Positions 1 through 64,000 of a DNA stretch of 64,000 nt are shown here, in pieces (position 1 is the stretch's first letter; each line of letters opens with the position of its first letter). The position numbers and the translations under genes are program-made. The notes below the pieces were generated by a model, which was not told the origin of the DNA, searched no databases, and saw nothing but the letters and a program-made list of their open reading frames with translations. Location: contig OZ014419.1 in the NCBI GenBank assembly GCA_963965975.1, positions 5,545,677 to 5,609,676 of the forward strand, written 5' to 3'. This DNA is from Xestospongia bergquistia (Eukaryota > Porifera > Demospongiae > Haplosclerida > Petrosiidae).

Positions 1-2618
1 TCTTCTTTATTAAAGAATTGTTGTATTAATTGATAATAATCATTGGTGGGAATAGGGTCTGTCTCACCCATAACAACACGAAATGCCCATTCACCATCTA
101 GAGAAGTAACTATGAAAAAATAGGGAATTAAGTTAATACATACATATCACAATTAAATAGTGTCTCATCAATCCTATGTTTTATGGAATTTAAGCAGATG
201 TATCTGTCTACACGGTGTCATGCCATTTCGTCTAATCCCATTTTGTCTAACAAAATGGACTTTTGTCCCATTTTGTCTAATAGTGTAAAAGGTCTAAGAT
301 AAGTGGATTAAGGCTAGTAAAGGTGATGGAATTCTAAAAAGGCTTTGATGTCTTTAAAGATAGAGTACTTAATGGAGCCATTTCATACATACAACATATT
401 GAATCAATGGAGTTCAAGTTGTACATCCATCAAGTGATAGCAATTGCCTTTGTTCCCCCAGCTTTTGTCAAGTTAGCTTGGAGTGGATTACAAGAGAATT
501 CTCCAGACTTTGACAACAAGGAGAGTTTTGTTCAGTACTTTGAAAGTACATGGATAGATGGCAACTTTCCTATTTGTTCGTGGAATGTTTATACACAAGT
601 GACAAGAGGGTCCTTGCATTAATAACAATGCTGAAGGATGGCATAGTAAAATGAAGAAACTTGCTGGGAAATCACACCCAAACATTTACAAGGCAGTCAG
701 CCTTTTCAAGTCTGAACAAGCTGCAACAGAAGTCAGTTTTATGCAGCTGGCTGCAAGAGGGCTTCCAAGAAGGAGAAGAAAGTACAGAAACCACAAGAAC
801 AGAATGAAAACTATTAAGGAAAAGCATGAAGCAGGAGGTTATATGTTAAAAGAACTTCTTAGGGCATATAGCCATTGGATATCTTTGTAATTACTGTTAT
901 TTAAATCAATTTAGTTTTTAGACGAAATGGGACAACTGTACATTTTGTTAGACGAAATGGGATTAGACGAAATGGCTATAAACCATCTACACATACCACC
1001 TTCCAAGATCACTGTAGCAGCCAAAGCAGGCTGCTGATGTGGTGGTTTTCCCCATAACCACTCTCTCACTCCTCCAAATAGTATGACTAATACATGGTCC
1101 ATTTTCAATTGAAAAGTAATAGCTGAGTGGAAATGGCGATGTGCCACTGATTCTAGTAAGAATATCTACATACAGTAAAGAAATATTAAGACAAGTAACC
1201 ATAAGTGACTTAGAGCTAGCTATGTAAAATATATTGTTTCATACTTGTGTCCATTTGCCATTGTCAGTATCCAATAGCCAGCAGTCATTAAGAGTGTTAC
1301 CCCCACGATCCCGACCACCTAATATGAGTAAATTTGTTTGGTTTTGTCCAGTCATTGGGCTAGAGATACAAACTGCTGCATGGTCCTGACGTCCTAATGG
1401 AAACTTTCTTTCCCTTTGTCCTTCTTCAGACTGATTTATATCTAATTTCTTCCAATGCTGGAGATAAAACAGTAACAAGGATCATTCTTGCCTTTGTAAT
1501 ACATTACTCACAATGCCATCACATGTCACTTGTATGATATAACAATCTTTAATACAAGTGCCATTTTGAGGGTTGTATCCACCATATAAAAGAGCAGATG
1601 TATGTGATATTTTGGTAAGAGTAAACCCAGCACATGGAGGAGGGAGTTCACCTTTCATTGATGGAGTACTCCATTTACCTGCAGTATAGATTAATACCAC
1701 TGTAGCAATACAACATAATTAATTATCTGTCTAAATATGGCAATGGACCTGATGAGTCAGTGCACACATAATTAAGAAAGTATTCTAAATATTGAGTGGG
1801 TATATGTTATCAATTATTACTATCATACTGAAACATCAACTGATACAAACACATCCACCTAATTGTTGTTTCATGATTATACCAATACAATAATAACATG
1901 ATCTCAGTGTTCTGTAGTAAGAAGTTTGCTTTGCAAATGCATACCAGTGTTAAAAGCAAAGATGTGAACTTCATTAGTCCAGCCCCAATCAGGGTTGTCT
2001 CCCCAGGGAATGTAGATTGCTTCAGTGTGATTACCAGAACACAAAAGGCCTGTCCCTCCAAAAACACACAAATAGTCTTCTCCATCAATTTTAAAATGAA
2101 ACATCCCACTACGTGATTTTTGCATAGGACACTTCGCTGGGTTTTGAGGAACAATAGCTCTCCATACATTAGTGAGGGTATCAAGACAATACATTGTATT
2201 ATGTCGACACCAATCATGGCCACAAAACCCTCCAAAGTAGTATATCTCATTCTTCACTAGAGCGCAAGCATATCCTCTGATACCAAGAGGTGGTCTGCCC
2301 ACAGTATGTTCTTGTTGCCATTTACCACTGTGGAGATCAAATACCTACATATATAATATGGAATTATAGTTATAAGAAAATTTAGACAACACAGTGGTAT
2401 TAACCTCAATTACAGATGATACACGTGTCTTCTGGTCACTGGTGTGTACTTCTGGCATTGCTGCTTGCATTCCACCCCAGACAATTGCTTTATTTCTAAA
2501 AGCTACACAAGAGTGGCCCCATCTTGCCTGTGGTTGCTGTCTCTCTGAGTAGCAGAGATGAAAGCATGGAGTGAAATTAGTAAGACAACTTACTTCCTTG
2601 AAAAAATCTCTTCAGCAT
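1..2618 (-). CDS. Kelch-repeat protein, 3' part outside window
   Basis: Multi-exon gene truncated by the left edge of the window. Exons read on the minus strand: 2618-2594 (start, MLKRFFQG), 2544-2405, 2344-1945, 1678-1512, 1457-1245, 1165-997 and 97-1; phases join cleanly at every boundary. The translation shows about five kelch blades, recognised by GG doublets followed by spaced Y/W residues (IVWGGM, YYFGGF, LCVFGG, LLYGGY, LILGGR, ILFGGV). This predicts a beta-propeller for protein binding, probably cytoplasmic since no signal peptide or TM segment is visible. The motif GWTNEVHI and the block LNDCWLLD are shared with the plus-strand gene at 10243, so the two are paralogues. The last visible exon (GEWAFRVVMGETDP...) differs from that paralogue. 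The intron 98-996 carries a MULE remnant. The domain after the propeller is not visible. Confidence 0.85.
222..976. mobile_element. Short Mutator-like (MULE) DNA transposon remnant
   Basis: A 755 bp element bounded by 36 bp terminal inverted repeats, 222-257 and 941-976, which differ at one base (core GCCATTTCGTCTAATCCCAT). A related, shorter motif recurs just inside both ends (around 264-281 and 918-933). Inside are two pieces of transposase in plus orientation. It lies in an intron of the minus-strand kelch gene, outside both splice sites, so it should be tolerated. I found no clean 9 bp target duplication next to the repeats, so the flanks have drifted or the true ends lie slightly elsewhere. 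Confidence 0.8.
407..890 (+). pseudogene. MULE transposase C-terminal remnant
   Basis: Two open pieces (407-622 and 651-890). The first carries F-x-Y-F-E-S-T-W followed by WNVY. The sequence between them reads NNNAEGWHSKMKKLAGKSH across a frame change, and the second piece continues HPNIYKAVSLFKSEQA. The W...N-N-x-E-G-W/F-H...HPN pattern is the hallmark of the C-terminal side of FLYWCH-associated MULE transposases in animals. No catalytic DDE core is present and the element is too short to hold one, so this is an internally deleted, non-autonomous copy. Confidence 0.7.
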
Positions 2619-3090
2619 GTCTTTAGTGACAGCTCATATTGCAATCATGCATTCAACTATCGTTGATACACGTTATTATACATCACAATTAAGTTGTACA
2701 TGTAGGTTGGGTTTCTTTATATTAATAACACTTCCTATTAATGTATGTGATTTCTGTAGCACTCCAAATGAAAACAAACACACAAAAATTTAATGTTTTC
2801 TAGTTCAACAATTGAATCATCTGATCTTTACTGCACGTCAGGTACATCATTGAAGTTTTGATGAGATAATGATTTTCCTTTATTTGACTTAGGTCAGAAG
2901 CTATGCATTTATAAACACCAGTACCATTGATAATAAAATGGCCACTTCATTTCTTTTAGACCTTCCCTGTCAACTGGACTAGTTAATTTGAGATATCTGT
3001 TCCGTCACACATACATCTGACAATGACTGAGTCCAGACTGACATAAACGGCAGTGGGAGACAAGTCATGAGGTAAACTGAGATAACAACA

Positions 3091-3358
3091 CATACATTGT
3101 AAAAATTGATTAGTTGATTTAACCAATATATTGTTATACAGGTTGTATGTAACAAACTTATTATGATGCATAAAAGTAAACAAAATTATGTTTTGATCAC
3201 TAACGCACTATTGTTTATGTAGCTATATAAACAATAGTGCTATTAGTAATCAAAATAGAATTATGTTTACTTTTTTGCATCATAATAAGTTTGTTATATT
3301 ACATGTAACCTGTATAACGATATACTGATTAAATCAACCAATCAATTTATACAGTGTA
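3091..3358. repeat. Long hairpin (foldback) MITE
   Basis: The two halves of this stretch are inverted copies, roughly 85% alike by eye, meeting near 3220 at the loop TATGTAGCTATATAAA. Each arm contains AACAAACTTATTATGATGCA and CACTATTGTTTAT. Arms are about 125 bp. There is no coding capacity. This is the structure of a foldback-type or hairpin MITE; the superfamily cannot be told from the sequence. Confidence 0.75.
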
Positions 3359-5199
3359 AGGGTATAAGTGAGATTGAAGGAGTATCTGTTACAAAATTGA
3401 AAAAAAACGCTTGTACATTTTGCACACTATCTCAAATTTTAAATGTAATTGCTCTAGAAGTACATTACATATAAGTTCACAACTATTGGAATGTCTCATT
3501 AAGTTCACAAGTTTTGATTTATTAATAGTTATTATAGTCTTTTATAGTTTTAAATTATAATTATTTTAGAATTATGGGTGTTGAAACCACTCCCTCCTTA
3601 AATAATTATTCTAAAATATGCAGAAACATAACATCAGGGTTTCCATTATTAGGGATTTTACTCTAGATTTAGGGAAAATTTAAGCAATAATACTGATTAT
3701 TTATAAATAGACCAAAAGGAGCTTGCAATCTCAGTATTTATGCACTAGCTTTTCATGACCAGCTCAAATTATTGTTGAAAGTACTAGAGGAAGATGTTTA
3801 TAGCAAAAATAAATGCTTCAACATTTTCCATTTTTGCTGGGAGGAGACTTCACACCTACTCTCACATTAGTCTCAATTGTATTTGTTCATACAAAATTCA
3901 TGTGAATATTAGTAATACAGACTGATAATAATACTGATTATTTATGACCAAGAATTGTAGAATTATTGTCAATAATAGCTAGTCTGATTACGGGTATTAT
4001 CACTTTGTTAATAATTTAATATATAGATGTTGTCATTTATTTTATGCCATTTCATTTTCTGTAGATTCGATTGACACAAACAAGGTGGAATAGCATCAGA
4101 CATGTTTACTAGATTGTCTGTTTAGCAGCATGATATTAGGTAAGGTATACATTTTAATGTTTAGCTGTCCAATTGTGTAAGATATCTTCTAGCCTCTCTT
4201 CTTTAGCCTACCACACATCAATGATGGATAAATGTGTCAGTTGTCAATGTGTGGGTTTCAAGTTTTGATCATAACATACGTGTAACGTAGAATAAGTGAG
4301 AAATTGGCAGCATCATATACATGTTTACGCATACTATGTGATCCAAAATATATGGAAAACAGAATGGATGTATAATATTTGCATACATACATGACAGCAT
4401 TCACAAGAAGTCAGTGCTACGCCATGACATCAATTTACAGGTACAGATAAGTGTTTGTAAAACTTTGGCTACTGAGTAGCAGTAATTGCCATACTTGTTC
4501 ATTGTATATACATCTATATGCACATGTTATAGATTGATGCAGAATACCATACTTTGTTCATAAAAGGATGTTAACTTTTTTAGTGCTGCCTGTTATTAAT
4601 TTAAAATAAAGTTGACTGAAGAACTGAAATAGTTACTCTTTATGATTTATGTTGTACGTATGAAAATTTTCAATAACAAACTAATTATGAACATGGCATA
4701 TCTCATTAAAAATATGCCTTCACAGTATCTTTGTAATTTATTTTAAACCTCTCCATTAATAGAGTAGTAAGTACCTGTACATATGAAACATTAATAATTA
4801 TGGTAGACTGATACAACTTTGGCCAGACTATTTTTTTTGTAAAGTGTGACAGCAAATATATATTGGTTGCTGCTTTATATCAGTTTCTATTCCCTTCAGA
4901 TAGTGCTTGATCTCTAGCAACTATAGCCATTTTTTAGATTAATGCATGCTCATTTATTTGTTACCATATCATCCAGGGTGATTAACCATTTGTCATTGAA
5001 TCACTTTACCTTTAGTGTTCTATGTTTGATATAATCACTGTGACATACATTCAAGAACAGCTGTCTTATGTTGTCTGTTAAGTATTAGAAATTTGTATAC
5101 ATGTTTTAAACTAACTTACTTCGTGTTTCTTGAGAGTGGACCTTATGAAGTTTCTTGTGAAGATACAATCTCTGATAAAAATTTTGAAACTTTTATTTG

Positions 5200-5775
5200 C
5201 TTAGCTATTAAGGTGTATAGTTGATTGTATTAATCATATTCACATGTATTTCGTAAGCACAAATGCAGTTGAGACCATTGTGGGAGTAGGTGTGGTGTCT
5301 CGACCCAGCAAAAACATGTGGTGTCTCGACCCAGCAAAAACAAAAATGTTAAAAACGTTATTTTGCTGATCTATTAAGATGTAAAGTTGATTGTATTAAT
5401 CATATTCAAATGTATTTTATAACCACAAATGTAGTTGAGACCATTGCAGGAGCAGGTATGGTGTCTCTTCCAAGCAAAAACAGAAATTTAGTTTTACAGA
5501 CCTATTAAATTGTATAGTTGATCATATTAATCATAATTACTTGTATTTTGTACATATAAATATAGTCAAGACCATTGTGGGAGTAGATGTGATATCTCTG
5601 CCCAGTAAAAACAAAAAATAATTACAAATTTATTTTTGCTGATCTTTTGAAGTGTGTAGGTGATCATAATTATTAATCATGTTCACATGTATTCTGAATG
5701 CACAAATATAGTTGAGACCGTAGTAGGTGTGGTGTCTCCTCCAAACAATTATCAATCAAAAACAATTAAAGTGTG
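5200..5775. repeat. Array of ~120-160 bp degenerate tandem units
   Basis: Four units in direct orientation begin near 5200, 5364, 5491 and 5636. Each runs from GTTGATTGTATTAATCAT through CACAAAT-TAGTTGAGACCATT and GGAGTAGGTGTGGTGTCTC to CCAGCAAAAACA. In the first unit the last 28 bp or so (GTGTGGTGTCTCGACCCAGC and following) is itself doubled at about 5288-5343. Inverted relatives of the same unit lie at about 3826-3930 and 5835-5955. The pattern suggests repeated insertion or local amplification of one short non-autonomous element. Confidence 0.65.
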
Positions 5776-6506
5776 TTTAGTCTTATGATAAATAATTTAC
5801 ACTTAATACAATCAACTACACAACATAAGAGGCTAACAAAAATAATTTTTTACTCTTGCAAAGGCCTCAACTGTATTCATCCATACAAAATACACACTAC
5901 TTATATAATAGGTCAGCAAAAATAAATTTTTCAACATTTTCTATTTTGATGGTTTCCAAGCAGCACTAATTATAATGTTAAATGTTTCAACCCATGTAAT
6001 GTGTTCTGCAGCAATTAATTTGAAGATGTAATTCAATGTTTATTTTATTTATTAAGTTTCTGTTGACATACAAGTAGATTTAGTTGTAATGTCTTTGTTT
6101 CATATATTGTGATAATTTTTGACTTTAATTTTTATTTCTATTATAACCATTTTAGCATTAGCATGCATTCTCATCCTATACACAACAATTTATATTGATA
6201 TTGTCATGTTTATTTAATTAAGTGTAAATATTTACATAATTATATATTCTTAATCTTTTTAAATAAAGGAAAAATTCCAAAACATTCACTGTTGATATTG
6301 TAACGCCCACGCAACAGCAAACTAAAGAATGTCATCTTAGCTCGCCTCTCCCCGTACAGGAAGGGAGGAGGGCACGAGTGGCTAAAGACAGGAATGTTTC
6401 ATCAAAAATTCATGAAGATAGGCGTGGGATTACAGAGCAATGAATAATGTATGTATATTAAGATATATGAATAAAACATTAAGACGCGTGTGTGCAACAT
6501 TGAAGA

Positions 6507-7183
6507 ATGGATGACGATGATTTTTCTGAAGTTCCTGCTGCTTGTGAAAGTAGCAATAAGTTTCCTGAAGTTGGACTACAGAATCTAGGAAATACATGTT
6601 TTGCAAATGCAATAGTGCAATCACTGATTCATTGCCCAGACTTTCACAGATATGTGATATCACATAAGGAAAGTGGTATGTAACTTTAATATGAGTTGTA
6701 CTAAAATATGAATAGTAAGTCATAATATACAATATTACTATGAATCATCTTTCCAATGAAATATTACCATATTGGCATTTTAATAATCAAGAGGATGCCC
6801 ATGAATTTCTATGTGGAATTCTTAAGAGCCTAGAAGATGCAGACATTAGGTAATTATTATTTTCAAACAATAATGTAACAAACAATATTAACATAATGTT
6901 CTATGTAGTTCTCAAATAAACATTGGCATTGAGACTGCAGGTGAGTAAATGATTTATATGTTGATGACATTAAAATCCTTTAAAAAATACAGTTCGATGT
7001 GTAGAATGTAATGCAGTAAAAATAACAGAAACGTGTCAGTCTCACATTCAAATTGATACACAGGTTGGTTAAAATACAACAGCTAGCTGTGTTGAAGTAA
7101 CTGTTTTTCAGAGTGAAAATGTACATAAAGGTATTAGTAAAAATCATAAAGAAGTATGAAATTCTCAATCAACACCTTTTGTA
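6507..7183 (+). pseudogene. USP/UCH-type deubiquitinase fragment inside transposon
   Basis: Starts at ATG 6507 (MDDDDFSEVPAAC). The first exon holds the USP Cys box, GLQNLGNTCFANAIVQSL, with the nucleophile Cys in the NTCF motif. The next exon (about 6735-6850) has YWHFNNQEDAHEFLCGIL, matching the conserved Q-x-DAHEFL block. Later short exons hold VRCVECNAVKITETC, the Zn-knuckle CxxC. Exon edges have proper GT/AG signals. The His box that completes the catalytic site was not found, and the frame degenerates after about 7140. Ubiquitin-specific proteases remove ubiquitin from proteins. Here the fragment precedes the transposase on the same strand and inside the same terminal repeats, so it is probably the N-terminus of the element's protein or a captured host gene. 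Confidence 0.65.
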
Positions 7184-7528
7184 AGTTGCTAATAACTTAA
7201 CCATGACACATGTATTATGTATTACATCAGGGAAGACCATGAAGATCAATTAAATCCGCAGAAAAATTCAGCTCTTGCCTGTGCAATTAAAAGTAATCCA
7301 ATCAGAGGAAGTGCTAGCAATGGTGGCCAACAGCCCTCAAAGTGTAAGTCTCAATTAATGGGCATCTTATTTTGCTATATGATAGTAACTAATGCAATAC
7401 AACCAACAACTACCAAAGTCACATCACAAGTCAGTAATCTAACCATAGGAAGTGGTACCAAACAAAAGACACAATTACAAAAAATTGGGACAACAATGCT
7501 AAAGACATTAGTAGCTTTATATATGTAG

Positions 7529-9925
7529 GTTGATAACAAATACCAATGCTTGGATTGTGGAAAGGTATACCAAAGCAGAAGTGGTCTTTTCAAACACAAG
7601 AAAGCTCTTCATTATGAAAGTTCATGAATTCTTCATTGTCATGAACCTAACTGTCATTTCACAATGAAGAGACTGACACAGCTACGTGAACATTTAACCA
7701 GCACACACAGAATAGAGATGAAAGTAAAGACATTTACATTTGCAGACAATGAAGGTATAATTTTATCCATGTATCATCTAAGAGGCTAGTGTTATATTGA
7801 TCTCCCATAGAATTTAAAAGATGGAAAACATGGTTCGAAGAAAAGATTTCATCTTCTTTTGTCAAAGCAATGGGAAATAAAAGGGACACTGATGACAACT
7901 TAATATGTTATTATTACTGCAACAGAAGCGGATTCTACAATACAAAGGGAATTGGAAAACAACAGATCAAAGTTCAAGGGACTTGCAAGCTTAATACCTA
8001 TTGTACAACATTAATTAACACAATGACTGAAGAAACTACAGGTAAAGTGGAGGTAGAAGTATGAGATACACACTATGGACACACAACAGATCTAGGACAT
8101 ATACGTTTACCTGATAATGTTAGACTCTCTGTTGCTGGACAATTGCTTCAGGGAGTCTCATTTCAACACATTTTGGACAAGGCACGTGACAGTGTTGGCA
8201 CAGATCTGAAATGAGTTCATCTAATAAGTAGAAAAGACATTGGAAATATTGAAAAATCATATCACCTAAATAGTAAACAAAGACATAAGAATGATTTACT
8301 GGAAGAGAAAGACATACAGAAATTTCAAATACTTCTGACAAAAACTATTCAACAACTTCAGATGAATGATGAAACATCTCCATTTGCAGAATATTTTATC
8401 AGAACCTACGTATATAGAAAACAACAATGGGCACAATGCTATAGACAGGGATCGTTTATTAATACGAACATGTATGTTGAGGCTTTCCATCGTGTATTAA
8501 AGTATATATACATGAATCGTAGGATCAATAAAAGAGTGAACAATTGTATCAATACATTAATGAAAATTACAAGGGACAAAGCATTCGAATGACTTATAAA
8601 ACTAACCAAGGGAAAGAAGACAAAGAGATTGATTGACATACACAAAAGACATTTAACCAGCAAGGACATGACAATAGATTCAGTTGAACAAGTTAAAGAT
8701 GGAGTATGGGATGTGACACCATCATGTGGTAATGACAAATATAGAGTGACTATAGAGAATGAGGAATGCCCAGTGAATTGTAGACTAAGATGTAATGACT
8801 GCAACATATGTGTCCACTCCTACTCCTGTACATGTTAAGACTATACTACAATAGGAAACATATGCAAACACATTCATTTAATGGTACAATTTCAACAACA
8901 CAACAGTCAAGAACAACTAAATGAAAACAACTCAACTAACAATGGAAAGAATTCAGACAAAGAACTAAATGATATACTTAAAGCAATAATGTCAGATGGT
9001 GGTGATTTAGACATTATTGAAACCAGACAACACGTTTTTAACAAAATTCAGACTATTACAACATTAGTAGAACAATGTACTGATAAACAGACATTACAAA
9101 CAATAAACACAAAGCTTGGTACCACAATAGGACTAATAAAATGTCATTTAGAGCAGATGAAACCAGTACTTCCACTGACACAACATGAACCAGTAAATAA
9201 AACTATAGCTCCACAATAACCATTCTTCAGCACTCGAAAAAGACCAAAAAAACCATCAGTTAGACTAAAAAAGCCAAAGAACACTGAAAAAGAAGAAATT
9301 GAAAAACAATTAAACAATGACACAAAATTGTATATGACAAAGAAAGCCACATATGGTATGACTAAATCTAACATTAAACAATAAAATAACAAATTACTTT
9401 CCCTTTATAGATACTCTAATATTGTTATGTACCAAAGATAGAGCAGATAAGTTCATCAATAGAACAGCAAACAAATTAACACTGGTACAAATGAAAAAGA
9501 AAATGGACAACCTACCTGATGAGATAATTGACTTTGATATCTCTAACATTCAGGTATACGTGACAAATGAAGCATGGGAAACATTACAACAACTAGGTAA
9601 GGTGACATTACACTTCAACCATACTATCATCAACACAACACCACAGTGACTACCAAACGTCTTGAATGGATGTGCTCTCATTGCCAACTATCTACAACAC
9701 ACAGAAACATGATAGAATGTGATGACTGCTGCAGATGGTTTCACTGGTAAGTATATTAAATGGTATATTATATATACTAGATTTGGTAATAATATACAGA
9801 CTAAGATTAACATCTAATATTACCATCTATTTTGTAGGACATGTGTGAATATTGAAAATCCACCAACTGCTGCATGGATCTGCTCATGTTGCATTAAGAT
9901 AAAGTCAATTAAAATAGAAGAATGA
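7529..9925 (+). pseudogene. MULE-like transposase, C2H2 + SWIM + PHD, decayed
   Basis: Begins with C2H2 fingers (YQCLDCGKVYQSRSGLFKHK, then CHEPNC...H). The middle block has HIRLPDNVRLSVAGQLLQGV and VHLISRKDIGNIEKSYHL, followed by RQGSFINTNMYVEAFHRVLK. These are typical of a MULE-related family with C2H2 and SWIM modules seen in several invertebrates. The SWIM finger is around 8780-8880 (YSCTC...NICKHIH). The last exons, 9648-9749 and 9839-9925 with an intron 9598-9645 before them, encode a PHD finger (WMCSHC...CDDCCRWFHW, then TC and WICSCC). One frame is kept but is broken by at least six nonsense codons: TGA near 7626, 8062, 8212 and 8590, and TAA near 8836 and 9217. The stretch from HKNDLLEEK to SPFAEYFIR is far shorter than usual, as if the D-D-E core were deleted. 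Confidence 0.7.
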
Positions 9926-10242
9926 CTACATTAGATCTAATCACTTACTTTTGAGTTTGTTTACTACACAAGACATCACTTGCTTTTTACTTTTACTTCC
10001 TTTTTACTTTTAAGTTTGTTACAGTATAATTATAAATTGTTACTCCGCCTACTGTTTATTTAGTTGCTATGAATATATAATATACCATTCCTGTGGAAAC
10101 ATTCCTATGGAAATATTCCTGTCTTTAGCCGCTTCTAGGAGGGCTACCTACTCGAGACTAATTTGCTCTCGGGAATGTCAGGTTAACTTCAACTGACTCA
10201 ACACTGGTAATAAAAGAAGTCCTCCTTAGGGATTAGTGATCG

Positions 10243-13200
10243 ATGGCGTCGTTGTTGAGAAAAGTGAAATTACCTATTTCACCACCCTCTCCACAGCTAC
10301 CTATTTGTAAGGCTACTATTAACTCCTTATTTAATAACTTTACTTATTGACCGAAGGTCATCCACAATGCTTCCAGGAACCATTACCTAGATTTGGACAC
10401 TCAGCAGTCGTGTACCACGATGGTGTTTTCATATGGGGAGGTATGGGGTGCAGTAGACATCTTGGAGATCACCATGCACCTCATCAATTGGAAAAGTTTA
10501 ACTATATGGAGGGGTTCTGGGAAACGTTGACTACCAGAAATGACCCCCATCCAGGAGTAGCAGGTACAGGTGATGGTATTCTGATTATATAATGCCTTTG
10601 TTGTCATAAACTAATTTGTATGTATTTGTGCAGGCCATGCGTGTACTACCACATCTAGATATGCCTATTACTTTGGAGGATGGTGTTGTGTGAATGAATG
10701 TAATTGCAAGTACAGTTCAGTCTATAAGCTGGACCTAGAGGAGAGGAGCTGGGAAAACCTGCAGTCTGTGAATCCTGATCTAGGTCCAATGGCTAAGAGA
10801 GATTGTGGAATTATTGTGTTTGGCAATGGTGCTAATGAATACCTTTGTGTCATTGGAGGTTTTGGCCAATTACCTAAGGTGAAAAACCCTAAGTTTCAAT
10901 ACATTTTGCGTGATCTTGCTGATTGTGATAGGAGCTATGGTTGCACCAATGGTTGGACTAATGAAGTCCATATAATGAATACAACATCAGGTATTATGGC
11001 AACCTACATCTTTGTTATATCATTATGATTTCTAGAAGTAAAAACCTGGGAATCCTTAGAAGTAGTGGGTGATAAGCTACCTCCGTTTCAAGCCTTTTCT
11101 CTTACAAAAATTGATGAAACACATGCAGTCATCTTTGGTGGATATACTCCAAGCAAAGGTTGTCTTGATGATACATATATGTTGGAATATAAGGAAAAAA
11201 AAATGGTAACTAGATGATAAACTATCTTGATGTACTTATTTGCTTTTAGTATTGTAAGAGGTTGAGCTGTACTGGAAATAAGCCTCCACGACGGCACAGT
11301 CATGCTGCTATATGTTTAACTGGACCACTACATGGCTACTCTCAGTGCTCTCTTTTGATAATGGGCGGAGAAGACCAGACTTCAAAAGTGTTAGATGATT
11401 GTTGGCTTCTTAGTCTCAACGATACAATTTGGAAAAGGGTACATAATTGTATTCACAAGCAACTTATTGGGCAGCATTTATGACTATTCCCCATTAATAG
11501 GAATTCACAACTTTGAAATAGCTTACATAGTAAAACATACTGATAGGGATTGTTTGCTTCAAGCAACAGACTTACTACTGGCTTCTTTGTTTCAGATATC
11601 CATTCCATCACAAGTGGTTCAGCGTAGTTTGTTTTCTCTGTCTGCCTTTCATATATCCCCAGACTGTGTTTGGCTTCTCTTATTTGGAGGCACACCGTCA
11701 TGGAACATGGATCAACTAGACACCCAACAACAAAGAATTTCCCAAACAGTAATCTTAGAATTTAGTGAGTTCAATGAAAGAACTTGTAAAACTATTCATT
11801 AGTGTTATGCCTTATTAAATGAAAAGCAGTGAAGACCAGAACCTTCGCTAGAGTAGTACCTGAAAAAATAATGATTTTAGTTTGGCATGCTGCCATTGAG
11901 AACTTGCTCAAAATTTAGGCAATAGATTTTGTCTCAAACGTATCCTAGCTTTAGTACAATGGGTGTCTATTGTTAAGCCTTGGAGTTAGATGCTAGAATG
12001 TTATCGCACGACATGAAAAGAATATTTGTGTATGAATGTATCTCATTCTTCTTAGATGTAGAATCAAAAGGTGACTGGCTTGCTGACTCAATTTTGTTAT
12101 CATCACGTTCACTGTATAAAGAACATATACAGTCAAGATTGGAAGATGGTCTCATTAAATGGCAAAAGGCATGCAGTAAAGCTATACTCCTAATGCACAA
12201 ACAACAAGTTACCCAAGATGAAAAGCTAGCAAAATGCCAATATCTTCTAGATGAAGCATGCAAAGAGCATGTTTTATACAGTGAGAAAGCACAAGTAAAA
12301 TTAAGGAAATTGGATCAATTAGAAAATGAAGTTAGCAGCCTTCGTTCACAAGTAGCATACCTGCAGTCAGTGCAACAAAAGACAGAAAATGAGCTTATGG
12401 TTCACAAAGAAAAAATAAAAATATCTGAAGAAGAGTCTGAAGTTTTGAAGCATGACCTAGAAGAAAGATTAAAATTGAAGCAAGATGAACTTGAAGCGAT
12501 GATGGCAACTCATTCAGATCAAAAGAGAGAATTACAGTCAAAACTTGCTGACTGCAAGATGCAGGTGTGTTTAACTCTAAAGCATTGGTAGTTTATATTG
12601 TTAACTTACAGTTATCGATATCCCAAGAAGAGCTTAAAAAGACAAAACTTCAAGCTGAAGATGCAGAAAAGGCCATTAACAAATATAAAAATATGCCAAA
12701 GGATATGAATGAGTTAGATGACTTAAGTAAGTCTTCTCTCAATTTTTCTAACACCACACCTTACTTTTCAAATAGCCCTTGGGATTTTCAAGAAAGAAGT
12801 TGAAAGATGTAACCAACTTGAAATCCAGCTGATGTTCACAACTCAGCATTATGAACAAAAAATAGATGAGAAGGAAACAGAAATACAAAAATGGCAAGAA
12901 ATGGATGCTTCTAATCGACAGTTGATAACAGATCTAAAGTTTCAATTAAAAAGTATGATGCAGAGTATTAGTGTTAACAATTAATTATCTTATTATAGAA
13001 CTTCACTCTGATGAACACTCTGCTCTGAAAATTTCTCTTGACTCTCGTCCAGACACTATGCTATTTACGAAGGCTGTGTCCTCTAAAATCAAAACAAAAT
13101 GGTTTGCTTTTGGTCGTTGTTTAGAAATTCCACATGGGGAACTCAAAAGTTGGGAGATGGCTAATCGTGGAATGCAAGATGTGTGTTTCTTTGAAGTTCT

Positions 13201-13324
13201 TCATTACTGGGAAAATAATGAGCCACAGCCATTTACTTGGAGAACAGTATTAAAAGTTCTAGAGAGTTTAAATGAACATGTTGTAGCTAGTAATCTCAAA
13301 TTAGAACTTGGTAATCTAAACTAA
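10243..13324 (+). CDS. Kelch / coiled-coil / Death-domain protein
   Basis: Ten exons, all with GT-AG borders and matching phases: 10243-10306, 10357-10563, 10634-10990, 11036-11205, 11250-11438, 11596-11764, 11978-12563, 12612-12726, 12793-12952 and 12999-13324. The N-terminal half is a kelch propeller (FIWGGM, YYFGGW, CVIGGF, VIFGGY, LIMGGE, LLFGGT). The middle, about 250 residues from 11980 to 12950, is charged and heptad-like (RKLDQLENEVSSLRSQVAYL), a clear coiled coil. The C-terminal 90 residues fit a Death domain: KTKWFAFGRCLEIPHGELKS, then FFEVLHYWENNEPQPFTW and VLKVLES. Death domains self-associate in apoptotic and innate-immune signalling, so an adaptor with a propeller sensor, a dimerising rod and a Death effector is a reasonable inference. 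Paralogous to the minus-strand gene at 1-2618 (shared GWTNEVHI, LDDCWLL). Confidence 0.88.
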
Positions 13325-13983
13325 TTGTATACCACATATATAAATTTTAGAATGTAAGTATTTTGTTTTTGAGGATTATTTATATGTCATTATCTCCAAA
13401 ATGATATAAGTAAACTGTTTGATCACCATAGATTGAATTATTGCACTAATGTTTTATCTTATCTAACAAGCCATGTGAAAAATATACTTATATGTAATGA
13501 CGAGATGGTGGTTAAAGTGAGTAAGTAGATGGAAATGAGGTATGAATATGAAGTGAAGCATGGGATCACAGAACTGGCATCAGGTATTGATGGTTTTAGC
13601 TATTTCTTCAACTTGATAATGCTCTGAAGTCCAGTATACAAACCTTGAAATATATTAAAGAATAATACAGAAATATCATTTCAGAGAGTAACAAAAAATA
13701 CAAAACCTTTGCCTCAGATAATGAAAAATTACATAATACAGTTCTAGTAGGCATGGTGTTTACTATAGCTACTTCTAGTTTTTGAGCTATTCAGAGCTTA
13801 AAATAAAGAAGCATCATCCTTACATAGGGAGTGCTGTTCAATAGAAGAGGAAACAAGCAAAACAAAGTGAAGTGTGCATTTTTTCTTAAATGTTGATCTA
13901 CTCATGGGTTCACTCTCACTCACACATTAACAACAATGGTTAAAATGACAAATTGAATATCTAAAGTGACAACTACGTGTCCA
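13325..13983. other. Intergenic gap between convergent genes
   Basis: About 660 bp between the stop of the kelch-Death gene (+) and the probable stop of TBL1 (-). No exon, RNA gene or strong repeat is visible. A possible last TBL1 exon (IFNLSF then stop, about 13940-13960 on the minus strand) would lie here if the splice donor at 13996 is used. Confidence 0.5.
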
Positions 13984-16458
13984 TTATCTTCTTACCTTAT
14001 TATCTGAAAAACTAGCTGCTAGCTTTGTGCCATCTTTATTCCAACAGACTTCAAAAATACCACTGTCTCCCTTGTACTGTCTTGCCAATGACCCATCTGT
14101 GGTTGACCAGATGAATAGCCACTTATCAAACGAGCCACTAGCAATATATCGGCCATCAGGACTAAATGCTACGGAGTAGACAGGATCTTGGTGACGTCTA
14201 AGGGTATGACGACACACTCCTCTTTCTACTTCCCAGAGACGGACAGTTGAATCAAAAGAAGCTCTAGGATAGGATATAGTTTAATTTCACATTTATTGGC
14301 AATAAGATCTGCCCTCACAAATATAAACATTGTAGTAACACATTAAATCAATCTTAATGTTAAATTACAGGTTGTGGTTCTTACGTTGCTAGCAGAACAT
14401 TAGCATTAGGATGGCTAGACCCTGGTCCAGTTGAGCTCCATTGTAAAGTGTAAATATCTCCAGTATGTTCACGTAAATCATGCAGCCAAGTTTCCTGCTT
14501 CATGTTCCAAAGCTGAAACAAAAAAAAAGATAAGACACTTAATAATGTCATATATTACATCTTTGTCACTCAACCTTAGCAGTGTGGTCATCAGAACATG
14601 AAGCTAGAATGTTACCAGAAGGATCCCATTTAATAGCATTAACACCTTTCTGCAACAACAGAAGACACTGTTTATGATAACTTTATTAATTACAATGTAC
14701 CTTGTGCCCCAAGAATGTTCTAATAGGTTTGTCAGTACCCAATTTATAAATGTGAATTAATGTATCTGCAGAACAGGATGAAAATGTTGTGTTATTCTGC
14801 CAGTCAACATCTAATGTAGGTCCTTTGTGATGACAGTAGCTTTGACGAACTTCACCACTTGCTACATCCCATACTACTGCAGTCTGAATGAGAGAATTAC
14901 AAGAATACAAGTTTTCATGTCTTACCTTATCAACACCACCTGTTGCAATGTAATTGCCTTTACTGTTCCATTTGAGGGCGAAAATAGGGCCAGAATGTTT
15001 CATAAGAGTAGCTTTGAGTTCTCCTTCAGTATTCCAAAGACGAGCAACACCATCATAGCTACCTGTAGCTACTTGAGTCCCATCAGGCTAGAGTAAATAC
15101 AATTACATTTATATCATCATATTATCTCTCTGTAATCTCATGGGAGTACATGTGACTCATAAGAGTATTTCAGGATTTAAGAAGCTTAATGATAATTAAA
15201 CTTTGATAAGATATCCAAGCAAAATACTCTGTACATCTTATTAAGAAATATAGAATCAACATGGTCAGAGCAAGGTGTCCTATGTGTGACTAACATTCCA
15301 ATGAACAGAGGTCACATCACGATTGCCTCCTTCAGAAGTAATTTGAGACCCAGTCAAAGGTTGATGAGAGAGAACAATAGACTCAGTCTGCTGTCCTGAT
15401 CCTTCTCCCTCTATATGCCAGAGACGAGCAGTAGAATCACCAGAACTGGAGAGAGAGAGATACAGAGATGGAAAGAAAAGAGAGAAAGAGAGTGTCAACG
15501 TGTGTGTGTGTGTAGTATAAGTGTATGCACATGTAGTCACTGAAGGTTTAATTCAACAATGCAATGATTAAAAGATGAACTAGTGACAAATGCAATGCTT
15601 TGTTGACAGATCTCACTCAGACAGAAAAATGATATAATAAAACATTAAACTGTTAGGCAATATGTTGATTGAGTGAGCAATCATAACAACATGTTGTGAC
15701 TCAGTGTTAAAATAAGTGAACAAGAGATTGCAATGCTTTGTATTGTCCTCCTTAGAGGAGGATAAAAATATGCGGTATTAAATTTATTGGAACATTTATG
15801 GCTTACCCAGTCACTAATAGATTACCACTAGGACTCCATGCACAAGTAAATACTTCTGATTCATGGCCTCGTAATACTTTAACTAAATTGATGGGATGAT
15901 CAATGCCTCCTCCTGCATTGTCACTCTTATCTATTTCCATTGATTCTAAACAAAGAAGGAACATAAAAACTAGTTCATCGTTATTTTGTACCTTGACCAG
16001 TATTAACAGAGGGCTTAGAAGCAGTAGGTGATGACTCACTCTTTGCTGCTAATGCTCCTCTCATGTTATGAGTTTCATAACATATTGCATCAACAAGTGA
16101 AAGTGGAGGAGTATCCTCTAAAATAGTACCATCCTAAAAAAATACATACCAAGCATAGGTGTTGTATAAGTAAGATCAATCTTGAGCAAACAAAAAAGCT
16201 ATATTATTACCTCAGTAATGCTAACTTCAGCCTCAACGTATTGTAGTCCTTTCTGAATGACTGAAATAAGTGCCCCTGGTGGAATTTGTGTCCCATTGAT
16301 ACTGGTCTGATTAATGTGGCTTTCTTGAGAAAAGGTGTAAGCAGAATGCTGAAATCCTACATAACAGTCAGTTTATCAAATCATACACTTATGCTCTCAC
16401 CTGATTCCAGTAGATATCTGTATACTAAGAAATTAACCTCATCACTTTTAATACTCAT
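13984..16458 (-). CDS. TBL1X/TBL1XR1: TBL1-type LisH / WD40 corepressor subunit
   Basis: Starts at ATG 16458 with [20 protein letters not shown], the LisH motif of TBL1/TBL1XR1, followed by [14 protein letters not shown] and [20 protein letters not shown]. After a serine-rich linker come the WD40 blades ([97 protein letters not shown]), eight in the family. TBL1 is a nuclear subunit of the NCoR/SMRT-HDAC3 complex that exchanges corepressors for coactivators through the ubiquitin system. Exons are 60-200 bp with short introns. The end is uncertain: DNK is followed either by VRR-stop at 13984 or by a perfect GTAAGA donor leading to a short further exon. It shares a 140 bp upstream gap with the divergent 7TM gene. 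Confidence 0.93.
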
Positions 16459-16598
16459 ATTGACACTTTTTAAAAAACCATCTATTCTAATTAATGCCCA
16501 ATTTTATCATTAATTTTGCTTAATTAATTTGATTAGCTTCTAAGAAAGGTAAACACACCTCTCTGCGATGCTCTTTTTCTATCATCTTTTCACACAGA
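16459..16598. promoter_or_regulatory. Candidate bidirectional promoter, TBL1 / 7TM gene
   Basis: The 140 bp between two divergent start codons must hold both 5' leaders and the core promoters unless either gene has an undetected upstream exon. It is AT-rich with repeated TTAATTAA-type motifs near 16511-16535 and a pyrimidine-rich tract (CTCTTTTTCTATCATCTTTT) just before the plus-strand ATG. No TATA box is obvious. Confidence 0.45.
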
Positions 16599-19500
16599 AT
16601 GGCACAGAGAACAGACGACAATTCAGTCAACAATGAGGGTGGAATTATTGAGAGTCACGGCAGTCTAGATGGTAGTGTGTCTGGTAACTTTGGAGAGTCT
16701 GGTGGCAGTCTAACTGTTTTGCTTCCAAGCCAAGTAGGACAGTCGATACAGGTGCATGAGGTATCCAAGGTTTGTAATGAAGAATTATTATGTGGTTTGT
16801 GGAGATTAGTCTTATCCACATGTATTAGTGTGTGTTGAAAAGTGAAAGTGTGTATTAACCAATTTTAAACACTTAATGATAACTATATCGTTTGTCTATT
16901 ATTGCGTCCTCTGATTATTGACCCTCAATTGACAGCTCAAAATGTGTGAGCATTATATTAAATTAGAGAGGTCATTGAGACCAAAATATTTTGTTGTTCA
17001 TAATTATTTTGAGATTATTACCATTTGATGATCTATTTTGATTATCAAATTGTGTGGAGGACTTAGAAGGGTCTTGATTAAAACTTAGTAGGTAAGTGTA
17101 TGAAGAAAAGATTAGCTATCTCTCTTACCTGGCTGCTCAATTCATCATTTTCAAATTAAAGCAATCTGGTGAAGTTAGAGTACTTTACAGTTTTATTTTT
17201 AGGAAAAAAGACAGAGGGAAATGCTAATATATGAATGATTGTTTATTTTGAAATAAAAGTTTTAGACAAAATACAGTACCATTTGGAAATGGAAATATAG
17301 CACTAGTTGATGAAGACAATATGTAGATCTGAGGGTTTGCATTAAAACCACTTGTTGAAAACTAATGCATACCTTTAGCTGCTGGTATTAAAAAGACACA
17401 GTAGAAGATGTAAGTATGTAGTATCACAGCATTGAAATATTCAGAAACAACACTACACTACCAGACATTAATTATGTAATAATTCTGTGCATACATTATG
17501 TAATGTATTTGTCAGCTGTTGATCTTTGATTTAATTTTGTTTCCGCTAAATTAATTAACATCCTCACAGTATTTTGGGGATCCCCTTTATGACTAAGTAA
17601 TTATGAAATTATCTTCCTTTGTCATGAGTCAGGTGAACAACAGGGTCATGATCATTGTTTGTTGTGCTTACTATCTAAGATTTACATGCTATAAATAATA
17701 AAGTAGAAGGATTGTAATTCCATACATTGTTGTGAAAATTTGTCACATTAATCAAAATGGGATGAGTCTGTTGAATTAAATTTAAAGTGATGTATTCTAA
17801 TAATTTTTTTGGAGTTAGGTACTTTATGGTACTATATGTTATATAATTATATAGTTGTCTTAAGAATTGCCCAACTTTGTACTATGATATAGCAGCTTAC
17901 ATTGGTAAAACATTTCAAGACAGTTAACTTTTCTACAGTTTATTACATTGATCTGTTTATGCAATGAGTCTTTCTATTTTGTGATTAACTTTTAGTTAAG
18001 AGATAAGTAATGTGATTACATGTTAATCCCTAATGATAAACACTCTACATACCTTAAGCCTATCTATTGCATCAACTAAATTTGTGAAATTAGCAAACCT
18101 GTCTGATCCATACCCTTTTAAACATAATATATAATAATTATATTTTATTATATTTATGCACAAAATTTTAAAGCTTATTAGGTAGTGATTAAATTGCCAG
18201 TATTATAATGTAATTAATAATGAGTGTAATGTACTTTATCACTCAATACATGTAAAAGTTTTGTTCTATTATTGGTAGATGAAAACAGTATTACAAATAC
18301 CTGATCAAACTCCCTACTGGGAGTACAGTGACGATAAACCTTCAGGGGATATTTGGGAGGCTCCTCATAGTTTACATAGCTTTACTCCAGTTGAGGTAAG
18401 CCTTTATTGAGAACAACACTGCAGCAAGTGCACATTTTGTTACCATGATGATTTTTTTTCTCATAGACTCCTCAGATAGGTAGTGACACCTTTGGTGATG
18501 ACACCACAGCTACTGCTCTTGAAAATTGTAAGAAAACTGTTCTACGTCCTTACCACATCTTCTTAAAAGCTGTGAGTTCTACTTCAATCAGTCAGTCAGT
18601 AACATACCCATGTAGAGTTGAAATGCCTGATCAATCTTGCTAATATAGTTAGCTCTGAACTTTTTAATAACTCCCTCTATATCAGAATAGACCCTTAGCA
18701 ATAATTAACTTAAATGTTTTAAAAGTTCTAATAAATTAAAAGCTGATAGTTGTAACCAGTAGAGTGTAATTCTAACATAAAAAGAAGCACCATTATGACA
18801 AGTCTATAAATCTTATTTAGTAATAAATAAAGAATGAGAACAATCAAATAATTGTGTTAACTTTAGCCATCCAATGTGTCAAACTTTTCTGTCTTTAAGA
18901 GGTCTTCTTCACTGTTTAATCTGCCTCAAAAAATTTAGCAGTTCTAGCTTGTTATTACTATCATATTGTTGCTGAAGTTACCCTGTTTACTTAGTGTCCA
19001 TACAGGAGAAGAATTTTGTTTCATTAATTCCACCTAGGACAATGACATGCTATCAAAACTACCTTTAGGACAATTTTTACAAATATCATCTTGTTTTTTA
19101 GATTGGATGGCGTAAGTTCCAACCTCCAGTATATGACATGCAACAGCCATTACATTACCGATGTTGTAACATATTGTGGCCACTAGTACTGACTGTTTTA
19201 CTGTTGATATCTTGTGTCACTCAGATACTACTATGCTTCAGTAGAGATTTGGTAAGTTTCACAACAGGTAGTTTGTACTTTGAGTGTAGTAGATGAACTG
19301 TATTTATTTTCCGAATTAGTAGACCTTTATCTCCTTATTTGTTACTTAGCTGTAACTTTATTTTTAAAGGTACTGTTTCATTTTATTTAGATTCTTCCTA
19401 ATCAACCTGACAGCAATGGAACATACAATATTACATGTTCATCTCACATTTTCTCTTCGCTTATTGTTCTGGATATATTATTGGTTGGAACTTATCTTTA

Positions 19501-21047
19501 TGGTTTATTTGTTTTTCGTTTTAAACTCCCTGAATACCTATCTACATTCACTGAGACAGTAAGCAGATTGCTTCAGACTCATAATACTTACATAAGTACA
19601 ATATTGTTCTTTCAAGTTTCTACATTTTTAACTGAATTGGTCAAATATTTAATTTATAGGTATTTCTAGGGATAATTTCTCGTAAAGGGAATTATTCTCC
19701 AAAACAACTGATCAGATCTTTACAGTAAGTACTATCCATAGTCGCAATGCCAAAGCATTTGGTATAACAATTCTATACTATGTGATCACTTTTTTTCTCT
19801 CATTATTTGTAGATTTTTACTCATATTGGGAGTGTCCTGGGTTATATATTCATTTATGGTCAGTATTGTTAGAATATTTGCTCATCATTTGAACATCAGT
19901 AATTATCATGTAAATCTAGAATTTCTTAAAGAGTAAGTTCATGACAATAATAGATATAGAATGATGAGTTGATGATAACCTTTTAATAGCTATCTAGCCA
20001 TTTTGATGACACTAACATGAATAATGTATTGCTGCGTATGTAATATTATATACCTATTTTTTTATTATTACAGTAGCTCTCCACCAGTTAGAATTGTTCT
20101 CGTAGCAATTTCACTTCTTGGCTTTATTGTTTTTGATGTTGCCTATATTGCAGTGGTTATTAATTATTCCATGCAGTGTCAGTTGATGATCTATTATCTA
20201 CAGAGTATATGTACTCGTATTCAGGCTAAAGAATGGGAAATTGATGAGGCCATTAAAGTATGTTACAATTTATTTGTATTTGTTTGTCACTTGTAGTTTA
20301 ACAGCAAGTTCATAATGCACGGCAGTTTCTCAGTAAGCTCAATAGTCATCTTTCAAGAGCAGTAGGTGGCATGATATTCATCTTTCTATATTCATCAGTT
20401 TTGGGTATGTGCTATTTCACTCATAGAAAGATTGCTTCATTGCTATTCTTTAGCCATGTATGGCCTGCAGAAAATCAAACATGGTGATCATGGTATAGTT
20501 TTTCTTGCAGTCACAGGCTTTCTTGCTACTATTCAGTGGACATCCTTATTATTTCTACCACTAATACAGGTTTGAATACACTACAACACTACTCCAGGCA
20601 ATACAACCATCTATGACTGAAGAATTACTTTAGTAGTATAATATTGTTGTACTTTATAGTTTATACTATTAATTTTAATACTTATAATAGGTGGTAATGT
20701 TTGATGTAATCTCATGAAATAATTGTTTTTAGGCTGCTCGAGTAACTCGCTCTGGTTATTGGTTACGTAAGGTAGCTCTGGAGATCCGCTCACGTCCCTA
20801 TAGCTATAAAGACACACCTCAACTTGATCTGGACTCCTTTGTGTCCTACTGTTCCAATGTACACATGAAGGTAAAAGACATCAAATGGATTAAGCAATCT
20901 TAATATCCTCTTTAATTTATTTTATAGGCAAAGTTAATCAGCGTTCCCATATCACCACAAATTGTAGTGGGTGGAGCCTTTTTCCTTGGATTTGTACTCT
21001 TTCTTGTGTTTGAGTTTGACAACTATAGCTGGGCTCCTTGGCTTTGA
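16599..21047 (+). CDS. Seven-TM protein, gustatory-receptor-like topology
   Basis: Twelve exons: 16599 to about 16770, 18279-18395, 18467-18571, 19102-19251, 19391-19558, 19660-19724, 19813-19932, 20074-20257, 20305-20404, 20454-20569, 20733-20870 and 20938-21047; about 510 residues. A long soluble N-terminus is followed by seven hydrophobic segments, e.g. ILWPLVLTVLLLISCVTQIL, FLLILGVSWVIYSFMVSI, IVLVAISLLGFIVFDVAYIA and IVVGGAFFLGFVLFLVF. N-glycosylation sequons (NGT, NIT, NIS, NYS) fall in loops 1 and 3 and the C-tail, while Arg/Lys-rich stretches lie in the N-terminus and loops 2, 4 and 6. This predicts N-inside/C-outside, opposite to GPCRs and as in insect gustatory/odorant receptors and their GRL relatives. 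The long loop 4 (ICTRIQAKEWEIDEAIKQVH) and a SYC...VPISP lead-in to TM7 also recall that family. Family assignment is inference; an unrelated 7TM family is possible. Confidence 0.75.
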
Positions 21048-21160
21048 CAAGACACAACATTTTTGTTTCTAGTAATTTGTATGCTACTTTTAGCTGCTGA
21101 GATAAAGATTTATAGTTACTCTTGCACTATAATTTTGTTAATTTTGTATAAATGTTGGAT

Positions 21161-21210
21161 TGATAACATTGTAAAATTGAAAAACTGATAACATTGTAAA
21201 ATTGAAAAAC
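21161..21210. repeat. Two tandem 25 bp units
   Basis: TGATAACATTGTAAAATTGA plus AAAAC, repeated exactly twice (21161-21185, 21186-21210), in the 218 bp gap between the 7TM gene and the convergent MyTH4-FERM gene. Nothing else is seen in that gap. Confidence 0.85.
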
Positions 21211-21265
21211 TAGACATTAAACTATAGACAGCATGAATGAATTGACATTAATCAACACAACACTA

Positions 21266-24000
21266 TTACATTATGGTATCACACAATATAGATATTCTGT
21301 GTTTGGTATGAATTTTGTCCTTGTTTGCAGCAGTATAAGAAGTGTAGTCAATTAACAGCTGACTCATTTCATAAGACTAGAATTAAAGATAAGTATATAT
21401 TGTGATATTCATATGAAAAGTATAAGAACTATATGGTATACAGCTAAACAAACTAATAGCTATGGGTATTAGAATAGTCAGAAAACCATGGTAATAGTAA
21501 CAGTGTGAATAGGCATACTTACAAGATAAGATTCTAAATGAAATTTATCCAGTTGTAAATTTTTAGTAGTATATGTAAATGTGAAATAATTGGACTTAAT
21601 AGTGTAACTCCAACATACAACAGATGACAGGGGACAACACCTTAAGATCTCCTACAAAAATGTTGTATAAATAAACAACTTCAATTTCAATACTAACTTT
21701 GGTAGTGTTTGCAATGATTAGGATGTTTTGATGGTTTATAGCAACAATGACATTTTCTGACGAGCCTGGTTTATCGATTTGCTATTAATGAGCATCGGAA
21801 GTAAGTCTTAAGCAAAAATTTTTTATTAATATACCTTAACTTCAAAGAAATGTGAACCATATGTTGGCCAACGACTTAGATATTTTAAAAAATGGCATTT
21901 AGCTTCATCTGAAGATGAAATTAAATGTTGTGAATATTGTTTTAGGATACACTACATGACAAATAATAAATTCAGTTTGTATACAGTGTATACTCACTGT
22001 CTCCCAGTCTTCACATTGATATTCATCATATGTACGTTCAGGTACCAAGTCCAGAATCATATCTCTGAAAAAAATATGGAAATATGTCCAAAGATGAAAA
22101 TAGCATACAACTAACTTTACACTGTCAAGGTGAAAAGGATCTGATCCAAAGTTTGCTCTATACACATACGAACCAAGTAAAATGGCATCTTCAAATGTCA
22201 ACTTGTGGTACCCTTGCAAATATTTTACTAATTCCTATAGAGGTTAGTCTGCTAGTAATATTCTACAAAATTCTCTCACTTGGGGGTAGTGGAAAGTCAC
22301 ATCTGCTCTGTGGTCTTGTCCAACAATTACATCAATCCACAATGTCTTTAAAAAAATAAGCTGATATGTGTCATTAGCACCTGTTGGTATAGTAAGCAGT
22401 AGGATAATTAACAAAAAAGACAACCTTCAACACTTTCATGACATTTGACATGTCCTGCATAATGATATAGAGAATCAAAAAAGAAACAATCATTTGCTAA
22501 ACTGATGACTTTATCATCTACTGCCAAAACCAAACCATATCCTTCATCAGATAACAGTCCTAAACTCTCGACAACTTTGGCACATATCTCATGAGTTTTG
22601 GTATTGGAATCTACTACCATGACCTATTGTTAAAGATATTGTAAATTTAGTAATAATTTTATTTAATGTTGTACCTTATTGGAATTATCTGGAAGAAATA
22701 CTTTCTGAAAGATTTGAGGAATTCTTTTCTGAACAGCATCCACTTCCAGGATATGTGGAGGACATTGACGTGTACCCATTCTGAAACAACAGAACTACTT
22801 ACAACTGGATTGACAAACAATCAGTATTGTATAGAGGCTTACAGAGCTGTTCTAGATAGCCTCTGCTTTATCTCCGCTGCAAGAGGATTATGTTGTTTAT
22901 ATGATTCAAGAAAAAGCTCCACATTTGCTTGCAGAGTATCATCTGGGCAAGAGAACAAACCAGATGCTAACCACAATAACTCCAATCCCCTTTCTTCACT
23001 AGTTCTAAGAGACAATAAAAAAATCCATAATTTTATATCAATTTCAACTTTGTTTTATTCCATGTGATTTGTTTGATTATTTGACAATAGATTTCATCTT
23101 GCATATCTGTCTAAGATAGTATATACATATAAATTATAATGATGCTTTGAGACTTACATTGGAAAGAGCATAACGAAAAATACGGTCAGTTAGGTAAGTT
23201 TCAATGCGGTGTTGTTTAGTTGGATAGTCTCCCATATACTTGAGAATATGTATAATAATGTTAAGGAATTACAACTATGATAGTATAGGTATAGTGAATA
23301 TGCTACTAATACTTTTAAATTACATAACTGACAAAGTATGAAAAGATATCTTTAAAGGACTGGCAAGCTTTCTGTTGTATGTCTTCTGAATGGGCCAGCA
23401 GCTTTTTTAGCAGTGGTTTCTTTATAAGCTCAGGTGAAAATGACCATAAATGGCTTGTTCCAGAAAAAGTATGATGATGTTTACTATGGGTTTGGCCACT
23501 CTGAGTTCTGCGGAGAGATCTTTTTTGACCAACTCTAAAGTGAGAGTATGCAAACTCTTCCAGTGTATGTAGTGCTGTCTCCTCATTGCTCTTAAGATGA
23601 CCTATTGAAGTATGCTTGACCAAGTGTGGATCTGCGAAGAAAAGCTAGTATACAATATATGAAACATCTGCTATATTGAACAGACAGACAGACACACATA
23701 CACAAATGAACATTAGGAGTGGTTGCAATGTAATGTCTAATAATCCTTACTTGGTCTTTTTTTTCATCTTTATCTTCCATCACCACAGAAACAGAGGAAC
23801 TTGTTTTGACCTGCTGAGTTGAGCCAAAGTATATAATATAAGAAACATTGCTATATTGGTAAGACACACAGACAAAATTACAGACATACATACATACAGA
23901 CAGACACATCCATAGGAAAGGTAGCAATGTAATGTCAGTTACTCCTTACTTGGGTGTTTTCTTCACCATCTTCAATCACCACAGAAACAGAGGCATTCAT
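21266..24000 (-). CDS. MyTH4-FERM protein without a motor domain
   Basis: The translation matches the tail of class VII-type myosins in order. The MyTH4 domain shows IKKPLLKKLLAHSEDIQQKA, YMGDYPTKQHRIETYLTDRI, MQDEIYCQIIKQIT and SEERGLELLWLASGLF. The FERM domain shows CPPHILEVDAVQKRIPQIF, CFFFDSLYHYAGH, ELVKYLQGYHKLTFEDAILL, FLKYLSRWPTYGSHFFEVK and an F3 lobe with EILRCCPLSSVVCWSYTIKS. It ends SILCDTIM-stop at 21266. MyTH4-FERM modules bind microtubules, actin and membrane cargo. Immediately upstream (24001-24494) is GFM1's 3' end, so no myosin motor is attached. The 5' end is uncertain: ATG 24000 lies inside an exon (23950-24006) that has an acceptor in front, and the next exon (23751-23810) is its tandem duplicate. 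About 600 residues. It may be a free-standing tail-like adaptor or a gene split from a myosin. Confidence 0.85.
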
Positions 24001-24006
24001 TTTGAC
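23751..24006 (-). repeat. Tandem exon duplication at MyTH4-FERM 5' end
   Basis: Exons 23950-24006 and 23751-23810 encode VKMNASVSVVIEDGEENTQ and VKTSSSVSVVMEDKDEKKDQ. Both start after CTCAGCAG and end at a GTAAGG donor, both are in phase 0, and the introns between and after them are also copies (shared ACATTACATTGC, TGTCTGTCTGT, CAATATAGCA, TATACT). The unit of about 190 bp thus duplicated as a block. The exons can be joined or skipped without changing frame. Confidence 0.8.
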
Positions 24007-24494
24007 CTGCTGAGTTGAAACATACACCCACATACTAAGAAAACAGCTCACATGATTTTTCAAATCAGCAAGATAAACTAACAAGGCTTACTAAACTAAA
24101 GTGATATCACTCCCAAGTTGACATAGCATGAATACTTTACACTTTCTTCGATTATATTACATGAAAGGTTATTATTACCATTGGGTTCACCCCCAATTTT
24201 CCTACTAATTTTGTCTACAATTCAAGGTAATGATTGATTGATAAGTTTAAACCATTAAGTCAGCCTTACAAACTAAAATCTAAAATTTAAAAAGCCATTA
24301 CTTAGATCATGGATACACTTAACCCTTGTTGGAATAAGATTTTGTTGTTCATTGTTATAGGGAAAGTCCAATACCTTCAATCATTTCCATTGTTAAAGCA
24401 GTCATCATTGTTGTTTGTCAAATTAGAGTGGGCCAGCCATACTAACTAATGGTTTTGTTTGACATCAATCAAAATAAATAAATAGTTGTAACTT
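24001..24494. other. Intergenic gap, MyTH4-FERM to GFM1
   Basis: Roughly 490 bp upstream of the MyTH4-FERM start and downstream of the GFM1 stop, both on the minus strand. AT-rich. I see no exon, although an upstream non-coding exon of the MyTH4-FERM gene is possible because its first recognised exon has a splice acceptor. Confidence 0.5.
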
Positions 24495-31369
<6,875 letters not shown>

Positions 31370-31583
31370 GGAAACTCGCACGAGGGATGACTGTTGGGCA
31401 TTAATTAGAATTCTATCTGTTGTCTGTAACTCGTGGTCGCAATATCAGGTACATATATTTCAAAAATCCTTGTCAATCTTGAAGTAAAGCAACCGTCATT
31501 TGTTCATTTTATCATTATATTATGTTATTTGTATATTATTTTCTATATCACCCACAGGATAGTAGTAACCAGGCGGGTAAACC
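31370..31583. promoter_or_regulatory. Candidate bidirectional promoter, GFM1 / RPL35A
   Basis: The 214 bp between divergent start codons. The half next to RPL35A is TA-rich (TATTATGTTATTTGTATATT) and is followed by a pyrimidine run (TTTTCTATATCACCC) that might include a TOP-like start. No experimentally known motif can be named. Confidence 0.45.
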
Positions 31584-32710
31584 ATGACTAGGTAAGTCTA
31601 CTCAATTAATGTACATGCAATGAAACTAGTTATCGTGGACAGTTTGAATATGCACACCTCGTACTAAGTTGTAATCCATTATGGTATGAATATATATTTT
31701 TTAACCAAGAGAGATTTATCAAGTTCCAAGGTGCTGGTTCACAATTGGCGATTTTGTAGTGTGCATACCCAGATTTTAAGGTGGAATGCTAGGAGACCAT
31801 CACTATAAGTCATTTAGCCAGGCAAGAATTTCTGTCTGTCCAATCAAGTTGCCTCCTATGTGATATCAGGTGTTAACTCCAAAGTGTGTATATTTGTATA
31901 TTTTCCATATTGTTAAAAAATCATATTTTCTGTAAGCTATCAACAGCTTTACAAGAAAGAGGAGGGTGTCAATGAGTCTTTTATCAATGGACACAATTAT
32001 AGGGTATAACGTCTTGTTTAAGATGCTATTGACTGGCTGGCAATGCTCATCATGTTTGTCAGTACTACAATGTTAGGCTAGATTGATGAAAGGTTCTAAC
32101 ATTCTAGGAGACTGTCTTAACAGCACCATACCTTCTGTCAACTCTCCTGTGTTTTTGGTTTACTGAACTACAATCACCATTTAAGTAATCTTAAAATGAT
32201 TTTTAGTCTTGTCTCTAACTTCACTATAATCACAAAACAAAACTAAGAACTTTTCACAATGATACTCTATTATTCTTTGTTATAGGTTATACTGCAAGGG
32301 TATATTTCTAAGTCATCGTCGTGGAAAGCGCAATATTCATCCTCAACAATCTCTCATTAAAATAGAGGGTGTAGAGAGCAAAAAAGAAACTGAGTTTTAT
32401 CTTGGGAAGAGATTGGCCTATGTATATAGAGTTCACAAAAGGGGCAAAGGTTATTGATATCTTATGATCTTTCTTTTAACAAATTCATAATAACTTCTTT
32501 AGATCGAGGAATCAAAAAGCCTAGGAAGCATAGAGTAATTTGGGGGCGTGTGATGAGACCACATGGTGATAATGGAGTTGTAAGAGCCAAGTTTCGTAAA
32601 CATTTACCATCACGTGCTATGGGAGCTAGAGTGAGAGTAGTAAGTTCATTTTAACTAATTGTTCATTTGGTATATTCATTTTATAGATGTTGTATCCCTC
32701 AAGAGTTTGA
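31584..32710 (+). CDS. RPL35A: 60S ribosomal protein eL33 (L35a)
   Basis: Four exons: 31584-31591, 32286-32449, 32503-32639 and 32687-32710, giving 110 residues, the same length as human RPL35A. Translation: [20 protein letters not shown], then [69 protein letters not shown] and MLYPSRV-stop. A structural protein of the large cytosolic ribosomal subunit. The first exon has only eight coding bases and is followed by a 694 bp intron, a usual arrangement for ribosomal protein genes. I could not confirm a snoRNA in that intron. The SLC25 carrier starts only 115 bp downstream on the same strand. Confidence 0.96.
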
Positions 32711-32825
32711 CAAGTTCTTGTTACTTAACTCTACTTTACGATTCCGGTCTTTTGTTTATGATAATTATTGTGACGAAAAGTGTAATAATTATTATTAACT
32801 ATTTATAAAATGGGTGTGGTTATGA

Positions 32826-35704
32826 ATGGGAATGGTGAGCTTGTACTAGTGTGTGTGTAGTAGTCTTATGATTTCTGTTGTAGAGTGATAAATCTACCAG
32901 TACTATTAAACCCTTCATCAATGGAGGACTAGCTTCATTAACAGCCGAGTTTGGTAAGCTAAGTATGTGCCATGTGGGTGTTTCTGTATATTAACAGTTA
33001 TTGGGATTGTGTCATCACTGGACTGCTATTCTCTAGATCCTAAACCATAGGTGTAGGAACAGGGGGGGGGGTACAGGGGGCACGTGCCCCCCCCATTGTT
33101 TTTGGTATATTGTGAGATGGTTTCACAATCAACTGATTTAGATTAGCCACTTTTCAATCCCTATCCTCATAATACAATTTACAGCTGTAGATGCACATTT
33201 TATGTAAAAGCATTTTAAAAATTTTTGTCAGTGTAAACAACAGAAGGTTTATTTTAGTTTTTATTGAAATACTTCACTGTTAAACTAAACAATGTTAAAA
33301 TGTTACATATGTGCCCCCCGAATGACAAAATTGTTCCTACACCTATGTAAACTCTATATTAATTATAGTAATACACTTCATTTTAGCTATGTGGTATCTA
33401 ACCCCCTATATGCAGAAGCAACGCATGATATCACTGGTCATGTATCATTGAATGGCACCAGGGTTTAGGTATAGATTGTATAGACTACATAACAGGGGTT
33501 GAAAATGGTTCACATGATCCTATACAACTCAATTGACAACTTCAATGCACTTTGTGCTTCAAAAAATGAATTTATTTTCCAGTAGTGTTGAGTCTATACA
33601 TTAACTTTTGCTGAATTTCTGGATGAATAATAATATTATAGTATCTAATGTTGTACTTTACCAGAATACATGTATTAATACTACTAGGGACATTTCCCAT
33701 TGACACAACAAAAACAAGACTTCAAGTTCAAGGACAAATAACTGATGAAGCATGTCGTGAAGTTCGTTATCGTGGGATGATACATGCTTTCTTTCGAATA
33801 TACCAAGAGGAAGGTGTTAGAGCATTATATAATGGGTAAGTAATTTATTAATGTAGAATCTTGGACTTGCTGTTATGTCTACTCTTATATCATCTACTTC
33901 ATTTGCCTGGTTTATGTGAGATTATACTTTAGAGTGTAGAGTTTTACTATGAGGGATGCAACAATTTATCATACTTCATAGCGTTCTGTAGTCAGAACAT
34001 CTTAACTGTGTAAGCTTTGTTAGCTTTAATGATGTATGAAGGGAGCTATAATCCCTGTTCAGTAACAACATTATGTTAATGTTCACCCTTAGCTCAGTTT
34101 GTAAAGCATGGTACCAACCCTAATGTCATTGTTTTAAGTTCCCAAAGAGTCCACTTTCCTTTTCTCGCATCCTTCTGTCTTACATGCATAGAATCACAGA
34201 CAGATCATTCCTGCTTCAAACATAATTGTTTGATATAGAGGGAGTTGAGCATTACCCTAAAGTGTAAGACTTGAAGACATGTTCCTGGAACATATCACCA
34301 TATTCTATAATCACAAATGATTTCTGTTGGTACTAGGTAGAAAATCTTGCATCTATTCTACAGTTTAACTCCAGCACTACTGCGTCAAGCATCATATGGA
34401 ACTATTAAAATTGGACTGTATCATTTTTTCAAAAGAAAACTGGCATATTACATGAAGGGTGAAGTAGCTCTTTTAATGTCTAAAATCAATGTTTTTATTT
34501 GAAGGTGAGACACTGTACATGAACATTGTTTCAGGAGTTTCTTCTGGTGCTATTGCAGCAGCCATAGCCAATCCTACTGATGTACTAAAGGTATTATGCC
34601 ATGTCCAGATGTCTTATTATGATAATGTCTCCTAAATGGCTTAGGTCAGAATGCAAGCAGCTACTTCAATTGAATATACTAGAAAACAAAATGTAATATC
34701 AGCTTTCCTGAAAATTTATCAAAATGAAGGCTTACGAGGGTTATATCGTGTAAGTAATAGAAAAAGACATTATCTTCAATATACTGTCTTAATCTAGGGA
34801 GTAGGGCCCACATCACAAAGAGCTGGTGTAGTAGCTGGAGTATTGCTACCATCTTATGATTTCTTTAAAAAACACCTGTTGGAATCAGGTACTTAACTTG
34901 TGCACCACCTGGATAATTTGAACCGGTATACTCCCATTATTTTTTAGGTTACTTCAGTGACAATATCACTACTCATTTTATAGCAAGTTTTCTAGCTGGT
35001 CTGCTTGGTACATTGGCAACTAATCCTATTGATGTTATTAAATCTAGAATGATGAATCAAGCTGTTAATACACAGGGTCACTTTTATTCCAGCTCATTTG
35101 ACTGTTTTATCAAAGTATGCTTATTATATTCAGTATCACCTTGGTTTAGCAAATGTTGTATTACGATAGTAACGGATGGCTTTTTCTGCTTGGGACAATA
35201 TCAATTTTAAATAGTTTTGAATGACATATCTGTTCATTTTTATTCTTGTTAACTGCTACTTTTTGTTGTGTAATTTATTTTGTCCACTTCTCTAGACAAT
35301 AAAGACTGAGAGTCCTATGGCATTATATCGTGGTTTCATACCTTCTTATTTGAGACTAGGACCATGGAATATTATTGTATCCTAACACTAAATGTGTTAC
35401 AATAACATTGGCATGTATCCTCAGCTGCCTCAACTTAGTTTAGTTTTGTCTTGTGGTACAATACATAAACAAAATATTGAGTCCTCATACTTATATTGCA
35501 GACCAGCCCTTTGGTAGATACAAGTAACTTACTTACCATAATTTTAGTTCTTTTGGACAAATACATTTTGAAATCAAGTAATTTGATGGGCTGGTTTGTA
35601 AGACTGTCTTTATATCTTACTTGTCATCTTTATATCAGAGTGATGTTTTCTTTGACTTTCTCAAGTTTTTTATGACATTTGAACAATTGAAGAGGATGTT
35701 CTAA
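32826..35704 (+). CDS. SLC25A14/SLC25A30: Mitochondrial carrier, SLC25A14/30 (UCP5/KMCP1) type
   Basis: Ten exons; the first is very short (32826-32834, MGM), then 32884-32953, 33688-33835, 34374-34458, 34505-34590, 34645-34749, 34798-34888, 34948-35114, 35296-35376 and 35666-35704. Three repeats each carry the carrier signature Px[DE]xx[KR]x[KR]: [22 protein letters not shown] and [11 protein letters not shown]. Other landmarks are [56 protein letters not shown] and [19 protein letters not shown]. The last two are characteristic of the UCP5/KMCP1 branch. It sits in the inner mitochondrial membrane with six TM helices; family members carry inorganic anions or small carboxylates. Intron 2 carries a MITE (33046) and intron 3 a tRNA-like SINE head (34083). 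It converges on ATG3 with a 159 bp gap. Confidence 0.95.
33046..33347. mobile_element. 302 bp MITE with 5 bp target duplication
   Basis: Perfect terminal inverted repeat CATAGGTGTAGGAACA at 33046-33061 and 33332-33347, flanked on both sides by the same 5 bp TAAAC (33041-33045, 33348-33352). Next to the ends are a G run and GTGCCCCCC blocks. No coding capacity. Complete and apparently young. It lies in an intron of the SLC25 gene. Superfamily not identified. Confidence 0.85.
34083..34155 (+). repeat. tRNA-derived SINE head or tRNA pseudogene
   Basis: CCCTTAGCTCAGTTTGTAAA (A box) and, 45 bp on, GTTTTAAGTTCCC (B box) have tRNA order and spacing. Anticodon and acceptor stems do not pair, so it is not an active tRNA. 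In intron 3 of the SLC25 gene. About 4 kb from the other tRNA-like head at 30104. Confidence 0.45.
35500..35603. repeat. Short MITE-like inverted repeat
   Basis: CAGACCAGCCCTTTGGTAGA at the left and GATGGGCTGGTTTGTAAG at the right form an imperfect terminal inverted repeat about 100 bp apart; the reverse complement of the right end reads ACAAACCAGCCCATCAAAT. In the last intron of the SLC25 gene. Confidence 0.4.
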
Positions 35705-35863
35705 TGCGTGTTTGTGTGCGTGTTAATTTATATTGTAATATTATATAATGTTTTAATTTTCATAGAAATACACCACCAGTGTACGCATATAATCAAAAAG
35801 CACTCAATTATAGTAACTTTAGTAAAAATAATTCAGTTAATCTAACAGGTCATTCTTTTGTAC

Positions 35864-38800
35864 CTAAGCTGTTGTCAGAGCCAACTGGTGAGTATAATCA
35901 TACTCAATAGTAGGTATAACGGCTTGAACAAATTTGAGAAATACCAGGAGGTAACTAGATATATTCTCATTAAGGAATAGCTACTAACAATTTATTATTA
36001 ATAAAGAGAATTTAAAATAATAGTTGGAAGGATACGAATGAACTTCCATTTCTCGACCATCCTCTTCAATCATTGACATTATCTTCTTCATCAATTCGGC
36101 ATGTCTAAGTGTATTATAATAATATATCTGACTATTGGACTATATATCTAGAAGACCAACATACCTACAGGGATGTACTGATGCTCTGGGAGGAGGAGGC
36201 AAGTGAGGATGTTGCTCCATTGTCACTGTTTTATTCAAGTGATCCTAGTAATGAGTAGAAATTTGACTCCAAGTCATGTTGTAATTTTATGCTAAAACTT
36301 GGACATTTGGTACCTGACTGATATCTTCATACATTTGTTCTTCAGTAAGAGGTTTACCATTCTACAATATGTTATGTTAGTAGTGAAAATGGTTTAAAAA
36401 CTTTAAGAGATTACCTCATCATAACCAAATAGCCAAAGACGTGGAGTTCTATAGTAGTTATCATAAGTGATGTTAAGATCATATGTTCTAGTTTGAAGAA
36501 TTGCACTCTCTTCGGTCTTTTTTGGAGCAGATTTGACTACTGGCAAAGTTGCCTAAAAATATTCAGTCATACACTTGTATACATCCTTCACAAAACGTTA
36601 AGATTAACCATTTCAAAGTAACTGTAAATAGTATCTTATACTAATCCAAGTTTAATAGCACAGGTATTGGTTGATATTGATGAGGAGAATGGGGCATTTT
36701 CTGCTTACTATGTAGGTTTATGGAGGAAAGTATTAACGATTACAATATATGAACCACATCTAGATGTATGGTACTATATTCAATCAAACACCTCTGTGGA
36801 ATAAGTGACTGCATTGTTAAACTGGAAGAAATAACTTCCTTGTGCTAATAAAACACCTAGATCTAAACAAACATCCAGGGTTGGGATGTGGCCATTGTCA
36901 AGACATGCCATTATCACATGTACATACTATTGGGAGTGCATTAAGAGAGGGAAGGAGTACCTAATCAAATATCCATTTAATGACATGTATTATTTTCTTC
37001 GCTACTTCGACCATATGTGTGGGAGGCTCTACATTTTTGTGGTATAATTATTTTATCTCACATGATCACAAAAGTAGTGAGAAAGCAGAAATTGTATATG
37101 TGACATGATTTGCAAAAAGGGACCACTTCTGTCAAAACATTTGTGACCTGATTTGTGAAAAATCAACTGTTCAAACATCTCAAAAAAAACAGTTTTGTAT
37201 ACATACAGTTGTTATACATGCATAACTATTCTACATGTATGCAAAACTGTTTTTTGGTATCTTTTAACAATTTTTTTTCACAAATAAGGTCACAAATGTT
37301 TTAACAGAAGTGGTCCCTTTTTGCAAATCAGGTCACATATTGTTTGGTTTACAAACAATGAAGCAAGAAGCACCCTTGATTTAAGTTAAATTTGATTGTA
37401 TTGTAGGTATGAGATCAATAAATATGTGTGCCTCAAAACCTTTCAGTTTGTTGAAGTGATTTCAAGTATATAGGTGCTGAGACTATTATTCCTTATATGA
37501 GCAAACAGACTTGGCAGAAAACATAGTACAGTAATTCGGCACTCTTTCCCAATTCTTCATGCACTCCTGGTACTATAAAGCCTATAAACATTACAATTTC
37601 TTCATTTAGTGACTTTCAAGCTTGTTGTAGAAAGAATTGATTGAACTGTGTCTTTTCATATCTACTTTGGGGCCACTTTTGAAATCTACCTCAAAGCCAA
37701 ACTTCAAAGAAAAGTTGATGTTTTATACAAGTTGCTTACTGAGGGTTAATAAAAAAATGTCCACCTTGATAAACACATGCCTCGTTTTAATGATAGGTTG
37801 AAAACACTCAGAGTTAAATAAACATCTAGGCATTTATGATATGTAGAGACCATCACACTTACTGGGTCATCTTCCTCCTCGTATTCATCCATATCCATCA
37901 CTGGTTCATTGTCACTATCGCTATCTTCACCACCTGTACCAACTAATTGTACACCCTAATGAAAATAAGTACACTGGGTGTTCAATATATCATAATATAT
38001 ACATACCATTGTTTCAGATGCTTTAGGTTTAGCTTTGTCATCTAATGTCATCTCTGTAAGCTCCTCAGTTGCTTGCTCTAAAGCTTATAAATATATACTA
38101 GTTACCAAGAAGAGTTTCAAAAAAAAGTCATACAATATCAATTAAACATATTGTCAAATTGTGACTTAAATGTAGTCCATGATTTGTATTACTTACAGAG
38201 ACCATGATGAGTGTCTACCCATCCTTCTTCCTCAGCATCATCTTGGTTGAGCTTTATGACCTGTTCATTTTCAGGAAGAACTGACATTTGGTGGCAGCGT
38301 CTATAACAAGGCACTAAGAAAAGAGTACAAGTAAAACATCAGAGAAATATAGTCACCTTTTTTAGTGACAAGAAACTGCTTATCAGCTGGGAGGTAGGTC
38401 TTACGACGAGATGAATCACCTGATTCCCTGATATCAAGAGAAAGATGATAGCAAACAGTATTGCATTTAAAACTAATGACTATAAACAACATGTGACATT
38501 ACTACGACTACAAAGTAACACATAATATTATTTTAAAAAAGCAAAAGGTGACATTAAACAAATAGAGACCATTTGGTAATTATGCACTCTGTTTGAATAA
38601 AAAATTAATGATGGAATGACATCATGCAAGATAAGCGTTTTATTATTCATATCTAAAATAAGGTTCCAGATATTCTCAACATATGGCATGTATGTATTAA
38701 ATTGTTGTTACCATTGCCATGTTGGACAGTGATAGACTAGTTGATCTCCAGCTGCTACAAACTGAAAACAAGGAGAACAGTAATTTAATTGATTGTTACA

Positions 38801-39356
38801 GAAACTAAAACGACAAGAACTTAGAGAAGGATGGATTAATGCAAATTGATCCACACCTAAACAGGCTTAGACATGTAAAGAGATCATTGACTGTTCATTG
38901 ATATTTTTTTAAAGAGACTTCAAAAGCACAACATATTCTATCTCAAAGTCCTCAATATCATTTTATAAGTATTAGTAGATCAAACAGTAACACCCACTAA
39001 TTTAATTATGAACTATTGGTCCAACTGACCTCTAAAATTTACTTTTACAGTTAATTTGTGAGCATGTACTATGACAAACTTTTAGAGGAACTACAGTAGC
39101 ACAAAACACATTCAATTTAAGGCACATATACACAAGTCCATTATAGGGAAGGAATGCAACCTGTGATAATATCCATATGAAATGTATACACAATATACCT
39201 CTTCAGGTGTGACCATGCCTGACTCACGAAACTTCGAGTTCTACAAACAAAACATAAAATAAGAATGATAAAGGACAAACTGACCTTAAGAGTAGGAGCT
39301 AGATCTCCTACGACCGAAATAGCACCTTGTTTAACTTTACTTACAAAGCTGGCCAT
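35864..39356 (-). CDS. ATG3: Autophagy E2-like enzyme ATG3
   Basis: ATG 39356 gives [20 protein letters not shown], then [63 protein letters not shown], an acidic flexible region (DEYEEEDDP), [49 protein letters not shown] and [20 protein letters not shown]. The HPC cysteine is the thioester residue that takes ATG8/LC3 from ATG7 and transfers it to phosphatidylethanolamine. The last exon reads [20 protein letters not shown], stop at 35864. Family length and order are kept. An intron (about 36.6-37.9 kb) holds a hairpin repeat. The start codon lies only 60 bp downstream of the TYSND1 stop codon on the same strand. Confidence 0.96.
37095..37342. repeat. Hairpin (foldback) MITE in ATG3 intron
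   Basis: The left arm (TGCAAAAAGGGACCACTTCT, AAAACATTTGTGACCTGATT) and the right arm are inverted copies about 110 bp long, meeting near 37215. Arms match at roughly 85-90% by eye. No coding capacity. Different in sequence from the hairpin at 3091. Confidence 0.75.
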
Positions 39357-39416
39357 TTCTCCCGAGTAGTCACGCCTATTATTTAATTAACTCATAAAAT
39401 TAAATTATTAATTTTA

Positions 39417-42400
39417 TTATAGTTTGCTATTAACAAAATCTTTTTTTATACCAAAAGTGGTGTAGTCAAACTTTTCTTTTCCTTTCAACTTTGCGAGGAA
39501 AGTGATATCTATTAAAACCAAATGATCATTACCACAACATTACTATTAAAAATACTACCTTCATCATGTAAGAATAACTTTAAGGGTTCAATTACGAAGG
39601 AGAATGGTAAAGCAAAACTTATGTTTGAATGTATCACTGATGAAGTATCATCCCTAGAGGAAAACCACATAGAATAAACAAACAACAAATCATGATATTT
39701 ATAGCCTCTCCTATACCTTGTGTTACATAATAGCATCCCTAATGGCTTTCCAGACTCATCAGAGCTTAAGAGACCTCCACTCATTCCACTAAATACAGCA
39801 GCACTAGACTGTAACAGAACTGGCTCTGGACCAATAATCTTTGATAATATACCCCTAGTAGTTGTTGGAGGATAGCCAAAAGAACAACCTACAGCAGTCA
39901 CAATTTGACCTAAATGATTTGTTTCCCTGTGTAAGATACAAGATGTATAATGATCAACTACATTTTATCAAAATGTCTTTACTCTTACATTATTATTTGA
40001 TCAGAAATAGTAGGATAGTCTTGTTGGGAATATAGAGAAGATGATAAGGAGTGAGGCAATTTCAAAACAGCAACATCTGGTGAAGTACACTTCCAGAGTA
40101 CAATTGCTGTATGAATAATATCATCTGATCTTATGGAAACAGGACCTAGGGAAGATTTTCATCTATATAATTAACAAGTTATACAAAAGAATCTTTATTA
40201 TTGACTTTCAATGTGATGATAAACAAGGAATGTCTGGATAAGTTGAAAGCAATATGCTCACGACAAGATTCAATAAATTTTTACTGATATTGTTTAAACT
40301 ATTGAAATGTTTAATTTTTTGCTAAGTCAATTATATATCACTTTACAGTATGATGACCATTTACCTCTGTCGCTTTGTTCAACAACATGGCCACAAGTAA
40401 GTACAATATTTGGAGTTAATATGATACCACTCCCCTGAGTATTACCACATACAATGGACACCACACAGTTGACAAGAGGTGGCAACTGAATACAAGGATC
40501 TACAATAGGAATAGGTTGTATACTCAAGCTTTCTACTAAATTTATTAAGCTGAGCAGCTAAAGTACAATATTAATAAATCAATATAAACAATACCATGGT
40601 ATATAACTGACTTCTACCATGCATAACATAGTGTTCATGAAAAACTTACCTGAAAGGTTGATAAGAAACCCAGGAGGTTTAGATGTGTTCTCAAGAAACA
40701 GTTACCAACCTCTCAATGATTGTTAAAATTTCTATAAACCTAAAGTCAAGTGATTTCATTGGACAGTTTACTACTAGCATGGTAGAAGTCTTATAGCTTT
40801 ACCAAAACAATAACAATAGAGTAAATGACTCAGTTTATAAAACAACAATGCAAAGTGAACCAAACCTTTTGTTAAAATGCTTCTGTGTACTCTTCTGATT
40901 TTAATTACATTAAAAATACTTGCTATTGAACATATCAAGGTCATTCCCACTGGATGACCTCTTATGTCATATAGACTAGTTAGAATAATTCCCGCTAGTC
41001 TACATAAAAGAAAGTGAAAAGTAAATGATTGTGCCAAACTCTATGTCATAAGCATGCATTTAAAATAATATAATTATACTGAAACTAAAATGTGAGCAAA
41101 ACATTTCTTCCACCTCTGATAGCACCAGCAAGTAATGTTAGCATCAAAAATACTATTTCAATATTTTTAGATTACAACCAACTTAGATATTGATAATATT
41201 ATGTACCTGTATTCATTATCAACTTTTGCTATAACCATTCCTCCTTCACAGCCTTTTACAGATCTTAAACTGGCTAATATTACTACCTCATTCATACCAT
41301 ATAGTTTACTGACACAACCACTGGATAGACTGTTAAGAAATAATGTCGGTAAATGATGACCAAATGGACTGCTAACAGAATATAAAGGATAACCTAACAT
41401 GATAGGAACCATTAGTGGAAGTGGTAAGGATGGAAATCTGTGGAGTAATACAACCAAAATATTTCATTATAATAACATTACTTAATGTACTAGACTTACT
41501 GCTCTGAAGTTGGTGTTAGCTCTAGTATTATAACAGTTGATAATGCCATCAAATCTTCATCAGATGGTTTGCCATTATGAGAATCACAGAAGAAAGAGTT
41601 AGGATTTGCTTGAAACACTGTCTGAAGCACTTTAAAGACATCAGTCATCAAAAATAATTGTTTATTATCAATTTCTAGTAATCTATATTGAGTATTTATA
41701 TCAGCTTGACAGATGATAGAACATTGAATGTCATCAGGATTTACTCTCCATTTAACTAGAGAAAAATGACTACATTTTTACTATGTAAAGGATTATTACA
41801 CACATTATAATCCAGAAATATCATAGGCACACATAACTTTTTACACTGATTCCTAATTACTTTTGACAAAGTGGAATCAGTCATGAAATATATATATATA
41901 AATTAATATTATGTAAATATTATATAACAAATCAGTAGGATAAAACATTATATGATAGGCTTCTTAATAATCATTATTTTACAATAATGCATGCTATGTG
42001 AATACTAAATATTAGGTCTGCTACAGAATAACAAGTGTATACTTCATTGTGTACAGAACTTAAACAATGTAGTCATAATACATCAATGCATTATATAAAC
42101 TGTTGCATTTTAAGGACATTTATAATTTTACAGTGTGTCAAAGCATACAGTCAAATCACTGACTTCATCAATTCATTAACTTATTCATTCACACCCTTTA
42201 ATAATAAAATCTATGCCAGAAATTTGTTATAGGTAATCATTAAGAAAACAATTGCATCTAAACTTTTCAGCATTGTTTTCATCCTATTATCATAATGTTT
42301 GTCATTTAAAAATAGCTAAAAGGTCATATCACATGATGTCATAATGACAAAAGTGTACTGGCTCTCAATCCCTAGCCATAGATGCTACTACACACTTAAG

Positions 42401-42682
42401 ACACTTGGTGAATAAACTATTTAATGTAGCATCTAGTTGTTGCTCTTCTATGAAAACAGATCTTACCTTAGTTTTTTTTAATTAACAGTGAGGGTCTGGC
42501 AAGTGCTTACCTGTTGTCTTATTATAACTTTCCAGTAGCTCTGCACACCATGACCCCGTAGTAATGACCACAGAATTGTTAGCAGTAGTATTACATACAA
42601 ACCCACTACCACTATACTGTTTCTGAGCTGCGTCTTGGGACAGAGTGATGATCACTCCACACTTTATTACAGACTTGTCCAT
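39417..42682 (-). CDS. TYSND1: Peroxisomal leader-peptide-processing protease
   Basis: ATG 42682 begins MDKSVIKCGVIITLSQDAAQ. The C-terminal half is a trypsin-like protease: CVVSIVCGNTQGSGIILTPN, VLTCGHVV (catalytic His), CTSPDVAVLKLP (probable catalytic Asp) and AAVFSGMSGGLLSSDESG (catalytic Ser in GxSGG), followed by GMLLCNTR. The N-terminal half resembles a protease fold without a nucleophile (GYPLYSVSSPFG, SVKGCEGGMVIAK), as in vertebrate TYSND1. The protein ends DFVNSKL-stop, a perfect PTS1 signal, placing it in the peroxisome matrix, where TYSND1 trims the PTS2 leader of thiolase and processes beta-oxidation enzymes. About 500 residues. A 750 bp intron (about 41.77-42.5 kb) holds nothing recognisable. 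The closely spaced same-strand neighbours are the kinase upstream (224 bp) and ATG3 downstream (60 bp). Confidence 0.93.
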
Positions 42683-42906
42683 GGCCACACCCTTTATACA
42701 GACAGTTAATTTTACATATAACATCAGATGAAAAAAACAAATACAATTCAATTCAAATACTTTATTGTAAAATTATCTTAATATTAACCCCACTGTAGAT
42801 CTGACAACTGATAATAACCACTTAATTAATAAATTTAATTTAATCCAATGGCACACTAAGTCAATTTCAATGAATACAAATAGTGTAGCTGATGGGACAG
42901 ATCAAT

Positions 42907-51758
<8,852 letters not shown>

Positions 51759-52036
51759 TCTTATAAAAGTAAATAATTGGCTTTAAGACAGACACAAACA
51801 CAGGTACAGCAATTTCATAAAATTTAGAACTTTACTAACAAGGGAATCTATGAGAAACAACAAAGTGATGTCTCGGTTAGGTATGTCCGTCCTACCCGTC
51901 GTAATATCTTTCCTTTCTCCCCTTGCCTCTTCTTTCTCCCGCAGCCAGGATACCGTATATACATTACTCTTATTATAGGAAAATAATTGGTAGGTGGGGT
52001 ACAACTTTTAGCTGAAACTTAGCCCAACCTGTAGTC
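51759..52036. promoter_or_regulatory. Candidate bidirectional promoter, MAP4K4 / SLC26
   Basis: 278 bp between divergent start codons. More GC-rich than the surrounding introns in its middle (CGGTTAGGTATGTCCGTCCT at about 51872-51891, then CCTTTCTCCCCTTGCCTCTT). No TATA box at a usual distance is clear. Confidence 0.45.
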
Positions 52037-55000
52037 ATGGCTGTTGCTGGGGAGATCGAGGAGATTGAGATGCAATCGTTTAATGATGAATACAGTGAAG
52101 AGGATACAGAGAATCTTATCGTAAAAAGGTCTGAAGAATCATTACTGAAGGAAATTGTTTGATTATTGTGACTTCTCTTAAATAGGAGACCTCTTCGACA
52201 TGAATTGTTAAACGAAGCTAATTTTGAAGACGGATTTCATCCAGTCAAGAGCGAAATGAAGAAAAATTGGTATAAATCATTTATTCCTCCGGAACCAATA
52301 TGTAGTTCATTACTACCCCCAACTTCAAAGCGTGACTGCAAGTTCTTTCTTTTCACACATTTACCTATTTTGGGTTGGTTGTGGAGTTATCAACTTAAAT
52401 TTCTTATTGGAGACTTTATTGCTGGAATCACTGTTGCTATTATGCACATACCTCAAGGTAAAGAATATTGTAATAACTTGCTCATTTCTCTTCATGTGTG
52501 GAGTATTAACAACAATATTTTACAATGTTTACAATGTTTAGTAAATTGGTTGCTTTACTATGCTACCAATGTCATACAATATAGTATTGGCAGAACACGT
52601 ATTTATTCATTCATGAGGTATTGCATACCTGCCAAAATAAGAGATGTCATCTTGTGTTAACATTTTACAATGATTTCTCTGATTATATTACATCAATTGA
52701 ATTTAGTGTTTGTCATAGCAACGGCCTTCAAGAACCACCTACCAGTGTATTTGTATCATTGTTGGGGTAATTGCAATTGGTAATTGTAATTAGCTGTAAT
52801 CATTACATCATTCATGAAAATTGGAATTGGAATTGTATACCTGTAATTGAGAAGTAGTTGGATGGCTGAGCTATCTGAATAATCTGAGACAAGAAGAATA
52901 AAGCTGTTGATGAGTAAGTAAAGTGGTTTATGAAACCATCTTGCAAATTGCCCTGTAACATTCACTTGTATAGGGCACTGATAATAGCTATTGTAATTGT
53001 GTGTAATTGCTATCAATTTTTTTGTTGTAATTGCTGTGTAAGGTGTAATTGGTAATTGAAAAAAAATTGGGTGATCAAAAACAGAAGTAATGATAATTGT
53101 AATCAATTACTTTTTTATAGTAATTGTCACAACACTGATTTGTATAGTTAATACCAGTATGTTTAGGATGTCTGTTTAATGATTTAATTAATTTATAAGG
53201 AATATAAAATACAATTTGTAGCAACTTTCTATCTTGATACTTAGACCTTATTAGAATTTATAACTGAGTATATTATTTATTGATTCTCAAGTAAGGAAAT
53301 ATTGAGAGGTTCTCGTCAGTTCTGACTGATATATTCATTAGTACATAAATTCTATTACAACATGCCTGCAAAATCATCATGTGGTCTTAAATGTATACTT
53401 TTCCATTTATAGGATTAGCCTATGCTCTCTTAGCTGGATTGCCTCCTGTTTATGGTCTATATGGATCATTTGTACCTGTTATAATCTATTCCATTTTTGG
53501 GACATCAAAACATATATCTGTTGGTAAGTCACATCATCTCAAATGGATAATCGTAATTATTGAACTTTGCAGGTACATTTGCTGTTGTTAGTTTAATGGT
53601 ATCTAATGCAATAGGTCATGTCTTTAATAGTAATGAGGAGATGCAACTTTGTATTGATGAGTTAAAGTCAATAGGTAGTAATGTTAGAGTAAATATCAGT
53701 GGCCTTGAAGTAGAATGTGATGATCTTAAAATTGAAATAGCAACAACTTTAGCATTTGCATCTGGACTTGTTATGGTATGTTTAGTATATGAATATTTAT
53801 AATAATGTTCTTTTCCATTGCAGCTCTTCATGGGTATATTTCAGTTTGGATTTATCACTATCTTCTTATCTGAATCTCTTGTTTCTGGGTATACCACTGG
53901 AGCTGCTGTTCATGTCTTTACTAGTCAAGTTAAACATATCTTTGGTTTTTATAATATGACGTCTCCACAAGGCTTGTTGAATGTGCCAAAGGTAAATTAT
54001 ATTTATTATGTGAATGAAATGTTCTTTTACTTATAGACATGGGGATCAGCTTTTGAGGCCATTTTTGATTGGTCAAAAAGTGTCAATACAGCTGCTTTCA
54101 TTATTTCAGTCCTTTGTATTATAACTCTAATTGTCTTTCGTGTTGTGGATCGTAAATTGTTGCGTAAACTCAAAGTACCTTGTTTTTTATACTCACACAA
54201 TTTGAAAAGATGGACCAAAGACAAGTTTCAATGGCCTGTTCCATTACCTTCTCAGCTGATTGTTGTATGTGCTTTGTGAGATTGTATTCATATAGATTAT
54301 TTACAATAGGTTATAGTCGCTGCTGGTATTTCTTATGGAGCTAACCTCAATGAAAGATATGAAGTTGATATAATTAAGTCTATACCTCTTGGGTTTGTGA
54401 AAATTTTGAAACCAAACAAAAAAATTAAAGATTATGGACTTTTTCATTTAGATTGCCTCCTGTGACACTACCAAACTTCTCCCATTTTTGGGTTATATTA
54501 CAAGATGCTTTTGTGATATCAATTGTAACATTTTCAGTCGCTATCTCATTAGCTCAAGTATTTGCTAAACAATTTACATATAGTATCAGTCCTAGCCAGG
54601 TCAGTACAGTTTTGTGTCTTATATTGAAATTAACAGTACTACTACACAGGAGTTTATAGCATATGGAGCTATGAATTTAATTGGTTCCATGTTTGGCAGT
54701 TTAAATACAGCAGGTAGTCTCTCTAGGTCAACAGTTCAAGCTGTTTCTGGTGGTAAAACTCAGGTGATTATTACTTTTTTCATGTTACCCATACACTTCA
54801 TATTTCTAATATAGCTTGTTGGTTTTATCTCCTCTACTATCATATTAATTGTTTTGGTATCTCTTGGTTTTCTATTTGAACCTTTACCTAAAGTATTATA
54901 ATTACCATAATAATTGCATTATTCTCTTTCCATACACATGCGTATAGGCTGTTTTAGCATCTATAATATGGGTAGCATTGTATGGCATGTTCTCTCAAGT

Positions 55001-56370
55001 ACTTGATGTTTGGAGATATTTCAAACTCTCAATACCTGATATGGTGAGATGTGCCATGTCTGTCATGTTAATAATACTGGACTAATGTTATATTTTAGTG
55101 TATTTGGATAGTTGTGTTTGTAGCAACAGTACTTCTGGGAGTTGATTTGGGATTAGCAGTTGGTATATTATTCTCTCTCTTTGTGATTGTTTTCAAAATT
55201 ATTCTGTAAGATGTCATATTGCTCTCATTACTACAATGTTGTTTTCTCATTAGCCCAAAATCATCAGTGCTCGGTAGAGCTAAAAATACAGAAATATTCC
55301 GTGACATTGACAACTTTGAGTTGGTAAGTCTCTGCCTATTTTTTAAGTGATGTTTTGTAGGTTCAATCTATTCCTGGGGTAGCAATTTATCGATTTCAAG
55401 CACCACTGTGTTTTGTGAATTGTAAAGTTTTCCAATCTCGTCTGGACTTAGCTTGTGGAATTGACAGAACACAGTTAGAAAATGTAGACAAACCTGGATG
55501 TATACAAATATTACTGATGAAAGTAGGCTATTATAATACCATTTGGTTGTGAGCTGATTGATTTGTTTTTAAGTGTTTTAGAAAACAGAGACAATACCAT
55601 GTGCAAAATAAAATGTCAGCAGTTCGCTTAGAGAGTGGATGGTGAGAAAATGGAAGAGAAAATTTTGTTATAATCATTGTGAAACTAGTTCTTTTAAAGA
55701 TAAATTGACTGATGCTCTGACCACAAGTCGAGCTTCTGTAGGCAGGTATACTATATAATAGTAATGATTTTTTAGTTATTTTTGTATTACAGTATACATA
55801 CGCTAATATTGGACTGTTCTCCTATTTCTTTTATGGATGCAAAGGGTGTCAAAACATTACAACAAGTTAGTGGTGTAATTTATTTTACCAGAAACTGTAT
55901 TGCTCTATAGTTGGTACTAGATTTTGATCTGATGGAAGTACAAGTGATATTTGCTGCATTAACCAGTTAGTGAAATAAATGTGTTGACAAATATTGATTA
56001 AGACTGGATAGAGAACAATCGTGATATGTTAGATAGAGTTGGATTCTTTGAGAAATGTGGCAAGGAGTGGCTGTTCCCATCTGTACAAGATGCAGTAAAT
56101 CATGCTCTGATGGGATCAAAACTGGTAGGTTCGAGCTTTACAACATGTATAATGTGTAGACATTGTCTCTCTCTGCCTAGCGTCCAGGAGACAAAGAGGA
56201 AGTACTTCAACAAACTACTAATCTGGATGGTGAAAACGAAAAGGTGATGGTTTTTCAAGATAACGAATGATGCCTTTAAATTCCTCTTGTAGATTTCCAT
56301 TCCTGACAATACTACTGTAATATCTGTAGATATTCCTGATGAGCAGGTTGATAGCGATGATAGACTGTAA
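52037..56370 (+). CDS. SLC26: SLC26-type anion transporter with STAS domain
   Basis: ATG 52037 ([20 protein letters not shown]). A cytosolic N-terminus leads to [20 protein letters not shown] and [20 protein letters not shown], then [20 protein letters not shown] and [20 protein letters not shown], the SLC26/SulP signature. Further TM segments include [29 protein letters not shown]-like stretches and [20 protein letters not shown], and end with [20 protein letters not shown]. The C-terminal STAS domain has [20 protein letters not shown] and [20 protein letters not shown]. The last residues are acidic ([11 protein letters not shown], stop 56368-56370). SLC26 proteins exchange sulfate, chloride, bicarbonate or oxalate at the plasma membrane. 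The substrate cannot be read from sequence; closest in feel to the A5/A6 branch. About 770 residues. An intron near 52.7-53.1 kb carries a TAATTG-rich MITE. Confidence 0.94.
52755..53140. repeat. TAATTG-rich MITE-like element
   Basis: About 385 bp rich in TAATTG/CAATTA words, with loosely inverted ends (GGTAATTGCAATTGGTAATT at the left; the right-end reverse complement GTGTTGTGACAATTACTAT). In an SLC26 intron. No coding capacity. Ends are approximate. Confidence 0.5.
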
Positions 56371-56622
56371 TTTGCTTTATTAGCTGATAGAGATATCTTT
56401 AGATTATTACTTAGAAATAATTATTTTGTACTGTAGTATTATACTATTAAATTTTATTAATTTATTTAATGACTGAATACTAAGTATCAATATTGATTTA
56501 TATCAAAAGCATTTGCTAGATTAATAATGTGTTTAATTAGCAAATTTATTTTTAAATAATGTGTTTATTACATGTGTTGAATTGTTAGTACCATATCTTG
56601 CATGATATTTAATTTCAGTAAG
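56371..56622. other. Gap between convergent SLC26 and SLC24 genes
   Basis: About 250 bp of AT-rich sequence that must hold both 3' ends. Nothing else recognised. Confidence 0.5.
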
Positions 56623-59255
56623 CTAACAGTGTTTTCCTTCTTCACACACTGTCTCTTGAATAAATGCATATGTCAGAAAGAGAACATACATAGCTACAAA
56701 GCTGAGGCCAACAAATGCATTAAGTTTGAATCGAAAAGCAGTGAAGATGCCTATAACAAGAAATATAACTAACAGGAGGACAAGGCTAAACTTGGCATGA
56801 GGAATGATGGTGTATTCTCCAGCATGATAAGCTCCCTATATTAAATGAAAAGGTAATGTTACAAAAGTTATGAATATCTAAGTGCTGACCATTTGTTCTT
56901 CAGAAAGAAGAGCAAATGCTTTTCCTTTATCAATGCAGGTGCGTAGTAAAAATGGTAAACCTAAGCCAAGATTAATGTCAAAGACATTTGAACCTATTGC
57001 ATTAGAGACAGCCATATCTCCAAATCCATCTCTAGCCACTAAAATAGAACTGATTGCATCCTAGAATATATCATATGATCTTATGTTATTTAAACATTAA
57101 AGTCTTACTGGTATACTGGTTCCTATAGCAACTACCACAAGGCCCATAGTGAATTCTCCAACACCCAGAAGACATCCTAAACGAGCTACTACTGTTACCA
57201 TCATGAAACTTAGTGCAGCTATCCAGAAGATAGACATAAGAAATGAAGCTGTCACCACATACCACTTGCGATTTTTAGAACAGTTTGGAATGGTCCATGT
57301 AAATACCACCATGAAGGGAAATGAAACAACAAAGAGAGTCATACTCAAAATATATTTTATCCATCCTAACAATCCACCTTCTTTGGCCTCTGTCCAATCT
57401 GGTGGAGCTGCCTTGATAGGTGGTAAAAATGGAATCAGAGTGATTGTAGGATCTTCTTCACTTTCAGTACTTCCTATTTGTGAAGCTGAGGAATGCACTG
57501 CATTAATAGGCAATTGCTTTCCTGTAATTAACATAAATGTGAAGTAAAATGACGGAATAAAAATATAAATTTATTAATTATAATGATGATGATGTGTTGA
57601 ATAATTATGTTGAAAGCTGTTCCTAGCTATAAATAATAGACATACGTTTGACATTGTAAATGCTATTACATACATAATACCAAGAATTGATTATAAGAAC
57701 CTCCTTCAAACTAGTAACTTACCATTATTTTCTTTTGCATCACTTTCTGAAGGCTGAACTTGATTTACTTCTTCAGCAATAATTGGACTGCTTTCAGAAC
57801 TAATATGAATTGATGGTATAATAGGTTTTATTTCTTGAGAATGATCTTCAAGAATGGGTAATTCTTGCTGATAGTGATGTTGAGTATGCTGAAGGGGTAG
57901 ACTGTTGGTTGTTGATCGCCTGCGATGAGACTGAAGGCAGGAAAATAATGTAGTAAAATGATAAAGTCTATAATAACTCCTAATTGATAATACTTAGCAA
58001 ATATTGTGAAAAGTATGTAACAGTTCTTACTATTGTCCCTGCCAATTCTCCTTTGTGGGAATGAACAAACCGATGTTTATGATGATCACTATGAGTGCTA
58101 TCCCCCTATATAAGAGGACTGGTTATTCTTGTTCATATTATGAATATAACATACAGCAGTCACTGTACTGCCATGAGCATTAACTGAAGCACCACTTTCT
58201 TCATTGAGTTGTACCGGTGCAAGGCGAGTATTTCTAAAACATAATTATTAATAAAAAATTATTAAAAAGTGATTAAGCTTTTACTTGCAGAAAGTACATT
58301 CCACTTTCAACAGGAGTTTCATCAAATGAGAATTGAATTTCATTAAAACGATGTAAGCAATATATAGTATTAGAAGTGTTAGTGCTTCATACCACTCAAG
58401 GTACCCATCCCATGCAAATCCAATGAAGAAGATAATAGAAATACCATACATTGTAGCGTCACGAAAAAGTGGTCGCCAATCAAGAAATAACGACTAAAGA
58501 ATGAAATCACACAGTTTATAGTCATTTTCATTAAAATGTTACCTTTCCAGCCAAGACAGCACTGAGGGCAACAATGATTAGAATATTAAACATAGCACTC
58601 CTAAACATTGGATACAAGTATGCATCAAAGATTTAATTGTCAATTAATTTCTCTTACCCAACAATTGTACCTACACCTACATCACTTTCTACTCCAACTC
58701 CAGCTACAGAGGTAAATAGTTCTGGAGCTGATGAACCTGCAGCCATGAAAGTTGCTCCAGCCACATCTTCTGAAAGATCCAATTTATCAGAAATTGCTTC
58801 CAATGAAGGTACGAAGAAGTCATCACATATCAGAGCAAGGCCTGAGGAATGATCAACAAAGAATTTTCATAGCTTGATTGCTTATAATAACATGAGTGAC
58901 ATTACCAATGAAGGAAAGTAGTATGCAAACAACATATGGAATTAAGAACACATAATGTCCATGGCCTAGTTCATATGAGCACCCTTCCCATGTTGGAGAC
59001 TCAAGAAGTTTGCGACCAGTATCAACATGGTTAGTGGAATCTGAGAAAGACACATGCCATGAATATTTGGACAATGTTTTGTTTGAAAGTCATTGTTATG
59101 CTAGTATATAACCTGGTTCTGATGTGATTTTTTTGCTGACGTTTCCAATGGAATAAACTATAAGCCCAACTGCCAATATCACACAAATTTTTCTGAAAAC
59201 CCTCTGGAGTCCAACCATTATCACCTTCTGTCACAATCATACGACACGCAGGCAT
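56623..59255 (-). CDS. SLC24: K+-dependent Na+/Ca2+ exchanger (NCKX)
   Basis: Two alpha repeats identify the family. Alpha-1 is [40 protein letters not shown] and [20 protein letters not shown]; alpha-2 is [20 protein letters not shown] and [20 protein letters not shown]. Between them are TM segments ([35 protein letters not shown]) and a long cytosolic loop of about 200 residues, His/Ser-rich ([31 protein letters not shown]). The protein ends in hydrophobic helices ([20 protein letters not shown]) and KHC-stop at 56623. NCKX swaps Na+ inward for Ca2+ plus K+ outward at the plasma or organelle membrane. The start at ATG 59255 is likely but the first splice is unsure: joining [10 protein letters not shown] to [14 protein letters not shown] via the donor at 59225 keeps frame. 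No signal peptide is evident. Paralogue number (A1-A5) cannot be fixed. Confidence 0.93.
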
Positions 59256-59427
59256 CTGCGTCTATTGAACAACTGAATTAGCGTAACCATAGATAGATGG
59301 TAACCATAGATACTACTCTGTATTACATGTACCGGCATTGGCAACAGCGACAGTTGCTGCGGCAATTAATTTCCTTGCTGACACGTATAATATAATAGTT
59401 ATTAAAATCCAGATTGCATCTGCCAAA
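59256..59427. promoter_or_regulatory. Candidate bidirectional promoter, SLC24 / GSR
   Basis: 172 bp between divergent start codons. It contains GTAACCATAGATA twice (59283-59295 and 59300-59312); with the preceding bases the second copy forms the perfect palindrome ATGGTAACCAT. The palindrome resembles RFX half-sites (GTNRCC / RGYAAC), but the spacing is not canonical. Confidence 0.45.
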
Positions 59428-62400
59428 ATGGCTGTCAGGGCTGCACAGAGAGCTTTTGACTACTTGATTATTGGAGCTGGATCAGGAGGTCTAGCAAGCA
59501 GCACACGAGCTGTCGACCTTGGGGCCAAGGTCGCCATTGTTGAACACGGGCCGATTGGAGGCACATGTGTATGCATCTTCTGTAATTGTATTTATTTATG
59601 ATTTTAAATCCCTTTCCTTTCTAGGTCCACGTAGGTTGTATTCCTAAAAAGGTGAGTGTTTTGTTAAATCATATTCAGTACACCATATTAATTTAATGTG
59701 GGTATACATAGTGGTAATGATTATTGAGATATATATAGCATTCCTCATTGCCACACTAAATATCTTCAGTGCAACTTTTTTAGATGTATTTCAGTATCAG
59801 TTTTTCTAATAGAAACTAACTTAGATGGATGCTTTAGTTTATACATCATAACATTTCAATGTATACAATATCAAGGTTATTGACTATGTTAAAGCCAAGG
59901 ATCTGTCACATTTCTTGTTCCTTGGTTCTGTTTATTTCTGTTATTAGGAGCTTGTCAACGCTAACAATATTCTGTTATGTATGTTTGCAAAGGATGTATA
60001 GATTGTTTTAATTACACTCATAATATAATTAGACATAGAGGTTATCGGTGTTCTCAGAGTGCATAAACTTATTGTCTAGTCATAAACTTATTGTCTAGTC
60101 ATCAGGACTTATTATAATTAGCTTTTAATCGAAAAGCTTTTAATGTTTTATAAGTATTATTCTTTTCAGATTATGTTCAATACAGCAATGCATGCTGAAT
60201 ATATCCATGACCATGCTGACTATGGCTTTACTATTTCTGAAACAAAATTTGATTGGGAGTAAGTATTATTTTTGTGTTCAGTACATTTAATTAATTATGT
60301 TTCTTTAGGCATGTGAAAAAGGAAAGAGATGCTTATATTAAAAAATTGAATGATATCTATTTCAATAAGATAAAATCAGTAAGGAACAATTATTTATTAT
60401 TGTGATGAGTTTTTGATGATGGTTGTTTTCAAATGAACGTATTAGATCATGCCGAGTAACATAATATTAAAATTGCAATATTTTGGTTCCTTTCATTTTT
60501 GTGTGTAAAAACATGGCTAGGATAGCTGTTTGCTATGTCTACTGCTCTTATATTCTTGAGCATCATGTATTTCTTTCTTGTACACAGCATAGGTTTTTTT
60601 GACTACCACATGCAATGTGCCAGGCGGTCCTAAGATTGTTTTAGACCATGTGATATTTATATACATTATATAAATGTCCACTTTCATCATTTTGTCGTAT
60701 TATGACATGTGACTTCTGAAGCCAACAAACGAAATTAACTGCCAACACACATTGTAACCAATGAATTTAATTACTGTTACAGGGACTAGGCATGACTCAT
60801 CAAGGCTTTAAACTAATTGAAAGCTTCTGTAACCAGAAAAATGCTTTGAGCAACACCATTCCTTTTTCCAACTTCTCAGAATTCAGACTTGGCAAATACA
60901 GTCCTTCAAAGTAATGATATTACCATCAAAATAATCTTAGGACAACTTTACATTTATAATCTTGTATAGGTATAAGGTGTATGACCATTGAAGCTAATAA
61001 ATAAAAATACCAATGGCCACTACGTTTGTTTACCTCAGTTTTGAAGACAATCTCTTTTGTGATTGTTAAAAACTTTCTGATCACATTAATAAATGTCATC
61101 TTAATGGTAGATATAGTCTCATACTTATGTTTCTCTGATAACTAATAATAATTATTATTTGACTTTATAAAATATTTTGTGATACTTATTTAGAATTGTA
61201 CAACATAGTCTTGTTAAGTTTCATACAATATCACTATAGTCATTGATCACATTCTCTATAGTCGGCGGTGGAATATTTTGCAAGTCATGCTAAATTTATA
61301 AGTCCCAAAGAAGTTGATGTCGGTGGTATAATACTCACTGCTCGTCACATTCTGATAGCTACTGGATCAAAGCCAATGATTCCAGATTTACCTGGTAAAG
61401 AACTGTGTAAATATAATTAATGTATTTGTTTTATTATAGGAGCTGAATTTGGTATTACTAGTGATGGTTTTTTTCAGTTGGAACAATTACCAAAGTAAGC
61501 ATTGAGTTTACTTAGTAGCAAGTAACTCTTTCTATAGGAAAGCGTTAGTATCAGGAAGTGGCTATATTGCTGTAGAACTAGCTGGTATTCTCAATGCACT
61601 AGGGTCCAATGTTACCTTAGTTATTCGTAGAGGAAAGGTTAGAAACTTTTCTCATTTTTTAATCAAATTTTATAACAAACTATAATCTGTACATTTATTT
61701 TAATGACATTAACCTTCCATGTTAGCATTTTACATTATTTGTTTAGTTTGTATTTATGTTGTAGGTGTTGCGTTCATTTGACACCATGATATCTGACAAT
61801 CTCATGGATGAAATGATCAAGGCTGGTATCAAAATTGTGCCCCATTCAAAAGTAAACAGATTTGATTTTTTAGTTTTTTGTTACAACTTCTTATATAGGT
61901 CAAGGAAGTTCGTAAATCTCAAGATGATCATCTCACAGTCTGTCTTACTCCTCATGAAGAAGGAGGAAGTAGTGATGAAGTATCAGATGTAGACTGCCTT
62001 CTTTGGGCAATTGGGAGAGATGCTAATGTGACCAATTTAGAACTTGACAAAGCTGTAAGCACTTCTATGCTTTTAAGATAACTGGTGGCTTGTAGATTTA
62101 ATCAGTGTTGCTAAGACAGGTTTAAACTATGATGCTTACTTGGATTACTTAGTATATGGTGTCATTATAATAAATAGCAAGGTCATTCCATGGCACATCC
62201 TCTGCTGTAAGGTTATGACTGACTTTGTATTACTAGGGTGTTAAACGGGGGGAGTCAGGTTTTATTTTAGTGGATGAGTATCAGAACACCAACGTTCCTA
62301 ATATTTATGCACTTGGTGATGTGGCTGGAAAGAAGTTGCTTACACCAGGTTAGTTACTGATGAAAGGCAATGATATATGCTACAAGATAATTACAATGTG

Positions 62401-63560
62401 GTGGTCTGTTGACTCTGTTCTTCATTTTTATCATCTAAGCTGATAACTTTATATATTACACATAATATGTACTCTGTGTTTGTGGTTCTTTTGTAGTTGC
62501 TATTGCAGCTGGACGCAGGCTATCTAGTCGTCTCTTTGATGGGAAAGATGTTAAATTGGATTACAATTACATACCTACTGTTGTTTTCAGTCATCCTCCT
62601 ATTGGTACTGTAGGTCTCACTGAAGGTCAGTATATTAAAAAATTCATTTCAATATTAGCAATTCTCACTATCTCAGCTGAAGCTGAGAAGGAGTATGGCA
62701 AAGACAAATTGAAGATATATCGTGCTAAATTTACTCCTTTATATCATGCCCTCACAAGTCGTAAAACATTGTGCCATATGAAATTAATTTGTGTTCTTCC
62801 AGAAGAGAAGGTCTATTATATACTGCATGACTTGAATGATGTTCTCTCTTTTCCAGATTGTGGGTCTACATGTCATTGGCATTGGTGCTGATGAAATGCT
62901 ACAAGGCTTTGGAGTGGCTGTGAAAATGGGTGCTACAAAAGTAAGTACTTTTTGACACTTTAGATATTTGTTGGTCATGTCCCTGTTCACCTACTAAATA
63001 TTTCGCCTACTGATAAAAATTATTATAAAATGATCAAACATGAACAGGAAATGACTAATTAAAGGCCTATTAACAAGCTTGTGCATGCTGAGATTCCAGA
63101 GATGTAATCTTCTAGGTTGATGGTGTTTTCACAAAAGCAAGTCTTCAATTCTGTAATGTTCATTCTGCTAACAATTTTTCTACTTCTACCTTTGCTTCAA
63201 TGGGGCTGATGTTTATGAATATCTTTTTAGGATACAATTAAGTTGTTCAGTGTAGTAATAGATCAACTGCATTCTCAACTTTTCTCATCAGAACATTCTT
63301 CCATTTTGACCTTGTGACAAAATTTAGTAGGCAAAATGGTACTTTTGATCATTTAGTAGGCAAACAGTTACTAAACCTATTTGTTCATAGTTTTGTAGAT
63401 TAGTCACGCATTAATATTAGCATTATGAGTAAAGATTACTTGTTTAAATATTGTTAAATGTAATACATTGTCACTAGTCCTTTTTGTTTTATAGGCTGAT
63501 TTTGATAATTGTGTAGCAATCCATCCCACATCAGCTGAGGAATTTGTCACAATGAAGTAA
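59428..63560 (+). CDS. GSR: Glutathione reductase
   Basis: ATG 59428 ([20 protein letters not shown]); the frame is open further upstream without another ATG. FAD site GAGSGG with AKVAIVEHG; redox-active disulfide [13 protein letters not shown] (CxxxxC); [41 protein letters not shown] site [95 protein letters not shown]. The interface motif [15 protein letters not shown], with catalytic His-Pro and Glu, ends the protein at 63560. No C-terminal selenocysteine motif follows, which excludes thioredoxin reductase. It reduces glutathione disulfide with NADPH. About 480 residues, the family length. Introns hold a dispersed repeat (60590), a doubled 19 bp unit (60062-60099) and a MITE (62985). Confidence 0.96.
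60062..60099. repeat. Two tandem 19 bp units
   Basis: CATAAACTTATTGTCTAGT occurs twice in direct succession in a GSR intron. Small replication-slippage duplication. Confidence 0.8.
60590..60780 (+). repeat. Dispersed ~200 bp repeat, copy 3
   Basis: ACATGCAATGTGCCAGGCGG, CCTAAGATTGTTTTAGACCA and the CAATGAATTTAATT end match the copies at 25930 and, inverted, at 30360. It lies in a GSR intron. Confidence 0.55.
62985..63365. repeat. MITE-like element with CCTACTAAAT inverted ends
   Basis: Left end CACCTACTAAATATTTCGCC then TACTGATAAAAA and AATGATCAAA; right end TTTTGATCATTTAGTAGGCA. The reverse complement of the right end gives TGCCTACTAAATGATCAAAA, with a second GCCTACTAAAT copy inside it. 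About 380 bp in the last GSR intron. No coding capacity. Confidence 0.55.
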
Positions 63561-63614
63561 TTCAACTGTTGTTTTATTATAAGGAAACATTATTAAATTA
63601 AAGTAGCAAGTAGC

Positions 63615-63708
63615 AATGGCAAAATTTAGAAAAGTTTGTTAAATTTTAATCACAGCTTTTGAATGGCAAAATTTAGAAAAGTTTGTTAAATTTTAATCAC
63701 AGCTTTTT
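63615..63708. repeat. Two tandem 47 bp units
   Basis: The 46 bp from AATGGCAAAATTTAGAAAAG to ATCACAGCTTTT occur twice, identical and head to tail, between the GSR stop and the next gene. The perfect identity suggests a recent duplication. Confidence 0.9.
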
Positions 63709-63732
63709 GAACCACCATGTTAGTTAAAACAT

Positions 63733-64000
63733 TTAACTTTTATTGGTGTTGAAGATGTCAGTGTAGAGATACCATCGACCATCAATCTTCTTCCAGATGA
63801 CAACATACCTAATGTACAATAATATGCAATAAGCTCCTTAAATTCCCAATAAAACATACAATTAATACCTTTAGTTTATGACATTTGCCACAGTAAATAA
63901 TTTATACACATTAATTCCCATACAACACTATCAAGTAATTCTGTAGCTTTGCAGTTTCCTAAGTGATTCAAACTCTGGCTGCCATCTTAGAGGACAACAG
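63733..64000 (-). CDS. Last exon of a probable SnoaL/DUF4440-like gene (partial)
   Basis: Exon 63808-63733 on the minus strand, after the acceptor CATTAG, encodes YVVIWKKIDGRWYLYTDIFN and TNKS-stop. The pattern Y-x-V-x-W-K-K-x-D-G-x-W-x-L-Y-x-D-x-F-N is typical of the C-terminal strands of NTF2-fold SnoaL/DUF4440-like small proteins. Upstream sequence (63809-64000) contains a possible further exon, but I could not define it, and the 5' part is outside the window. With only 25 residues the family call is tentative. Confidence 0.5.

Follow-up and report, generated by a model that had tools for sequence, protein, structure and literature searches.

We propose that the segment from 6374 to 10136 of the 64-kb window (i.e., the whole stretch of DNA that was analyzed) is likely to be a decayed, non-autonomous MULE-like cut-and-paste DNA transposon of 3,763 bp, which made an 8-bp target duplication and lies just upstream of a Kelch-repeat gene, the gene to its right. 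The initial annotation had described a composite element at this place, and that description largely holds: its ends, the start of a USP deubiquitinase, C2H2 motifs and a PHD finger are present, whereas a complete USP domain and profile matches for the transposase and a SWIM finger are not. Its recognized coding parts (USP, C2H2, transposase remnant, SWIM-like and PHD) all lie on the + strand, in agreement with the single-strand arrangement originally described. The features are as follows:

6366..6373, no strand: left target-site duplication, 8 bp, AGGAGGGC (identical to the right copy and at the same offset, 6/6)
6374..6400, + strand: left terminal inverted repeat, 27 bp (23/27 paired with the right end)
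6507..6675, + strand: USP exon 1, from the ATG, with the Cys box GLQNLGNTCFANAIVQSL at 6573-6626 (Pfam UCH, E=2e-9)
6720..6849, + strand: USP exon 2 with QEDAHEFL at 6788-6811 (alone, Pfam UCH columns 84-104, E=0.13)
6909..6940, + strand: USP exon 3, short (splice signals and phase)
6993..7063, + strand: USP exon 4 with RCVEC (splice-based exon call)
7217..7342, + strand: linker segment MYYIREDHEDQL...QQPSK; its in-frame ATG at 7217 is a possible start of a second gene (reading frame)
7547..7708, + strand: C2H2-type motifs, one at 7547-7612 and one at 7637-7708, interrupted by a stop at 7625-7627 (motif, profile)
7811..9384, + strand: transposase remnant in one frame, with stops at 8062, 8212, 8590, 8836, 9217 and 9382, the last being the final codon (frame analysis)
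8827..8871, + strand: SWIM-like motif CxC-x9-CxH, which includes the stop at 8836 (pattern)
9658..9746, + strand: PHD finger, first exon part (Pfam PHD, two parts joined)
9838..9925, + strand: PHD finger, second exon part, ending in the TGA at 9923-9925 (Pfam PHD, two parts joined)
10086..10122, no strand: 14-bp unit in 2.6 copies, running into the right inverted repeat (repeat)
10110..10136, - strand: right terminal inverted repeat, 27 bp (pairing with the left end)
10137..10144, no strand: right copy of the 8-bp target-site duplication (match to the left copy)

The 21-bp inverted repeats that had been taken to bound it (6380-6400 and 10110-10130) are confirmed as the sole two matches in the window with up to 3 mismatches, against an expectation of 0.01, and form the core of longer, 27-bp ends with 23 of the 27 positions paired. 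These are flanked by an exact 8-bp direct repeat, each copy of which is 6 bases away from the 21-bp core, on its outer side. In a control with 20,000 randomly drawn pairs of places in the window, with offsets of 0-12 and pairs less than 200 bases apart counted as misses, a repeat of at least 8 bases turned up at equal offsets in 0.055% of the pairs, and in 0.47% when any offsets were allowed. A blastn search of the window with the element returned its self-match alone.

The first coding part, whose ATG lies about 107 bp inside the left end, is a fragment of a deubiquitinase of the USP family, which we take to be the same as Peptidase C19. Its four exons, separated by GT-AG introns of 44, 59 and 52 nt, together match Pfam UCH with E=5.4e-12, thereby bearing out the claim that the USP Cys and QEDAHEF boxes are inside the element; the best solved relative is USP36. 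The USP domain as such is, however, incomplete: the match spans only columns 1-105 of the 254 of the profile; columns 34 to 84 are bridged by about 20 residues, such that part of the stretch between the Cys box and QEDAHEF is also missing; and the His-box pattern GHYxxY is absent from the six frames of the window. Exon 4 alone yields no UCH match, only a weak match to Fer4_20 (E=0.0035, below the cut-off), and its RCVEC, located beyond the end of the UCH match at column 105, is presumably the initial half of the zinc ribbon found in USPs. The joined exons form 134 codons in phase with 0 stops, which tells little because, with stops as dense as in the transposase frame, only about one would be expected. 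The earlier suggestion that the element might remove ubiquitin from its transposase is not supported: it has the Cys and QEDAHEF boxes only, with no His-box pattern, and the transposase remnant is broken.

Among the zinc-binding modules predicted downstream is the PHD finger. Its two exon parts, when joined, match Pfam PHD over the full profile (1-47 of 47, E=8e-7, above the cut-off) and have the C4HC3 zinc ligands, consistent with the original call of a C4HC3 PHD finger, which is thus complete over two exons. The closest solved relative is TAF3 (E=1e-8), with which it shares both tryptophans and the methionine at aligned places. We take these W, W and M positions to be those of the methyl-lysine cage, in which one acidic residue of TAF3 presumably corresponds to a threonine of the element. 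The annotated C2H2 fingers were likewise recovered as two motifs. Pfam zf-C2H2 scores best on the first of them, at an E of 0.0013-0.0016 that stays below the curated cut-off. As for the SWIM finger, the motif contains a stop; the six frames of the window together hold 3 occurrences of the pattern CxC-x(7-12)-CxH, for which reason we regard it, taken alone, as being at chance level; and the Pfam SWIM models matched neither single pieces nor the three + frames of 6401-10109. Hence, in the profile searches proposed at the outset (UCH, SWIM and PHD), UCH and PHD match but SWIM does not.

The center of the element is a coding remnant. In the frame of 7801-9384, there are 528 codons with 6 stops, including the last codon, whereas 5,000 single-base shuffles had 42 on average and never fewer than 21; the other two frames have 49 and 54 stops. 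The MULE-like transposase blocks reported earlier therefore stand as a coding remnant in one frame, but with six stops and no Pfam transposase match: the Pfam MULE and transposase models matched neither single pieces nor the three + frames of 6401-10109, which were scanned with X at stops, each frame in two parts. When checked, the Pfam MULE model gave matches over the cut-off in 1 of the 3 bacterial genomes given and 3 of the 14 control genomes. Three transposase segments and the PHD peptide had no match in NCBIfam, a prokaryotic library. Direct comparison was made with two near-identical bacterial transposases only, presumably of the IS256 type, and is correspondingly a weak test of IS256/MULE kinship: hhalign of 8215-8589 (125 aa) against them gave a probability of 0.2%. 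In Smith-Waterman alignments with one of these two, both halves scored at the shuffle level (0.944 and 0.554 of 500 shuffles as high). With phmmer, the best match of 8215-8589 among solved structures was Peregrin, which is not significant (E=0.43). Because no sequence kinship with the IS256/MULE transposases was found, we file the element as MULE-like rather than as a member of the MULEs.

Trp 8428 and Glu 8479 are separated by 17 residues, as compared to 18 between W401 and E419 in Muta1 (as described in PMC5225508), and aspartates are found at -198 to -195 and -138 from this glutamate, their Muta1 counterparts being at -205 and -136. With such Muta1-like distances present, an argument from spacing for loss of the core is not decisive. 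The motif D-[GASC]-[TSQ] is absent from the 528-codon frame, which has one DLGH at 8089. We put the lack of a detectable MULE-type DDE core, with its residues D, D, C/H, W and E, down to deletion, the catalytic core having probably been lost from the element. As a lead only, in a widespread invertebrate family the core would presumably fall at about 8300-8310.

Searches for relatives in other genomes were negative. The 21-bp end pattern had 0 matches in the viral contigs and 0 in the genome contigs. When the viral contigs were scanned at the protein level for two transposase segments, 14 and 15 pattern hits were obtained, of which tblastn showed none to be a relative, and tblastn of one transposase segment found no match in phages. 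Degenerate patterns, whose fixed letters rest partly on the presumed invertebrate family, picked out 11 loci (2 and 1 from viruses, 8 from bacteria). These show no kinship to the element: tblastn of six queries against all 11 had a best E of 0.22, which looks like chance, as do the translations around the matches in the 3 viral loci. One of the loci met by pattern match (L008) is from a Legionella species.

We consider it very improbable that the arrangement is a host gene exon next to a transposon, or that its motifs came together by chance. The unclean joining of the exon phases and the chance-level frequency of the SWIM pattern alone would be in keeping with this; against it, all the parts lie between the same two inverted ends, which a matching repeat flanks, the UCH and PHD matches are far beyond chance, and the right-hand gene is Kelch. 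The USP fragment is enclosed by both inverted ends and by the 8-bp duplication, so that it does not resemble a neighboring host exon, and we rejected that version because the flanking repeat encloses all the parts. It is also unlikely, albeit less so, that we are dealing with a cut-and-paste element of another superfamily, be it an 8-bp-duplicating one (hAT, P) or one carrying PHD or protease domains (Ginger, Zisupton/KDZ). Target duplications of 8 bp are also produced by hAT and P elements, and both the 8-bp duplication and the lack of a MULE HMM match are compatible with such an affiliation; on the other hand, the W-E spacing together with the C2H2, SWIM-like and PHD fingers is compatible with MULE-type groups. 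Ginger1 makes 4-bp CCGG or CCGT duplications (as described in PMC2836005), unlike the 8 bp of the element, and was rejected as its identity on this count.

The least certain part of our preferred reading of a decayed MULE-like transposon is whether the USP was a working component of the family or a captured passenger; either is compatible with that reading. It is quite possible that it results from a Pack-MULE-like, one-off capture, by this copy or its lineage, of a fragment of a host USP gene along with its introns, and was carried along with no role in transposition. The similarity to USP ends in the middle of the domain (columns 1-105 of 254), introns of 44-59 nt were retained, the exon phases do not join the C2H2 part cleanly (as judged by eye from the translations), the transposase gene could have a start of its own in the ATG at 7217, and capture of host fragments is known for MULEs (as described in PMC6446971 and PMC13317346). 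Yet, the USP ATG some 107 bp from the left end fits, in both place and strand, what would be expected for the first exons of a gene of the element itself, the USP peptide has no other match in the window, and protease domains have been joined to transposases recurrently (as described in PMC2836005). This position and strand, along with the 134 stop-free codons over four exons in phase, as against the stops in the transposase frame, and the attachment of OTU, Ulp1 and one C19 peptidase to other transposases (same source) raise a comparably serious possibility: a genuine family domain, namely an N-terminal deubiquitinase, either joined to the transposase or co-expressed with it, and truncated in this single copy. 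Set against this are the absence of the His-box pattern and the rest of the USP, including part of the stretch from the Cys box to QEDAHEF, the lack of a second copy in the 64-kb window, and the expectation of about one stop in 134 codons, which deprives the lack of stops of much of its meaning.

Returning to the decayed MULE-like transposon, we infer its kinship with the MULEs from motifs, and advance the following scenario. The ancestor would have had one or more genes on one strand, coding for a USP start followed by two C2H2 fingers, the transposase, a SWIM-like finger and a C-terminal PHD finger. Its zinc fingers might have bound the element ends, the DDE core would have cut, and the TAF3-like PHD finger might have favored gene starts marked by H3K4me3. 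In the copy at 6374-10136 the catalytic core of the transposase and the remaining USP domain were most likely lost and stops built up; as a consequence, it could neither make a working transposase nor remove ubiquitin, and it looks inactive. More tentatively, and with some doubt, we suggest that intact relatives, in this or related genomes, might combine a MULE-type transposase with a complete USP at the front and a terminal H3K4me3-reading PHD finger, with the element targeting gene starts and ubiquitin removal protecting it or its insertion site. A single broken copy shows association only. Should intact copies carry the same parts, the USP would be a further protease fold in Mutator-type transposons besides OTU and Ulp1, the TAF3-like PHD finger would offer a testable reason for insertion near gene starts, and the 2010 proposal that removal of ubiquitin and SUMO helps transposition (PMC2836005) would be strengthened.

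Against the backdrop of known systems, the element shares inverted ends and the 8-bp duplication with the MULE superfamily, whose groups are described as having inverted ends, 8-10 bp duplications and zinc fingers (PMC6446971); Muta1, for instance, makes 8-bp duplications (PMC5225508). It departs from them in its 27-bp ends, shorter than in most of the groups listed (PMC6446971), and in that no catalytic core was found. Table 1 of that paper lists no group with a USP or with the set of C2H2, SWIM and PHD. Spectre resembles the element in having C2H2 with an 8-bp duplication (PMC6446971, Table 1). Rehavkus shares the PHD finger, but has a 9-bp duplication as against 8 bp; it also has a minisatellite before the 3' inverted repeat (PMC6446971), a possible counterpart of which is the 14-bp unit in 2.6 copies overlapping the right end of the element. 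A USP domain in a MULE did not surface in titles or abstract openings among the matches listed, a search that lay outside most subscription papers and the Repbase reports. The idea of a new mobile-element strategy is nevertheless weakened, because joined proteases or PHD fingers are already in print: OTU, Ulp1 and PHD on Ginger1, with Ginger1-9_HM having a protease plus PHD (Bao, Kapitonov and Jurka 2010, PMC2836005); Ulp1 in Mutator elements and transposase_11 with Peptidase C19 in Trichomonas XP_001314237.1 (PMC2836005); and OTU in MuDR-6_HM of hydra and PHD in Rehavkus (PMC6446971). Ginger1 is like the element in joining a transposase to a ubiquitin or SUMO protease, with PHD in Ginger1-9_HM, and unlike it in its Gypsy-integrase-type core, 4-bp duplication and C-terminal protease of another family (PMC2836005). 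XP_001314237.1, as described there, shares a C19 domain joined to a DNA transposase, but is from a protist and has a transposase_11 core, C2H2, SWIM and PHD being unmentioned there. The Kaonashi plant MULEs, too, have a transduplicated protease domain of the SUMO pathway; this is, however, Ulp1 rather than USP, encoded by one of three genes in non-TIR elements of plants (as described in PMC13317346). Transposons joined to a ubiquitin protease therefore have precedents; what is unusual in this element is the combination of a USP with zinc fingers and a chromatin reader.

The 21-bp inverted repeats that the initial annotation had placed around the element held up, being the sole two matches in the 64-kb window at up to three mismatches (0.01 expected). 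Six further bases outward of each repeat pair in part, which lengthens the ends to 27 bp (23/27 paired), and AGGAGGGC adjoins these ends on both sides as an 8-bp direct repeat. When 20,000 pairs of positions were drawn at random from the window, 0.055% showed a repeat of at least 8 bp at equal offsets within the range 0–12, and 0.47% showed one when any offsets in that range were allowed. Given the 27-bp ends, the flanking AGGAGGGC and these low random-pair rates, we delimit the element, a putative MULE-like DNA transposon, as 6374–10136, flanked by a target duplication of 8 bp. Duplications of 8 or 9 bp are produced by Muta1, a mosquito MULE that is active (PMC5225508). A perfect 17-bp inverted repeat lies within the element near its right end (9759–9775 and 10073–10089).

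The deubiquitinase reported inside these ends stands as the front of a USP, but not as a complete enzyme. Exon 1 alone, which holds the Cys box, matches the Pfam UCH model with E = 2e-9, and exons 1–4 joined across GT-AG introns of 44, 59 and 52 nt match it with E = 5.4e-12, over columns 1–105 of 254 only; the best relative of solved structure is USP36 (E = 1.7e-8). The Cys box covers UCH columns 1–34 and QEDAHEF columns 84–104, with the ~50 columns between them spanned by ~20 residues. Exon 4 looks like half of a USP zinc ribbon, but Pfam gives this no support, its sole match to that exon alone being Fer4_20, under the cut-off. We read the part as an incomplete enzyme because the UCH match stops at column 105 and the GHYxxY pattern of the His box occurs in none of the six frames of the window.

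Further along the element, the proposed zinc fingers and transposase fared unevenly: C2H2 motifs and a coding frame are present, but the remnant is broken by stops, and Pfam transposase or SWIM models match neither its single pieces, nor the plus-frame translation read through with X at stops, nor the three plus frames. Two C2H2 motifs within 7547–7708 are followed by one frame at 7801–9384 (exon from 7811), with 6 stops in 528 codons, last codon counted; single-base shuffles average 42, and the two other frames hold 49 and 54. With the C2H2 stretch included, six stops lie inside the remnant (7625, between the two C2H2 motifs, 8062, 8212, 8590, 8836 and 9217), the terminal one being at 9382. 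Trp 8428 and Glu 8479 are spaced by 17 residues, as against 18 for W401–E419 in Muta1, whose transposition was lost with E419A and lowered with W401F (PMC5225508). The 528-codon frame contains zero D-[GASC]-[TSQ] and a single [CD]xxH. We infer that the transposase has lost the segment bearing both Asp and the C/H motif, presumably near 8300–8310, to judge by a widespread invertebrate family. Counting against this, the frame does hold Asp residues spaced roughly as in Muta1, and neither hhalign nor Smith-Waterman found kinship to two bacterial transposases that we take to be of IS256 type. The SWIM-like motif at 8827–8871 has an internal stop, and its pattern occurs at chance level in the 64-kb window; it is accepted on account of position only.

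The claimed PHD finger, by contrast with these, is full-length (9658–9746 and 9838–9925; Pfam E = 8e-7) and nearest to that of TAF3 (E = 1e-8), which reads H3K4me3. Of the residues aligned with the TAF3 cage, the two W and the M are kept and one acidic residue is changed. The USP exons and the remaining parts share a strand, USP first, and the USP may be fused to the rest of the element's gene; by the called exons, however, the phases between 7063 and 7547 give no clean join here, and a separate frame begins with an ATG at 7217.

The window looks eukaryotic (our guess would be an animal, possibly a sponge), with Kelch repeats and SLC26-like and sodium/calcium exchanger segments:

10338–11480, Kelch-repeat gene pieces directly right of the element, the insertion being close upstream
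39515–39964, minus strand, trypsin-like peptidase-like segment, under the Pfam cut-off
52172–52657, plus strand, SLC26 anion transporter-like segment (PDB match only, E = 3e-6; no Pfam match at 0.001)
57100–57570, minus strand, sodium/calcium exchanger-like segment

Left of the element, 5177–5755 holds diverged direct repeats (60-nt core, four copies, spacings 131–166 bp), with inverted relatives at 5803–5947. Elsewhere are an uninterrupted (AG)35 run (46059–46128) and a 47-bp unit present as two perfect tandem copies (63615–63707).

We propose that in the ancestor the zinc fingers would bind the element ends, a DDE core would cut and paste with an 8-bp stagger, and the PHD finger might steer the element to marked gene starts, this copy lying upstream of the Kelch gene; the USP, if complete, could strip ubiquitin from the transposase or repair factors. 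What is demonstrated is confined to the ends, the 8-bp duplication and the parts read in the sequence; the remainder of this working we infer. This copy looks dead, movable only with transposase supplied from elsewhere.

No second copy or relative was found in collections of viruses, bacteria and archaea, which are uninformative for animal genomes. Bao, Kapitonov and Jurka 2010 describe OTU or Ulp1 on Ginger1 transposases, one family also with PHD, and Mutator transposons with Ulp1; a figure legend there announces an alignment of Ulp1 and PHD domains of Ginger1 and Mutator transposases, which does not imply PHD in a Mutator row (PMC2836005). Dupeyron et al. 2019 report Rehavkus with PHD, MuDR-6_HM with OTU, Spectre with C2H2 and 8-bp duplications, and SWIM in many groups, their Table 1 listing USP for no group (PMC6446971). 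The 14-bp unit at 10086–10122 (2.6 copies), which runs into the right inverted repeat, is reminiscent of the minisatellite that precedes the Rehavkus 3' end (PMC6446971). Transposases carrying proteases or PHD are already known; with OTU, Ulp1 and PHD transposases in print and USP absent from that table, the combination of parts, seen in one broken copy, is thus a novel version of a known type.
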